Assembly (NCBI GenBank): GCA_029941115.1
Contig: JAPYRK010000001.1
Coordinates: forward strand, 62,001 to 126,000
From: Dehalococcoidia bacterium
GTDB taxonomy: Bacteria; Chloroflexota; Dehalococcoidia; UBA2979
Direction: 5' to 3'
Length of the DNA: 64,000 nucleotides
Shown here piece after piece: positions 1 to 64,000 of this stretch (the stretch's first letter is position 1; each line of letters begins with the position of its first letter). The notes under the pieces were generated by a model. The model made no database searches, was not told the DNA's origin, and saw only the letters and a program-made list of their open reading frames with translations. Position numbers and translations under genes: made by a program.

Positions 1-34
1 CTAACATGCCTCTTACTGAGGAGGTAAATTAAAT

Positions 35-508
35 ATGACTGATGAGTTAGAACTAACACAGGATATGAAGGATGCAATTGACCGAGAAGGAGATCCTGTT
101 CTTTACGAGGTCACAACGCTGGGGATTCGAACGTTTGCTCGAGCGGTTGGCTACACAAATACTAAATATTATGATGAAGGCGCAGCCCTGGCGGCTGGCC
201 ATTCGACCTTACCATCACCACCGGGCTACTTAGGTATGCCGGTGTGGAACCCAAACAAAGAACCATCAAGACAACCCACTTTCAATAATCCATTTACAAA
301 AAATTTGAATGGCGGAACTCAAGTTCAGCCAATCCAACAGGTATATGCCGGAGATGTACTCAGCGCTGTGTCACGAATTACCAACCTGACCATGAGTCCA
401 AGTAAGTCTCTGGGAAAAATGCTGATTCGCGAGACCGAGACTGTATATACCCGCCAGTCAGATGGTGTTGTTGTGGCCAAAACTCAAGGGCAAGGAATTT
501 CTTACTAG
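35..508 (+). CDS. MaoC-like / FAS1-type dehydratase N-terminal domain protein
   Basis: 157 aa ORF; pattern FARAVGYTNTKYYDEGAA...PGYLGMPVW...YAGDVLSAVSRITNL resembles hotdog-fold MaoC-like N domains; directly followed by a MaoC gene. Confidence 0.6.
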   Translation: MTDELELTQDMKDAIDREGDPVLYEVTTLGIRTFARAVGYTNTKYYDEGAALAAGHSTLPSPPGYLGMPVWNPNKEPSRQPTFNNPFTKNLNGGTQVQPIQQVYAGDVLSAVSRITNLTMSPSKSLGKMLIRETETVYTRQSDGVVVAKTQGQGISY

Positions 509-538
509 GATATTTACACGTTAACAGAGGAGAGAAAT

Positions 539-964
539 ATGGTATCTGCACAAAACTGGAATGAAGTGAGTGAGGGTCAAGTATTCACACTTACTGAGCC
601 AATGGACTCACAACGGCTTGTTATATGGGCTGCGGCCTCGGGTGATTTTTACCAAATTCACTATGATGACGATTTTGCAAAAGGAAATAATCTTCCCGAT
701 ATTATTGTGCACGGCGCACTAAAAGGAATGCTCGTTGGGCGACTACTCGATGAGATTTGCGGTGATTCAGGAAGAGTTACGAACTTTGGAGTCTCCTACC
801 GAGGAATGGATCCAGCACGACAAGATTTAACAGTGCACGCAACGGTTATCAAGAAATACGAAGAAAATGGCGAACACCTGTTGGATCTTGAAGTTGGAGT
901 CAAGCAAGAGGATGGATCCACTGAAACCACTCCGGGGACAGCCACTATTGCCGTACCTGCCTAG
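539..964 (+). CDS. MaoC family dehydratase
   Basis: GDFYQIHYDDDFAKGN...IIVHGALKGMLVGRLL is the hydratase-2/MaoC hot-dog motif. Confidence 0.8.
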   Translation: MVSAQNWNEVSEGQVFTLTEPMDSQRLVIWAAASGDFYQIHYDDDFAKGNNLPDIIVHGALKGMLVGRLLDEICGDSGRVTNFGVSYRGMDPARQDLTVHATVIKKYEENGEHLLDLEVGVKQEDGSTETTPGTATIAVPA

Positions 965-979
965 CAACAGTTCAACCGC

Positions 980-2407
980 ATGAATCGGTCGGAGTTTGAA
1001 CGGGGGGTACGCCTTGCGGGACTGGACGTTCCAGACTCGCACCTGAAGATTATTGGTGCTGATCCTGTTTATTACTCCCCGTTCCACCTCGGTGAAGGGG
1101 CCGCAATAGCTCACGCCTTAATAGGATCAAAAGTTGACCAGATATGGCGCGAGCTGGAACACAAGGCTCAGCAAATTACGGTTGACGTCCGGCACGCTGC
1201 TGCATCATTGAATTCTACACACTGGCTGCAAATTAAAAATAAATCTGCAACTGACAATGTACCGGCGATAAGAAATATGACTCGAATCTTTCGGTGCAAG
1301 GATGACAGGTTCATTCACCTACATAAGTCATTTCGCGATGGGCCATCTATTGCAGTTGAACTTGGAATAGAGGCAGAGGCTGATGTTTCAACTATCGCTC
1401 AAGCAGTCTCACGTCGTGATTCTTTTGAGCTAGAAGCTGCATTAATTCGACGAGGTCTCACAGGAGCCGTGGTTAGAAACTCATCCGAATGGGTAAAACA
1501 TCCACAAGGAAAAGCGTTACTTAACCGGCCTGTGGTTGAAATTATAAAAATTGGTGATGCGCCTCCTGAACCCATAAAAATTGGCTCCCGACCCCTTTCA
1601 GATCTGCGGGTTCTTGATCTCACTCGTGTATTAGCTGGCCCGACAAGCGCGCGTACATTAGCTGAACATGGCGCAGAAGTTGTCCATGTAGCTTCACCAA
1701 ACTTACCCACAATCGACCTTTTTGAAATGGATACTGGACATGGGAAGCGTCAGATACACATTGACCTAGATACAGAAGAGGATGCTGACATTCTCACTTC
1801 GATGGCAAAGCGGACCGATGTCTTCAGTCAAGGTTTTCGCACGGGTGCGCTTGATAGGCGTGGATTTGGTCCACAGCAACTGGCTACGTTACGGCCCGGC
1901 GTCATCTATGTGTCTGAAAATTGTTACGGACATCACGGACCATGGGCTAATAGACCAGGTTGGGAACAATTTGCACAAACAGTTTCTGGAGTTGCTGAAC
2001 TTCAAGGTCAAATGAGTCCACTCAGTCCCGATAATGAACACTCAATCGCTGCCGGCACTGATCCGCATACGCCTCGATTGGCGCCAGCCGCCATGAACGA
2101 TTATGTAACAGCATCATTCGCCACCTATGGGGTGCTCGAAGCCCTCCGAAGACGAGCTAAAGAAGGTGGCTCATGGCACGTACAAGTGTCACTTACTCAA
2201 ACATCAATGTGGTTTGCTCGCCTAGGGTTACTACAAGGCCTTAACAGCGGGAAAAATATAGGTACAGTAGATGATTTTCTTGAAACCCATATCACCCCCT
2301 ATGGGGAAATGCTTCATCTAGCCCCTGTATTACAAATGTCTGATACCCAGCCATATTGGGCGTTTGGCGCGAGACCACTAGGGAGCGATCTAGCTGAGTG
2401 GCTGTAA
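980..2407 (+). CDS. CaiB/BaiF-type (family III) CoA transferase
   Basis: LRVLDLTRVLAGPTSARTLAEHGAEVVHV and later ENCYGHHGPWANRPGWEQFAQTVSG typical of family III CoA transferases. Confidence 0.8.
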   Translation: MNRSEFERGVRLAGLDVPDSHLKIIGADPVYYSPFHLGEGAAIAHALIGSKVDQIWRELEHKAQQITVDVRHAAASLNSTHWLQIKNKSATDNVPAIRNMTRIFRCKDDRFIHLHKSFRDGPSIAVELGIEAEADVSTIAQAVSRRDSFELEAALIRRGLTGAVVRNSSEWVKHPQGKALLNRPVVEIIKIGDAPPEPIKIGSRPLSDLRVLDLTRVLAGPTSARTLAEHGAEVVHVASPNLPTIDLFEMDTGHGKRQIHIDLDTEEDADILTSMAKRTDVFSQGFRTGALDRRGFGPQQLATLRPGVIYVSENCYGHHGPWANRPGWEQFAQTVSGVAELQGQMSPLSPDNEHSIAAGTDPHTPRLAPAAMNDYVTASFATYGVLEALRRRAKEGGSWHVQVSLTQTSMWFARLGLLQGLNSGKNIGTVDDFLETHITPYGEMLHLAPVLQMSDTQPYWAFGARPLGSDLAEWL

Positions 2408-2473
2408 CCTAATTGCGTAAAAAAATGTAGAGCGCCTTGAACGGAAAACAAATCTGCGTTGTGTAAAATATAA

Positions 2474-2515
2474 ACTAGACTAATTAAGACATTCAGATGT
2501 CTTAATTAGTCTAGT
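2474..2515. terminator. Bidirectional hairpin between convergent genes
   Basis: Perfect 19-bp inverted repeat actagactaattaagacat / tcag / atgtcttaattagtctagt followed by attttc, between convergent CDSs ending at 2407 and 2533. Confidence 0.85.
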
Positions 2516-2532
2516 ATTTTCAAAACAGTGAT

Positions 2533-3531
2533 CTAGCCGCAAGTAGTCTGAACAATCAGACGAGTCACCAAATATGGGTCCATATTCGAGGCCGGACGAC
2601 GATCCTCCAAGTAGCCTTTTTGATCAACTTCAACCTGCCAAGGTATTCGAATAGATGCCCCTCTGTCAGAAACACCATAACTGAACTGATCTATTCGCTG
2701 TGTCTCATGGGCTCCGGTTAAACGATTCTCATTACCAGCCCCATAGTTAACTATGTGTTCCTCTATATTTTTACCGAGCGCCTCACAGGCATCAATAATT
2801 GGTTGATATGACTCTCTCATAGACTTGGTGGAGTAATTTGTGTGACAACCGGCACCATTCCAATCACCCGACACTGGCTTTGGATCAATAGACACTACTA
2901 CATCGTACTCTTCCGCTACACGATGTAAAAGCCAACGAGACACCCATAACTGATCAGATACTTCCAGAGGGCCCAGTGGGCCAACCTGAAACTCCCATTG
3001 TCCTGGCATGACTTCAGCATTTGTTCCTGCTATACCAATTCCTGCCTCGATACACGCTGAAGCGTGCGCCTCAGATACCTCTCGACCAAAAATAACATTG
3101 GCTCCAACCGCGCAATAGTAGGGCCCTTGAGGTCCCGGAAATCCTCCTTCAGGAAACCCTAGCGGCTGCTGCCCATCGGCTTCAAACAAGGTATATTCCT
3201 GCTCAATTCCAAACCATGCCTCTTCATCAGCAAACTTCTCTGCAACATCAGCACATGCGGCTCGGGTATTAGTTGGATGAGGTGTCATATCTGGCAGTAA
3301 AACTTCACACATTACCAGGACATCGTTACCACCGCTGATTGGATCAGGGCAGCTGTAGACAGGCCTAAGAACGCAATCCGAGTTGTCACCCGGTGCTTGA
3401 TTAGTACTTGAACCATCAAACCCCCATATAGGAAAATCCGTGGTTCCATCTGGAAGTACTCGTGTCTTAGAACGTATAGATGGGCTCGGATCAGTCCCAT
3501 CAATCCATATATATTCTGCCTTAAATGCCAT
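2533..3531 (-). CDS. glnII: Glutamine synthetase, eukaryotic-like type II (GSII)
   Basis: AEYIWIDG...WGFDGSSTNQAPGDNSDCVLRPV, QVGPLG, GAGCHTNYSTKSMR, GAGNENRLTGAHET; start taken at internal ATG (MAFKAEYIWIDG). Confidence 0.85.
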   Translation of the reverse strand: MAFKAEYIWIDGTDPSPSIRSKTRVLPDGTTDFPIWGFDGSSTNQAPGDNSDCVLRPVYSCPDPISGGNDVLVMCEVLLPDMTPHPTNTRAACADVAEKFADEEAWFGIEQEYTLFEADGQQPLGFPEGGFPGPQGPYYCAVGANVIFGREVSEAHASACIEAGIGIAGTNAEVMPGQWEFQVGPLGPLEVSDQLWVSRWLLHRVAEEYDVVVSIDPKPVSGDWNGAGCHTNYSTKSMRESYQPIIDACEALGKNIEEHIVNYGAGNENRLTGAHETQRIDQFSYGVSDRGASIRIPWQVEVDQKGYLEDRRPASNMDPYLVTRLIVQTTCG

Positions 3532-3689
3532 AATCCCCACCTTTCGCTGCACCCTCCGCAGAGGGAAGTTCGATTAACCATACTCCACTCAAATTATTTC
3601 GCGACAATGTTTCACCTGTATTATCAAATCGAGTAGTAAATATTAAAACAATCAACTTAATTAAATGGAATACAAAGCTTGAATACAAC

Positions 3690-4361
3690 TCACCGATAAC
3701 GATCTACAAAACGATACCCAACGTTGCGAACAGTTTCGACGAACTCCTCGCCTGTTTCGATTTTTGCTCGGATACGACGAATATGAACATCAACTGTACG
3801 AACGCCTCCAAAATAGTCGTACCCCCAGACCTGATTCAGTAATACTTCTCGGGTATAGGGACGTCCAGGGCTAGACGCCAAAAATCGCAAAAGTGAATAT
3901 TCTTTATAAGTAAGATCTATTGGTTCGTTTGCGAGAGTCACTTGATACCTGTCTAAGTCAATAATCAATGGCCCATGACGAAGCCTGTTATCAATGTCCG
4001 TCCCAAGACTTCTTGCTATCTGTTTCGAAATCCGCACTCGAAGCTCTTCATGAGAAACGGGAGCCTCCACAAAGTCGTCTACCTCAAGAGATCGAAGATT
4101 TGGGTACGAGTCTGAGGTCACAATCAAAATGACCGCCGGCGTTGCCAAAACCGCCTCGTCTCTCAACAGCGCTGCTATGCCACCCATCGACAAGCCCATG
4201 TCCAAATCAATGAGTATTGACACTGGGCGCCAAGCTCGTGCCTCTTCAAGGCATTCACGACCTGTCGAGACGACCTTGCATAATCGACCGTCCATGCGTG
4301 CCACAGCCTCGACATTGGCCACGTATTCCAAGTTATTAGTTAAAGTAAGGTAACCTTCCAT
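3690..4361 (-). CDS. OmpR/PhoB-type response regulator with atypical receiver
   Basis: C-terminal winged helix: DLTYKEYSLLRFLASSPGRPYTREVLLNQVWGYDYFGGVRTVDVHIRRIRAKIE; degenerate N-terminal receiver. Confidence 0.85.
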   Translation of the reverse strand: MEGYLTLTNNLEYVANVEAVARMDGRLCKVVSTGRECLEEARAWRPVSILIDLDMGLSMGGIAALLRDEAVLATPAVILIVTSDSYPNLRSLEVDDFVEAPVSHEELRVRISKQIARSLGTDIDNRLRHGPLIIDLDRYQVTLANEPIDLTYKEYSLLRFLASSPGRPYTREVLLNQVWGYDYFGGVRTVDVHIRRIRAKIETGEEFVETVRNVGYRFVDRYR

Positions 4362-4663
4362 CTAGCGAGTTTAACAGTCTGCTGGGCTACATAAAAAGAA
4401 CATATGTGCTACTCTGTTGACTAGTAACTAATCTAGCAGGCCCAACGCCATGTGACACTCGTGTAAAATTTAGAGCAGTGACTGAGTTCGTAGAATTGCG
4501 TGTAGGGGTGATATATCGTTAACCTCATAAGTCGCTGTCTAAATATTCACATATTTAGAAAGTAAATGCGCAAAACTGCGTGAACAATCCAAGCATGAGT
4601 ATGAATTGGTGCGGCAGAGTAGATAAGTAATCCGGCTCCGACGCACTTGGAGGGTTGGCTGTT

Positions 4664-5305
4664 GTGAAGGTAATGTTTGTTGAAACTGTTGAGGGATCTG
4701 GCTCGATGGGAGACGTCAAGGACGTTAAGCCCGGTTACGCCAGAAATTATCTCTTACCAAAAGGTCTTGCTGTTCCAGCGACTCCACATGCGGTAGCACG
4801 TGCTGAGGAACTAAGAAAGCAGGAACTCGGCCGGCAACAGGTGCTTGACAAGCACTATCAGGAACTTGTTAATCGACTTACAGAAAGACCAATAATTATT
4901 GGAGTTCGAGTGGGTGAACAAGGCCGCCTCTACGGGTCTGTCAATAATGCAGATATCGCTAAGAACGCTGGGGAGATTCTTGGGGAAGATCTGGATAGAC
5001 GTAGAATACTTCTTGGAGAAGCTATTCGACAAGTCGGTATTTATACTGTGCAGCTTAGGCTCTCGACGAAAGTACAACCACATATAACTGTGGTTGTAGT
5101 CGACGAGGAATCACCCGATGGTGTAGAAGCCGCAGCACAATTGCTATTAAATCCTCCTGAAAATATTGATCCTGCCATAACCGCAGAAGATCAATCTTTT
5201 GAGGAAAATTCTGAAGAGCATTCGGAAGATAGCGTAAACAGTATCAATACTGAAACAGAATCTCAAAGTGCGTCGGAATCGGAATTTAAACAGGATAATA
5301 GTTAG
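4664..5305 (+). CDS. rplI: 50S ribosomal protein L9
   Basis: KVMFVETVEGSGSMGDVKDVKPGYARNYLLPKGLAVPAT; GTG start behind ggaggg; extended acidic/Ser-rich C-terminus. Confidence 0.92.
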   Translation: MKVMFVETVEGSGSMGDVKDVKPGYARNYLLPKGLAVPATPHAVARAEELRKQELGRQQVLDKHYQELVNRLTERPIIIGVRVGEQGRLYGSVNNADIAKNAGEILGEDLDRRRILLGEAIRQVGIYTVQLRLSTKVQPHITVVVVDEESPDGVEAAAQLLLNPPENIDPAITAEDQSFEENSEEHSEDSVNSINTETESQSASESEFKQDNS

Positions 5306-5423
5306 GTTTATTGAAAATAGTTATAAATATTCGAGACAATATTTATGATATTTCTGCCAGTGCTTGAAATGCCCTTGCAATAACTCGATTCACCTGACTA
5401 CAAGGGCTTCGAGGGCTGGCAAA

Positions 5424-6872
5424 ATGGTAAATTCAACAAGCGGTAGACTATCGGCTTTTCCACAACGAGATCGAGCGACAGAAAACTCGACTAATCGTTT
5501 GCCACCACACGACATAGGCGCCGAAGAAGCTGTTATCGCGGCGATTCTACTCGACGCGAATGCCCTTGTCCGTGCTTCTGCCATCGTTGATACCGACGAT
5601 TTCTTCGACGTATCTTGCAGAGCTGCGTTTGAAGCAAGCATATTATTGGAAGAACGCGCCGAAGAAATCACTGCCACCACGGTTAGCCATGAACTAGAAC
5701 GTTTGGGGCTTCTGGACTCGGTCGGAGGTGAGAGATTCTTAGCCGAAGTGATTGGTAAACACTTCACTGCTGAAGGAGTAGAAGCTCATGCCCGGATAGT
5801 GCGACGGGATGGTCTGTACCGTCAAGCTATTGAAGGATTCAATTTATTACTCCAGAAAGCTTACGAAGGGGGATCCAATCAAGATTCTGTAATTGCAATG
5901 GCTGAAGAGCTCCTCTTAAATATTAGAGGTGCCGTAGGTTCGGGTGACTTCAAACATATTGGGTTGATCTTAGAAGAAATGCTTGAAAACGCCGACAGTG
6001 ATGAAAACTTATCACTCCGAGCAGTGGCGAGTGGATTTCATGACCTAGATGCACAACTTAATGGTGGCTTTCAAAGGGGTAATCTAATAGTAGTTGCAGC
6101 TCGACCAGGACATGGGAAATCCGCCTTACTTTTAAACTTCGCCCGGGACTGCGCCGTCGAATCAAAAGGTACAGTTGCTCTCTTTTCGATGGAAATGAGT
6201 GGAATTGAACTAGGAAAAAGGCTGCTCGCAGCTGAATCTGGTATAGCCTCCCCAAAGCTTGTCTATGACGAAGATCACGAAATTGAACTAGCACGAGTGA
6301 TGGCGGCACACGGGCAACTCTCAGAAGCAGCAATTTATATCAACGAACAAGGCGATCTTACTGTCGCCGAAATCCGAGCGGCAGCTAAACGAATGAAAGC
6401 TGAGCATGGATTAGATCTACTAATAGTGGACTACCTTCAACTTGTGAGTAGTTCACAACGATACGACTCTCCGGTCGCTAGTGTGACCCAGATATCACGG
6501 ACTCTTAAGCAAATTGCTCGTGAGCTCGATGTCCCAGTGATAGCAGCTGCACAGCTAAACCGAGCTGTCGAACAACGAAAACCACACATACCAATTTTGT
6601 CGGACCTACGGGAATCGGGTTCGATTGAGCAAGATGCCGACATTGTTATGTTCATCTACAGAGAATCGGAGTATCACAAGAGCGAAGATCCGCAAGATTG
6701 GCCGCCGGATCTTGACGCGCGACAGGCCAAAATAATTGTCGCCAAGCATAGAAACGGTGCTACAGGAGTTATTGACTTACATTGGGAAGAGACTTTGGCG
6801 ACGTTCAAAGAATATGAGCTCTACACCGATTCCTCACCGGCATCAATGGAGAACAGGTTCGAGAGCTTCTAG
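5424..6872 (+). CDS. dnaB: Replicative DNA helicase DnaB
   Basis: PHDIGAEEAVIAAILLD; Walker A ARPGHGKSALLL; LLIVDYLQLVS; SDLRESGSIEQDADIVMFIYR. Confidence 0.95.
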   Translation: MVNSTSGRLSAFPQRDRATENSTNRLPPHDIGAEEAVIAAILLDANALVRASAIVDTDDFFDVSCRAAFEASILLEERAEEITATTVSHELERLGLLDSVGGERFLAEVIGKHFTAEGVEAHARIVRRDGLYRQAIEGFNLLLQKAYEGGSNQDSVIAMAEELLLNIRGAVGSGDFKHIGLILEEMLENADSDENLSLRAVASGFHDLDAQLNGGFQRGNLIVVAARPGHGKSALLLNFARDCAVESKGTVALFSMEMSGIELGKRLLAAESGIASPKLVYDEDHEIELARVMAAHGQLSEAAIYINEQGDLTVAEIRAAAKRMKAEHGLDLLIVDYLQLVSSSQRYDSPVASVTQISRTLKQIARELDVPVIAAAQLNRAVEQRKPHIPILSDLRESGSIEQDADIVMFIYRESEYHKSEDPQDWPPDLDARQAKIIVAKHRNGATGVIDLHWEETLATFKEYELYTDSSPASMENRFESF

Positions 6873-6888
6873 CATCGCTAAGAATATT

Positions 6889-7632
6889 ATGAATAATTCA
6901 GGTGAACTCGATAAGAACCCACTCTTTCAAACCGGACAAGCCGTCGTCGTCGTACCAGTACAATTTTTCACCGAGCTCATTCTAAATATAGAAGACGAAG
7001 CTGAACTAAGAATCGCTCTTTATATTTGGTACGCAATCACACGAAAGGTCGGCGGTCAGCGCTTCGTACTTCAATCTGACATTGCAAATGATCCAGTACT
7101 TGTGAACTGGTTCATCCATAAGGGCGGCAGTGAAAGATTATTGAATTCGATTGATCTGACTAGAAAAAGAGGTGTGTTCATAGGTGCACAACTGCCAAAC
7201 AAAGACTTCGTAATCCTCCCCAACGATGAGGCAGGCCAACGACTCCTCAATAGATTCATCATAGATTCAGAGGTCTTGCAAGACGAAGTAAAGCAAGCCG
7301 CGCCAACAAGGCATCAAAGTACATCAGCGTTGTCACCAGTTGCGATTAAATACGAGCACGAAATAGGGGCCATCACTCCCTCAATCGCAACTACGCTTCG
7401 GGATTCAGAAAGTCGCTATCCCATGGATTGGATACTTGAAGCTATCTCTGTAGCAGCTGAATCAAATGCCAGATCTTGGCGATATATACAAACGATTTTA
7501 GAAAATTGGCAGAAGAATGGACGGAATAATGGCAACCAGAAAACTACACGAATTTCTACCGAAAAATCAGGAAAACATAAAAGCCCCTATGACGACCTCA
7601 TTCGAAAAGGAAATGATCCCATCAAATCCTGA
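6889..7632 (+). CDS. DnaD-domain replication protein
   Basis: C-terminal YPMDWILEAISVAAESNARSWRYIQTILENWQKNG is the DnaD domain signature; ATG at 6889 preferred over 6736. Confidence 0.8.
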   Translation: MNNSGELDKNPLFQTGQAVVVVPVQFFTELILNIEDEAELRIALYIWYAITRKVGGQRFVLQSDIANDPVLVNWFIHKGGSERLLNSIDLTRKRGVFIGAQLPNKDFVILPNDEAGQRLLNRFIIDSEVLQDEVKQAAPTRHQSTSALSPVAIKYEHEIGAITPSIATTLRDSESRYPMDWILEAISVAAESNARSWRYIQTILENWQKNGRNNGNQKTTRISTEKSGKHKSPYDDLIRKGNDPIKS

Positions 7633-8905
7633 AAGAGTCGATATTTGCTTGGTTTGTGACGGTATGGGATTTGTTAGACTAACGAATGATTTTGACGATT
7701 CACGCTTTGGACAATCGTATCCGTGCAGCTGCACTATCGCCGCTAGAAATGAAAAAACCGGTAAACAACTTCTGAAACAATCCGGTTTAGGGTCTCTCCG
7801 CAGACTGAATTTCGAAAACCTTATTAGTCACGGCAGAACTCAAGACGCCCGTAATCGAGACCAATACGAACTAGCCACCACGGAGGCAAAAAAATATGCG
7901 AGCAATCCAAGTAAGTGGCTTACGATTGTTGGAGAGCACGGAAGTGGTAAGACTCATCTAGCTGCTGCGATCGCAAACGCTTCCCTTGCCCTTGGACGAC
8001 CAACACTGTTCTTCTCAATACCTGACTTGATGGAGCATTTCCGCAGAGAATCGATTGGAAGAGATCTTTCCGAATCTGAAGCAGTGACGGTCAGTAGAAT
8101 ATTTGACATACCGTTACTACTCATCGATGACTGTCACTCCAAAATAAACACAACATGGGCGCAAGAGAAATTTAATCAACTTCTTAATCATCGATGGAAT
8201 GCTCAGCTACCGACAGTTTTCACTGCACCCGCCCTAGACGCAGCCATAAATAGTCAACTGAACATTCGTCTTTCAGATAGTGAATCTTCTGATATTTTGG
8301 ATCTAGGAATCTGGGAAGTAAGCAACTACAGTTCATTAGGTGCTATGTCCGAACAAGTTCTCAAACAATACACTTTTGATACTTTCCTATCTGATGGTAT
8401 CGGTTTATCCCCGCAGCAAAGTAGCGAGTTGATAGGTCTGGAATCCCGCTTGCGGGAGTGGTCAATTGAACCTGATGGCTGGATTGTCCTTACGGGTAAT
8501 CATGGCGTAGGGAAGACGCATCTTGCCTCAGCAATTGCAAACGTTCGATTGAGTCAAGGTGATCGCGTTGCGTTCGCCACCGTACCAGATCTTCTGGATC
8601 ACCTCAGGGCCTCATATAATCAAGAATCACGAGATTCATACGACCAAGTATTTCGGCGTTTGCTCGAAGTGCAGTTGCTTATTCTGGACGATCTGGGAGC
8701 TCATAAATCTTCTGACTGGGCCGAAGAAAAAATATATCAATTGATAAACCATCGACATCTTGCCCGCAGCTGGACGGTCATAACAATGAATGGAAAACCA
8801 AGTGAACTAGAACCACGCCTGGCAAGTAGACTAACTTTCACTGAACTTTCCGAAGTGTATAGGATCGACGCACAAGACTTCAGAACGCTACGACCAGAAA
8901 ACTAA
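7613..8905 (+). CDS. DnaC/IstB-like helicase loader with two AAA+ domains
   Basis: N-terminal CLVCDGMGFVR..YPCSC zinc-type motif; two P-loops GEHGSGKTHLAAAIANA and GNHGVGKTHLASAIANV; Walker B LLLIDD and LLILDDLG. Confidence 0.85.
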   Translation: MIPSNPERVDICLVCDGMGFVRLTNDFDDSRFGQSYPCSCTIAARNEKTGKQLLKQSGLGSLRRLNFENLISHGRTQDARNRDQYELATTEAKKYASNPSKWLTIVGEHGSGKTHLAAAIANASLALGRPTLFFSIPDLMEHFRRESIGRDLSESEAVTVSRIFDIPLLLIDDCHSKINTTWAQEKFNQLLNHRWNAQLPTVFTAPALDAAINSQLNIRLSDSESSDILDLGIWEVSNYSSLGAMSEQVLKQYTFDTFLSDGIGLSPQQSSELIGLESRLREWSIEPDGWIVLTGNHGVGKTHLASAIANVRLSQGDRVAFATVPDLLDHLRASYNQESRDSYDQVFRRLLEVQLLILDDLGAHKSSDWAEEKIYQLINHRHLARSWTVITMNGKPSELEPRLASRLTFTELSEVYRIDAQDFRTLRPEN

Positions 8906-8911
8906 AGTCAG

Positions 8912-9349
8912 TTAGGGTCTTGGCTTTAAACCTTCCTGCCATTGCGCGCCGTCTACGCTCCACTCTTTTTTCCATATAGGAACCGTCTCTTTAACTCGAT
9001 CAACGGCTTTGAGCGCTGCTTCAAAGGCATCCGCTCGATGTGCTGCCGAAACAGCCACAATTAGAGATGTATCTCCTATCTCTAAAGTACCAATCCTGTG
9101 TTGAATCATAACTCCATAGACCTCACGCTCACGAAAAGTCGAAAGTATCTCATCTCGTACATGCAAAATCTGTGTGGTCGCCATCTCAACATAAGCCTCA
9201 TATTCTAAACGAACGACACTATGATCTTCATGATGATTTCTTACAACGCCTTCGAAAATGATAACTGCACCCGACTCGTCGGTCTGAACCGCAGACCGAA
9301 TCAAGCTGCTATCAAGCGCTTTCGCAGTAACCAATGGAATTTCAATCAC
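8912..9349 (-). CDS. moaE: Molybdopterin synthase catalytic subunit MoaE
   Basis: GAVIIFEGVVRNH...LEYEAYVEMA...IQHRIGTLEIGDTSLIVAVSAAHRADAFEA..DRVKETVPIWKKE. Confidence 0.95.
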   Translation of the reverse strand: MIEIPLVTAKALDSSLIRSAVQTDESGAVIIFEGVVRNHHEDHSVVRLEYEAYVEMATTQILHVRDEILSTFREREVYGVMIQHRIGTLEIGDTSLIVAVSAAHRADAFEAALKAVDRVKETVPIWKKEWSVDGAQWQEGLKPRP

Positions 9350-9603
9350 TAAAATCCGCCAGCAATGGGTGGCACCAATGCAACAGAATCTCCATCTGCG
9401 AGCTCCGATTCGTCCGAGAGTATATATTCTTCATTGACTGCGATCGCTACCCCCGATAAGTAGGGCTTTAATTTTGGATATTGCTCTTCCAATGCCTGTC
9501 GCAATAAGGCAACCGAAACTAAATCTTGATGAAGTCTGACTGTTAAAAGGTCACTCTCCATGACCTCCCTGAGGCCAGCAAACAACTGTACTGATATTTC
9601 CAT
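9349..9603 (-). CDS. moaD: MoaD/ThiS family sulfur carrier
   Basis: VQLFAGLREVM..., ends PPIAGGF (GG terminus); 1-nt overlap with moaE. Confidence 0.88.
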   Translation of the reverse strand: MEISVQLFAGLREVMESDLLTVRLHQDLVSVALLRQALEEQYPKLKPYLSGVAIAVNEEYILSDESELADGDSVALVPPIAGGF

Positions 9604-9634
9604 AACTTTCCTAAGATTTACGCTTTCATTATAG

Positions 9635-10891
9635 CTAAATAAAAGTTCTGATAAGTGGCCGACGAATAAGCACAAAGCAAGCAGCCAAAAAAATAAAAAA
9701 TCCAACAGCTGAAAATACAGTCTGGAGCCCTAACATAGTGGCGAAAAAACCCAGAAAAAGTGCCCCGACTTGCATGAAACCCTGTGACATAAATATAAAA
9801 CTATTGATTCGACCCAACACCCTATTATCAACGACTGACTGAACAATACTAGAACTCAAGGCGTTAATAGCCATTAAGCTAGCGCCACAAGCTAAATTAA
9901 ACGAAAACACGAAAATTAGAGTTCTTGACCAGCTGTAAAAGAAGATACTCAATCCGAGGATTGCTACAGCCAAAATAAGCGTGCGCCCTCTACGGAATTT
10001 ATGCCCCTGATTCGCCAAGGCTAGAGTTGATAAAGTCGCACCAACATTCCAAGAAACAATCATTATTCCCCAATCAAACGCACTGAAACCAAGCATCTCG
10101 TCAACCCATATAGCGATAAGTTGTCCCATGACCCCAGATCCTAACGCTATTGAAATCCAATTCAATGCCAGAGTCAGACGAAGTATTTCGTGCTGCTTGA
10201 GGATCCGTATGCCCTCAAAAATATTCTCAGACAGGCTAACGCCAGTCGACTGGGTATCAGCTGCCTTACGGCCAGTTCTGATCGATAAGGCAACTACTAG
10301 ACCAACAGCTGGGCCGAAGCCTGAAAATAGATACGCCAGCGTATAGCTATGATGCTCAATCAGCCAGCCGGCTACTGGACCTGACGCTAATGCCCCAAAA
10401 GACATAGCTGCAAAAAATAAACTGATCGCTATCGCCGAATACTGCGAATTTACCGAATTTCTAATCAACGCGACTTTATTCGGCTGATCTTGCGCTAACA
10501 CAATTCCGAAAGAGCCAAAAAGTAAAATCGTAGCGAATAGCCGAAATAAAGTTGGTTGAGCACTTTCAAATAGATAAAGTACTGCGCTGACCAGGATAAT
10601 CAACAAAAGGGTTACGCCTTGATTCGCCCGCATCACTGTGCGTCTAGGAAAGCGATCTACCAAAGTTCCCGCAATAACGATGTAGCTCAAAAAGACTAGT
10701 CCACGAAAAGCAGCGGCAATACCCAAAAACATTGCACTGAAATTCTCCGGCGCACTCTGACTGATGTACCAAGACTGAGTGATAAACATCATCGGCTGAG
10801 TAAATCCAATGAAAAGTTGTGCTGCAAGTAAAAGTCTAAAATCACGAAAATAAAAAACCGTTCGCAACGGCTTAGCTGGTTGATTTATCAT
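9635..10891 (-). CDS. MFS transporter
   Basis: About 12 hydrophobic segments; DRFPRRTVMRANQG loop typical of MFS. Confidence 0.8.
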   Translation of the reverse strand: MINQPAKPLRTVFYFRDFRLLLAAQLFIGFTQPMMFITQSWYISQSAPENFSAMFLGIAAAFRGLVFLSYIVIAGTLVDRFPRRTVMRANQGVTLLLIILVSAVLYLFESAQPTLFRLFATILLFGSFGIVLAQDQPNKVALIRNSVNSQYSAIAISLFFAAMSFGALASGPVAGWLIEHHSYTLAYLFSGFGPAVGLVVALSIRTGRKAADTQSTGVSLSENIFEGIRILKQHEILRLTLALNWISIALGSGVMGQLIAIWVDEMLGFSAFDWGIMIVSWNVGATLSTLALANQGHKFRRGRTLILAVAILGLSIFFYSWSRTLIFVFSFNLACGASLMAINALSSSIVQSVVDNRVLGRINSFIFMSQGFMQVGALFLGFFATMLGLQTVFSAVGFFIFLAACFVLIRRPLIRTFI

Positions 10892-11050
10892 TAATACAAG
10901 CCATCCTCTGTAACATCTAAGTAAAACGGAACCGCTATAGCAACACAAAATTAATCAATTATTCGACTACAGTAACATCTGCTAAAATCTTAGTCCCTAG
11001 AATGAATGAAAGAGAAATGACTAGAAAATCCGTACATTGAGAGAAATATC

Positions 11051-12229
11051 TTGGCGCATCCCAATAACCTAGAGCCGACACTCCAAGCCATAATTATGTT
11101 GGGTGGTATGGGTAAAGATCCCACAGAAACACTCATGCGAAAGGCTCTAGAGGCCGCAGCAACTGACCTAGCTCATATATGCCATCAGAGCGATAAATTC
11201 GCCAAAATTACCATACTTACTGACTCGCATGTAAAAACTCTAGATGACAAAACCACAGCGCTACTGCTCTCCCATCCCAACGCTACCTTCGGAGAGCTTA
11301 TTAATCAATTTTCACAATACATCACTGGTGAAACTGCAAATACGGATGGTTACATATACTTTGGAGCAGGAAGTGGTCCCTTACTCTCTACAACAGATAT
11401 CCGTATGCTTACCAGATTAGTCAGTGAAGCTGATTCAAATAGCTGCATAACCAACAACAGGTACTCTGCCGATTTTTTTGGTGTTAGACCTACTGACTTG
11501 CTGGAGTCGCTACACCCCCCACCAATAAGTGATAACAGTGTGCCTACTCGCTTAATCGAGGAACGAGGAACTTCAATAATTGAAATACCTCGATCTGCTG
11601 AAACTCAATTCAATATTGACGTCCCCTCTGACTTGGCAACGCTCTCCCTCACAGAAAAATCCGGACCAAAACTAAAATCATTTATCGCGCAAGAAACCCA
11701 GTTACTCAACCAAGCAGTGAAAGCCCAATGGAACGCATCTCAGCACTTTCTTAAAAAAAACTCGGAGGTTTTTATTTACGGCAGAACCTCTTCCCGAATT
11801 TGGTCCTATCTGGAGACTGAAACTGCTTGCAAAATACGAATAATATCTGAAGAACGCGGACTCAAAGGTGCCCCGAAAGGGCATCAAGCCAGATCATTTC
11901 TGGGGTATTTAATTCAGGCGTACGGACCCCAAGAAGTTTTCTGCAAACTACTTCCCCAGTTTTGTTCAGCGGCATTCGTCGACTTAATACCAATTATTGA
12001 ACATATGAATATTTCCTGCAGTAGAAATGACCGATTTTCAGCAGACTTGTTTCAGCATGACGCGATCAAAAACAAAGAGCTTAGGGAAATAATCCTTGCA
12101 ATCACCCAGTCACCCATACCGATAGCAGTAGGTGGGCACTCATTAGTGAGCTCAAGTCTAGAAATACTAAATCAATTAGTATGGGATGTAGCAGATAATC
12201 TGATTTCAAACCCAATCAAGGATTCTTAA
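11051..12229 (+). CDS. Hypothetical protein, possible nucleotidyltransferase-like N-terminal domain
   Basis: 392 aa ORF upstream of glyA; GYIYFGAGSGPLLSTTDIRMLTRLV weakly recalls GT-A/NTP-transferase proteins; family not identified. Confidence 0.5.
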   Translation: MAHPNNLEPTLQAIIMLGGMGKDPTETLMRKALEAAATDLAHICHQSDKFAKITILTDSHVKTLDDKTTALLLSHPNATFGELINQFSQYITGETANTDGYIYFGAGSGPLLSTTDIRMLTRLVSEADSNSCITNNRYSADFFGVRPTDLLESLHPPPISDNSVPTRLIEERGTSIIEIPRSAETQFNIDVPSDLATLSLTEKSGPKLKSFIAQETQLLNQAVKAQWNASQHFLKKNSEVFIYGRTSSRIWSYLETETACKIRIISEERGLKGAPKGHQARSFLGYLIQAYGPQEVFCKLLPQFCSAAFVDLIPIIEHMNISCSRNDRFSADLFQHDAIKNKELREIILAITQSPIPIAVGGHSLVSSSLEILNQLVWDVADNLISNPIKDS

Positions 12230-12268
12230 GCGACCACTTCCAAGTAAGAAATATAGAAAGTTGAAATT

Positions 12269-13510
12269 ATGTCAGCACTCCTCAACACAGATCCTGAAAT
12301 TGCAGATGCAATCAATCGAGAAGAGTCTAGGCAAAGTACAGTACTAGAAATGATTGCGTCAGAAAATTATGCCTCAAAAGCAGTACTTGAGGCAGTCGGA
12401 TCCGTATTAACTAACAAATATGCCGAGGGCTACCCAGGTGCTCGTTACTATAACGGAAATGCCGTACTAGACGACATAGAGAGGTTGGCTAGAACACGTG
12501 CTAAGGATCTTTTCGGCGCAGATCATGCCAATCTACAGCCCCACTCTGGTGCTCAGGCAAATCTAGCCGCATATCTTGCTCTCCTAAATCCAGGTGATAC
12601 TGTCATGGGGTTGAAATTAGACTCTGGTGGGCACCTCACTCATGGTGCACCAGTCAATGCATCTGGGCAAATATATAATTTTGTCTCGTACGAGGTTGAC
12701 AAGGAATCTCACTTAGTTGATTACGAATCAATGTTGACTCAGGCAAAAAACACTCGCCCAAAGTTGATTATTGTGGGTGCCACAGCATACCCACGACTCT
12801 GGGATTTTGAACGTGCACGTCAAATCGCTGATGAGGTAGGAGCGATACTCCTCGCAGATATCGCTCATATCTCTGGACTAGTCGCCGCTAAAGTACACCC
12901 TACCCCGGTTGGAAGTGCCCAAGTCATCACGTCTTCCACCCATAAAACTCTTCGTGGTCCACGCGGAGGTATAATTCTCTGCGATGAGGACTATAGGAAA
13001 AAGATTAATTCTGGCGTATTTCCGGGTACCCAAGGTGGACCAATGATGCATGTAATTGCTGGAAAAGCAGTGATGCTCAAAGAAGCCAGCACAATCGAAT
13101 TCAGAAACTACGCACAACAAGTAGTAATTAACGCACAACACCTTGCCAGTCATCTAGCGGATAGCGGCTTTAATTTAGTAACAGGTGGAACTGATAACCA
13201 CTTACTACTTTTAGATATCCGTGATCGCAGAATAACTGGTCGCGAGGCTGCAAATGCTCTCGAAAAGGCAGGAATCGTATGTAATTTTAATTCCGTGCCA
13301 TTTGATGATCGACCTGTGCGAGAAGGTGGTGGGATTAGACTTGGGACACCCGCAATAACCTCACGAGGGCTTGAATCGGAACATATGAGTCTCGTAGCCG
13401 ATTGGATTACGCGCGCGCTTCATGATGTTAACAACGAAAGTGCACTTGGTGCGATTAGTCAAGAAATAAAAATACTCTTAGACGGGTTCCCTACGCCCGG
13501 AATAGCTTAG
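12269..13510 (+). CDS. glyA: Serine hydroxymethyltransferase
   Basis: MIASENYASKAVLEAVGSVLTNKYAEGYPGARYY; STHKTLRGPRGG PLP-Lys motif. Confidence 0.97.
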   Translation: MSALLNTDPEIADAINREESRQSTVLEMIASENYASKAVLEAVGSVLTNKYAEGYPGARYYNGNAVLDDIERLARTRAKDLFGADHANLQPHSGAQANLAAYLALLNPGDTVMGLKLDSGGHLTHGAPVNASGQIYNFVSYEVDKESHLVDYESMLTQAKNTRPKLIIVGATAYPRLWDFERARQIADEVGAILLADIAHISGLVAAKVHPTPVGSAQVITSSTHKTLRGPRGGIILCDEDYRKKINSGVFPGTQGGPMMHVIAGKAVMLKEASTIEFRNYAQQVVINAQHLASHLADSGFNLVTGGTDNHLLLLDIRDRRITGREAANALEKAGIVCNFNSVPFDDRPVREGGGIRLGTPAITSRGLESEHMSLVADWITRALHDVNNESALGAISQEIKILLDGFPTPGIA

Positions 13511-15089
13511 ACCGCCATCTGTTCACCGGTTCGAAAAGTTGACGGTCAAGTTGAGTAGTGATTGCCAAGTAGATTAAAGCTGACAAACCCAACTGAGATA
13601 TCAACTTGAATATTCTTCCTACATCCCCCGCTAACCAATCTATCAATAAAATACAAAGAATCATCGCTGCGAGACCCAAGCAAATAGACCCAATGGACCT
13701 AGTAAATTCCCGCCTCACGATGAAGTGATTTCTTTTCTCTAGGACAATCGTTAAAAGAATAGCTTCGGTCAACCCAGATACGGAAAGCGCAACCGTTAGG
13801 CCAGTAAGGCCAAAACGACCAACTTGTACAAGTAATATAGCTAGCAAGAAATTTAAAGTCACAGCGGTTGCAGATATTAATACGGGTATGCGTGTATTAG
13901 ACAAGGCATAAAAACCACGACTTAGAACCTCAACGAGCGCATACCCCACTGAACCGATCGCCAAAATTTGTACCGCTTTAGCAACCAAAAGAGTTGCGTC
14001 ACTATCAAATGCCCCGTGCTCTAAAAGCACTCGGATGATGCCATCAGCTAAAACTACCAAACCCACACCCATGGGTGCTACAAGCCAAAAAGTTATTCGA
14101 AAAGCCATGAATAACTCTCGGCTAAACTCAAGAATATTATCTCGGGATACATCATCCACCAGAGTAGGAAATATAGCCGTCCCAATAGACATCCCGGCTA
14201 GTCCTACCGGAAGCATCATAACCATAAATGCAAACATAATTACGTTAATGGACTCATCCGAAATCAAGGACGCAAAAAATATCAAAATGAAAAGGTTTAG
14301 TTGCGCCGCGGCCAAACCTAAGACTCTGGGCCCAGCCAATTTAAATACTGATCGAACAAATATGCTCTTAAGATCTAAACTAGGTGACCAACGCATCCCC
14401 AACACAATTATGCTGGGGATTTGAACAGCTAAATGCAGAGCTGCTCCCAAAATAACCCCATACGCAAGGCCCTCAATTCCCCAAACATCGACCAACCACA
14501 AGCCGCCACAAATAATGCCCACGTTATAAAGACCGGGTGCAATTGCCGAAGTCATAAAATGTTGACGAGCATTCAATATCCCCGTCAACACTCCAGATAT
14601 ACAAAAAATGATGGGAGTAATTAGCATCAATCGGGTCAATCGAACGGCTATTTCCATCAATTCAGCGCTCGAACCCGAGTCATCTCCAAGTCCCGGCGCA
14701 ACCAAGGGAACTAACCAAGGTGCACAAATAAAGCTCAAAATCGATAAAAGCAGGGTCGCAAGAAATAAAAGGTTTAGTACCGACGAGGCGACACGCCAAG
14801 CATGTTCTTCTCCCTCGTCATTCCATACCTTGGTAAATACAGGAATCAATGCTGCTGCGAGCGTTGCTCCCGCTATAAGCTGAAAAAGGCTATCAGGAAT
14901 ACGAAACGCAACAAAATAAGCTGAAAGCGCCGGATTATCTACGCCGAACTCTCGACTAATCACAACTTGTCTAAAAATTCCTAAAACTCTTGATAGGACA
15001 TAACCTCCAGCAACTATGCCAGTAATAATCGCAAGGCTGCCGCGACGAAAAATAACTTGTTCGCTGCTATCTGCCAAAACTATCGCCAA
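13491..15089 (-). CDS. murJ: Lipid II flippase MurJ (MviN)
   Basis: YVLSRVLGIFRQVVISREFG...YFVAFRIPDSLFQLIAGATLAAALIPVF; ~14 hydrophobic segments. Confidence 0.9.
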   Translation of the reverse strand: MAIVLADSSEQVIFRRGSLAIITGIVAGGYVLSRVLGIFRQVVISREFGVDNPALSAYFVAFRIPDSLFQLIAGATLAAALIPVFTKVWNDEGEEHAWRVASSVLNLLFLATLLLSILSFICAPWLVPLVAPGLGDDSGSSAELMEIAVRLTRLMLITPIIFCISGVLTGILNARQHFMTSAIAPGLYNVGIICGGLWLVDVWGIEGLAYGVILGAALHLAVQIPSIIVLGMRWSPSLDLKSIFVRSVFKLAGPRVLGLAAAQLNLFILIFFASLISDESINVIMFAFMVMMLPVGLAGMSIGTAIFPTLVDDVSRDNILEFSRELFMAFRITFWLVAPMGVGLVVLADGIIRVLLEHGAFDSDATLLVAKAVQILAIGSVGYALVEVLSRGFYALSNTRIPVLISATAVTLNFLLAILLVQVGRFGLTGLTVALSVSGLTEAILLTIVLEKRNHFIVRREFTRSIGSICLGLAAMILCILLIDWLAGDVGRIFKLISQLGLSALIYLAITTQLDRQLFEPVNRWRSKLFRA

Positions 15090-15187
15090 TCGGAATTATC
15101 GGGACGCCTATACAAATCCTTATTCAACAGACTAAGGCATCACGAGTTAAGCTTACTAAACTTAAAAAAATAAGGATTAGTCTATAG

Positions 15188-16240
15188 ATGCCAAACTTAA
15201 GAAATCTATTTGGCTCGCAAATTGGAATAGACCTCGGAACTTCCACGATCAAAGTGAGCTCGCCCAGCGGAAATATTCTGTACCAACAACCAACGGTTGT
15301 TGCGATTAGTAGACGAGACAACATTGTTATTGCAGTGGGTGAAGAAGCGCAATCAATGATCGGGCGAGCTCCCGAAACGATCTCCGTAATTAGACCGATG
15401 AAGGACGGTGCAATTGCGGACTATCTGATCACACAAGCTCTACTTAAGCATTGTCTGAAGCAAACAATTGGACTCGTATTAGTAAAACCGGAAGCTATGA
15501 TTGCGGCACCTGTAGGTATCACCCCCGTCCATAGAGATAGCGTGAGAGAGGCGGCAGAGGCTGCGGGAGCGAGGCAACCTACTCATATCATTCCGGAACC
15601 ACTAGCGGCAGCGATTGGTGCTGAAGTCCCAATCGGATCTGCCGATGGTGCGATGATTGTTGATATTGGTGGCGGAAGAGCTGAAGCAGCTGTAATTTCG
15701 ATGTTTGGGATGGTAGCTAAGGGTTCTATACGGGTAGGAGGAGATAAATTAGACCAGGCCATTCAACGCTACCTCGTCGCCCACCACGAACTAGTTATCG
15801 GTGAAAGAACAGCTGAACAAATAAAAATTCAAATCGGATCCGCTATCACCACTGATTCTCCAAATAAAGTTCGAGTGCGAGGAAAACACCTGACTGGACA
15901 ACCAAAAGTTATAGTCGTCAATTCTAATGAAATTGCAAGGGCGCTCAGAGACTCGCTTACGCAAATCACACAGCTGATCAGATCTGTTCTTGAACAAACA
16001 GAACCCGAACTTTCGTCGGACATTATTCAGAGGGGAGTTCTCCTCACGGGTGGAACGGCAAAATTGAGTGGGCTAGATGTGTTTCTGAGAGAAATCCTAC
16101 ATATCGCATGTTATGTCGTCGATGAACCTGACAAAGCAGTCGTCCGCGGAGCTGCCGCGGCCGTAGAATATGCGACCGCTATAGAGAGAACAATGCTCAG
16201 CCCGACGGACGAGCTCTACATAACATCTAGACAGATGTGA
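15188..16240 (+). CDS. mreB: Rod shape-determining protein MreB-like actin
   Basis: IGIDLGTSTIKV, VIRPMKDGAIADY, MIVDIGGGRAEAAVIS, GVLLTGGTAKLSGLD. Confidence 0.88.
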   Translation: MPNLRNLFGSQIGIDLGTSTIKVSSPSGNILYQQPTVVAISRRDNIVIAVGEEAQSMIGRAPETISVIRPMKDGAIADYLITQALLKHCLKQTIGLVLVKPEAMIAAPVGITPVHRDSVREAAEAAGARQPTHIIPEPLAAAIGAEVPIGSADGAMIVDIGGGRAEAAVISMFGMVAKGSIRVGGDKLDQAIQRYLVAHHELVIGERTAEQIKIQIGSAITTDSPNKVRVRGKHLTGQPKVIVVNSNEIARALRDSLTQITQLIRSVLEQTEPELSSDIIQRGVLLTGGTAKLSGLDVFLREILHIACYVVDEPDKAVVRGAAAAVEYATAIERTMLSPTDELYITSRQM

Positions 16241-16261
16241 TAGCGCATCAAAATAGCGCCG

Positions 16262-17287
16262 TTAAGATCCTGAAAGTATTCCTCGCTCAAGCAGAGACTC
16301 GGCTATCTGAATCGCGTTTGTAGCCGCACCTTTTCGTAAGTTATCACTGACACACCAAAACACCACACCATTCTCTACAGATGGGTCAAGACGAAGTCTC
16401 GATACAAATGTCTCGTCGCTATCTGCTGCCTCAAGCGGCGTCACGTAGTGCGTTTGGTCATCATCGTAAACCAGTCCGTCCTGTGAGCTAAGAGCACTAC
16501 CTAAATCGTCTAAAGATATTTCTGAAGAAAATTCCACATGGACCACCTCTGAATGACCATAAAACACCGGAACTCGAACACAGGTTGCAGCAAAAGGGAG
16601 ACTATCGTGGTGAAGAATTTTTCTTGTTTCGTTTCGCATCTTGAGTTCCTCTTTTGTGAAGCCATCTTCGTCAAAATCATCTACATGTGGCAACACGTTT
16701 TGGGCAATCTGCACTGGATAGGACTCGGGTGTGGACACATCAATCCCTTGACTAAGAGAAATATTCTGACTTATCAATTCTTCAACAGCTGCCGCCCCCG
16801 TTCCCGATACTGCCTGATATGTGGCCACTATCACTCTCTTAATCGAGCTGACTTGTCGCATGGCATCCAATGCCATCACCAAAGGTGTAGTCGTACAGTT
16901 AGGGATAGAAATTATCCAGTTATGGGTATCGAGATCATCGCCGTTAACCTCAGGAATTACAAGCGGAACATCGTCGTCCATTCTGAAGGCGCTACCGTCG
17001 TCGATCATTATTATTTCCCGGTCACGGCACCAGGGGCCCCAAATTCTTGAGACTTCTGACGACGCAGAACAAAAAACGAGATCAACTCCTTCAAGAGATT
17101 GTTCATTTGTTTCACGAACTGTTAGTAACTCGCCCCCATATTTTATCTGTTTACCTGCCGACCTCGAAGATGCGAGAAGTCTTAGATTACGAACAGGGAA
17201 ATTTCGCTCGATGGCAACACGCATAAATACTTCGCCAACAGCTCCGGTAGCACCTATGACCGCAACATCTAATCCCATTTTATTCAA
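16262..17287 (-). CDS. asd: Aspartate-semialdehyde dehydrogenase
   Basis: VAVIGATGAVGEVFMRV, SIPNCTTTPLVMAL, RVPVFYGHSEVVHVEF. Confidence 0.95.
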   Translation of the reverse strand: MNKMGLDVAVIGATGAVGEVFMRVAIERNFPVRNLRLLASSRSAGKQIKYGGELLTVRETNEQSLEGVDLVFCSASSEVSRIWGPWCRDREIIMIDDGSAFRMDDDVPLVIPEVNGDDLDTHNWIISIPNCTTTPLVMALDAMRQVSSIKRVIVATYQAVSGTGAAAVEELISQNISLSQGIDVSTPESYPVQIAQNVLPHVDDFDEDGFTKEELKMRNETRKILHHDSLPFAATCVRVPVFYGHSEVVHVEFSSEISLDDLGSALSSQDGLVYDDDQTHYVTPLEAADSDETFVSRLRLDPSVENGVVFWCVSDNLRKGAATNAIQIAESLLERGILSGS

Positions 17288-17496
17288 GTTATTACTCCAT
17301 ACCCAATCAATTATAAAAGTAGAATCTCAACTTTATTATCCATCAAATCCACTCGCTACGCCTATTCACACTTTCGCGCACCTTTATTGTTAAGAATAGA
17401 AGTCCTTGCGTCAAGAAGATCTAACTAAAACAAGAATATTAATTTGAACTAAGATAAAATTGAATAAATAAAACGACTACAGGATTGTGCTAATAC

Positions 17497-18156
17497 ATGG
17501 TAGACGAGGAACAAATTCTAGACCTAGAGACACAAAAGGTTGAACAACCCAGTGAGCCTCAATTAACACTAAGACGTGTTGATACAAACGAAAAAAAATG
17601 GTGGTGGCCTTGGTCAGGTCAAGAGCCATCCGAAAGTTTTATGGCACGGAAAAATCATTTTTTAACGCTAGCTGAAGAAACTTCTGAATCCCTAAAAAAG
17701 GCCCGGGAAAATCTTGGCCTAACACTAGCTGATGTGGAATCGCAAACCTTTGTCAACGGCCAATTTCTCGACACAATAGAAAAAGGTCAGTGGGAAAGAC
17801 TACCAGCACGTGTTTATGCACAAGGTGCAGCCCTGAGCTATGCAACTGCAGTAGGGCTCGAAAATCCAGCCCAACACGCCCAAAACATTTCAAACGTCTT
17901 AAGAGTGCCAGACCACCTAAATCCAAGCATCGGCCTCATGAAGAAATCTTCAAAACAACTGAATACATTTCGACTAGAAATAGTGATCCTAATTGGGATA
18001 ATCGCATTACTCATAGGAGTAAGTATTTGGATGCAAAATATCGGTATTATCTCAGGTCTCTTTGATAATACCGAAAACGAAACAAAAATATTGACGAGCA
18101 GTGTCTTGACACTGGGATCAAAATACGTACCGCACGCGCGTGCACTACGTCCATAA
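17497..18156 (+). CDS. RodZ-like HTH/membrane protein
   Basis: LKKARENLGLTLADVESQTFVNGQFLDTIEKGQWERLPARVYAQGAALSYA plus a TM segment; close to mreB. Confidence 0.75.
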   Translation: MVDEEQILDLETQKVEQPSEPQLTLRRVDTNEKKWWWPWSGQEPSESFMARKNHFLTLAEETSESLKKARENLGLTLADVESQTFVNGQFLDTIEKGQWERLPARVYAQGAALSYATAVGLENPAQHAQNISNVLRVPDHLNPSIGLMKKSSKQLNTFRLEIVILIGIIALLIGVSIWMQNIGIISGLFDNTENETKILTSSVLTLGSKYVPHARALRP

Positions 18157-18174
18157 CCACTGTAAACTCTAGCA

Positions 18175-19227
18175 ATGAATGAGACTGTAGCAGACCTAAT
18201 AGATATTGACGATGTGGTCCTCGACCAAAGGAATCGCCCTCTCCGAGACCTCCGTATCTCCTTAACAGATAAATGCAATTTTCGCTGCCCCTACTGTATG
18301 CCAAAGGAAATATTTAAGGCTGGCTATAAATTCTTAGATCAACAGGCTATTCTTTCCGCGTCAGAAATCATTCGGTTGACGTTAATTTTTAAAGATCTTG
18401 GAATTAATAAGATTCGCCTCACTGGAGGTGAGCCCACTCTCCGAAACGATCTTTTAACCATCATCTCTGAACTCGCTAGAATTCCTGAGCTTGAAATAGC
18501 CATGACCACAAATGGTACTCGACTCGAAGAACTTGCAGTTCCGCTTCGCGAAGCTGGTTTAAATAGAATCACTGTGTCTCTTGATGCGGTCGATACGGCA
18601 ACGTTCGAAAAAATGAACGATGTAGCTGTGCCTCTGGAAAAAGTCCTTGCTGGCTTGGAATCCGCACGAAAAGCTGGATTCAGTCCGATCAAGATCAATA
18701 CGGTTGTGCGCAAAAATTGGAATGATAAAACAATTATCCAATTGATCAATCATTTCAGAAATACTGGTGACATTGTCAGATTTATCGAATATATGGATGT
18801 TGGGTCAACGAACGGGTGGAATATGTCAGATACCGTACCTACCAAAGAACTATTAACCACTATAAACGCTCGCTTCCCAATTGTTCCTGTTGAAACCAAC
18901 TATGTCGGCGAAGTTGCCAAAAGATATCGATTGGTGGATGGGTCAGGTGAAATTGGCTTCATCACGTCCGTAACCCAACCATTTTGCGGAACCTGCACGA
19001 GAGCACGTATCTCGGCTGATGGGAAGTTATACACCTGTCTCTTCTCGACGGCCGCGTCTCTGGATCTTGCCAGTTTCCTAAGAGCTGAACAGGATAATGA
19101 CTTAATTTTAAAGAAAATAAGCGATATATGGAAAACTCGAAGCGATAGGTATTCTGAAATTAGGTCACAAATTGATTCGAGCACCAGTCATAAAAATAAA
19201 GTCGAAATGTCCTACATCGGTGGTTGA
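18175..19227 (+). CDS. moaA: GTP 3',8-cyclase MoaA
   Basis: LRISLTDKCNFRCPYCMP radical-SAM motif; FCGTCTRARISADGKLYTCLFS second cluster motif. Confidence 0.95.
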   Translation: MNETVADLIDIDDVVLDQRNRPLRDLRISLTDKCNFRCPYCMPKEIFKAGYKFLDQQAILSASEIIRLTLIFKDLGINKIRLTGGEPTLRNDLLTIISELARIPELEIAMTTNGTRLEELAVPLREAGLNRITVSLDAVDTATFEKMNDVAVPLEKVLAGLESARKAGFSPIKINTVVRKNWNDKTIIQLINHFRNTGDIVRFIEYMDVGSTNGWNMSDTVPTKELLTTINARFPIVPVETNYVGEVAKRYRLVDGSGEIGFITSVTQPFCGTCTRARISADGKLYTCLFSTAASLDLASFLRAEQDNDLILKKISDIWKTRSDRYSEIRSQIDSSTSHKNKVEMSYIGG

Positions 19228-19228
19228 T

Positions 19229-19921
19229 TTATAGTTCACTCAGAAACATTGCTAAGAATCCAATCGTATTAAACAATGCGTGAATCCCGATAGGCGCCCA
19301 AAGCGACTTCTGCCTTGTAAATATCATTGAAAAAATAATTCCAATTCCGAAGATTGGAATTATTACACCAATATCTAAGTGCGTCATTGAAAACAAACCT
19401 GCGCTCACTATGTGAGCAATCCAAGTCGGCCACTTAGCCGTAAGCCCCTGGAAGATTACACCTCGGTAAAGCAATTCCTCAGCAAGCGGTGCACCACAAG
19501 TTGTCGTGACAGCCAACAACGCCCACGAAATGAAAGACCTATCTTCAGGACCAGGGAGTGGAACCGCATTTCCATTCTTGAAAGATGTGAGATCCATATC
19601 CAGCAGAGCCTCCAGTAGAACGATGACGAATAAGTAGCTGATCAAAGCTAAGTACGATAGCCCCAAGCCCAGAAATATCACTCGGACATTCGGCGCCCTG
19701 TTTAGTCTAAGAACTGTGAAAAAATTTCCTCGACGGCGAGCGAACAGCAAAACCATAATGACAATTGAAAATTGCCAGCTCAAACTAGCTGCCCATATAT
19801 TGACCTCCGTAAGGGATTGTGAAAAATTGGAGGCAAAAACGATACCGACAGCAAATATTAAGCCAGCAGTAGAAACAAACAGCGCTCCAAGAGCGTCACT
19901 GAATCGAAAATGGTTGCCCAC
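19229..19921 (-). CDS. CPBP family intramembrane metalloprotease
   Basis: APLAEELLYRGVIFQGL and FSMTHLDIGVIIPIFGIGIIFSMIF. Confidence 0.88.
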   Translation of the reverse strand: MGNHFRFSDALGALFVSTAGLIFAVGIVFASNFSQSLTEVNIWAASLSWQFSIVIMVLLFARRRGNFFTVLRLNRAPNVRVIFLGLGLSYLALISYLFVIVLLEALLDMDLTSFKNGNAVPLPGPEDRSFISWALLAVTTTCGAPLAEELLYRGVIFQGLTAKWPTWIAHIVSAGLFSMTHLDIGVIIPIFGIGIIFSMIFTRQKSLWAPIGIHALFNTIGFLAMFLSEL

Positions 19922-19947
19922 GAAACTAACTTATACCATCACCACAA

Positions 19948-21153
19948 TTATGATGATAATCCCGCAAGTTCCTCCGCTACTGTCGCCATGTCTTTGTCAC
20001 CACGGCCACTCACGTTCACAACTACCACGTCGGAACTTACGATTTCATTTTCAGACCTAAGGCGCTTTAAAGCGCCAAGAGCGTGCGACGGTTCAAGAGC
20101 GGGAATAATACCTTCTAGTCTAGATAGTTCTTGAAATGCCTCAAGTGCCTCGGCATCAGTAGCGGAATAATACTCTGCTTTCTCCGAAACTTTCAACCAC
20201 GCATGTTCCGGTCCAACGCCAGGGTAATCCAGACCCGCAGAAACTGAATGAACGGGTGAAACTTGACCATTTGCATCTTGCAGAAGATACGAGAGAGTCC
20301 CATGAAGAACGCCAGGACGGCCGAGTGAAAGCGTTGCGGCATTAGCGCTATGTAATCCTAAGCCAGCAGCTTCTACCCCAATTAATCTAACTTGATCATC
20401 TAGAAATGCATGAAACATGCCGATTGCGTTCGACCCCCCACCAACACAAGCCATTACCACGGATGGCAACTTGCCATGTATATCAATAATTTGACTCCGT
20501 GCCTCTCTTCCTATAACTCCCTGCAAATCTCTGACCATTGTTGGATAGGGGTGCGGCCCAATTGCCGAGCCGATGATGTAATAAGTATCTCTTACGGTTG
20601 TCACCCAATCACGTATGGCTTCACTAGTAGCGTCCTTTAGGGTTTGTGAGCCAGCGCTCACCCCAATAACTTCAGCCCCCAAGACCTTCATTTTAAATAC
20701 ATTGAGTGCTTGACGAGCCATATCCACTTCACCCATGTAAACAACGCAATCCAAGTCTAGTAATGCACAAGCCGTGGCTGTAGCAACACCATGTTGCCCA
20801 GCTCCAGTCTCAGCGATTACACGTTTCTTACCCATTCGTTTGGCCAATAAAGCCTGCGCAAGCACAGCATTGATTTTATGAGCCCCGGTGTGACAAAGAT
20901 CCTCTCGTTTCAAATATATTGTTGTATCCAGTGTCTCAGAAAGTCGCTCGGCAAACGTAAGAGGAGTTGGACGACCCACATAATCTCGGAGCAAATTGTC
21001 TACATCGGCAAGAAAACTCTTGTCAGCCATCGCTTCACGATATGCTGATTCGAGTTGCTGAAGCGCTGGCATCAATGTTTCGGGTACGTACTGACCACCG
21101 AAACTTCCAAAATAACCAGCTCTGACAGACGACTCAATCTTTGACTCAGTCAT
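19948..21153 (-). CDS. trpB: Tryptophan synthase beta subunit
   Basis: [52 protein letters not shown]. Confidence 0.97.
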
Positions 21154-21173
21154 GCTATTTCTCCTGCTCTTAC

Positions 21174-21923
21174 TTAATTGCTTTTAGCGTTTCTAATGAA
21201 ATTCGCCACCTTTGCATAATCTTTCGATCCATCAGTTTCTGTACCACTTGAAACATCTACAGCCCATGGCTTCACCTCACGAACAACATCACTAATATTC
21301 TCTGATGACAACCCGCCTGCTAATATCAGAGGAATTTTTTTTGCTGTCCGCCCCGCTATATTGACAGAAATTTGCTTCCCCGTTCCTCCGCCATATTTAC
21401 CCGACTTCGCGTCAAGCATCAAAGCTAATGAGCGCCCGACGGGCACATCAACTAACGGATCGGATACATCATCCTCGGGGTCAATATGAATCACCTGCAA
21501 TACTTGTCTGTTTATCAATAAAGAAAAATCCCATGGTTCAGTTCCAGATAACTGCACCAAATCAATTCCAGTTTCCTCGGCAATATTATTAATCTCTTCT
21601 GCGCTCTGATCTGCGAAAACACCTACTGCCAAAGGTCTCTTATAACCAAGATATGATTCAATCTTATCCGCACCGTGCCGGTACCAAAGCCCTAAATCTG
21701 TAACAAGTCTGGAATCTGAGTGGTTGGGGGGAGGTGATTCTAATTCGAACGAATCTAGTGGAGAACCAAGTTCACGTACCATTGCACGAGCCTCAGGAAT
21801 CCCTACCTTTCGACGGGATTCCGCAAATACAATTCCGATAAAATCAGCACCTAATTGAGCCGCAACAGTAACATCCATAGCTGTTCGATTGCCGCATATC
21901 TTTACCAAAGGTATTCGATCCAT
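21174..21923 (-). CDS. trpF: Phosphoribosylanthranilate isomerase
   Basis: [53 protein letters not shown]. Confidence 0.93.
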
Positions 21924-21927
21924 AAAA

Positions 21928-22794
21928 TTAACTCTCTGTCAGCATTAACTGATTTGCGAGATCTACCAGCTCAGTTGACCTAACAAGTGATTCACCGACA
22001 AGCATTGCGTCAGCGCCAGCCTTCAACATTCGGTCCGCATCTAGTCTAGATCTAATGGCACTCTCGGCAACCAAAATCCTATCGCTAGGACAAAAACTCG
22101 CCAGGCGCTCAAAAGTAGATAAATCCTCAGTAAAATCCTTCAAATTACGATTATTAATTCCGATAATCTTTGCGTCAATCCTCAGAGCAACTTCCAATTC
22201 TCCTTCAGTATGGACTTCTACTAACGCCTCCATGCCAAGGCTCCGAGTTTGATCCACTAATGATTTCAAGTGCTCTTGCTCAAGAATTGCGACAATGAGA
22301 AGCAAGGCGTCAGCACCCATCAATCGTGACTCAAGTACTTGAAAATAATCAAAAATAAAATCCTTCCTAAGAATGCCTGGGCTTCCTACTTCAGGTGAAA
22401 ATAAGTCCGATACATCACTGAGATCTTTGATGGAACCCTTGAAGTATTTTTCTTCAGTTAATACGCTAACAGCAGCACAGCCAATATCGCGATACAGGCC
22501 GGCTTGTTCGCTGGATATTAAACCGGTATTAAAATCACCTTTACTCGGTGATGCTCGCTTAATCTCGCCAATTAGTCTAATTTTCGCCGATTCTGGAGTA
22601 TTCTTTGACCCACTACGTAAACGACTACCGAAATTCTGTGGTGACCTTAGTTTTTGATCACTCGCGGCAAAAAGCGACTCCAGATCTTTTAACGAAAACT
22701 CAGATTTCTGGAGTTCCAAGAAATCTTTACGATCCTCAACAATATTATCAAGAATTGTTTCCGTTAAACGCGTATTGTTTTTACTAGCCGACAT
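21928..22794 (-). CDS. trpC: Indole-3-glycerol phosphate synthase
   Basis: LIGEIKRASPSKGDF; LRKDFIFDYFQVLESR; IIGINNRNLKDF; AESAIRSR. Confidence 0.96.
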   Translation of the reverse strand: MSASKNNTRLTETILDNIVEDRKDFLELQKSEFSLKDLESLFAASDQKLRSPQNFGSRLRSGSKNTPESAKIRLIGEIKRASPSKGDFNTGLISSEQAGLYRDIGCAAVSVLTEEKYFKGSIKDLSDVSDLFSPEVGSPGILRKDFIFDYFQVLESRLMGADALLLIVAILEQEHLKSLVDQTRSLGMEALVEVHTEGELEVALRIDAKIIGINNRNLKDFTEDLSTFERLASFCPSDRILVAESAIRSRLDADRMLKAGADAMLVGESLVRSTELVDLANQLMLTES

Positions 22795-22818
22795 AATTTA
22801 AATTCACTTACTGCAATT

Positions 22819-23874
22819 TTACTTTCGGGTAGCCTCTATAAATGCCGCAACCTTAGCAGCTACATCTCCCGATTCAATCAAGTTAATCGCCTGCTCACAT
22901 CCGGATCTTATAGATGAGGCCAACCCCGTTACGTATAAGCCAGCTCCGGCTTGGGCAGCCACTAAATTTCTAATGGCCAAAGGGCCACTTCCAGCAAGCA
23001 CTGATCTCCAAATCTCCGCATTTTCGTCCGAAGTTCCCCCAACAAGCTCATCTTCATCATGCCGCTCCAGACCAAGCTCCTCCGGCGAAAGCTCAAATCT
23101 CCTGAGTTTATCTTCCTTCACCTCAAAAATTGTCGATTTGCCGGTGACTGAAATATCATCCACGCCATCATGGCCTACAACGACAAGAGCATGTCTCATT
23201 TCAAATAAACATAAAACCTGCGCGAGTTTTTCACCAAGTTCTATATTTGCTGCGCCAAGTACATGACAATTAGCACCAGCTGGATTCGTCAGAGGACCCA
23301 ATATATTGAAGGCAGTCCTGAAGCCCAGCGAGGGGCGAATCGGAGCTGCAAACCTCATCGCAGGATGAAATACAGGCGCGAACATAAAACCAATTCCTGT
23401 TGAATCTATACAGTTACTTACTTTCTCCGGCGAGATAGCAATTTCAGCGCCCAACGACTCCAAAAAGTCAGCGGCTCCAGATTTTGAAGTCATGGCGCGA
23501 TTACCATGTTTGGCTACCTTCGCCCCTCCAGCCGCTGCTACAAATGCGGCTGCCGTCGATGCGTTAAATCTCTTTTTACCGGAACCTCCAGTACCTGCAG
23601 TATCGAGAAGTGGGCGAAAATTAGTATCCACTTTCAAACTGAATTCCCGCATCGCAGTTGCCATTCCCGCGAGCTCATCAACGGTTTCACCTTTGAGTCT
23701 CATAGCAGTCACAAACGCTCCAAATTGAGATTCTGTCGCAATCGGCCCATCACTCTGGTCTGTCCCCGCTCGCATAATATCTCGCATCACGTCGGTCGCC
23801 TCTTCGCGGTTAAGATTTCGGCCCTCATCTACCAAAGCAATCAACGACTCTTTAATGTTCATTAAACTCACCAC
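22819..23874 (-). CDS. trpD: Anthranilate phosphoribosyltransferase
   Basis: DTAGTGGSGKKRFNASTAAAFVAAAGGAKVAKHGNRAMTSKSGAADFLESLG. Confidence 0.96.
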   Translation of the reverse strand: MVSLMNIKESLIALVDEGRNLNREEATDVMRDIMRAGTDQSDGPIATESQFGAFVTAMRLKGETVDELAGMATAMREFSLKVDTNFRPLLDTAGTGGSGKKRFNASTAAAFVAAAGGAKVAKHGNRAMTSKSGAADFLESLGAEIAISPEKVSNCIDSTGIGFMFAPVFHPAMRFAAPIRPSLGFRTAFNILGPLTNPAGANCHVLGAANIELGEKLAQVLCLFEMRHALVVVGHDGVDDISVTGKSTIFEVKEDKLRRFELSPEELGLERHDEDELVGGTSDENAEIWRSVLAGSGPLAIRNLVAAQAGAGLYVTGLASSIRSGCEQAINLIESGDVAAKVAAFIEATRK

Positions 23875-23895
23875 TCAATCATTCACAAAATATGC

Positions 23896-24474
23896 CTACC
23901 ACGTAGCCGAATGCAACTCTACAAAATTAGCCAAAAGATCACGCCCATATTCCGTCATAATCGATTCCGGGTGAAATTGAACACCTTCAATGGCAAACTC
24001 TTGGTGCCTAATTCCCATTATCACGCCACTCTCTGATCTAGAGGTGATTACTAACTCCTCAGGTAAACTCTTTTGGTTTACTGCAAGCGAATGATACCTA
24101 ATCGCGTCGAATTCGTCTGGAATACCTGAGTAGATGTATTCCCCATCGTGCGTTATTTTACTGACTTTTCCGTGCATGATTTCTCCCGCAGGAACTACCT
24201 CTCCACCAAATGCTTGTGCGATAGATTGGTGACCTAAGCAAACCCCAAGTATGGGGGAAATTCCACTAAAGGCAGTAATGAGATCTACTGATATACCTGC
24301 CTCAACTGGTGTGCACGGACCAGGAGAGATGACGAGATGGTCCGGCGCAATAGCAAGCGCGTCGGAAACGGATAACTGATCGTTTCGAAAGACCTGGACC
24401 GTCTCGCCTAACTCCGTAAAATACTGAAAAAGATTAAACGTAAACGAATCATAATTATCAATAAGCAGTAGCAT
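23896..24474 (-). CDS. trpG: Anthranilate synthase component II
   Basis: IDNYDSFTFNLFQYF; VISPGPCTP; LGVCLGHQSIAQAFGG; GVQFHPES. Confidence 0.96.
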   Translation of the reverse strand: MLLLIDNYDSFTFNLFQYFTELGETVQVFRNDQLSVSDALAIAPDHLVISPGPCTPVEAGISVDLITAFSGISPILGVCLGHQSIAQAFGGEVVPAGEIMHGKVSKITHDGEYIYSGIPDEFDAIRYHSLAVNQKSLPEELVITSRSESGVIMGIRHQEFAIEGVQFHPESIMTEYGRDLLANFVELHSATW

Positions 24475-24512
24475 AAATTATCCGATCTAACACTAAAACA
24501 TCCATAGTCTCA

Positions 24513-25442
24513 TTACCCACGTAACGCGCGTTCAGTAATTTGTATTTCTAATACGAGCTCAGTAAGCTGATCCAAGCGATCTTCGTAGTTGCGTACTACC
24601 TTCATCAACTGAGCAAAAACACTAATTGGTAAGTTGCTCACGTCATTACCCCAAGAAAGTAATACCTGCTCATCTTGCATTTTAATCCAAGAGTCCGTCG
24701 AAATTGCGACGCTCGACATTAAGTCACGAACAGAACTCTCCGTGTCTCTCGACTCAGTATCAATCAGCAAGTCATGTGATCGGCGCCACTGTTGGATGTT
24801 AAATGGCTCCCAACAAAAATTATCGTCTGTGGTTATCTTCTTAGTCGTAAAAACAAGATAGTCTTCAAATTCCGCAGCGAGTGCGAGAATTTCGACGGCA
24901 CTCATCTGTTCCAAGTCCGGTGAATCAAGGCGATGCTTCACCGGTACTTGATCGAAAGCCGCTAGTAAATTGCCACGGGCTTCAATTAACTGAGCGCAGA
25001 TATCCTCTTTGGATAAGGATCTCGCTTTCTGATCAGTTCCGCTTACACTCGCCTCTGCTAACCATCTTTCGATCGATTTGTTCAAGATTATGTCATCTGG
25101 AATAGCATCCGGTGAGGACCAACCCGCATCAACGTATACGTCCGAAATAACTCTCGGCTCACCCACCCAATCTATACATGTAAAAATGTTGACTACTACA
25201 CGCTCACTCTCATGACTTGTCACATATATTGTGTCATAAAACTCATAAGGCCCTGGTGTAATTGAAAGGGAATCTGTTAATAACACCTCAAGGGATTCCT
25301 CGGCAGTGAGAGAGTCTGGAACAAGAATCAATGGCATCGTCCACTCACCGGCGAACGGGCCTCTCTCATGCTTCACTAGAAGTATCTTTTGATCCTCGCG
25401 CACCAAAAGCGCCATCGAGCCAATAACCTGTTGTTCAGCCAT
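24513..25442 (-). CDS. Degenerate NUDIX-like domain fused to DinB-like domain
   Basis: N-term GSMALLVREDQKILLVKHERGPFAGEWTMPLILVPDSLTAEESLEVLL resembles NUDIX without an intact Nudix box; C-term helical region resembles DinB-like proteins. Confidence 0.55.
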   Translation of the reverse strand: MAEQQVIGSMALLVREDQKILLVKHERGPFAGEWTMPLILVPDSLTAEESLEVLLTDSLSITPGPYEFYDTIYVTSHESERVVVNIFTCIDWVGEPRVISDVYVDAGWSSPDAIPDDIILNKSIERWLAEASVSGTDQKARSLSKEDICAQLIEARGNLLAAFDQVPVKHRLDSPDLEQMSAVEILALAAEFEDYLVFTTKKITTDDNFCWEPFNIQQWRRSHDLLIDTESRDTESSVRDLMSSVAISTDSWIKMQDEQVLLSWGNDVSNLPISVFAQLMKVVRNYEDRLDQLTELVLEIQITERALRG

Positions 25443-25469
25443 TTTATTAGTCTTTCAAAATCATGTGGC

Positions 25470-26972
25470 TTAGTAACCTAGGGCTTGTGTCGGTGAGTCA
25501 CCCTGCCTGTTTTCAGCATCATCAAGCGCCTTCAATAGCGCCCCTGCTTTCTGCCAACATTCCTCATACTCACGCTCAGGATCACTGTCGTAAACGATGC
25601 CAGCTCCCGCCTGCACATGAGCCTTCCCATCCTGCATAACAATAGTTCGAATTGCTATACATGTTTCGATATTGCCCGACATATCAAAAAAACCAACCGC
25701 CCCAGAATAGAGTCCCCTGCGGTCAGGCTCTAATTCATTAATGATCTCCATAGCACGTACTTTTGGTGCGCCTGACACCGTCCCAGCTGGAAAAGCCGAG
25801 CGCAATGCATCGTAAGCTGTAATATCCTCTTGAAGTTCGCCAGTCACATGCGAAACCAAATGCATAACATGAGAATAATATTCAACATCGAATTGCTGAG
25901 TGACCTGCACCGATCCTGGCTTCGCTACTCGACCAACATCATTTCTACCTAAATCTAAAAGCATCACATGCTCTGCAAGTTCTTTAGGATCATTGCTGAG
26001 TTCCTTAGCAAGCATCGCATCCTCTGCTTTGGACGAACCTCGAGGTCGTGTCCCCGCAATCGGATGAACTTCAACTAGACCGTCCTCGATATTAACTAAT
26101 AGCTCAGGTGACGATCCAACGACATATGTATCTTCAAATCGTAGAAAAAATAAATAGGGAGATGGGTTAATAGCCCGCAAGCTTCTATATATTTCGAAAG
26201 GTGGTACGCCCGTATTCTTCGACAATCGCATTGAAAGTACTACTTGAATAACATCTCCATCAATGATGTACTGTTTCGCCTGACCAACAGCGTCGATGAA
26301 TTCATTTTTAGACCAATTCTGCTCAACCGGTGACTCCAAAATCGACGAATTTGGGCTATAGGGCAAATTTCCAAGTGGCGCCGTCAAATTCTGTATCAAA
26401 TGATCAATTTCACTTACCGCTTCAGCGTAATTCGAGTGCCGGTCTCCCTCTAGTCGAACATGAGATACAACCTTGATAGTATTTCTTACAGAATCAAATA
26501 CCAAAAGATTCTTGATGAACATAACCTTTGAATCAGGCATAGCAATAATAAATGGCTTATTCGATTCCACGCGTGATTCGAAATGGGTGACACATTCATA
26601 CGCCAAATAACCAACTGCCCCACCATGAAATTTTGGCAAATCTTCAACTGGTGCGGCTCGCCACTGTGTCAACTCATCCTGAATCGCAAGAAGAGGATCA
26701 CCCGACTCAGTTTCCGATGACACAACCTTATACGGATCAGTTCCGATGAAAGAATATCTACCCTGACGCTCGCCGCCCTCGACTGATTCCAGAAGAAAAG
26801 CATATTCACGATCTTGCGCGACTTTCAGATAGGCCGAAACCGGAGTTTCCAAGTCCGCTCGCACTTCCCTAAAAATTGGCACGACCGTATATGGATCAGA
26901 GAGCGCCAGCACATCATCTAACGTTGGGTAATAAAGATTCACTTGGGAGGAATTATCATTCGGCATATTCAT
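25470..26972 (-). CDS. trpE: Anthranilate synthase component I
   Basis: VVLSMRLSKNTGVPPFEIYRSLRAINPSPYLFFLRF; GTRPRG; FPAGTVSGAPKVRAMEIINELE. Confidence 0.96.
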   Translation of the reverse strand: MNMPNDNSSQVNLYYPTLDDVLALSDPYTVVPIFREVRADLETPVSAYLKVAQDREYAFLLESVEGGERQGRYSFIGTDPYKVVSSETESGDPLLAIQDELTQWRAAPVEDLPKFHGGAVGYLAYECVTHFESRVESNKPFIIAMPDSKVMFIKNLLVFDSVRNTIKVVSHVRLEGDRHSNYAEAVSEIDHLIQNLTAPLGNLPYSPNSSILESPVEQNWSKNEFIDAVGQAKQYIIDGDVIQVVLSMRLSKNTGVPPFEIYRSLRAINPSPYLFFLRFEDTYVVGSSPELLVNIEDGLVEVHPIAGTRPRGSSKAEDAMLAKELSNDPKELAEHVMLLDLGRNDVGRVAKPGSVQVTQQFDVEYYSHVMHLVSHVTGELQEDITAYDALRSAFPAGTVSGAPKVRAMEIINELEPDRRGLYSGAVGFFDMSGNIETCIAIRTIVMQDGKAHVQAGAGIVYDSDPEREYEECWQKAGALLKALDDAENRQGDSPTQALGY

Positions 26973-27175
26973 CTGGCACCTCGCTGCCCGTGAGATAAAT
27001 AGGTGTGAATAAATTCAATAACCTTGAAATATCGATATTTATAGGTCGCAGGAGCAAAGCCAATTACGGGATGAAGCGCACAGAAACGTATATGCTTGAA
27101 TCATCCCAAATACCCCTAATTAAGCTAGTAGATCACCAGTTCTTAAATAAATCCTATCCGTATAACAAAGAAGAG

Positions 27176-27751
27176 TCAATTTGCTTTTGATTTAGCTGAA
27201 TGACGCCGTAGCAATTGAACCAGTTCTCTAACGGTTCGTCTCAAATCATCTTCGTAGTTAACTAACACGTGACAAAACTCTCTGGCTGCCCGAATTTCTT
27301 CTTCAGCCACCGCGATTCTTGACTCAATTACTTCAAAAGATTCAGTAGCCCTGCCCTTTAATCGGTTTCTTAATATATCTAATGATTCAGTCTCTAAGCT
27401 GACAAAACAAGCCTCTTTGAAAAGCTTTGATAACGACAGGGCTCCCTGTACATCAACTCGAATAACTACATCACTTCCATCTTGAAGTGCTGAATCTACA
27501 CTTTGCCTTGGTACTCCGTAGCGATTTCCATAAACATAGGCGTCTTCTAAAAGATCTCGTTTATCTACGTGCTCCTGGAATTTCTCAGGGTCTACAAAAA
27601 AGTGATGAATCCCCTCTATTTCACCAGGTCTAGGTGCACGAGTCGTCATAGTTGGTGGCCTGAGAATCGGATAGTCAGTATCAATAAGTAAATCCACGAC
27701 CGCGTCCTTCCCAACGCCCGACGGTCCCGTCAAAATTAGTAAATTAGACAT
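27176..27751 (-). CDS. gmk: Guanylate kinase
   Basis: LLILTGPSGVGKDAV; TMTTRAPRPGEIEGIHHFFV; DAYVYGNRYGVP; DVQGALSL. Confidence 0.85.
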   Translation of the reverse strand: MSNLLILTGPSGVGKDAVVDLLIDTDYPILRPPTMTTRAPRPGEIEGIHHFFVDPEKFQEHVDKRDLLEDAYVYGNRYGVPRQSVDSALQDGSDVVIRVDVQGALSLSKLFKEACFVSLETESLDILRNRLKGRATESFEVIESRIAVAEEEIRAAREFCHVLVNYEDDLRRTVRELVQLLRRHSAKSKAN

Positions 27752-27767
27752 ATTATTATCAAAAACC

Positions 27768-29105
27768 CTAGATCGTATTACCGCCACATATTCGATCAAA
27801 CTCAGACCAAAATGCTGGATAGGAGATATTCACGGCACTTGCATTAGTTACGCAGGATTGTTCTTCAACAAGAATTCCAGCGACCGCAGCCAACATCGCC
27901 AAGCGATGATCACCATAAGAGTCTGAGACAGAGGGTCTGAGTTTTCCACCACCTGTGATCACGAATCCGTCATCTGTTCCAACAATATCAACCCCAAATC
28001 CGCGCAGAATATCGACAGTGCGTCCAATCCGATCAGTTTCCTTTTTACGCAGCTCGCCGGCGTCTCGAATTAGTGTCTTCCCCGAAGCCCTCGATCCTGC
28101 CAAGGCAACTAAAGTTAGTTCATCAATTGATCGCGGTATTAGCTCGCCCTCGACAATCACTCCCTTCAAATCAGCACTTTTTATCATTAAGTCCGCAACT
28201 GGCTCTCCACCCATATTTTTCTCAGAAATAATCGTTATGTCCGCGCCCATCATCTCCATGATGTCGAGGATTCCTGTTCTCGTTTTATTGATTCCAACAC
28301 CCTCAAGCAAAAGCTCGGCATCCTCATGTAATGTCGCTGCGACGATCCAAGGTGCTGCCGTTGAAATATCTCCAGGTACCACAATATCAACAGCTTGAAG
28401 TTCGTTTTCCGTCCTAAGAAGCTTCACACTATGGCCCGACAACTCGGTTGGGTAAACAAATTCAGCGCCCATTGCTGTCAGGAGTCTTTCGGTGTGATCG
28501 CGTGATAGCAGAGGTTCTTTGACCATTACACCTACACCCGCCGAAAGTGCGCATAGCAATATAGCACTCTTTACTTGAGCTGATGCCACACCCGTCTCAA
28601 TAACCAGATTGTCTTGAATATCAGAAGTAGGAGAGACGCTTAGAGGTAATAAATTGTCGCCACTCGCTGATTTTATAGAAGCTCCTAATCGAGTTAGGGG
28701 ATCAATAATTCGAGCCATCGGCCGAGATCTTAAAGAATCATCACCAGTGAGAATAGAAGAAAATGGCAATCCTGCAATAATTCCTGATAGAAGCCTCGCG
28801 GTAGTACCCGAATTTCCACAATCCAGTGGAATTGAAGGCTCTACTAATCCCCCAAGACCCTTTCCGGTAACTAAAACATCCTCACCATCCATGCGAATGT
28901 CTGCTCCCAAAAGTCTGAGACACGAAATAGTAGAGGAAATATCGTCAGACTCAAGAATTCCAGTAATTCTTGAGGTACCTAAAGCCAAGCTACCAAACAT
29001 CAACGAGCGATGACTAATTGATTTGTCACCGGGAATAACAATAGTTCCGCGAATTTCCGATGGTGCAGCTATTACCCGCTCATCCTGATTCAGCATTAAT
29101 ACCAT
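27768..29105 (-). CDS. aroA: 3-phosphoshikimate 1-carboxyvinyltransferase
   Basis: IPGDKSISHRSLMFGSLA; LDCGNSGTTARLLSGI; GDHRLAMLAAVAG. Confidence 0.96.
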   Translation of the reverse strand: MVLMLNQDERVIAAPSEIRGTIVIPGDKSISHRSLMFGSLALGTSRITGILESDDISSTISCLRLLGADIRMDGEDVLVTGKGLGGLVEPSIPLDCGNSGTTARLLSGIIAGLPFSSILTGDDSLRSRPMARIIDPLTRLGASIKSASGDNLLPLSVSPTSDIQDNLVIETGVASAQVKSAILLCALSAGVGVMVKEPLLSRDHTERLLTAMGAEFVYPTELSGHSVKLLRTENELQAVDIVVPGDISTAAPWIVAATLHEDAELLLEGVGINKTRTGILDIMEMMGADITIISEKNMGGEPVADLMIKSADLKGVIVEGELIPRSIDELTLVALAGSRASGKTLIRDAGELRKKETDRIGRTVDILRGFGVDIVGTDDGFVITGGGKLRPSVSDSYGDHRLAMLAAVAGILVEEQSCVTNASAVNISYPAFWSEFDRICGGNTI

Positions 29106-29107
29106 TC

Positions 29108-30157
29108 CTAAATATCTCTACGTTGTAATCTCTCTAGATCACTCTGGGAACTTCGATTCTCGCTATCCTTATTTAACTGGGTCAATTTCTCTCGAACCCA
29201 ACCACCTGCTAGGAAGTCCAGCATTCCCGGTTCCATATCTCTAGTATCAGACAAACCTTTTTCTTCTCTACCTACCTTACCGTTTCGAAACAAATCATAC
29301 TCCCATTGAGTTGCCGCAATTAGCTTGTAAAGATCCTCATTCATAGCGTCTCCAGAATCAATGCGATCCCGTAACTCAGAAAGGCCAGCAATATAACGAT
29401 TGATCCAGTGAACGATATTAGCAGCGTTGGTCGAGGTAATGTCATAAGACATATCCCGATCTGACGCGGCAAGGCGGGTGGTGTCTCGAAAACCTCCAGC
29501 AGCCAACAAAGACAACTCGGGCCATGCCTCAGACGCACGAACAACCGAAAATAAGGCCGTGGCCGCCATCATGGGTAAATGCGAGATCGCAGCCACATAC
29601 GAGTCATGCTCATCAGGATCCATTGTCATCACCGTTGCACCACACTGCTTGGCTAAATTTTGTACCGTAGCAATAGCTGCCTCACTACTATTCACTCGTG
29701 GGCTGACTACCCATCTTCCCCCAGCAAACAAATCTTCTGATGCAGCTTCAGGACCGGTATCGGTCTTTCCAGCCATAGGATGGCTTCCAACAAATCCAGT
29801 GTGATCCGGTAAGTACTCGTTCATCCACCTATGGATCTCACCTTTGGTCGACCCAGTATCAGTAATAATTGACTTACTCGAAATACTTTCCGATATCTCC
29901 TCGATAAGAGGTTTCATCGCCAAGATCGGGGTTGCGAGAATGATAAGATCGGCGCGAGCGATTGCTTGCGCCGGTGAAGATGTGATCTTATCTATCGCAC
30001 CAATTGATTTTGCTTTTTTAAGGACGTCACCATACTTGTCAAATCCACGAATAACGAGATCATTAGACTTCTTGCTATCACTTTTATAAATCTTTTTTAG
30101 ATTGAGGCCTATTGAACATCCAATAAGTCCAGTTCCCAAAATCGCAACTACCGTCAT
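29108..30157 (-). CDS. tyrA: Prephenate/arogenate dehydrogenase
   Basis: VAILGTGLIGCSIGLNLK; ITDTGSTKGEIHRWM; FVGSHPMAGKTDTGPEAASEDLFAG; AAISHLPMMAATAL. Confidence 0.93.
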   Translation of the reverse strand: MTVVAILGTGLIGCSIGLNLKKIYKSDSKKSNDLVIRGFDKYGDVLKKAKSIGAIDKITSSPAQAIARADLIILATPILAMKPLIEEISESISSKSIITDTGSTKGEIHRWMNEYLPDHTGFVGSHPMAGKTDTGPEAASEDLFAGGRWVVSPRVNSSEAAIATVQNLAKQCGATVMTMDPDEHDSYVAAISHLPMMAATALFSVVRASEAWPELSLLAAGGFRDTTRLAASDRDMSYDITSTNAANIVHWINRYIAGLSELRDRIDSGDAMNEDLYKLIAATQWEYDLFRNGKVGREEKGLSDTRDMEPGMLDFLAGGWVREKLTQLNKDSENRSSQSDLERLQRRDI

Positions 30158-30184
30158 ATTTAAACATACCCCTTATCTATTTAT

Positions 30185-30895
30185 CTAAAATACTACCGTG
30201 TTTACCCCAGAAAAAATTGGAACCAGGTTCGAAATTACTGGCCCAATAACCGATCCTATCCCCGGAAGACCGAACCAAGGAAGCATAATCAATAAGATCA
30301 GAATAAACATCCCATAGGATGAGATTTTTTCATATCCAGAACGCAGCGCGTTCGGTAAAAATAATGGGATAATTTTTGACCCGTCTAGAGGTGGTATAGG
30401 CACCAAATTAAAAACCCCAATAATGATATTGAGTAACATCACAGTTCCCAAAAAAAGACCGACTAGGTTTTCCCACCCTAGGGGCATGTATCCTAGGCTC
30501 GTAAATGGATGAACCAACGGCACAATTCCTAATCGAATTGGTAATCCAGCCAAAATGGCAATAAAAAAATTCATACTTGGCCCCGCAAGGGCGACTAATG
30601 CCATATCTCTCACGGGGCTTGACAGGTTGTAGGGATTAACAGGTACTGGTTTAGCCCACCCGAAACCAAGAATAAACATCATCGTTGTTCCTACCGGATC
30701 CCAATGAGCTCGCGGGTTCAACGTCAATCTACCAAGCACTAGTGCAGTTTGGTCGCCCCGAAGCAAGGCGACAAGTCCATGGGCGACTTCATGCAAAATT
30801 AATGCTGTGAGCAGTGAACACGCAAAAGCACCCGCGAAAACCACGAAAGCTACTGGAGATTTCATGAGCAGTTCTACGTAGTAGTAAAGTAACAT
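30185..30895 (-). CDS. Site-2 protease (M50) family protein
   Basis: ALILHEVAHGLVALLRGD HExxH motif and NLVPIPPLDGSKI. Confidence 0.93.
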   Translation of the reverse strand: MLLYYYVELLMKSPVAFVVFAGAFACSLLTALILHEVAHGLVALLRGDQTALVLGRLTLNPRAHWDPVGTTMMFILGFGWAKPVPVNPYNLSSPVRDMALVALAGPSMNFFIAILAGLPIRLGIVPLVHPFTSLGYMPLGWENLVGLFLGTVMLLNIIIGVFNLVPIPPLDGSKIIPLFLPNALRSGYEKISSYGMFILILLIMLPWFGLPGIGSVIGPVISNLVPIFSGVNTVVF

Positions 30896-31011
30896 CTGAG
30901 AGACGCTCCGTTAAATTAGATCAACAAATCGTGGATCCCGCCGCAACCACTAAGAACTAAGGATAACCTCAAAAGACAGTGTGATGATTACGATACACGG
31001 AATTACCTGAT

Positions 31012-32172
31012 ATGGCTTTTATTCCAAGCTTATTTAACAAACTTTGGCCCAAATCCGTTGTAATTCTGATATGTGTAATTATATTGTTTGGTTTGCTACT
31101 TCTGCCCATAACCTGGTCGAACCTGAAAAACACATTCACAGAGGATAATAGAAATCCTTCACTTGTTTATTCGGTTTTCCACGAACAGTTTGATGAAATC
31201 TATCTATCAAGTTCAGGGGGCAAGAATCCGCCGCAGCTTCTCGCCCAAATCGGAAGGTTCACGTTCCACTCCATCGCTCCTGCTAGCGGAGTATATAAAA
31301 ATAAAATTGCCTACATAGCCGTGCCAACGAAATCAAAAAATTCAACTGACTTAGGAACGTTGTGGACACTCGATTTAACGACCAGAGAACGTACAGTATT
31401 AGCCACAGACGCCGACCCGACGAACCCACCAAAATGGTTAGATGACGGAGATTCTCTGCTTTATAAACGTATAAAAATTAATCAGCAAGAACTTATAATT
31501 ATTAGCTTGGAAAGTAGAATCAAGAAGGTTATCTTTTCGGAAAGCTTTGCCAGACCCGAATACCGCACCAGCTTTGGCGGCGTCTATCCCGTGGGTCAGG
31601 ATGCAAGAAATAACGTTATCTTCACCAAACTTACGTCTAATGGTACCGATGTCCTCGCAGTAAACAGGCTCTCAGGGGAGATCACGAACTTACTCCACGC
31701 CTCAGACGAGTTCGCCAGAGATTTCTCACTGAGTCCTAATAAAACACAGCTAAGCTACCTCATAGCCCTAGAAAAATTCGAACGGCTAAATTACCAAACA
31801 GTCATATATAACTTAAGAACTGGAAAGTCGACCACATATGGATCAGACAGCTACGAGCAATTCTCGCCAAGATGGGTACCTAGTGCAGATTTACTATCTA
31901 TCGGACGGGTCAATATAGAAAACCAGTCAGGCGCAGTAATACTCGTCTCCAAAGAATCCTCAGAGGAATTGCCCGCACCAATACAAGGGTTTGACGTTCC
32001 AATTTCATGGTCAGGCAACGGGAGATACTTAGGTATAAAAAATTACTCCGGAGCATCTGGGTTACAACCAGGGGTAAGTTCACTGATGATTATCGATCGT
32101 AGTTTAGGAACCCGTACACTGTTAGAAAGTGCGTCCGAAACACTCGTCGTAGGGTGGTGGTCGAATGACTAA
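31012..32172 (+). CDS. Membrane-anchored TolB/beta-propeller-like protein
   Basis: N-terminal TM segment followed by repeated WTLDLTTRERTVLATDADPTNPPKWLDDGDSLLY-type propeller units. Confidence 0.55.
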   Translation: MAFIPSLFNKLWPKSVVILICVIILFGLLLLPITWSNLKNTFTEDNRNPSLVYSVFHEQFDEIYLSSSGGKNPPQLLAQIGRFTFHSIAPASGVYKNKIAYIAVPTKSKNSTDLGTLWTLDLTTRERTVLATDADPTNPPKWLDDGDSLLYKRIKINQQELIIISLESRIKKVIFSESFARPEYRTSFGGVYPVGQDARNNVIFTKLTSNGTDVLAVNRLSGEITNLLHASDEFARDFSLSPNKTQLSYLIALEKFERLNYQTVIYNLRTGKSTTYGSDSYEQFSPRWVPSADLLSIGRVNIENQSGAVILVSKESSEELPAPIQGFDVPISWSGNGRYLGIKNYSGASGLQPGVSSLMIIDRSLGTRTLLESASETLVVGWWSND

Positions 32173-33523
32173 TAAGTTCATGACCAAACTCCGAGTTAGT
32201 GTTTTTTTAGTTTTATCGCTAGTCTTTGCCGGCAGTGTTTTAGGATTACTCTCACACTCGCATATCGAAACCGCAAGTGCATGCGCATTTGGAGCATACC
32301 GACCCGCAACTTACGAAGGTGCCGAAGATAGAGCAATATACACGACAGCCATCGAGGCTGCTTCTGCCAATAAATTATTTCCTAACGACGGCCGATTTTC
32401 TCTAGATACTTTGGAACAGGGAGATCGATATAGTCGGGCAACCGCTGGCGGTCATATCCCTGCAACTCTCATCAAGGGAATAGCGTGGATCGAAACCAAA
32501 ATGACCATGGCAACAAAATCAACTATGTGGAGTGGGGTGGGTGATTCCACCATCTCATTTGATTGTGGGCATGGAATAATGCAAGTAACCACTGGAATGA
32601 CTACTCCTCTCGGCGCGGATAATCAACCATCTGATACACAGGCACTAACTGCCACACATTTTGCCTACAACATTGCCCGAGGCGTCAAAATACTTGGATC
32701 CAAGTGGAACAATGCTCCGGAAAGCGCTCCAATTATGGGGACTGATACAAATTCATCTCCCGAAATCATCGAAAATTGGTACTACGCAACTTGGGCCTAC
32801 AATGGATTCACTGGCGCTGGATCCTCCAGCAGTAACCATCCACTTGATCCTATATTTCCATGGCCACGAACGCCCTATCTATGTAATGGTTCACAAAGTC
32901 ATAACCAATTTCCTTATCAAGAATTAGTCTGGGGCTGTATAAAAAATCCTCCCTCAGTAAACGGTAACAAGCTCTGGAATTCCATTCCGGTTTCACTTCC
33001 TGACCTTAATAATCCGAACGTGCGATCCGCACTTGCGCCAAGTAATTTCTTCGCACCTTATATAAATATGGATCTCATCACGCCGAAACCGTCTCACGCT
33101 GAATCAGTTTCGTCACCAGCAAACGATCAAATACAAGTAATTATTGGAAGTCCTATTTTTTCGGCATCTGATCGAACTCACACAATCCGCATAAATAATC
33201 CAGCTGCCACTATGTGGGTCGACGTGCCTGTAAAAAACTTTGGGACCGGACTTTCCACTTGGCGAGCTAAGTCAGATTCAGGTTTTTTACAACTCTCGCC
33301 ACCCACGGGAATAGCTATAGGTTCCAATTACCAATGCAACTCATATCTGTGTGACGAGAATTCACTGAGAATCGAAGTAAATCCAACATTACTTCCAGGC
33401 TCATACGCAACAGGTACCGTGACCATCTGGTCTCCTAACGCGACAACTGATCCTATTAAAATACAAATCAACGTATTAGCTGACTTTGAACTCACATTTC
33501 CGGGTTCATCGAAAAAAGACTGA
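32165..33523 (+). CDS. Secreted lysozyme/transglycosylase-like protein
   Basis: Signal-type N-terminus; IKGIAWIETKMT...CGHGIMQVTTGM pattern of SLT-like domains; C-terminal beta-sandwich-like region. Confidence 0.65.
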   Translation: MTNKFMTKLRVSVFLVLSLVFAGSVLGLLSHSHIETASACAFGAYRPATYEGAEDRAIYTTAIEAASANKLFPNDGRFSLDTLEQGDRYSRATAGGHIPATLIKGIAWIETKMTMATKSTMWSGVGDSTISFDCGHGIMQVTTGMTTPLGADNQPSDTQALTATHFAYNIARGVKILGSKWNNAPESAPIMGTDTNSSPEIIENWYYATWAYNGFTGAGSSSSNHPLDPIFPWPRTPYLCNGSQSHNQFPYQELVWGCIKNPPSVNGNKLWNSIPVSLPDLNNPNVRSALAPSNFFAPYINMDLITPKPSHAESVSSPANDQIQVIIGSPIFSASDRTHTIRINNPAATMWVDVPVKNFGTGLSTWRAKSDSGFLQLSPPTGIAIGSNYQCNSYLCDENSLRIEVNPTLLPGSYATGTVTIWSPNATTDPIKIQINVLADFELTFPGSSKKD

Positions 33524-33542
33524 AGGGGTTACGACCGAGCGC

Positions 33543-34361
33543 ATGACCCTACTTACTGAACTAGCCAACCCATGGACCCCACATGATGACGAAATTGAAA
33601 CCATTATGCTAAGCTCCGAATTTAAAGACTTAAGACAGTTCAGTCGTGCGTCTAACTACGTTTTCCTTGCTACTCTTGCTCACCCACAATTCCAAGAAGG
33701 TTTGGTGGTATATAAACCCGCGCAAGGAGAACAACCATTATGGGATTTTCCGCCTAACCTTTATCAGCGTGAAGTAGCGGCGTACCAGTTATCAAAACTG
33801 CTAACTTGGAACATTATTCCGCCCACGGTTGTACAACCCGAGGCTCCTCATGGAATAGGCTCGCTGCAATTATTCATAAATCATGATCCGAACGAACATT
33901 ATTTCTATCTACAGGAAACACTTGGCTTGTCAGGTGAGATTAATTATGAAAAAAGTAGCTCAGTCAAGAGAAATAATCCGCTCGTAAAATTGGATTACTC
34001 CTTCCTAAAGCTTGCAATACTCGACATTATTATCAATAATGCTGACAGGAAAGCAGGGCATATACTCAGAGATCAACACGATAATATATGGGGAATCGAC
34101 AATGGCTTGAGCTTTCACACAGAGCGCAAGCTTCGCACAGTCATCTGGGACTACAGCGGCTTAGAAATTCCACCTGAATGGTCCACTGATCTAGAAAAAG
34201 CGCATACATTCATTGCAGGCTCAAGCAGTGATCGTCAAGTCTTCTCAATGCTCTCAGAGAGCGAGATTTCAGCAATGTTAGACAGGATGGAGAGTCTTAT
34301 CAAAGCTGGCACCCTGCCCGAAATGTTCTACGAACGATGCGTACCGTGGCCTTTAATTTGA
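33543..34361 (+). CDS. SCO1664-like (PI3K/PI4K-like fold) protein
   Basis: VYKPAQGEQPLWDFPPNLYQREVAAYQLSKLL; LAILDIIINNADRKAGHIL; IWGIDNGLSFHTERKLRTVIWDY. Confidence 0.75.
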   Translation: MTLLTELANPWTPHDDEIETIMLSSEFKDLRQFSRASNYVFLATLAHPQFQEGLVVYKPAQGEQPLWDFPPNLYQREVAAYQLSKLLTWNIIPPTVVQPEAPHGIGSLQLFINHDPNEHYFYLQETLGLSGEINYEKSSSVKRNNPLVKLDYSFLKLAILDIIINNADRKAGHILRDQHDNIWGIDNGLSFHTERKLRTVIWDYSGLEIPPEWSTDLEKAHTFIAGSSSDRQVFSMLSESEISAMLDRMESLIKAGTLPEMFYERCVPWPLI

Positions 34362-34369
34362 AATCAATT

Positions 34370-35689
34370 TTACTTTGAACACACTACTTTAGCCACCACG
34401 CTCCACATTAGTTCTACCCCAAGCTTAAAATTATCTTGCGTCAAAAACTCATCGTTAGCATGAAAACCATTCAGTTCGGATTGGGAAAGAAGGCAAGGTA
34501 TGAAACCATAAGACGGTATACCTAAGGTCCTTAAGAATCGATTATCCGTACCGACGGTTGAGGTGCTTTGTGATACGATCGCATCCTCGAAAAATTCCCT
34601 AACAGAGTGTTCGATCGCAACTGATAATTCGTTATCCCATTCAGATATTATCGGATCCGGCTCATTGGGAACTTCTTCTAACGCATACGAAAATACTATT
34701 CTATCGTCGTCGATTTGGGCCTCAACTTGGGCCCTCCAATCACCCAAATCCATCTCTGGAAGTAACCTGCAATCAAAAAGAGCCTCCGCACTTCCTGGAA
34801 TCACATTAAATTTAAAACCGCTATTTAAAATAGTGAGATTGATAGTATTGGTAAGGCCAGCTTCCATATCTGGAGACATTAATCCGTCTTCCCTTAACTT
34901 TTTAAAGTCAAAATCTCCGTTGATTAGACCTTTATCAGTTAACGTCCTAACCAATACAGTGTTCTGTTCGGAAACATCAAGCTCTCGTGTCCAATTAACT
35001 AGCCTTTCACATGCCTGCACTAAATGAGCAATCGGATTATCAACCGTTGGTTTGCTGCCATGTCCAGGAGTACCTTTCACTCTCAGTCTAAACGGTGCCA
35101 TGCGTTTCTCAGAAACTGCTACTTGAAATATGTCGAGCGGAATCGAGTTAAACGATTCTAGTCCAGATGCCCCTTCATTAAGACTGAACTCACAGTCAAA
35201 AAGGTCCGGCCGATTATCGACTAACCACTTCATTCCAAATCGAGAACCAGTTTCCTCATCGGGTACTGAAAGAAAAACAAGATCTCGGCTCAGGGGTATA
35301 TCAAAGCGCTTAATCAGTATCATACAAAAAAGATGAAAAATTGTAACGCTCTTCATATCTACGGCACCGCGGCCGTATATCTTCCCATCGATAATTTCAC
35401 CCCCAAAGGGGTCCACAGTCCAGTCTTCTGTACGGGCTGGAACAACGTCAGTATGCGATGCCAACATTAGTGACCGATTATTAGCAAGGCTTTTCAAGCG
35501 AGCAAAAACAGCCTGACGCCCATCCTTGATTTCAATATACTCGGGAACAATTCCTTCTTTCTCAAGAAGTTCACCCAAAAACTGCGCTGCCGGCGTCTCA
35601 CGTCCGGGTGGATTTGATGAATCAATTTGCAGGTATCGAACAAATGCGCCTTCCGCTTCATGACGCAATTCAGACCAATCAATATTCAA
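34370..35689 (-). CDS. M20 family metallopeptidase
   Basis: [50 protein letters not shown]. Confidence 0.92.
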
Positions 35690-35748
35690 ATAATACCTAC
35701 CCCGCTATACACGCTTATTATAGTAAGTAGAATGCAGGTTTCTTAGAA

Positions 35749-36231
35749 GTGCCAATTTTTATCGACACAGTAAAAACCCAGAACGACTTAGATGCAATAC
35801 TGGATCTTAGATCTGTTGTATTCATAGATGAGCAACTAGTACCGGAAGAGGAAGAGATTGACGAACTCGACACGCTTCAATCAATCGTCGATGATAAAGT
35901 CATTCACATTGTTGCAAAAGAAAATAATAAGGTTCTGGGTACTGCCCGAATGTTTGTTGAGAGCAGAACTACTATTTCTTCATCTAGAGAAACACATCTT
36001 CATGTTGGTCGTGTAGCAGTAGATTCCGACTCTCGAAAAACCGGGATAGGGCGACTAGTTATGGACAAATGCCACCAACTCGCAATCGAACGGGGATATT
36101 CAATGCTTACTCTCTCGGCACAGGTGCAAGCGCTAGGATTTTACGAACGTTTAGGTTACCAAGCACGAGGCAGGATATATTTAGATGCGGGAATCGAACA
36201 TCGCGATATGGACATTAAGGTCACCAACTAA
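35749..36231 (+). CDS. GNAT family N-acetyltransferase
   Basis: HVGRVAVDSDSRKTGIGRLVMDKCHQLAIERGYSMLTLSAQVQALGFYERLGYQ. Confidence 0.92.
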   Translation: MPIFIDTVKTQNDLDAILDLRSVVFIDEQLVPEEEEIDELDTLQSIVDDKVIHIVAKENNKVLGTARMFVESRTTISSSRETHLHVGRVAVDSDSRKTGIGRLVMDKCHQLAIERGYSMLTLSAQVQALGFYERLGYQARGRIYLDAGIEHRDMDIKVTN

Positions 36232-36280
36232 GCGGCGTGACTTCTCTTCCATATGTAATTGATTAATAAATTGAGGTTTT

Positions 36281-37648
36281 ATGACTACCGATCAAAATTT
36301 ACCACTCAAGAAGATATTGCCGCTCAGTAGCTCCACAACAATCGATGGTACTTTGACTATTGGTGATTGCTCGACAAGAGATCTCGCAGATAAATTTGGT
36401 ACCCCGCTCTACATTTATGATGCAAAAACACTTCGAAGTCAAGCATCTGAGTACATAAAAGCTTTTAATGCGAAGTGGCCCTATGGAGTTGAAATTCACT
36501 ATGCATCGAAAGCATGGATTAATGTTCCAATGGCACAATTTCTGGCGGGTGAAGGTCTTTCATTTGATGTTGTGTCTGGAGGTGAAATGGCTGTTTTACG
36601 TGTTGCGGGAGTTGATGTATCTCACTCAGCATTTCACGGAAATAATAAAACAGCCGACGAGTTGCGTGAAGCACTGGAAAATAAATTCGGCCAAATCGTC
36701 ATAAATAGCGTTGATGAAATAGATTTGCTTGATTCAATTTCTGCAGATCTGGGAATCATCCCGAGAGTATTGCTACGAATATCACCCAGTGTCGATGCCC
36801 ATACACACGCAGCTACTACTACGGGACTCGTGGACTCTAAGTTCGGAGTGGCAATTGAGAATAACGAAGCGTACAACGCGTGCATCAAAATTAACGAAGC
36901 CAATCATCTAGACTTTCGCGGAATACACATGCATCTTGGAAGTCCAATATTCGGGTTGGAGCCTTATATAGCTGGAGTGAAAGTTGGTGCGCAGTTAATA
37001 AAACAACTGTCAGATATCGGCATTCTCATATCTGATTTTTCGCCCGGAGGAGGCTTCGCGGTCGCGTACACGGACTCTGATAATCCACCTGCACCCTCCG
37101 CATATGCCAGTGCAATTTGTGAAACACTTGCGGAGCAAGCAGATTTACTGTCGTTTCCTCCACCAAGACTAATCATTGAGCCAGGCCGATCTCTAGTAGC
37201 CAGAGCCGGAGTTGCCCTCTATTCCGTTGGTTCAAGAAAAGAAATACCCGGGATTCGAACCTACGTAGCCGTGGACGGCGGTATGTCTGACAATATACGC
37301 CCTGCCATTTATGGCTCAAAGTATGAAGTAATGGCCGCAGAAAGACCATTCGATCCTGCTCAAGAAACAGTAACTATTGCAGGGAAATTCTGTGAATCAG
37401 GTGATGTTCTTGCGAGAGATGTAAAATTACCTATCCTTAAAAGAGATGAACTAGTCGCTATTCCAGCGGCTGGCGCCTACCAGTTGGCTATGGAGTCAAA
37501 CTATAATCTCGCGCTAAAACCGGCCGTTATCATGGTTGAAGACGGGAAGGCTTACGTTATACGGCGGCGAGAGACATATGACGATCTCACAAGTTTAGAT
37601 GTCACGAATCAAATCGGCCCCCTAATATCATCTACTGAGAGTCCCTAG
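36281..37648 (+). CDS. lysA: Diaminopimelate decarboxylase
   Basis: YASKAWINVPMAQFLAGEGLSFDVVSGGEM; HMHLGSPI; IEPGRSLVARAG; FCESGDVLARD. Confidence 0.95.
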   Translation: MTTDQNLPLKKILPLSSSTTIDGTLTIGDCSTRDLADKFGTPLYIYDAKTLRSQASEYIKAFNAKWPYGVEIHYASKAWINVPMAQFLAGEGLSFDVVSGGEMAVLRVAGVDVSHSAFHGNNKTADELREALENKFGQIVINSVDEIDLLDSISADLGIIPRVLLRISPSVDAHTHAATTTGLVDSKFGVAIENNEAYNACIKINEANHLDFRGIHMHLGSPIFGLEPYIAGVKVGAQLIKQLSDIGILISDFSPGGGFAVAYTDSDNPPAPSAYASAICETLAEQADLLSFPPPRLIIEPGRSLVARAGVALYSVGSRKEIPGIRTYVAVDGGMSDNIRPAIYGSKYEVMAAERPFDPAQETVTIAGKFCESGDVLARDVKLPILKRDELVAIPAAGAYQLAMESNYNLALKPAVIMVEDGKAYVIRRRETYDDLTSLDVTNQIGPLISSTESP

Positions 37649-37658
37649 GAGCCAAGTT

Positions 37659-38744
37659 GTGTTGCTTAACAGTGAGACTAGTGTTCAGCCCACCAAGAAT
37701 GTAACAAATTGGGGAATGCACGGCGCTGATCTAGCAGTGGGACTCTTGCAAGGCGATATCGACAAGGATAATTTTAACCGAAGCTATCTCATTACTGGAC
37801 CCGAAGCCGTTGGCAAGAGAACACTTGCGACTCGATTTGCCCAGGCAATTTTTTCACCAAACGGCGAACAAAATGACTCATACTCAATTTATGACGCAAT
37901 TGAAAAGGAAGAGTTCGGAGATGTTGCCTGGGTACGGATCGGCGGAGCCTGTGGAGGTAACCGTGCAGACGGCACATGTCATGTCCATCCAAAAAGATTT
38001 ATCGGAGTCTGTCAAATACGGTGGATGGTCAGAAAGATGAATACTAAATCTTTCAACGCTAATCATAAAGTGTTCGTTGTTGATTCCATAAATGACCTGA
38101 GCCTAGGTGAGGAACAATCTTTTTCAGCTCTACTCAAACAACTTGAAGAGCCTCCGCCACACACCACAATTCTCTTGCTTTCTGCTAATCCAGACAATCT
38201 CAATCTCACCATCAGATCACGTTGCCAGCTAGTCCAAATACCAGCAATGTCCAGAGATTTGTTGAGGGATGCAATACTAAAATCTAACTTAACCGAGAAC
38301 ATTCAATCTGCCACAAAATACGCAGCAATAGCCAAGGGGCGCTATGGCCGAGCATACACCCAACTGACCGACCCAGCGTATGAAATAACTCTTAACTCAA
38401 TACTAGAAGATGTCGAAAGTCTCGCCCGTGCTGGAAGTCAGGACCGAATGAACTATAGCGAACGATTAGCAAAAGCTTGGCGCAATGAGCCCGAGGTCGT
38501 GCTTGAAACATTGAATATTTGGAAGGCTTGGTGGCGCGAAGCGCTCCAGATAACCACTGATGTAGTCCCAATCGAACTTTCTATTTTTCACCACCAAGCT
38601 AACTCCCAACTAACCTCTGGAATCGCACTTCAAGCACTCGCTGCACTCGAAGAAGCGGAGAACAATCTGCAAACAAATGTTAACGCGAGACTCGCGCTGG
38701 ACATGATGATGATTGATATACCACAAGTCTCCAACACTCATTAG
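37659..38744 (+). CDS. holB: DNA polymerase III delta' subunit-like
   Basis: YLITGPEAVGKRTLATRFAQAIF; HKVFVVDSINDLSLGEEQSFSALLKQLEEPPPHTTILLLSANPDNLNLTIRSRCQ; followed by PSP1 gene. Confidence 0.85.
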   Translation: MLLNSETSVQPTKNVTNWGMHGADLAVGLLQGDIDKDNFNRSYLITGPEAVGKRTLATRFAQAIFSPNGEQNDSYSIYDAIEKEEFGDVAWVRIGGACGGNRADGTCHVHPKRFIGVCQIRWMVRKMNTKSFNANHKVFVVDSINDLSLGEEQSFSALLKQLEEPPPHTTILLLSANPDNLNLTIRSRCQLVQIPAMSRDLLRDAILKSNLTENIQSATKYAAIAKGRYGRAYTQLTDPAYEITLNSILEDVESLARAGSQDRMNYSERLAKAWRNEPEVVLETLNIWKAWWREALQITTDVVPIELSIFHHQANSQLTSGIALQALAALEEAENNLQTNVNARLALDMMMIDIPQVSNTH

Positions 38745-38770
38745 AATACAAGTCTAATCATTAAATAACG

Positions 38771-38793
38771 ATACTCTGTAAGTTACAGAGTAT
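38771..38793. promoter_or_regulatory. 23-bp dyad upstream of PSP1 gene
   Basis: Perfect palindrome ATACTCTGTAA-G-TTACAGAGTAT, 23 nt before the ATG at 38817; no clear U-tract. Confidence 0.5.
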
Positions 38794-38816
38794 TTGCATA
38801 CCGACTGGAAAAGAAC

Positions 38817-39992
38817 ATGGAAAAAATAGCAGGTGTTCGCCTGTCTACGGCAGCAGAACTGACCTACTGTAGCCCAGGAGAAATTGACTTAAAAATTGGC
38901 GACTACGTGATAATCAGCACCAACCGCGGTGAACGTGTTGGTCGAGTGGTCCTCACACCTGACCAAGTCATGGCCGGGAGCACAAGCGGTCCCATCCGAG
39001 TAATTGAGCGCTTGGCAACCGAGGACGACATATCTCGCGAACATCAAGCGAAGGACAAAGCGAAGGAAGAAATTAGCCGCGCACAAGCGTACGCGGCACG
39101 TATAAACTCAAAGATACGTGTCGCGAGTCTTAACTATGACCTTGCCGGAAATTACCTCGATATCAAATATACTGCGCCCGATCAGCAACACCGGAGAGAA
39201 GGCGATCTATTCAAGGTTTTCTCTAAGAATTACTCTGAATCGATTAATTTATCTAAAGTCGGGGATCGTGATAGAGCAAAAGAAACTGGTGCCTTTGGGG
39301 TTTGTGGTAGGGAATTGTGCTGCTCGTCTTGGATGACTACGTTTCCATCCATTTCGATTAAACTTGCTAAAGATCAGGGACTCGCCCCAAATCCATCAAA
39401 AATATCGGGCGTGTGCGGGCGATTACTCTGTTGCCTAACCTTCGAAGTAGACGCCTACAGAGAAATCGCTGGAACACTGCCTAAAGTCGGCAAGACCATC
39501 AGCACCCCTGCAGGCAAAGCGAAGATTCTCTCAATCAATTACCTAAGTGAAACAGTGAGGCTTCACTTCAAAGACACGGGAGAAATCATTCAAATATCTG
39601 TCGCGGAATTACGCTCGCAGATGGGCACTACCGTGAGACCAATTGAACTTGATAGTAAAGTCGAAGCGGCTGTTCGTATAGAGGATGAAGAACGCCAAAA
39701 AAATTTATTGGCCGTGCTCACGCCAGTAGACACGCCGCCTGAAAAGGAATCTGATCCAAGTCGCAAGCAGCCCGAGAAGCGGAAGCAGGACAAAAATAAA
39801 AGTAGGTCACGACGTAGTACTACCACGAGCAAGAGTAGTAGTAGCCAAATCGCTCGCCGGCGACCCGCCGGTACAAAGGCAGAAAAAACCTCATCCGAAG
39901 AAAAAAACTCGCCACAAACCAAAAATCGTCGCCGTGGAAAACGCGGCGGCAGACGACGTAATCCTGAAAGCGAGAGCTCGCGAACCGACTAG
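38817..39992 (+). CDS. PSP1-domain protein (RicT/YaaT-like)
   Basis: FGVCGRELCCSSWMTTFPSISIKLAKDQGLAPNPSKISGVCGRLLCCLTFE; long Lys/Arg/Ser-rich C-tail. Confidence 0.92.
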   Translation: MEKIAGVRLSTAAELTYCSPGEIDLKIGDYVIISTNRGERVGRVVLTPDQVMAGSTSGPIRVIERLATEDDISREHQAKDKAKEEISRAQAYAARINSKIRVASLNYDLAGNYLDIKYTAPDQQHRREGDLFKVFSKNYSESINLSKVGDRDRAKETGAFGVCGRELCCSSWMTTFPSISIKLAKDQGLAPNPSKISGVCGRLLCCLTFEVDAYREIAGTLPKVGKTISTPAGKAKILSINYLSETVRLHFKDTGEIIQISVAELRSQMGTTVRPIELDSKVEAAVRIEDEERQKNLLAVLTPVDTPPEKESDPSRKQPEKRKQDKNKSRSRRSTTTSKSSSSQIARRRPAGTKAEKTSSEEKNSPQTKNRRRGKRGGRRRNPESESSRTD

Positions 39993-40016
39993 ACTAATTG
40001 TATAGGGAAATAAACA

Positions 40017-40859
40017 ATGACTAAATTAAAAAGTGCGATTACACCTACTGATTGGATTATGAATAATCTCAATGATCCTGACACTATTTTCCTGCACACT
40101 GGGGCTGAAATTGCTGAATACGACGAGGGACACCTGCTGAAAGCCGTGTGGGCAGATGGCTATGAAGACTTTACAACCGAACGTGAAGGGATCCGGGCTC
40201 TAGTGCCAGAAAAACATCAACTTGAGTCTACTTTGGGCAGAATGGGGATCTTAGGTAAAAACGGAGCGCAAAAGATAATTTGTATGGCCAGAGATATATC
40301 ACCGTGGCCCTACAGAGCATACTGGGTACTGAAATATTTCGGTGTTGAAAATGTGTCCGTTGCTGCTACTTCGGTCGCCACTATGGAAAAAATTGGATTT
40401 TCTACAACCACATCTAGAATTAATACGATTACAGTACCTTGCGAAATCAACGCAGCAAACCAAAACATCATAATCGACAAGGAAGGCGTTCTAGCTGTCA
40501 GTAATAATCAAAAGACCGGCTTGATCCTCGACTGCCGCTCACGCGAAGAGTATCTTGGTCTGCCAGGCCAGCATCCTGCTACAAGGTATGGACGGATCCC
40601 TGGAGCATCACATTTGAATTGGGAAGATTTATTAGATGAAGACGCACGACTGCTTGATACCAAACAACTCATCGGTCTATATGCCAAGTCGGGAATTGAC
40701 GGAAATACGCCAGTCTATCCATACTGTGGCGGAGGTATTAGATCAGCAGTCTCTTGGTTTGTAATGTCTGAACTCTTAGGTTGGGCAAACACGAAAAACT
40801 ATGATGGGTCTTGGGCAGAATGGTCCTACCTCGAACACCTACCAATTGAGACAAACTGA
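40017..40859 (+). CDS. Thiosulfate sulfurtransferase (tandem rhodanese)
   Basis: LILDCRSREEYLG...GRIPGASHLNWEDLL...VYPYCGGGIRSAVSWFVMSELLGWANTKNYDGSWAEWS. Confidence 0.92.
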   Translation: MTKLKSAITPTDWIMNNLNDPDTIFLHTGAEIAEYDEGHLLKAVWADGYEDFTTEREGIRALVPEKHQLESTLGRMGILGKNGAQKIICMARDISPWPYRAYWVLKYFGVENVSVAATSVATMEKIGFSTTTSRINTITVPCEINAANQNIIIDKEGVLAVSNNQKTGLILDCRSREEYLGLPGQHPATRYGRIPGASHLNWEDLLDEDARLLDTKQLIGLYAKSGIDGNTPVYPYCGGGIRSAVSWFVMSELLGWANTKNYDGSWAEWSYLEHLPIETN

Positions 40860-40863
40860 TTAC

Positions 40864-41346
40864 TCACTTGCTGGTAGCAATTTGGTCGGCATGATCGCGA
40901 ATATGATCCGCATGACTTGCCACCCGCTGCCTAAGCGAACGACTGTTGCCATCAACTACTCCCCGACGACCCCACGCTGCATCCGGAGTGTGAGCCAATA
41001 ACCCAACGGTTTCCTGTATTTCTTGATCTATATAGTTCAAAAGCTCCAAACTCGACCCATTCATAAAACCACGCGTCTGGATTTCGTGATCCTCGGTCAC
41101 TGGCAGTCTTTGTGGATCAGTCATAGTTATCATACGATGAATGAATACACCATTTACATGAACATAAACGCCAATATGAGCAAGGGTTCGCTTAGCCGAC
41201 CAAATATCGTCAGATCGCCCTAATCGCATCTCCGCCTCAGAAAATGAGCTCACAACTGCCCTTAGCTCTGTTCTGACTTGAACTAAATCATCGACAAGGT
41301 GAGCGTACTTTTCCGGGGCTCCGGTCACAAAGTCGATACGCGACAT
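40864..41346 (-). CDS. DinB-like domain protein
   Basis: SEAEMRLGRSDDIWSAKRTLAHIGVYVHVNGVFIHRM...RVASHADHIRDHADQI. Confidence 0.75.
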   Translation of the reverse strand: MSRIDFVTGAPEKYAHLVDDLVQVRTELRAVVSSFSEAEMRLGRSDDIWSAKRTLAHIGVYVHVNGVFIHRMITMTDPQRLPVTEDHEIQTRGFMNGSSLELLNYIDQEIQETVGLLAHTPDAAWGRRGVVDGNSRSLRQRVASHADHIRDHADQIATSK

Positions 41347-41393
41347 GCTAGCCTCAATTCATAATCAGTATATTGAAAACCATAATTCAATTC

Positions 41394-41888
41394 TCAACTA
41401 TAAACAGTTGAATCCAACTCAAACATTAACTCAACCTCTACTGAAGAACCGAGAGGTAAAGCGGAAACTCCGACGGCCGCTCTAGCGCCCATACCCACCT
41501 CGGGGCCAAACACATCAATTAATAGCTGACTTGCGCCATCTATAACCTTAGGTTGTTGATGAAAATCAGGCGCCGAGGCAACATACCCTGATAACTTCAC
41601 TAGTCGAATTCCATCCAATCCGCCTATGAACTTTTTCACCGCCGCCAGACCATTAACAGTACATACCCGAGCTGCTTGGGCTGCCAAATCAACTCCCACA
41701 CTCTCGCCTACCACTCCTGGATATACAAGAGAGCCCTCACTCATCGCTATCTGTCCAGACACGTACAAATAAGAACCTCCACGCCGAACTGGTTGATATA
41801 ACGCTAAAGGGTTAGCTGTCTCTGGCAACGAAATCCCCAATGCTGCCAATTTTTCCTCTACCTCGCTTGAATATACAGGCGGTTCCAC
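41394..41888 (-). CDS. RidA/YjgF family protein
   Basis: ALYQPVRRGGSYLYVSGQIAMSEG...GARAAVGVSALPLGSSVEVELMFE. Confidence 0.9.
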   Translation of the reverse strand: MEPPVYSSEVEEKLAALGISLPETANPLALYQPVRRGGSYLYVSGQIAMSEGSLVYPGVVGESVGVDLAAQAARVCTVNGLAAVKKFIGGLDGIRLVKLSGYVASAPDFHQQPKVIDGASQLLIDVFGPEVGMGARAAVGVSALPLGSSVEVELMFELDSTVYS

Positions 41889-41927
41889 TTTTATCTCCTT
41901 TCACATACGAACGAATTACCACAACAA

Positions 41928-42803
41928 TTACAACTGATTCTCCCCAAGAACACTATCAAGGATGCCCGTAAGCTCCTCATCAGAATAAAAATAAATTGTA
42001 AGCGCACCGGCGCCTTTTGAATTACGACGCAACTTAACTTTTGTACCCAGTGCTTGTTGGGCGGCATCCTCAAGGCCAGCAATCTCAGGGTTTCTAGCCC
42101 CTGACTTCGTGATCAGCTTCCTCCCATTCTTAGCCATCAACCGCTCAAGATCTCTAACACTGAGTTGCTTAGATACAACTAATTCACATAGCCTTACTTG
42201 TTCCAACTCATCTTGAATCTGAAGCAAAGTTCGGGCGTGGCCGGAGGAAATGGATCCATCACGCAAATACCCCTGAGCTCCGACAGAAAGATCAAGAAGG
42301 CGTAGAACATTTGCAACCCCGCTTCTTGAACGACCCAGACGATCACCAATCTCCTGTTGGGTCAAACCAAATTTTTCCTGAAGCTGCCTAAATGCCTCAG
42401 CCTCCTCAAGTGCACTCAAGTCAGCGCGCTGCAGGTTTTCCACTAAAGCCAGCATCAAATGATTACTCTCATGCATCTCGCGCACCACACACGGAATGCT
42501 GTCCAAACCAGCCGCACGTGCTGCGCGCCATCGACGCTCGCCAGCAATGATGAGGAATTTGGACTTATCTAAATGCGACCTAGCGACCAAGATAGGTTGC
42601 AAAACGCCATGAGTCGCTATCGATTGCTTCAGAGTATCAAGCTCTCTTTCATCAAAATGCTTCCGTGGCTGTTCCGGATCTGGTGAGATACGCGAAACTT
42701 GAATCAGATTGCCCTTACTCTCTGTGATTGATGTATCTTTTTTTTGAGAAGCGCCTTGAAACAAAGCGTCTAATCCTCTTCCTAGACGGGGTGAACCACC
42801 CAT
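41928..42803 (-). CDS. parB: Chromosome partitioning protein ParB
   Basis: RLGRGLDALF; PDPEQPRKHFDERELDTLKQSIATHGVLQPILV; GERRWRAARAAG; HTH QEIGDRLGRSRSGVANVLRLL. Confidence 0.96.
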   Translation of the reverse strand: MGGSPRLGRGLDALFQGASQKKDTSITESKGNLIQVSRISPDPEQPRKHFDERELDTLKQSIATHGVLQPILVARSHLDKSKFLIIAGERRWRAARAAGLDSIPCVVREMHESNHLMLALVENLQRADLSALEEAEAFRQLQEKFGLTQQEIGDRLGRSRSGVANVLRLLDLSVGAQGYLRDGSISSGHARTLLQIQDELEQVRLCELVVSKQLSVRDLERLMAKNGRKLITKSGARNPEIAGLEDAAQQALGTKVKLRRNSKGAGALTIYFYSDEELTGILDSVLGENQL

Positions 42804-42823
42804 ATATACCATCCTTCTCTTCG

Positions 42824-44521
42824 TTACGGCTTTAAATCAAGCCTCTCGATTACTTCAAGTGCCAATGAGTTATAAGCAATTGCGCCAGCCGAACCAGGCG
42901 CATAGTCAGAAATTGTTTGCATATGACTTGGTGCCTCAGCAAGTCTCACAGATCTTGGAATTACAGATTCAAATGTTGCAGCAAACCGCGATCTCACCTC
43001 TCGTTCAACCTCGGCGGCAAGATTAGCTCGGCTATCAACCATTGTGAGTGCGATACCGAGAATTTGGAGCCCCGAATTCAAATTCTCCGTCACCAATTTA
43101 ATAGTCTCCTGAAGCGAACTCAATCCCTCAAGTGCGAAATATTCACACTGCAGAGGTATTAAAACGAAATTCGAGGCCACCAAAGCGTTTATAGTCAAAA
43201 GGCCCAATGCGGGCGGACAATCTATAATTATCACGTCAAAATTACTTTGCACCGACAAAAGTGCACTCTTTAAACGCGTCTCCCGAGCCATCGTACTCAC
43301 TAACTCGATTTCAGCTCCCGCCAATGCCGTAGAACTCCCTAGCAGCGATAATCCAGGTGACTGGGTAGCAGCTAATAGCGTAGCGATGCTCTCACCCTCA
43401 ATCAGTACCCGATAAAGAGCATCACTTGACTCGCTGGCCTCTCTGCCAATCAATGAAGATGTCGCATTAGCTTGCGGATCCGAGTCAACCAATAAAATCC
43501 GTAATCCCATTCCACCAAGTATTGCAGCGATCGACACGGCAGTCGTCGTCTTACCAACCCCGCCTTTCTGATTAGCAATTGCTATAATCACCGCGTGTTT
43601 TCGAAGATTGTCTTGCTCGATAACTTGGCTTTTGACCTCGGAGTCACGAAGTATTGACCGAACTTCCGGCCAACGCGGCATCGGTGCTGGACCCGACTTC
43701 TCCACAGCCATCGCTCCATAACCTACTGCCGTCTTCACTGCTGTAACCAGACTACTCCCTCTAGTTATAGCAAATGCGGCAGCAAACGAATCTCCAGCGC
43801 CGGTTGTGTCGATAGCCTTGGCTGGAATCGCATCAACAGTATAACTTGCGTCACGCAATCTAAGGTATGCCCCCTGATCTCCATTAGTGACAGCAACTAA
43901 GTCGCAGCTCGCAACCAATTCATCCATGTCCGACTGCGACCAACTCTCGGTTTCAATGCGAGACAGAAAAATAGTCACACCGGGCCGACATAATTGCTTG
44001 AGGGTATCTGTCGGTGACGTATTCATTCCAATACTTTGATCACCCTCTACAGTCCGCTGCAAACCCTGCGCAATAATCCACACTTTAGACTCTGGAAATC
44101 TCCGGTAAAAAGACTCTATATCTATATCGTCCGGTATAAGTGGCCCAAAAATAATATTTTTGGGAGTAGGCCACTCCTCTGGTAAATCTGACGCACAAAG
44201 TGCCCTTGTAGGCCGATTAACTAAACGCAACGAACGTTGGTCACTTGACCTCTCTTCAATACGAAAAGTAAGAGTATTCGGGTCCTCAACAATCTTGACC
44301 GTGTGACCTACCAATGCACTACGATCCATATCCAGGCACCCAATAGTTAGGATATTTGCCCGTACGCCTAGCGCGGCTACTGTCCGACCGGCATAGCTTG
44401 GAACGCCACCTGTAGTTGATTCGTGTGCTGAAAACATATCACGAGTAACCGGACCCACTATCAGGACAGGCTCTGCCGAATGCGACACCTCGGACATATT
44501 TAGACGATCTAATTCTTCCAC
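42824..44521 (-). CDS. PfkB-family carbohydrate kinase fused to chromosome partitioning ATPase ParA
   Basis: Single 565-aa ORF: N-half GGVPSYAGRTVAALG and DTTGAGDSFAAAFA (PfkB); C-half VIIAIANQKGGVGKTTTAVSIAAILG...DSDPQANATS...IIDCPPALGLLTINAL (ParA/Soj). ParA portion 42824..43591. Confidence 0.92.
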   Translation of the reverse strand: MEELDRLNMSEVSHSAEPVLIVGPVTRDMFSAHESTTGGVPSYAGRTVAALGVRANILTIGCLDMDRSALVGHTVKIVEDPNTLTFRIEERSSDQRSLRLVNRPTRALCASDLPEEWPTPKNIIFGPLIPDDIDIESFYRRFPESKVWIIAQGLQRTVEGDQSIGMNTSPTDTLKQLCRPGVTIFLSRIETESWSQSDMDELVASCDLVAVTNGDQGAYLRLRDASYTVDAIPAKAIDTTGAGDSFAAAFAITRGSSLVTAVKTAVGYGAMAVEKSGPAPMPRWPEVRSILRDSEVKSQVIEQDNLRKHAVIIAIANQKGGVGKTTTAVSIAAILGGMGLRILLVDSDPQANATSSLIGREASESSDALYRVLIEGESIATLLAATQSPGLSLLGSSTALAGAEIELVSTMARETRLKSALLSVQSNFDVIIIDCPPALGLLTINALVASNFVLIPLQCEYFALEGLSSLQETIKLVTENLNSGLQILGIALTMVDSRANLAAEVEREVRSRFAATFESVIPRSVRLAEAPSHMQTISDYAPGSAGAIAYNSLALEVIERLDLKP

Positions 44522-44605
44522 CGCACTGCCAAATCATCAAGGCTCTTATAGATGAGTCACAATAATAAACAATATTCACACAAAATAGTAAATTAAACCT
44601 CAGTA

Positions 44606-45631
44606 CTACTCCTCGCCGTCAATGAACCCTTCTTCAGATTCCTCATCTGGCTCGTCTTCACTCTCAGCTGGTAGTACTTCAATTCTTCTGTCCCTGCCTC
44701 GTCCTATAGACTGGGTGACTATGTCTGTACGGTCTTGCAAAGTTAAGTGAATTATTCTTCGGTCACCGGCTGACATTGGCTTTAACTCAATAATGTCACC
44801 GCTTTCACTAACATCATTCGCCACCTCATCCGCCAGCTCACGCAACCTATCATGATGCCTTCGACGGTACCCCTCTATATCTACAGAGAAAATAGGCGAT
44901 CCTTGTTTTCCTTTACCCACTATGGTATTTAGTAGGTATTGAAGCGAACTCAAAGTATCGCCACGTTTACCAATCAAAACACCTATATTATCTGCCGACT
45001 CCTCATCGGTCGCGTCAATCTCAAGAGTGACGTCACGACGCCCTCGATCAGTATCTGAATCCTCAGCCTCACTCATGGTTATTTCTGTCCCAGTAAACCC
45101 AAGAAGAGTCAGTACATCTCTAAGAGTACTACCGGCCTCATCCACCTCGTCGTCATACTCTCCAGAAGGCTGCGAAGGTAGATGCTGCGGCGACCCGGGA
45201 ATCGGAATCTCATCGTCGTGAGAAACTCCTACTATTTCAGGTCTCTCAGCTGAGGAAGTATCTTCTTCCACCGAACTCGGCTCAATTTGGTCACTGGATC
45301 CGCCAATAATCTCATCACCCTGACTGTCGGACTGCTTCCTGGCTCGACTCGCTCCGGTCTTATCATTATCTCGATTGGCTCTCTTAGGGTCACCAGATCG
45401 TGGCCCGCGTTTACCTCTCTCTTTTCTAGGTCGGTTTGCCCTCGCCGTAATAACGACGACTGCGTCCTGTCCACCAATTCCTAAAAAACCCTCCTTAGCG
45501 TCTTTTTCTACGTCTACGTCGGCCTGATCCCGACTGATCCCGAGATCCGCCAGGCCCTGTTCTATCGCGTCCTCGACGCTTTTTGCGCTTACCGTCACCT
45601 GCCGGCTGTCCTGATCCTTCTGATTCGTCAC
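44606..45631 (-). CDS. jag: Jag/KhpB RNA-binding protein (Jag-N, KH, R3H)
   Basis: Jag-N VSAKSVEDAIEQGLADLGISRDQADVDVEKDAKEGFLGIGG; KH IGVLIGKRGDTLSSLQYLLN; R3H YRRRHHDRLRELADEVA; GTG start at 45631 behind aaaaggag. Confidence 0.93.
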   Translation of the reverse strand: MTNQKDQDSRQVTVSAKSVEDAIEQGLADLGISRDQADVDVEKDAKEGFLGIGGQDAVVVITARANRPRKERGKRGPRSGDPKRANRDNDKTGASRARKQSDSQGDEIIGGSSDQIEPSSVEEDTSSAERPEIVGVSHDDEIPIPGSPQHLPSQPSGEYDDEVDEAGSTLRDVLTLLGFTGTEITMSEAEDSDTDRGRRDVTLEIDATDEESADNIGVLIGKRGDTLSSLQYLLNTIVGKGKQGSPIFSVDIEGYRRRHHDRLRELADEVANDVSESGDIIELKPMSAGDRRIIHLTLQDRTDIVTQSIGRGRDRRIEVLPAESEDEPDEESEEGFIDGEE

Positions 45632-46490
45632 TAGTGCTCTCCTTTTCTGAGCTCGCCTCTTCATTATCTTGAGAAACTATTCTTTCTTTACCAATTGATT
45701 CTGCGCTAGGTGGAATAAAATCTTTCATTCCAATCTGTCGCCGAATTAAATCCGGAATCAATGAGCCCCAGCGGAAATCGCCCGGGCCAACAAAAATCCA
45801 TTGCAACACTATTCCTATCAGGGTGCTACTTCCCCAATACAACCCCAATCCCGCCGGTGTCGCAAGAACAAACCAAGTAAACATCAACGGAAACATCCAC
45901 TGCATCATCGTATTCATCTGCTGTTGGTTATCGCTACGACTCGCCAAATTCCTATTAGAAGAAATTCGCTGTTGCAACCACATAGAACAAAAAACCAATG
46001 CAGCTAGGGCAAAATCACCATTTTCACCAAGATCAAGCCATAAAAAGTCCCTCGACAATGGAATACTATTCTGCAACCAGCCAACATTATACAAACGGTC
46101 TGACAATGCAACCACAGACTCGGGCGTGCTACCGAGAGTAATTCTGATAACCTGATAAAGTGCAATAAAAATAGGAAACTGTATGAGTTGAGGGCCCAAA
46201 CACCCCAAAGGATTAACTCCCGCCTCACGGTAAAGCTTCATCGTCTCTTCCTGACGGCGTTTAGGATCTGAGTACTTTTTCTGAATCTCCTGCATCCGTG
46301 GTTGAATTTCCTGGAGCTTCTTCATAGAATTCAGCATTCTCACCGTCAAGGGGAATAAAAGGGCGCGCGACAAAAATGTAAAGAGTAGGAGTGCCAGCCC
46401 GTAATCACCAAATGCAATATTTGTGAGTCCCACCATCACATTTACTAGAGGGGTCTCTAAGAATGTTCGCCAGATTGCTCCTATAGGCAC
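45495..46490 (-). CDS. yidC: Membrane protein insertase YidC/Oxa1
   Basis: GLALLLFTFLSRALLFPLTVRMLNSMKKLQEIQPRMQEIQKKY...GVNPLGCLGPQLIQFPIFIALYQVI; basic C-tail KRKKRRGRDR...GRRRRRKRR. Confidence 0.95.
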   Translation of the reverse strand: MPIGAIWRTFLETPLVNVMVGLTNIAFGDYGLALLLFTFLSRALLFPLTVRMLNSMKKLQEIQPRMQEIQKKYSDPKRRQEETMKLYREAGVNPLGCLGPQLIQFPIFIALYQVIRITLGSTPESVVALSDRLYNVGWLQNSIPLSRDFLWLDLGENGDFALAALVFCSMWLQQRISSNRNLASRSDNQQQMNTMMQWMFPLMFTWFVLATPAGLGLYWGSSTLIGIVLQWIFVGPGDFRWGSLIPDLIRRQIGMKDFIPPSAESIGKERIVSQDNEEASSEKESTSDESEGSGQPAGDGKRKKRRGRDRTGPGGSRDQSGSGRRRRRKRR

Positions 46491-46511
46491 AATAAACTCC
46501 TGATTCCAATC

Positions 46512-47711
46512 CTACTCATCAGTTTCACCTTGACGTGTCGAAAAAAGAAGTCGAGCAGAGCCACTCTGGGCGTCTATTTCTAATAATTGGTTATCTTTTG
46601 TAAGTATAATGAGCTTGTCTTCGATCAAAATAGGATTTGCGTCGATATCCCGACCAGTACTAGATTTCCAAAGCTTGTTTCCGGTATCAAGCTCCAACGC
46701 GAAAACAAGTCCCTTCCTGTCAACAAGTAGTAAAGCATCACGGTAAATCACTGGCCTGGCACGAAAATTCGACTGAAGATAGCTACGGAACCATAAAACA
46801 CTGCCTGAATTAACATCAACCGAATAGATAGCTCCGCGGGTAGTAACTGCGTATAAGTTTGATCCATCAATCACCGGTTGGCCGACAATCCAACCATCTG
46901 TCGCAACCCTCCAGTCAATTTTGGGACCACCCAGATCAACTTTCAATAACTCCGACCCAAACGTGCCTATATAACTTGCCTGATTTATAAACAAGCCGTC
47001 CCCTGGCACACCACCGTCTAAATTTAGCTGAGATACTATTTCACCAGCAAACAAGTCCAGAAAAATCATCTGTCCTTTACCTATATCAGTTAAAACAAGT
47101 GTATTTTGAAACACATGAAGACGTGACCAAATTCGATCAGTACCAGTAGACCATCTCTGAAGTACTTCCCCCGAATTAGCTACTAACTTGAAAATTAACC
47201 CTTGATCAGTTGCTATATAAAGATAACCATCGACGAGGACGGGAGTTGAAATAACCTTTTCTCCCAACTCGGTAGCCCAAACCTCAGTCGGAATCTCAGT
47301 TACACCGTTCAAAAGAGATAATTTTCTCACAATTCCAGAATTTGATACGATATATATGTCATCTTGCCCAACAATTAATGGTGTCGAATAAAGCGGATCG
47401 CTGGAAAACTCGTTACTAGACCCTCCACCAAACAAGCCACTCAAAAAGCCGCCACCTTCGTCATCGATATCTTCAAGTTGTACTTCTGGAAAAGACCAAA
47501 GCAACATAGGATTCGACTGCTCTGATATATCAAGACCGGAAATACGGCCTCGATCCACCTGGGCTAGCAGAATTGAGTCTGTTAACTCTAGCGGAGGGGA
47601 CCAGCCCTCAGGACCAGCAAGTCGTGCGCCACAGGCAGACCCTAAAACTAGAATAAGCATCACACCGATAACTGCATAAATCGCAGAAATAGATTGTTTC
47701 ACGTGAAACAT
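46512..47711 (-). CDS. PQQ/BamB-like beta-propeller lipoprotein
   Basis: MFHVKQSISAIYAVIGVMLILVLGSAC lipobox; repeats such as LYAVTTRGAIYSVDVNSGSVLWF. Confidence 0.85.
   Translation of the reverse strand: MFHVKQSISAIYAVIGVMLILVLGSACGARLAGPEGWSPPLELTDSILLAQVDRGRISGLDISEQSNPMLLWSFPEVQLEDIDDEGGGFLSGLFGGGSSNEFSSDPLYSTPLIVGQDDIYIVSNSGIVRKLSLLNGVTEIPTEVWATELGEKVISTPVLVDGYLYIATDQGLIFKLVANSGEVLQRWSTGTDRIWSRLHVFQNTLVLTDIGKGQMIFLDLFAGEIVSQLNLDGGVPGDGLFINQASYIGTFGSELLKVDLGGPKIDWRVATDGWIVGQPVIDGSNLYAVTTRGAIYSVDVNSGSVLWFRSYLQSNFRARPVIYRDALLLVDRKGLVFALELDTGNKLWKSSTGRDIDANPILIEDKLIILTKDNQLLEIDAQSGSARLLFSTRQGETDE
47695..47710. promoter_or_regulatory. parS: parS centromere site
   Basis: Exact 16-bp palindrome TGTTTCACGTGAAACA matching the widely conserved chromosomal parS. 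Confidence 0.95.
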
Positions 47712-47770
47712 CTTACCCACAGTCACGTACTCCAAATCATAAATGCTAATGCGCCTATCCATTTGAACAT

Positions 47771-48043
47771 TTACATAACCGGATCATATCCGCTATCCCC
47801 GCCAGGGCGACACCTAAATAATCGTCCCACAATCTTTACCAACGCCCGAATCGGTCCATATTTCTCCAGCGCCTTTATTGCATACTCAGAGCATGTCGGT
47901 TCGAATCGACATGCCGGGCTCAGTTGTGGAGACAGGTAACTCTGGTATAAACGTACAAGCGACAAAAGTGCCTTACTGCCCAAATTGCTAATTACGGTCA
48001 TTAACTCAACCCGCTCACTAAATCTAGGAATAAGGACTTTCAT
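47771..48043 (-). CDS. yidD: Membrane protein insertion efficiency factor YidD
   Basis: LYQSYLSPQLSPACRFEPTCSEYAIKALEKYGPIRALVKIVGRLFRCRPGGDSGYDPV. Confidence 0.96.
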   Translation of the reverse strand: MKVLIPRFSERVELMTVISNLGSKALLSLVRLYQSYLSPQLSPACRFEPTCSEYAIKALEKYGPIRALVKIVGRLFRCRPGGDSGYDPVM

Positions 48044-48163
48044 ACCTGCTGTTCAGCTCAAACGCCTGCGTCTTACTTAGATTAATACAGTTTCGGTGAT
48101 GACAGACGACAGACTACCTAGACATAAAAGACTAATGCTTTAGGCTACTACGCGCGACAGTAA

Positions 48164-48520
48164 CTAGTACCTGACACCCAGATTAAGCCTTGAAAAACAA
48201 TACTTCATCTCTTGACTCAGATCGACAAAAGTCGCCAACCTTGCTTCTGGTCGAGCAATTATGACCACCAAGCAATCCGTCCGTAGACAATAACCGCGGA
48301 TAATACTCTTAATTCGTCTACGAACGAGGTTACGTTGAACCGCATTACCAACTTTTTTACTGACGGTAATCCCAACTCGACCCCTTAGTGACTCGACCTC
48401 GTCCACTAATGCAAGAACAGTGATCAACTTACCCCGCGACCGATCGCCTTGATGCATCACCAAATCAAAGTCCGCACGTCTTTGCATGGTTTCTAATTTT
48501 GTCTTATATTTGGTCATCAC
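48164..48520 (-). CDS. rnpA: Ribonuclease P protein component
   Basis: RRADFDLVMHQGDRSRGKLITVLAL...RVGITVSKKVGNAVQRNLVRRRIKSIIR. Confidence 0.93.
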   Translation of the reverse strand: MMTKYKTKLETMQRRADFDLVMHQGDRSRGKLITVLALVDEVESLRGRVGITVSKKVGNAVQRNLVRRRIKSIIRGYCLRTDCLVVIIARPEARLATFVDLSQEMKYCFSRLNLGVRY

Positions 48521-48573
48521 AAATCAGCTTCATTATGCTTTCGACATAACAGATTTTCTACCGAATATCGACT

Positions 48574-48708
48574 CTAAACTGACAGTCGAACCCTACCGCG
48601 TGCTCGCCTGCGGCGAATAACTGCCCGCCCACCTTTAGTGGACATCCTACTTCTGAATCCTAGCTTACGCTTACGCGGAAGGCGTTTAGGTTGCCAAGTC
48701 CTCTTCAC
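48574..48708 (-). CDS. rpmH: 50S ribosomal protein L34
   Basis: Not in the ORF track (44 aa); hand translation [47 protein letters not shown] start. Confidence 0.97.
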
Positions 48709-48875
48709 AATTATTCACCTTCCTACAACACCAATGCCCTAAACTGATTTAAAGCAGGCAGACTAAAGATTCTAATCTGCCCTTTTGTCTAAAGCAAACC
48801 TGCCACCAAATTTACGGGCCGATATGGAGCAAGAACACACGGCGAGACTCGTGTATCCTAACTTGTGTTTATAGC

Positions 48876-48950
48876 GCCACTGTAGCTCAGCGGTAGAGCA
48901 ACGGTTTTGTAAACCGTCGGTCGAGGGTTCGATTCCCTCCGGTGGCTCCA
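48876..48950 (+). tRNA. tRNA-Thr (anticodon UGU), CCA encoded
   Basis: Acceptor GCCACTG/CGGTGGC; anticodon stem ACGGT-TTTGTAA-ACCGT; T-arm GAGGGTTCGATTCCCTC. Confidence 0.96.
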
Positions 48951-49008
48951 TAATCAAAAGATTCGCTTGGGGATGCATGCCACAGACATCACATTAGCGA
49001 TCCTCAAG

Positions 49009-49083
49009 GCCACTGTAGCTCAGGGGTAGAGCAACGGTTTCGTAAATCGTAGGTCGAGGGTTCGATTCCCTCCGGTGGCTCCA
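49009..49083 (+). tRNA. tRNA-Thr (anticodon CGU), CCA encoded
   Basis: Near-identical to the 48876 gene; anticodon loop TTCGTAA gives CGU. Confidence 0.95.
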
Positions 49084-49121
49084 TGATTCAAGTGGTTTCA
49101 CATGACTAGGAGGTATTGTCA

Positions 49122-49727
49122 GTGAGAAAATTATCAAAAATGCTTAATCAGGTAAGTGACCGCCCAGGCACCCTTGGCTTCACAAGCCGCAAAGATGTAG
49201 AAAAGTCAGCAGTTGCAACCTTTCTCTCGATCGAAAATAAAACGGACCTCAAATCCATTAAGGCGACGGATGTGTCAGCAATCCTCGTGACTGACGAGTC
49301 AATACTCGAATCATTCGACCCGCCAGAGGCGCTACTTATTGGGCTTGACTTGCGTAAGCACAATGAAATCCCAAATAATAGACAGTTTGAGAAAATCGAC
49401 TTCGCGCTCGTAAACTTAAGCAGTACTTGGATGGCGCTTGACATTGAAGACTGCGGGCTAGTTCTTGAACTCGAACTGGACGAAGACACTAAAAATATCA
49501 CTGAACTCATTCAATTACTGCAAGGTAAACAAGCTCTTCCACTAGACGCGATTTTATTAACTGGTAGCCTCTCCGAGGCCCTAAGTATCATAAAAAATCA
49601 GCTAAATATCCAAAGGCTTAACGAATCAGTTGGACTGCCGCTGATTATTGCCGAGAACTTGTCAAACTCCGACCCTGACTGGCTTCGAGCCTTGGGTATC
49701 AAGGGTTTAATAACCTCTACACACTAG
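49122..49727 (+). CDS. Hypothetical protein
   Basis: 203-aa ORF; GTG at 49122 behind aggagg, 8-nt spacer; no family recognised. Confidence 0.7.
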   Translation: MRKLSKMLNQVSDRPGTLGFTSRKDVEKSAVATFLSIENKTDLKSIKATDVSAILVTDESILESFDPPEALLIGLDLRKHNEIPNNRQFEKIDFALVNLSSTWMALDIEDCGLVLELELDEDTKNITELIQLLQGKQALPLDAILLTGSLSEALSIIKNQLNIQRLNESVGLPLIIAENLSNSDPDWLRALGIKGLITSTH

Positions 49728-49742
49728 CCACAAAACTAATGA

Positions 49743-50012
49743 CTAGTGACCATCGTCTGAGTAATCAGAATCAGATTGCTGAAACTTCCAGCTAAGACCT
49801 CGGTTCACGCGGTATAGGTAGCCGACACCCGCAAGCCCGAGCAAAATCAAAGCTCCACCAAGCCCGTAGAAGAAGATTCGCGCTGCAGTATCGGAAAGTA
49901 TCAAGCCCTGGTTGGTGGCAGCCGCTTCTAAGCCTCCGGTCGCGTGCACTAGGCTAGCATCACAGAAAACCCCCAAAGCCAATATCGTCACAACCAACAA
50001 ATAGCGTCTCAT
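49743..50012 (-). CDS. Small signal-peptide/single-TM protein
   Basis: MRRYLLVVTILALGVFCDASLVHA signal peptide, second TM FFYGLGGALILLGLAGVGYLY. Confidence 0.65.
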   Translation of the reverse strand: MRRYLLVVTILALGVFCDASLVHATGGLEAAATNQGLILSDTAARIFFYGLGGALILLGLAGVGYLYRVNRGLSWKFQQSDSDYSDDGH

Positions 50013-50078
50013 ACATTCTCACCTATCTACCAATAACATAACTTAATAATTCCTGAAGTTATTCTAATAAGAAACTTG

Positions 50079-50825
50079 CTAAAAATCCCGTCGTAAAAAA
50101 AAGCGATACGCGCCGACCGTGGCAACCAAACTCACCAGAGAGAGTAGTATCAGGGGTAGGCTAAGGTTAGCTACACCTCGGACAATATCCCCATAACTTT
50201 GAAAAATAGCTTCCGGCACTACGCTAATCGACCCTGCCAACTCCATTAATGGAAAGGCAATGCAGAGCATTAGGAAAAAAATCGATGGAATTTTTATTGT
50301 TCCCAATCCACTCGCGCTTAGACAACTTAGTATGGATCCCCCGAAGCCTAGAATAGCCAACACAATAATGTAAGCACGCAACAATCCAGTTAACTCAATG
50401 TCATTCGCCTCCGGGGCTGAAAATTCCTTCGAGAAATATGCAACAGCACCTAGCAAGATCAAACTCTCTGCGAGAAAATAAACGTATATACCGACAATTT
50501 TGCCTACAAAATACTCCAATCGAGAAATTCCCCGAACCAAAATTAAGTCCGTCATGAATCGATCGCGAGACCTAAAGCTAAGGGAAAACAAAATAACCAA
50601 TCTAATCCCAGAAAGAGGGATCAACGCTAAAATAACAAACCACGTAATCGGCTCTGACGTCATCCAGTCGTCAATAGCTCCGATCGCAACGAAGAAAACA
50701 GACAGAATTATCTGAGCTAGCAAGATTGTCAAAAGCACTGGTTTAACACTGATTTCGCGCATCTCGCTGAGACCAACAGTAAAATATGGCCTAATTAAAT
50801 TCTGCATACCTACACCTAGGTTCAA
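50079..50825 (-). CDS. ABC-2-type membrane permease
   Basis: About six hydrophobic segments; RSRDRFMTDLILVRGISRLEYFVGKIVGIYVYFLAESLIL as in ABC-2 permeases; 4-nt overlap with ATPase gene. Confidence 0.7.
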   Translation of the reverse strand: MNLGVGMQNLIRPYFTVGLSEMREISVKPVLLTILLAQIILSVFFVAIGAIDDWMTSEPITWFVILALIPLSGIRLVILFSLSFRSRDRFMTDLILVRGISRLEYFVGKIVGIYVYFLAESLILLGAVAYFSKEFSAPEANDIELTGLLRAYIIVLAILGFGGSILSCLSASGLGTIKIPSIFFLMLCIAFPLMELAGSISVVPEAIFQSYGDIVRGVANLSLPLILLSLVSLVATVGAYRFFLRRDF

Positions 50826-51877
50826 TTACCATCAATCTGACTATAATCTAGACTCTTATGTGACTCAGGCTGCCGCAATCCCAGTAGCTTGGAGACTCTC
50901 GTCTCCCTAAAGTTGTTCACTACCCCGTCAACAGCATCCTCTAAATCTACAGTCGAGGGACGTAAATCCAACAAAGTGACTTCACTATTCTCGATAATAT
51001 CAAGCAGCAATCTAAGTCTCTCAGACAAAAACATCTCAGGGTCAAAATATATATGGCATGTATCAACTACAAAACGATACGAAAGGATACCGCGATTCAC
51101 ATGAACGCGAAGTTCACTCTCAAGTCTATCAACAGATCCCGCAAAACTAACTGAAACCGTCGGAATATCCTTGGCTCCTTTTATACTCATCACGGATCCT
51201 TGAAAGGCTATATGGCCATCCGCAAAGATAGCTAAGTCTCCAGTCACTTGCTCCAAGAAAGGTAAATCATCACTTGCAATAATAATTGCCTTTCCTTCGT
51301 CAGAAAGATCTCTTATCAGACGTCGCACCACCTTCCGCATGCCCAGATTGAAATCCTTTGCAGGCTCTTCTAGCAGCAAAAGTTCCGGATCATGAACCAG
51401 CGCCCCGATAAGGGCAAGGCAACGTGCCTCAGAGCGCTTTAATTTTCGTATCGAGGTCCCCAAATGATCTCCGAAATGAAGTATCTCCGAGAACTTAGCT
51501 ATTTGGGCTACGGCTACTTGCTTCCGAACGCCTGATAATTGTGAGACCAATCTAAGATACTCAATGCTATTAATGTTTTTTGTTAACTCGATATTTTCCG
51601 GAACGAACCCGATCCTACTTGTTACGTTGTTCATGTCCTCTGAATAATCTTGATGGAAGATTTTCAGTGAGCCAGAGTCTGGTGACTGCAAACCCAAAAT
51701 AAGCCGAAAAAGGGTCGCTCTCGAAATTTGATTATCTCCCACTAAGCCTAGAACACGACCCGATCTAACCTCTAAGGTGACATCTGAAAGAGCTACCTGA
51801 TGAGTTCCACCTACGATCTTGGTCAAATTTTGAATCTTAAGTACCACTGAGTCTGAATTATTTTCTTCGACAATCAC
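50822..51877 (-). CDS. ABC transporter ATP-binding-like protein with degenerate catalytic motifs
   Basis: Fold pattern IQNLTKIVGGTHQVALSDVTLEVRSGRVLGLVGDNQISRATLFRLILGLQSPDSGSLKIF; see finding. Confidence 0.82.
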   Translation of the reverse strand: MIVEENNSDSVVLKIQNLTKIVGGTHQVALSDVTLEVRSGRVLGLVGDNQISRATLFRLILGLQSPDSGSLKIFHQDYSEDMNNVTSRIGFVPENIELTKNINSIEYLRLVSQLSGVRKQVAVAQIAKFSEILHFGDHLGTSIRKLKRSEARCLALIGALVHDPELLLLEEPAKDFNLGMRKVVRRLIRDLSDEGKAIIIASDDLPFLEQVTGDLAIFADGHIAFQGSVMSIKGAKDIPTVSVSFAGSVDRLESELRVHVNRGILSYRFVVDTCHIYFDPEMFLSERLRLLLDIIENSEVTLLDLRPSTVDLEDAVDGVVNNFRETRVSKLLGLRQPESHKSLDYSQIDGN

Positions 51878-51950
51878 CCTTAAAATCCTTAAAATACTGA
51901 AAACCTTAGAAGAGAGCTATCTAGCAAAGTAAAGCTAATAGATCTACCAG

Positions 51951-52742
51951 CTAGTAAATTCCCTGTTTATCCAAAAAATCCAGCAGTACACGTTTAAATC
52001 CAGCCCGGTCTGACGTGTAAACCCCGTGACCTGCCTCCTGAAAAATATTGACCGTCGAGTTCATTACCCGACGGCCTATAATCACGGACCCACCAGCACC
52101 CGCAACTACATCTTTTCCGCCACCAACCACTAATATTGGCATTATTAACTGGTTCAACTGAGGAGTTAAGGGGTGTTCACGTAAACCAGCAGTAGACCTA
52201 CATTGTGCTACATAGGACTCTAAATAACTATCTTTCTCTAAAATTACTTTATTATCACCGGCCGTAGAATGCCCAGCAAACGCTGCCTCAAGCTCACGTC
52301 CCTGCAACGCTGCCTCTGGTCCAAGCCGAGCAATCTCTCCTCGCATATACCAATTTTCGGACCCTGCAACATTTGTTTCACTCGATGTCGAATCCAAAAT
52401 CAATGCATTACATTTTTCCGGATAATCAAGAGCGAACCGCTGAACCACCACACCTCCCCAAGAAACACCAAACAAAACTGCTTGATCAATCGACAAATAG
52501 TCAAGAAGTAACTTTAAATCCTTCGCATACAAGGGTAACGAATACTCTTCGGCTATCCCTGATCTACCCAATCCTCTGTTATCCCATGTGATCACCCGAA
52601 ATCGAGCCTTGTACCAATCAAGCTCCTTCTGCTCAAAAAATTTACTGTTTCCTCCAAGACCATGACAATAAACGTAGGTAACCGGACCATCCCCCTGATC
52701 CTCGTAATGAATATTCACACCATCTAGATTTACTAAGGGCAT
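51951..52742 (-). CDS. Alpha/beta hydrolase
   Basis: YVYCHGLGGNSKFF; WDNRGLGRSG; LFGVSWGGVVVQRFALDYPEK; GHGVYTS. Confidence 0.93.
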   Translation of the reverse strand: MPLVNLDGVNIHYEDQGDGPVTYVYCHGLGGNSKFFEQKELDWYKARFRVITWDNRGLGRSGIAEEYSLPLYAKDLKLLLDYLSIDQAVLFGVSWGGVVVQRFALDYPEKCNALILDSTSSETNVAGSENWYMRGEIARLGPEAALQGRELEAAFAGHSTAGDNKVILEKDSYLESYVAQCRSTAGLREHPLTPQLNQLIMPILVVGGGKDVVAGAGGSVIIGRRVMNSTVNIFQEAGHGVYTSDRAGFKRVLLDFLDKQGIY

Positions 52743-52751
52743 AGCGACTTC

Positions 52752-53681
52752 CTACTCCATGTTTCCAGACAACTCTAACGGTAATCTGAACTCTACGGTC
52801 TCTTCTGCCACCACTATAGGTTCAATATTTATAACCCCGCGGATCTTCAAATCTTCAATAATTGGCTCTAAAAGTTCGTCTGGAACTGACGCACCAGCAG
52901 TTAATCCCACAGTCTCCACCTCCGTATACCAGGCTGGATCTACGTCGCTGAGCCCGTCAACTAAGTGCGCCTGCACACCCATGGACTTTGCGACCTCAAC
53001 AAGCCGAACGGAATTAGAAGAATTCGTAGAACCCACAACAATCACCAAATCAGCCCTCTCTGCCATTTCTTTAACCGCCTGTTGGCGATTGGTAGTTGCA
53101 TAACATATATCGTTCCTGATCTCCGCATCAGGAAATTTGGTTTTTATTGCTTCAATCGTCCCTAGAGTGTCCTCGACTGACAATGTAGTCTGCGTAACCA
53201 CAAACACTGGGGCCTGAGGCTCGCTTATTGCGAGCACATCCTGTGCCGAATCAACAACTGAGGTCCTGTCTGGTGCTTCACCCTTCGTTCCTTGGACCTC
53301 GTCATGACCATCGTGACCGACCAAAAGTATTTTATATCCGTCCTTAGCAGCCTTGCGGGCCTCCAAATGAACCTTTGTTACCAAGGGGCAGGTAGCATCG
53401 ATAACTTTTAATTCTCGACGCTCTGCATTTTTAATAATCGCCGGATCAACTCCATGTGCCGAAAAGACGACAACGGACCCGTCGGGCGCTTCTGAAATAT
53501 CATCAATAAATACTGCGCCCCTTGATCTAAAGCCATCTACTACATACCGATTGTGGACAATTTCATGAAAAACATAAACCGGCTCATCCATCTGATTAAG
53601 AAGTCTGTCAAGGGCATCGATTGCGCGAACAACTCCAGCACAAAACCCTCTTGGCTCAGCCAACAACAATGTACGTGGCAC
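52752..53681 (-). CDS. ispH: 4-hydroxy-3-methylbut-2-enyl diphosphate reductase
   Basis: LAEPRGFCAGVVRAIDALD; VFHEIVHNRYVVD; DATCPLVTKVHLEA; DICYATTNRQQAV. Confidence 0.97.
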   Translation of the reverse strand: MPRTLLLAEPRGFCAGVVRAIDALDRLLNQMDEPVYVFHEIVHNRYVVDGFRSRGAVFIDDISEAPDGSVVVFSAHGVDPAIIKNAERRELKVIDATCPLVTKVHLEARKAAKDGYKILLVGHDGHDEVQGTKGEAPDRTSVVDSAQDVLAISEPQAPVFVVTQTTLSVEDTLGTIEAIKTKFPDAEIRNDICYATTNRQQAVKEMAERADLVIVVGSTNSSNSVRLVEVAKSMGVQAHLVDGLSDVDPAWYTEVETVGLTAGASVPDELLEPIIEDLKIRGVINIEPIVVAEETVEFRLPLELSGNME

Positions 53682-53704
53682 AATCCTCTCCTACATCTGT
53701 GTCC

Positions 53705-53989
53705 TTAAAGATTCGGGTTTATCCTACCGCTTTCTATCCGATTCTGGACTACGGCAGCTCGAACAATCTCTAGCTCTATTTTACCCTCAGTAAGCAGTTC
53801 ACCAGACACATAGACCGCCGGCACGCGCTCAAACAACTTATCCTCTTCGGTGACTAGCACCTTTGTAATCTTTATGGGAAGTGTCCGCCCTAGTGCCTTC
53901 AGCATCTGTTCGGCAACCTCGCAAATATGACATCCAATCTTTGTATGTAAAAATACTTCAGTTTTATATGACTCAATCTTATTTTTCAC
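53705..53989 (-). CDS. Glutaredoxin-like (DUF836-type) protein
   Basis: VFLHTKIGCHICEVAEQML...RVPAVYVSGELLTEGKI. Confidence 0.78.
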   Translation of the reverse strand: MKNKIESYKTEVFLHTKIGCHICEVAEQMLKALGRTLPIKITKVLVTEEDKLFERVPAVYVSGELLTEGKIELEIVRAAVVQNRIESGRINPNL

Positions 53990-53990
53990 A

Positions 53991-54854
53991 CTAGAGCCTA
54001 TTTACTTTCGCAAAGAAGCGCTCTGGTCGGTTAACAACCAATGGTTGGAACTTAATAAAATAAACTAGTATTGGCAAAGAAATAGCCAACACTAGTATCG
54101 AAACAAGTTGAGGAACTCTCAAGTCAAATAGAAATGTCTCGCTTGAATCAACACGAAAGTAAGTGAGGCCAAAACGCAACAACGCGTAGGAATCAAGATA
54201 AAGTAGGAAAGTTACTCCTGGCCATCTCCAAAATTTAAGCTGCCAAACAGCTAAAAATAAAAACGCCAATATCAATAAATTTCCGAATATCTCGTAGGTT
54301 GTAGCGGGATGAACCGCGACATCAAATGTCCCGTGGTGAATGATTGCACACCTTAAGCCAGGTGACCCAGGATTACTATACATCACACCCCAAGGCAAAT
54401 TAGTCAATTTCGCACAATGTTCGCCATTCACCAAATCCCCAAGTCGTCCGATAGCCATTCCGAGAATCATCCCAAAGGCGGCCGCATCAAGTACTACCCT
54501 AAGCGCTATCTTTCGAACCAATCCATAGGTGATAGGGAACAACACTCCGCCTAACACCGCTCCCCAAACTGAAATGCCACCCTCTGTGATGGCAAACCAT
54601 TCCCAGATTGAATCCATTCTTGAAATATTTTCTACGACGTACAACGCTCGCGCACCGATAACACCACCGGGAATCCCTATTAAAGCTAGGTTGTAGGCCT
54701 GATCTGGGTCATACCCAAACCGATCGGCCAAACGGACCCCTAACCATACACCACACAAAAGGCCTACCGCGGTAAAAAAACCATGCCAGGTGATCAACAA
54801 ACCAAATACAGAAAATATGTTTGGGTTCCACGGAATATCTATTAATAACAACAT
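53991..54854 (-). CDS. lgt: Prolipoprotein diacylglyceryl transferase
   Basis: ITWHGFFTAVGLLCGVWLG; GGISVWGAVLGG; GMAIGRLGDLVNGEHCAK; HPATTYEIFGNLL. Confidence 0.95.
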   Translation of the reverse strand: MLLLIDIPWNPNIFSVFGLLITWHGFFTAVGLLCGVWLGVRLADRFGYDPDQAYNLALIGIPGGVIGARALYVVENISRMDSIWEWFAITEGGISVWGAVLGGVLFPITYGLVRKIALRVVLDAAAFGMILGMAIGRLGDLVNGEHCAKLTNLPWGVMYSNPGSPGLRCAIIHHGTFDVAVHPATTYEIFGNLLILAFLFLAVWQLKFWRWPGVTFLLYLDSYALLRFGLTYFRVDSSETFLFDLRVPQLVSILVLAISLPILVYFIKFQPLVVNRPERFFAKVNRL

Positions 54855-54921
54855 TATTCACTCCCGTGTAATTTCTGTTTATACATAATAATTAGCTGTG
54901 CTTAACAATAACAAATAGCAA

Positions 54922-55721
<800 letters not shown>

Positions 55722-55722
<1 letters not shown>

Positions 55723-56516
55723 TATCCTTGCTCCTCTCGAACGGCAATCGAAATCAGCTGTCTGGCAAATTCAGATGCTTCGCCTAGCTTGGAATACTCA
55801 GACATTCTCTCTAACACCGCCAAGTCAAAGTTGCCATCCTGCGACATTCGATGCTCAATCGCTCTTTTAAATAACCAGTCTAGCAATTGCAAATTATTTG
55901 GAAAAACTGCGCCATGCAAATAAGTTCCAACGCAAGAATTACGCCACACTCCCTCTGTCCTATCAAATCCATTGTTGCCATAACCAATCTCAATTTGCGC
56001 GAAAGGCACGGCTGAATCGCCCAAAAAGGTTTGGCCGGCATGATTTTCGTACCCGACAATCGTCCCGAGGCCGTCGATTGCAGATTGTGAAATAACATCA
56101 CCCACTAACCGTAAATTATCAAAAGTTGGAGTAACGCTTACGCAATCAAACACGTCAATTCCTTTCAGGAATATTCCCCTAGAATTACGAAACCAGCGGC
56201 CAAATAGCTGAAATCCCCCACAAACCGCCAACATTGCCACGTTGGCTACGGCCCAGCTTCTTAACGTTTCACCCTTTGAAAGAAGATCAGCAGCCACAAT
56301 ATCTTGTTCACGATCTTGACCGCCACCAATAAGTACCAAATCTGCATTAGGCGGTAATCGGTCACCAATCGACACCAAATGTACATCCAAATTTACCCCG
56401 AGTTCGACTGCGCGTGCTTGCAGCGCTAGGCGATTGCCTCTATCCGAGTAAATATTTAAAACGTCCTCATACAAACTAACAACCCGAATCGATAAAGGTG
56501 AATTTGATTTCGACAT
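55722..56516 (-). CDS. gatD: Lipid II isoglutaminyl synthase glutaminase subunit GatD-like
   Basis: LVLIGGGQDREQDIVAADLL...ANVAMLAVCGGFQLFGRWF; adjacent to MurT-like ligase. Confidence 0.88.
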
Positions 56517-56561
56517 ACGTCAATATTACCTGACTTGTGTTAATGCGAACTTGTCATTTAA

Positions 56562-57992
56562 TTACTTCCAATAAGGCGAAATACCTATTCTATTAGCTAA
56601 CTCTTCGCGAATCTCAATCATACCGGTGTACGTCGTCACTATATTTAAAGTTTCCGTGGGCAACGTTCGATCAAGAGCAAAGTTCAGCATGCTCATAATA
56701 TTAGAATCAGACTTGCTTACCGGAATTCCGGCAATTAAACAACGTAAAGAAAGATTATGTGCCCGACTTCCCGAACAGGCCAAAAACTTGCACCTGCTCG
56801 CAAGAATCTCAAAATTAGCGTCATAAATCCACGAAATATCCCTGCCATCTTGTATCTCGTCATTAAGTACGAGCAATAAATTTAAAGGTGACTCAGCCGT
56901 TTCGGTGAGTGTCCTCAGGACCTCGTTAAGCCCCTGTGGGTTTTTTGCTAACCAAATCTTTGTTTTCACATTTGCAAATAGAAACTCCTCTTGTCTGCCA
57001 AACACACCAGTGGCTGATTCAATTACATCAATCGAATCAGCTGGATGGATCCCGTATGCCCAAGCAGCACTTATCGCAGCTAACACGTTATAAACAGAGT
57101 AAAGACCTTGCTGATGAACCGTTAAGTCCAATATTTCGCTACGATCCGCCAGCTCTACTTCCACATAGCTTCGATCGCTCTCGAGCACAACCTTAGTTGC
57201 CAACACATCCGGAGCTGGCCTTCTTATATCGCAGCTAGAACAAGACCAAGCGCCTGATTGCCCTAGATATTTCAGCTCATACCGAATATGACTGCCACAT
57301 GCGCAATAGTCTCGTTCCTGTCCGTTAAACGAATCATCGAGTGCTACTGACGAATCATCTAGACCAAACGTGATGGTCCGAATCGAATTCTTACGCCCTA
57401 CATCAATCAGAGAAAATAACTTGGGGTCATCGGCATTCACAACCAAGGCATCCGGCAGAATTCTAGAGTCACTCGAAAACGACTGAACCCACGATGACGC
57501 GATACTATCGATCTCACCATACCGATCAAGCTGATCTCTTGATAGATTAAGAAACACCTGAATCTTGGGATTCATGCGTGAAGAAAGGCTCGGTATAACC
57601 GCCTCATCCACTTCAAAAACACTCGCTAGGCTGTGTCTCCGCCTCTTTAATATGCCGCCGATACCAAGTGAGCTTATATATGCTGAAACAACCCCACGAG
57701 CCAAATTCGAACCGGAGCTATTTGATAGTACAAAGTCAATTTTTGATCTTAGGATTTGAGAAATTAAACTCGATGTCCCAGTTTTGCCGTTTGTTCCAGT
57801 TACAAAAATGACTTCCCTAGATAAAATTTTACTAATCTGCTGCTGGATGTTTGGTTGAATAAAAGTGGCCACTAGGCCAGATACTGCTGTACCTCCTCCC
57901 CGACGAAAAATCTGTGAAAAGAGTAAAGCGCACTTACCCAAACAAATTGCAAGTTCAAATCGTATTAAGTTAAAAATACCCATAACGGACAT
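56562..57992 (-). CDS. murT: MurT-like Mur ligase (lipid II isoglutaminyl synthase)
   Basis: VIFVTGTNGKTGTSSLISQIL; NLSRDQLDRYGE; Zn-ribbon YCACGSHIRY...WSCSSCDIRRP. Confidence 0.92.
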   Translation of the reverse strand: MSVMGIFNLIRFELAICLGKCALLFSQIFRRGGGTAVSGLVATFIQPNIQQQISKILSREVIFVTGTNGKTGTSSLISQILRSKIDFVLSNSSGSNLARGVVSAYISSLGIGGILKRRRHSLASVFEVDEAVIPSLSSRMNPKIQVFLNLSRDQLDRYGEIDSIASSWVQSFSSDSRILPDALVVNADDPKLFSLIDVGRKNSIRTITFGLDDSSVALDDSFNGQERDYCACGSHIRYELKYLGQSGAWSCSSCDIRRPAPDVLATKVVLESDRSYVEVELADRSEILDLTVHQQGLYSVYNVLAAISAAWAYGIHPADSIDVIESATGVFGRQEEFLFANVKTKIWLAKNPQGLNEVLRTLTETAESPLNLLLVLNDEIQDGRDISWIYDANFEILASRCKFLACSGSRAHNLSLRCLIAGIPVSKSDSNIMSMLNFALDRTLPTETLNIVTTYTGMIEIREELANRIGISPYWK

Positions 57993-58099
57993 ACATCAAT
58001 ATTACCGAACGTTTTCAGTCATTCCGATATATAAATGTCGTGAGTAGACAGTACTAAACGACTATGAATATCTAATCCGGAATACAGTGCACCAGGTAA

Positions 58100-58312
58100 T
58101 CAGGAGTCGTCTTCCTTGGAATCAGAAGCTTTCACCTCAGATTCTGCACTTACAGAATCGGTATCGGAATCATCAGACTTTGCCTCAGTCCTAAACTCTC
58201 GGATACCCCGCCCGAGTGCACCTCCCAGATCCGCAACCCGACTCGCGCCGAACAACAGTGCCAGTATTACCAGAACAATTAATAGTTCCTGCCAACCAAG
58301 TCCACCGATCAT
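58100..58312 (-). CDS. tatA: Sec-independent translocase TatA/E
   Basis: GWQELLIVLVILALLFGASRVADLGGALGRGIREFRTEA. Confidence 0.95.
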   Translation of the reverse strand: MIGGLGWQELLIVLVILALLFGASRVADLGGALGRGIREFRTEAKSDDSDTDSVSAESEVKASDSKEDDS

Positions 58313-58408
58313 AGAAAAGCTCCTTCGCCTTAAGAGAGAATCGTAACACCTAGGTTAGTACTAATTCTAGTCGACCTTGAAGAGCTGAAGATTTTTCAAG
58401 TACTAATA

Positions 58409-59752
58409 TTAATTCCCTACAGGGGTGGTCGCCCCTGAGCCGTGCAGTAGAAATGGCTGCAGAAACAAAATTCGTGAATTTCCGTCATCGATAATTACAA
58501 GATTCATATCCTCGTCCATAGCAGCAGAGGTCGGCCCACTTAACCCTCGGCCTGAATCGCCCACCGAGCAATCCTTGTTACCCCATAAAATTTCACCACT
58601 GCCATCGTGTGCTTGAGCAAAAACCACGTTCGATTCAAAATCAACTAGCAGTGCCCTACCTTTATCTGCCATTCCAACGGATAGAGGGTTTCGTAAGAGA
58701 TTCCTGTCCTCGGCGGTTCTCACCCTGAAAAGACTGCCAGCCTCGCAATCGGGGTAGGTACCGGCCCAAGCGATAAAAGCTCTATTAACTTCACCTGGCG
58801 CAGCCGAGTTCAGTATAATTTCACTCACAGTTGAATGCTCGATAAAAAGTACCTGTAACTCTGCATGATCAAAAGCGACAGCAGATCGTGACTCTCCCGA
58901 AACAATCAGTCCAGTCGGAGTATATGTTACTGAGCTCGCTGCATCATTTATAGGAGAAACAATCTCGATTTGCTTGGTTGCCTGTTTGTACCTGTAAAGC
59001 GCCGGTGGGTAACTCGATGAGAGGTAAATAGATCGATCGTCTCCGAGTGCTATATCAGTCGGTATAAATTCCACGTCAGTATCGAGATGGCTGACGACTT
59101 CGACCCAGTCATCTGAATTAAATGTCTTCTTAACAACACGCCAACCGTCAGTCTCTGTCAAAAGAACCCATAAATGTCCCGACTGATCTAGTGTCAACGC
59201 TATGGCACCCGAAGAAGAGTGTGCTTCGATCGCACTGATTGGCACCTCGATAAATCCGTCACTTAATATTTTTCCAAAGCCCTTTAAGGTCATTGTCTCG
59301 TCAGAAATTAGCCACGAGACTCCCTCGAAGTTATGCAGATCTGCCACCTTATCGGTGACGGAGATTACATCTCGTCCATCTGAAAAAGTAAATTGTTCTA
59401 GCGTCTTCGGCCTATAGCTAACTACTAACTCTTGAGCCTGGGCATTCTCCACGACACTCTCAGTGTCAGTCTGAGAAAGTGGATTAATTCGAAGTTCTTC
59501 TACTAGCTTCTTGATCGCCTCATCGGATAGCCCCGACTCCCAAAAAACGACTTCGCTCCGTTCATCAATCACCACAACTTTATAGACAATTTCGTTAGCT
59601 GAAGCAGAATGTGATGATTTTGAACCCGAAGACAGTACCTCGAAAACTTCCGGTAACCTCGGTCCAAAAATAAAGAAAGCTACAAACGCCATATTTATCA
59701 GAGACACGAATATGCCCGCAAGAAACCATCGAGCCGAACTGTCCACAGTCAC
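58409..59752 (-). CDS. Membrane-anchored beta-propeller (NHL-like) protein
   Basis: N-terminal TM WFLAGIFVSLINMAFVAFFIFG; propeller-type repeats ending SGPTSAAMDEDMNLVIIDDGNSRILFLQPF. Confidence 0.6.
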   Translation of the reverse strand: MTVDSSARWFLAGIFVSLINMAFVAFFIFGPRLPEVFEVLSSGSKSSHSASANEIVYKVVVIDERSEVVFWESGLSDEAIKKLVEELRINPLSQTDTESVVENAQAQELVVSYRPKTLEQFTFSDGRDVISVTDKVADLHNFEGVSWLISDETMTLKGFGKILSDGFIEVPISAIEAHSSSGAIALTLDQSGHLWVLLTETDGWRVVKKTFNSDDWVEVVSHLDTDVEFIPTDIALGDDRSIYLSSSYPPALYRYKQATKQIEIVSPINDAASSVTYTPTGLIVSGESRSAVAFDHAELQVLFIEHSTVSEIILNSAAPGEVNRAFIAWAGTYPDCEAGSLFRVRTAEDRNLLRNPLSVGMADKGRALLVDFESNVVFAQAHDGSGEILWGNKDCSVGDSGRGLSGPTSAAMDEDMNLVIIDDGNSRILFLQPFLLHGSGATTPVGN

Positions 59753-59955
59753 CCCCTAAAAAGCATTGACTGCATTGTATAACGTGAGAGTACTCAGCGT
59801 ATCTAAGCCGCGAGTCCACGCCTAAAAACCATCTAAACTTGGCGCCGCAAACTCGATCTAAAGCCGTGATTATGTAAAACCATATAGTCACGACATGCTA
59901 GAATGGAGGCTGGGTCGGGGGACTCATTCGTTCAATAGGAAACTGGAGTCTAGCT

Positions 59956-62019
59956 ATCGTAACTTCCAAGAAATCACCCCCCGGCAAAGCTAAATCATCT
60001 TCAAAAAATAAAGGTACGGGCTCTGAGTACGGAGCTAAGGATATTCGAATTTTAGAAGGCCTTGAGGCTGTGCGAATGCGTCCGGGTATGTATATCGGAA
60101 GTACCGGGCAAACTGGCCTTCACCATCTAGCTTATGAGATCGTAGACAACGCGATTGATGAAGCGTTAGCAGGTGAATGTGACGAAATTGAGGTGACAAT
60201 AGAGGCAGATGGGCATGTTTCTGTAACCGATAATGGGAGAGGAATACCTGTAGAAAAACATCCTGGTACGGGCCTCTCGACGGTAGAAACAGTCCTGACC
60301 ACTCTCCATGCAGGGGGTAAATTCGAACCCGACGAGAACACCGATGGTGATAACTCCGAGTCCAGCGATGGAGCTTATCGATTTTCAGGTGGCCTTCATG
60401 GAGTTGGTGCTTCAGTAGTAAATGCTCTGTCGCAAGAACTTGAGGTCGAAGTTCGACGGGCCGGATCCATCCACTATCAGAAATATGAGCGGGGAGTAGC
60501 GGTTACCAAGCTCACGAAAAGCAAAAAGGCCAAACTTTTAGGATCCTCAACTACAGGTACCACGATTCGATTTCTTCCCGATCCCGAAATTTTTACGGCT
60601 ACCCCCGTCTATATCGACGATGATGACTCAGAGGATCAAGACAATAATGAGGCTTCGAACGGTATGGACTTTCTGACTCTGGCGGGAAGATTTAGAGAAA
60701 TGGCCTATTTGACGGGACGAATCCGAATTGGCCTGACCGACTATAGGGAAAATATCCAAGAGCGATCATTTTACTTCGACTCAGGTATTAAGGCTTTTGT
60801 TCAAAAAATGACCTCCGGTCGCCAAGTTTTACACCCAGAGCCAATCGTCATCAGAAAAAAGGATAAAGTTGAATGTGAGGTTGCGTTACAGTATACAGAC
60901 AGTCACCACGAATCAATCCACTCATTCGTTAATGTAATTCGCACAATTGATGGCGGCTCACATGTGGCCGGATTTCGTTCCGTGCTCACAAAAGTTATGA
61001 ATAATTATGCAAAATCAGCGAAAATGATCAAAGACGGCGATAGCAACCTTACTGGTGAAGACGTTCGAGAGGGTTTGACCGCAGTTATACACGTATATCA
61101 TCCAAATCCCCAATTTGAAGGCCAAACAAAAGGAAAGCTTGGAAATCCGGAAGTGAAGGGATTGGTAGAATCAGCTATCAGCGATTCGCTTAAGGCATAC
61201 TTAGAGCAAAATCCTGGGTACGCTCGAAAAATAGTGGAAAAAGGGCAGCGTGCAGCGCAGGCAAGAGAGGCTGCAAGACGTGCGCGTGATCTTGTTCAAC
61301 GAAAAGGATTATTAGAAGGATCCACTCTTCCCGGCAAACTTTCAGATTGCTCCAGTAAGGACCCGGCAGAATCTGAAATCTATATAGTTGAGGGTATATC
61401 CGCTGGAGGAACCACCAAGAGTGCTCGCGATCGACACACTCAAGCAGTCCTGCCGCTGCGAGGCAAAGTACTAAACGTTGAAAAAGCTCGCCTAGATAAA
61501 ATGTTGAAAAGTGAGCAGATCCATAATCTAATTACAGCTCTGGGTACGAATTTCGGCACAGAATTTGCAGTCGAAAAACTACGATATCACAAAGTAGTCA
61601 TCATGACAGATGCTGATGTTGATGGGGCTCATATTAGAACGTTACTCCTAACATTCTTTTTTCGACATATGCCTGAATTAATTGAACATGGGTACTTATA
61701 TATTGCTCAGCCGCCACTCTATTTAGCCAGCCACGGTCGTACCAAAGCTTGGCTTTGGTCAAATACTGAACGAGACGCCTATGTTGCAAAGCAAGATAAC
61801 GTAAAAGTCAATCTTCAACGCTACAAGGGTCTAGGTGAGATGAATGCTGAGCAGTTATGGGATACCACCTTGAATCCAGAAACAAGATCCCTCAGCCAGG
61901 TACAAGTTCAAGATGCTGAAATCGCTAACATCGTGTTTGAAGAGCTTATGGGCACCGAAGTACCGCCCAGAAAAGCGTTTATTATGAGCAACGCCTCAGA
62001 AGCCACGCTCGACGTCTAG
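59956..62019 (+). CDS. gyrB: DNA gyrase subunit B, probable ATC start
   Basis: YGAKDIRILEGLEAVRMRPGMYIGSTGQTGLHHLAYEIVDNAIDEALAG; conserved N-terminus lies upstream of the called GTG (60070); IVEGISAGG, MTDADVDGAHIRTLLLTFF, RYKGLGEMNAEQLWDTT. Confidence 0.92.
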   Translation: MVTSKKSPPGKAKSSSKNKGTGSEYGAKDIRILEGLEAVRMRPGMYIGSTGQTGLHHLAYEIVDNAIDEALAGECDEIEVTIEADGHVSVTDNGRGIPVEKHPGTGLSTVETVLTTLHAGGKFEPDENTDGDNSESSDGAYRFSGGLHGVGASVVNALSQELEVEVRRAGSIHYQKYERGVAVTKLTKSKKAKLLGSSTTGTTIRFLPDPEIFTATPVYIDDDDSEDQDNNEASNGMDFLTLAGRFREMAYLTGRIRIGLTDYRENIQERSFYFDSGIKAFVQKMTSGRQVLHPEPIVIRKKDKVECEVALQYTDSHHESIHSFVNVIRTIDGGSHVAGFRSVLTKVMNNYAKSAKMIKDGDSNLTGEDVREGLTAVIHVYHPNPQFEGQTKGKLGNPEVKGLVESAISDSLKAYLEQNPGYARKIVEKGQRAAQAREAARRARDLVQRKGLLEGSTLPGKLSDCSSKDPAESEIYIVEGISAGGTTKSARDRHTQAVLPLRGKVLNVEKARLDKMLKSEQIHNLITALGTNFGTEFAVEKLRYHKVVIMTDADVDGAHIRTLLLTFFFRHMPELIEHGYLYIAQPPLYLASHGRTKAWLWSNTERDAYVAKQDNVKVNLQRYKGLGEMNAEQLWDTTLNPETRSLSQVQVQDAEIANIVFEELMGTEVPPRKAFIMSNASEATLDV

Positions 62020-62024
62020 ATGAA

Positions 62025-62825
62025 CTAATCTTCTCCCAAGCCTATAAGTGACTCTAGGCCAACTACTAGGTGATCAAGTTCTAGTGTCTTTCTAATCGCC
62101 AAGCTCACACCTGGCAGAAATGAGTCCCGACCAATTGAATCATGGCGCAAAGTCAAAGTTTGGCTTGCGTCGCCAAAAATTACCTCATGCGACGCGACAA
62201 AGCCCGGTAACCTCACCGAGTGAATTCCAACGCCCCCCAGATTCCCATCTCGAGTGCCCTCTACATGAGTAAGCTCAGGCTTATTAAAAATAAAGTCAGA
62301 TCCCCTGGCTAAGCGCATGGCCTCAGCAAGAGCAATAGCCGTCCCTGATGGCGCATCAACCTTACCTTCGTGGTGGAGCTCTATAACCTCAGCTCTCTCG
62401 AAAAACTGAGCTGCTATTTTCGCTAAGTGAGACAAAATAACTGCCCCTACCGCAAAGTTCGCCGCATAGACTCCGCCTAAACCATTCTCAGAACAATGGG
62501 CCGATAAACGCCCAATCGTTATTTCATCTACCCCTGAAGTGCCAATTACTGGTCTTATACCGTATTCCAGAGATGCATCAACCAGTGAAGGAGTAAATTC
62601 AGCGTTTGTGAAATCAATTACAACGTCCGGCCTAACAGCGTTTAACAAATCTGACGGATCTCGAGACCATGGAATTTCACCCCCTCGAGATGTGTTCATG
62701 TTGCCTGAGGGCTCTGACGCCAAAGGCGAAATTACTCCGACGACGTCGAAATCAGATTCCTGTTCCAATCCCTGAATAAGCATAGATCCCATGCGGCCAT
62801 CACCACTTACTACCAAATTTGTCAT
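62025..62825 (-). CDS. dapB: 4-hydroxy-tetrahydrodipicolinate reductase
   Basis: NLVVSGDGRMGSMLIQGL; VIDFTNAEFTPSLV; NFAVGAVILSHLAKIAAQFF; ELHHEGKVDAPSGTAIALAEAM. Confidence 0.94.
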   Translation of the reverse strand: MTNLVVSGDGRMGSMLIQGLEQESDFDVVGVISPLASEPSGNMNTSRGGEIPWSRDPSDLLNAVRPDVVIDFTNAEFTPSLVDASLEYGIRPVIGTSGVDEITIGRLSAHCSENGLGGVYAANFAVGAVILSHLAKIAAQFFERAEVIELHHEGKVDAPSGTAIALAEAMRLARGSDFIFNKPELTHVEGTRDGNLGGVGIHSVRLPGFVASHEVIFGDASQTLTLRHDSIGRDSFLPGVSLAIRKTLELDHLVVGLESLIGLGED

Positions 62826-62835
62826 TGTCAGTCTC

Positions 62836-63513
62836 CTAAACTTCCTGGCTTTGAATGTCAATACTGATGAGCCTCGCGCCAATCTGAATAACGTCCTCTA
62901 GCAGAGTATTCAAGGCGGGCGAAAGCGAGCGAGCTTGGCCTTGAACGCTCTGTAATTCTAAAACGCACTCACGCACTCTAGCCATTTCCCCGTCGCCCCG
63001 CATCACTGCTCTAATCGCACCAAGAGTCGGCTCTATCTCCTTGGATAATGCCGACTCTCCGGATGTGTCGGAAAATTGATATCTACGAGGATTAGTTATT
63101 TTCTTCTCACTAGAATAATCAAGTTCCCGAAATGGGGCCCCGTGCGCGAGTTCACCCTTATTGATCGCAGCTGTAAATTCTGATTCCGGGTAAAAAGCCA
63201 GTGCGACAAAATTAAAGGGTGACTCATCGTGTAGCCAGAATCTTCCGCTGGGTTGATCCATATATGAAAACTGCCTGTAGTAACGGATCGGAAACAGATC
63301 ATCCAACAGGTCAACTATAAACCGAGGCTTTTCAGTCGATACCACAATCTGAATTTCATCGTATCCGTCGTGATTGCCCAGCGCCAACGGCCCCGCTAAG
63401 CCGACTTGATTCACGTAGCCTGACTCAGAAAAAGACGTAGTGATTTCGCTCCCCAACCTGGAAGTCGAAGATGTGTATGGATAAAGAATCGTATCTTCGT
63501 ATTGAGATTGCAA
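62836..63513 (-). CDS. Hypothetical protein, possibly nucleotidyltransferase-fold
   Basis: 225 aa ORF between dapA and dapB; VGLAGPLALGNHDGYDEIQIVV weakly recalls NTase GS-x-D motifs. Confidence 0.6.
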   Translation of the reverse strand: MQSQYEDTILYPYTSSTSRLGSEITTSFSESGYVNQVGLAGPLALGNHDGYDEIQIVVSTEKPRFIVDLLDDLFPIRYYRQFSYMDQPSGRFWLHDESPFNFVALAFYPESEFTAAINKGELAHGAPFRELDYSSEKKITNPRRYQFSDTSGESALSKEIEPTLGAIRAVMRGDGEMARVRECVLELQSVQGQARSLSPALNTLLEDVIQIGARLISIDIQSQEV

Positions 63514-63545
63514 GAGAGTTCCCTACTTAAATAAGCTAATCCTTA

Positions 63546-64000
63546 TTAGCCCAACGTCAGAGAGTGGCGGTCCAATTCGCGATCTAGAATCTCGACTGCT
63601 CCCTCCGATAAAGGCATCAGCGGCAGCCTTGCCTCACCGACCGAAATTCCCGCCTTAGCACAAGCATACTTCACCGGGATTGGATTACTCTCAATAAAAA
63701 GGGCATCGATCAGCGGCATTAGCTCGTGATGAATTCCAGCCGCTTCGTCTGTTTTTCCAGCAAGTGAAGCATCTATTTGTCTTTTAATCTGAGGAGACAC
63801 AATGTGTCCCGCGACGGAAACCACGCCATAGCCACCCATAGCCATGACCATCAGCGTATCCGTATCATTACCAGACCACACTAAAAAGCCTTCCGGTGAA
63901 CGATCAATCAGTTGCCCAATTTGAGCCATATCGTTTGAAGCCTCTTTAACTCCAACAATATTTGAGATATTAGCAAGTTCTAGAATGGTTTCCGTTGAAA
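63546..64000 (-). CDS. dapA: 4-hydroxy-tetrahydrodipicolinate synthase (partial, runs off window)
   Basis: STETILELANISNIVGVKEASNDMAQIGQLI...GYGVVSVAGHIV...NPIPVKYACAKAG...LPLMPLSE. Confidence 0.93.
   Translation of the reverse strand, partial: STETILELANISNIVGVKEASNDMAQIGQLIDRSPEGFLVWSGNDTDTLMVMAMGGYGVVSVAGHIVSPQIKRQIDASLAGKTDEAAGIHHELMPLIDALFIESNPIPVKYACAKAGISVGEARLPLMPLSEGAVEILDRELDRHSLTLG

Follow-up and report, generated by a model that had tools for sequence, protein, structure and literature searches.

Does the DNA at the yidC-jag junction of a Dehalococcoidia genome encode two functional protein segments, the basic end of a membrane insertase and the first domain of an RNA-binding protein, or is one of the two readings an error or a by-product of the other? 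The junction lies in the 64,000-nucleotide stretch analysed here (the window), in the gene order rpmH-rnpA-yidD-(PQQ propeller)-yidC-jag-(pfkB-parA), and comprises the following features.

45495..46490, minus strand: yidC, membrane protein insertase (YidC/Oxa1/Alb3 family), GTG start and TAA stop; from the open reading frame and Pfam PF02096
45495..45497, minus strand: yidC stop TAA, whose T is, in the jag frame, the third base of an Ala codon (GCT) and whose two A's open the Lys codon (AAG) that follows
44606..45631, minus strand: jag/khpB, RNA-binding protein with Jag_N, KH and R3H domains, GTG start; three Pfam domains
45632..45643, minus strand: jag ribosome-binding site AAGGAG plus spacer, within the yidC coding sequence; AGGAG match
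45495..45631 (137 bp), minus strand: dual-coding yidC/jag overlap, jag frame +1 relative to yidC
45446..45592, minus strand: Jag_N domain, profile positions 1-49; best hmmscan stretch, residues 25-73 counted from the ATG at 45664
45498..45593, minus strand: basic YidC tail GKRKKRRGRDRTGPGGSRDQSGSGRRRRRKRR within jag; from the translation

The yidC-jag junction

YidC matches PF02096 (60KD_IMP) over residues 30-233 (E=1.5e-48), and its closest solved structures are 3wo6 and 3wvf (YidC). About 98 residues lie C-terminal to the conserved membrane core; they form an extended, strongly basic C-tail, predicted to be cytoplasmic, which ends in ...GDGKRKKRRGRDRTGPGGSRDQSGSGRRRRRKRR. In Jag all three Pfam matches exceed the cut-off (PF14804, Jag_N, 5.2e-14; PF13083, 8.4e-9; PF01424, 4.1e-13), and the PDB matches 3gku and 9lrg are Jag proteins. 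Chain AA of 9lrg and 9lri is Jag-related, and the two-letter chain name could mean a large assembly, e.g. a ribosome.

The domain match to Jag_N starts near 45592, so that the overlap covers about two thirds of it. In this phase the third position of every Jag codon serves as the first position of a YidC codon. The jag start has the Shine-Dalgarno context AAAAGGAGAGCACTA-GTG at 45631. An alternative in-frame ATG at 45664 would lengthen the overlap to 170 bp; the GTG has the stronger support, from its Shine-Dalgarno sequence and from the start position within the genus, both same-genus relatives with a junction (2/2) showing ATG at the equivalent site and also a 137-bp overlap. The preliminary description of this DNA had proposed a 137-bp out-of-frame overlap with jag starting at this GTG behind a Shine-Dalgarno sequence, and the open reading frames, the Pfam matches and the same-genus relatives confirm it. 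A Jag start downstream of 45495 would remove a domain that is conserved phylum-wide to its first residues.

Two neighbouring genes deserve mention. At 46512..47762 (minus strand), between yidD and yidC, is the gene of a beta-propeller protein of PQQ type whose N-terminus resembles a signal or lipoprotein sequence; such a gene also stands beside yidC in the same-genus genome G001, and a BamB-like protein is unusual in the rpmH-rnpA-yidD-yidC-jag cluster. At 42824..44521 (minus strand) a kinase domain of PfkB type and ParA/Soj are fused in one 565-aa open reading frame. The joined frame is also present in G001 (573 aa, L295 11695..13416); in G029, G030 and G031 PfkB and ParA/Soj are adjacent separate genes in different frames.

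Spread of the overlap among genomes

Within the window's family, the junction could be read in 39 genomes from 17 genera, and every one of them had the overlap, always in the +1 phase. Their yidC stop lies 89-122 bp beyond Jag_N position 1, the usual distances being 104, 107 and 113. Among 84 other Dehalococcoidia genomes, 66 had an overlap of at least 20 bp and 36 one of at least 60 bp, again all +1. The class total is therefore 105 of 123 genomes in 44 families, single-contig genomes among them. In 75 of the 123 the overlap extends at least 60 bp beyond Jag_N position 1, and Dehalococcoidia overlaps encode the final 20-45 YidC amino acids in the shifted frame over the jag start. The yidC/jag overlap thus characterizes the whole class, in graded lengths, and is not a lone oddity. 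It is found in family f13, whose single-contig genomes of 1.4-1.9 Mb carry 19-29 reductive-dehalogenase matches each; from these sequence features we infer that f13 is the Dehalococcoides/Dehalogenimonas group.

Elsewhere in the phylum the picture differs: none of 60 loci from other Chloroflexota classes has a deep overlap, two overlap by 26 bp and 16 by 1-19 bp (mostly 14 bp, +1), and the remainder do not overlap. Sporadic +1 yidC/jag overlaps of 26-59 bp were seen outside Dehalococcoidia, in L148 (Clostridia bacterium RGIG2041) and in L301 and L304 (other Chloroflexota, f72). In many relatives contigs break in jag between Jag_N and KH (G032 C146/C188, G040 C102/C149, G016 C46/C54, G037 C240/C242), which suggests an acidic linker too repetitive or too low in complexity to be assembled.

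The spoIIIJ/yidC1-jag operon of Firmicutes, co-transcribed in Bacillus, has the same two genes in the same order and the same Jag_N/KH/R3H architecture. In most sampled Firmicutes, however, the yidC stop coincides with the jag start or precedes it by no more than about 12 bp, whereas here it lies 26-140 bp into jag; the exception among the Firmicutes sampled is Clostridia L148, with a 35-59 bp +1 overlap.

In the YidC tree, no major Dehalococcoidia branch is without overlaps, and at least 11 changes between overlap and no overlap are needed; branch support is weak to modest. One gain followed by about ten losses is the history that we favour, short of proof, from this tree. The idea that +1 was kept as the sole open or basic phase was rejected, as +2 is by chance equally open and more basic. 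Since +2 would have done as well by chance, the uniform +1 phase argues for a common origin; a single origin, by extension of a 14-bp overlap, is plausible. Programmed frameshifting to a YidC-Jag fusion was also considered and dropped; by inspection, the family shares no conserved slippery site.

Selection in the two reading frames

In the overlap, a change that is synonymous in Jag is nonsynonymous in YidC. In 18 within-family pairs, Jag-synonymous differences amounted to 71/517 (13.7%) in the overlap and 1024/2521 (40.6%) downstream (Mantel-Haenszel OR 0.24), and the value was lower in the overlap in 18/18 pairs. Fifteen non-overlapping control pairs gave 159/465 (34.2%) and 1115/3008 (37.1%) for the corresponding regions. 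This 3-fold reduction, confined to the overlap, together with the conservation of Jag_N, shows purifying selection in both frames; the preliminary description had asked for a test of such dual-frame selection, and the comparative tests across overlapping genomes bear it out. At codons that read Lys or Arg in YidC, Jag-synonymous change was 6.3%, compared with 18.7% at other YidC codons (OR 0.29, P=4e-5; OR 0.72 in the downstream control). Among the Jag-synonymous differences accepted in the overlap, the charge class was retained in 49 against 52.3 expected, i.e. without excess.

The shifted frame was also compared with a null in which the Jag protein is fixed and its codons are drawn at each genome's own usage. 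In the window genome the yidC frame stayed open to the real stop in 1.2% of such draws. In the same relative frame of the window's other genes, 2.3% of 16,125 44-codon windows were open, and 0.02% were open with at least 33% K+R; the overlap itself contains 17 K+R in 44 codons, compared with 13.0 in the synonymous draws that remained open. In 20 of 21 low- and mid-GC genomes tested, 0.15-8% of draws left the frame open as far as the real stop, the other being the short-overlap genome G096 (44%); at about 30% GC the observed open length was 28-30 codons against a null median of 3-5. For GC3<0.6, openness reached P<0.05 in 74% of 27 overlapping genomes and in 0/38 controls; by family median, 11/16 families were individually significant (Fisher combined P=2e-11). 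In genomes with GC3>=0.6 an open frame of that length is expected by chance and openness alone is uninformative, so that the evidence there consists of the suppressed synonymous change, the K/R excess and the stop position. K+R content exceeded the null in 23/26 deep-overlap families. The stop fell on one of three sites in 31/31 high-GC family genomes, where 2.4 were expected, the sites having been picked post hoc from the data and the genomes being related, hence non-independent; the codons used at these sites end in T and have a mean usage of 0.10. The synonymous-codon nulls are exceeded in three respects, namely open length, K/R content and stop position.

The overlap might be kept for translational coupling, the ribosomes that translate yidC opening or feeding the jag start, with the residues of the tail irrelevant. 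The jag start and its Shine-Dalgarno sequence always lie inside yidC, as in classical overlapping operon pairs, and yidC and jag are commonly operon neighbours (PMC5078927). Coupling requires an open frame and a stop, however, but neither Arg/Lys content nor low wobble change at all codons as far as the yidC stop, and the excess of K/R codons across families, as well as their reduced change, favours a selected peptide. In addition, stops 60-140 nt beyond the jag start are too distant for ordinary termination-reinitiation. We consider coupling an unlikely explanation of the overlap.

Less likely again is a functionless tail that merely shadows the codons of jag, an acidic Jag_N with C- or A-ending codons automatically giving Arg in this frame. 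Open random synonymous draws do already yield about 8-13 K+R, and a high GC content leaves the frame open by chance. Nevertheless, at 30-45% GC closure is expected within 3-13 codons and the frame is observed open for 27-45, stop sites are kept via rare codons, and the pairwise synonymous test contradicts a mere shadow, the Jag wobble positions being frozen in the overlap only.

The position of the suppression bears on a third possibility, that wobble change near the jag 5' end is blocked by an RNA element or by a constraint on the initiation region (structure, Shine-Dalgarno-like sites) located there. Controls do share a mild start-proximal suppression at Jag codons 1-14 (about 24% change), but they rise to 38-43% at codons 15-35, whereas overlapping genomes stay at 7-17% over codons 1-36. 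In short-overlap genomes the suppression is lost at the yidC stop (OR 0.27 within the overlap, 1.01 beyond the stop). A search for Rfam families in the overlap region found none, which also counts against an RNA element, and we judge such a constraint highly improbable.

Finally, a yidC frameshift in the assembly or a mis-called jag start can be dismissed almost entirely: most annotated co-directional overlaps of more than 60 bp in 338 genomes were indeed judged mispredictions, and none of 715 judged real (PMC2478687), but the frame and position are identical in 105 Dehalococcoidia genomes of 44 families, some of them single-contig, which excludes a frameshift in yidC, and Jag_N is conserved from its first residues.

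Origin and role of the basic tail

Judged by tail composition and by mean net charge over the final 25 residues, YidC ends in a basic tail with or without a jag overlap. SAR202-like relatives have a yidC-jag spacer of 90-135 bp and a YidC that ends in ...RRRRQRRRRANRSR, the non-overlapping lineages mostly being basic-tailed just upstream of jag, and in other classes the mean charge is about +8 over the last 25 YidC residues. The basic character of the tail therefore predates its place inside jag. In two Dehalococcoidia families, f43 and f8, the basic tail is slight or absent, so that it is dispensable in some lineages. Jag_N is present in B. subtilis, Thermotoga and Lactococcus, and in other Chloroflexota without a deep overlap. 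It is older still than the basic character of the tail, and its presence outside the clade without the overlapping frame indicates that the YidC-tail frame is the newer one, overprinted on an older one.

The following history would account for these observations. The ancestor would have had a short (about 14 bp) +1 yidC/jag overlap, as is still common in other Chloroflexota, and the yidC stop would have been relocated downstream stepwise within jag. In the +1 phase each yidC stop (TAA, TAG or TGA) requires a T at a Jag wobble position; relocation costs Jag nothing, because stops are made and lost by synonymous Jag changes. Read in the shifted frame, the acidic, Val/Asp/Glu-rich Jag_N gives Arg, Gly and Ser, since codons of the types GAN and GTN after C or A become CGN or AGA in the YidC frame; it would therefore have been a cheap supply of basic tail. 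The outcome would be 60-140 bp that encode the YidC cytoplasmic tail in one frame and Jag_N in the other, with jag translated from its own Shine-Dalgarno sequence inside yidC.

We therefore read the junction, with a probability of about 0.83, as an ancient and selectively maintained same-strand overlap, in which a functional basic YidC tail would have been overprinted on Jag_N by stepwise stop relocation and would be translated and contact the ribosome. That the tail is functional and lies over an older domain had been suggested from the window; the selection on both frames and the occurrence of Jag_N outside the clade support it. The pattern of selection suggests that the tail is translated in vivo. 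According to work cited in PMC8595059 (Seitl 2014, Wu 2013; title also in PMC4124156), the YidC proteins of R. baltica, O. alexandrii and S. mutans interact with ribosomes through their C-tails. These proteins (YidC2 in S. mutans) and mitochondrial Oxa1 have a long basic C-terminal cytoplasmic tail past the insertase core, as predicted here, but their tails are encoded by single-coding DNA, whereas here the tail lies within jag. By analogy, it probably binds ribosomes or rRNA and helps to dock translating ribosomes at the insertase. A bolder proposal, for which we see little chance, is a charge device: the acidic Jag_N surface and the basic YidC tail, made from one DNA, would bind each other and tether the RNA-binding Jag to the insertase beside the docked ribosome, dual coding and interaction having co-evolved since the origin of Dehalococcoidia.

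No earlier report of a yidC-jag overlap was found in the literature searched, many subscription papers being outside its reach. Among accepted bacterial cases, Thermus rnpA/rpmH comes nearest, described as real out-of-frame same-strand dual coding (Feltens 2003, as presented in PMC9841429). The two genes are neighbours within the same gene cluster as yidC-jag; in Thermus, however, rpmH is nested in rnpA with a shared start site, whereas here a C-terminal tail lies over an N-terminal domain throughout a class. Short co-directional overlaps (-4, -1, -8, -14) have the same orientation, the 14-bp +1 type being that of other Chloroflexota, and among long overlaps phase 1 (+1) is the commoner class (PMC2542354, PMC10666635). 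The yidC/jag overlap differs from the short ones in its 60-140 bp and in that the encoded peptide appears to be selected.

Long same-strand overlaps in bacteria have been treated as annotation errors; this one spans a class, unites two widespread genes, and has dual-frame selection backed by internal controls. It would illustrate a simple route to C-terminal overprinting, in which synonymous changes of the older gene set the stops and an acidic domain yields an Arg-rich peptide. Its presence in the reductive-dehalogenase-bearing f13, of the Dehalococcoides/Dehalogenimonas type, may allow it to be tested directly.
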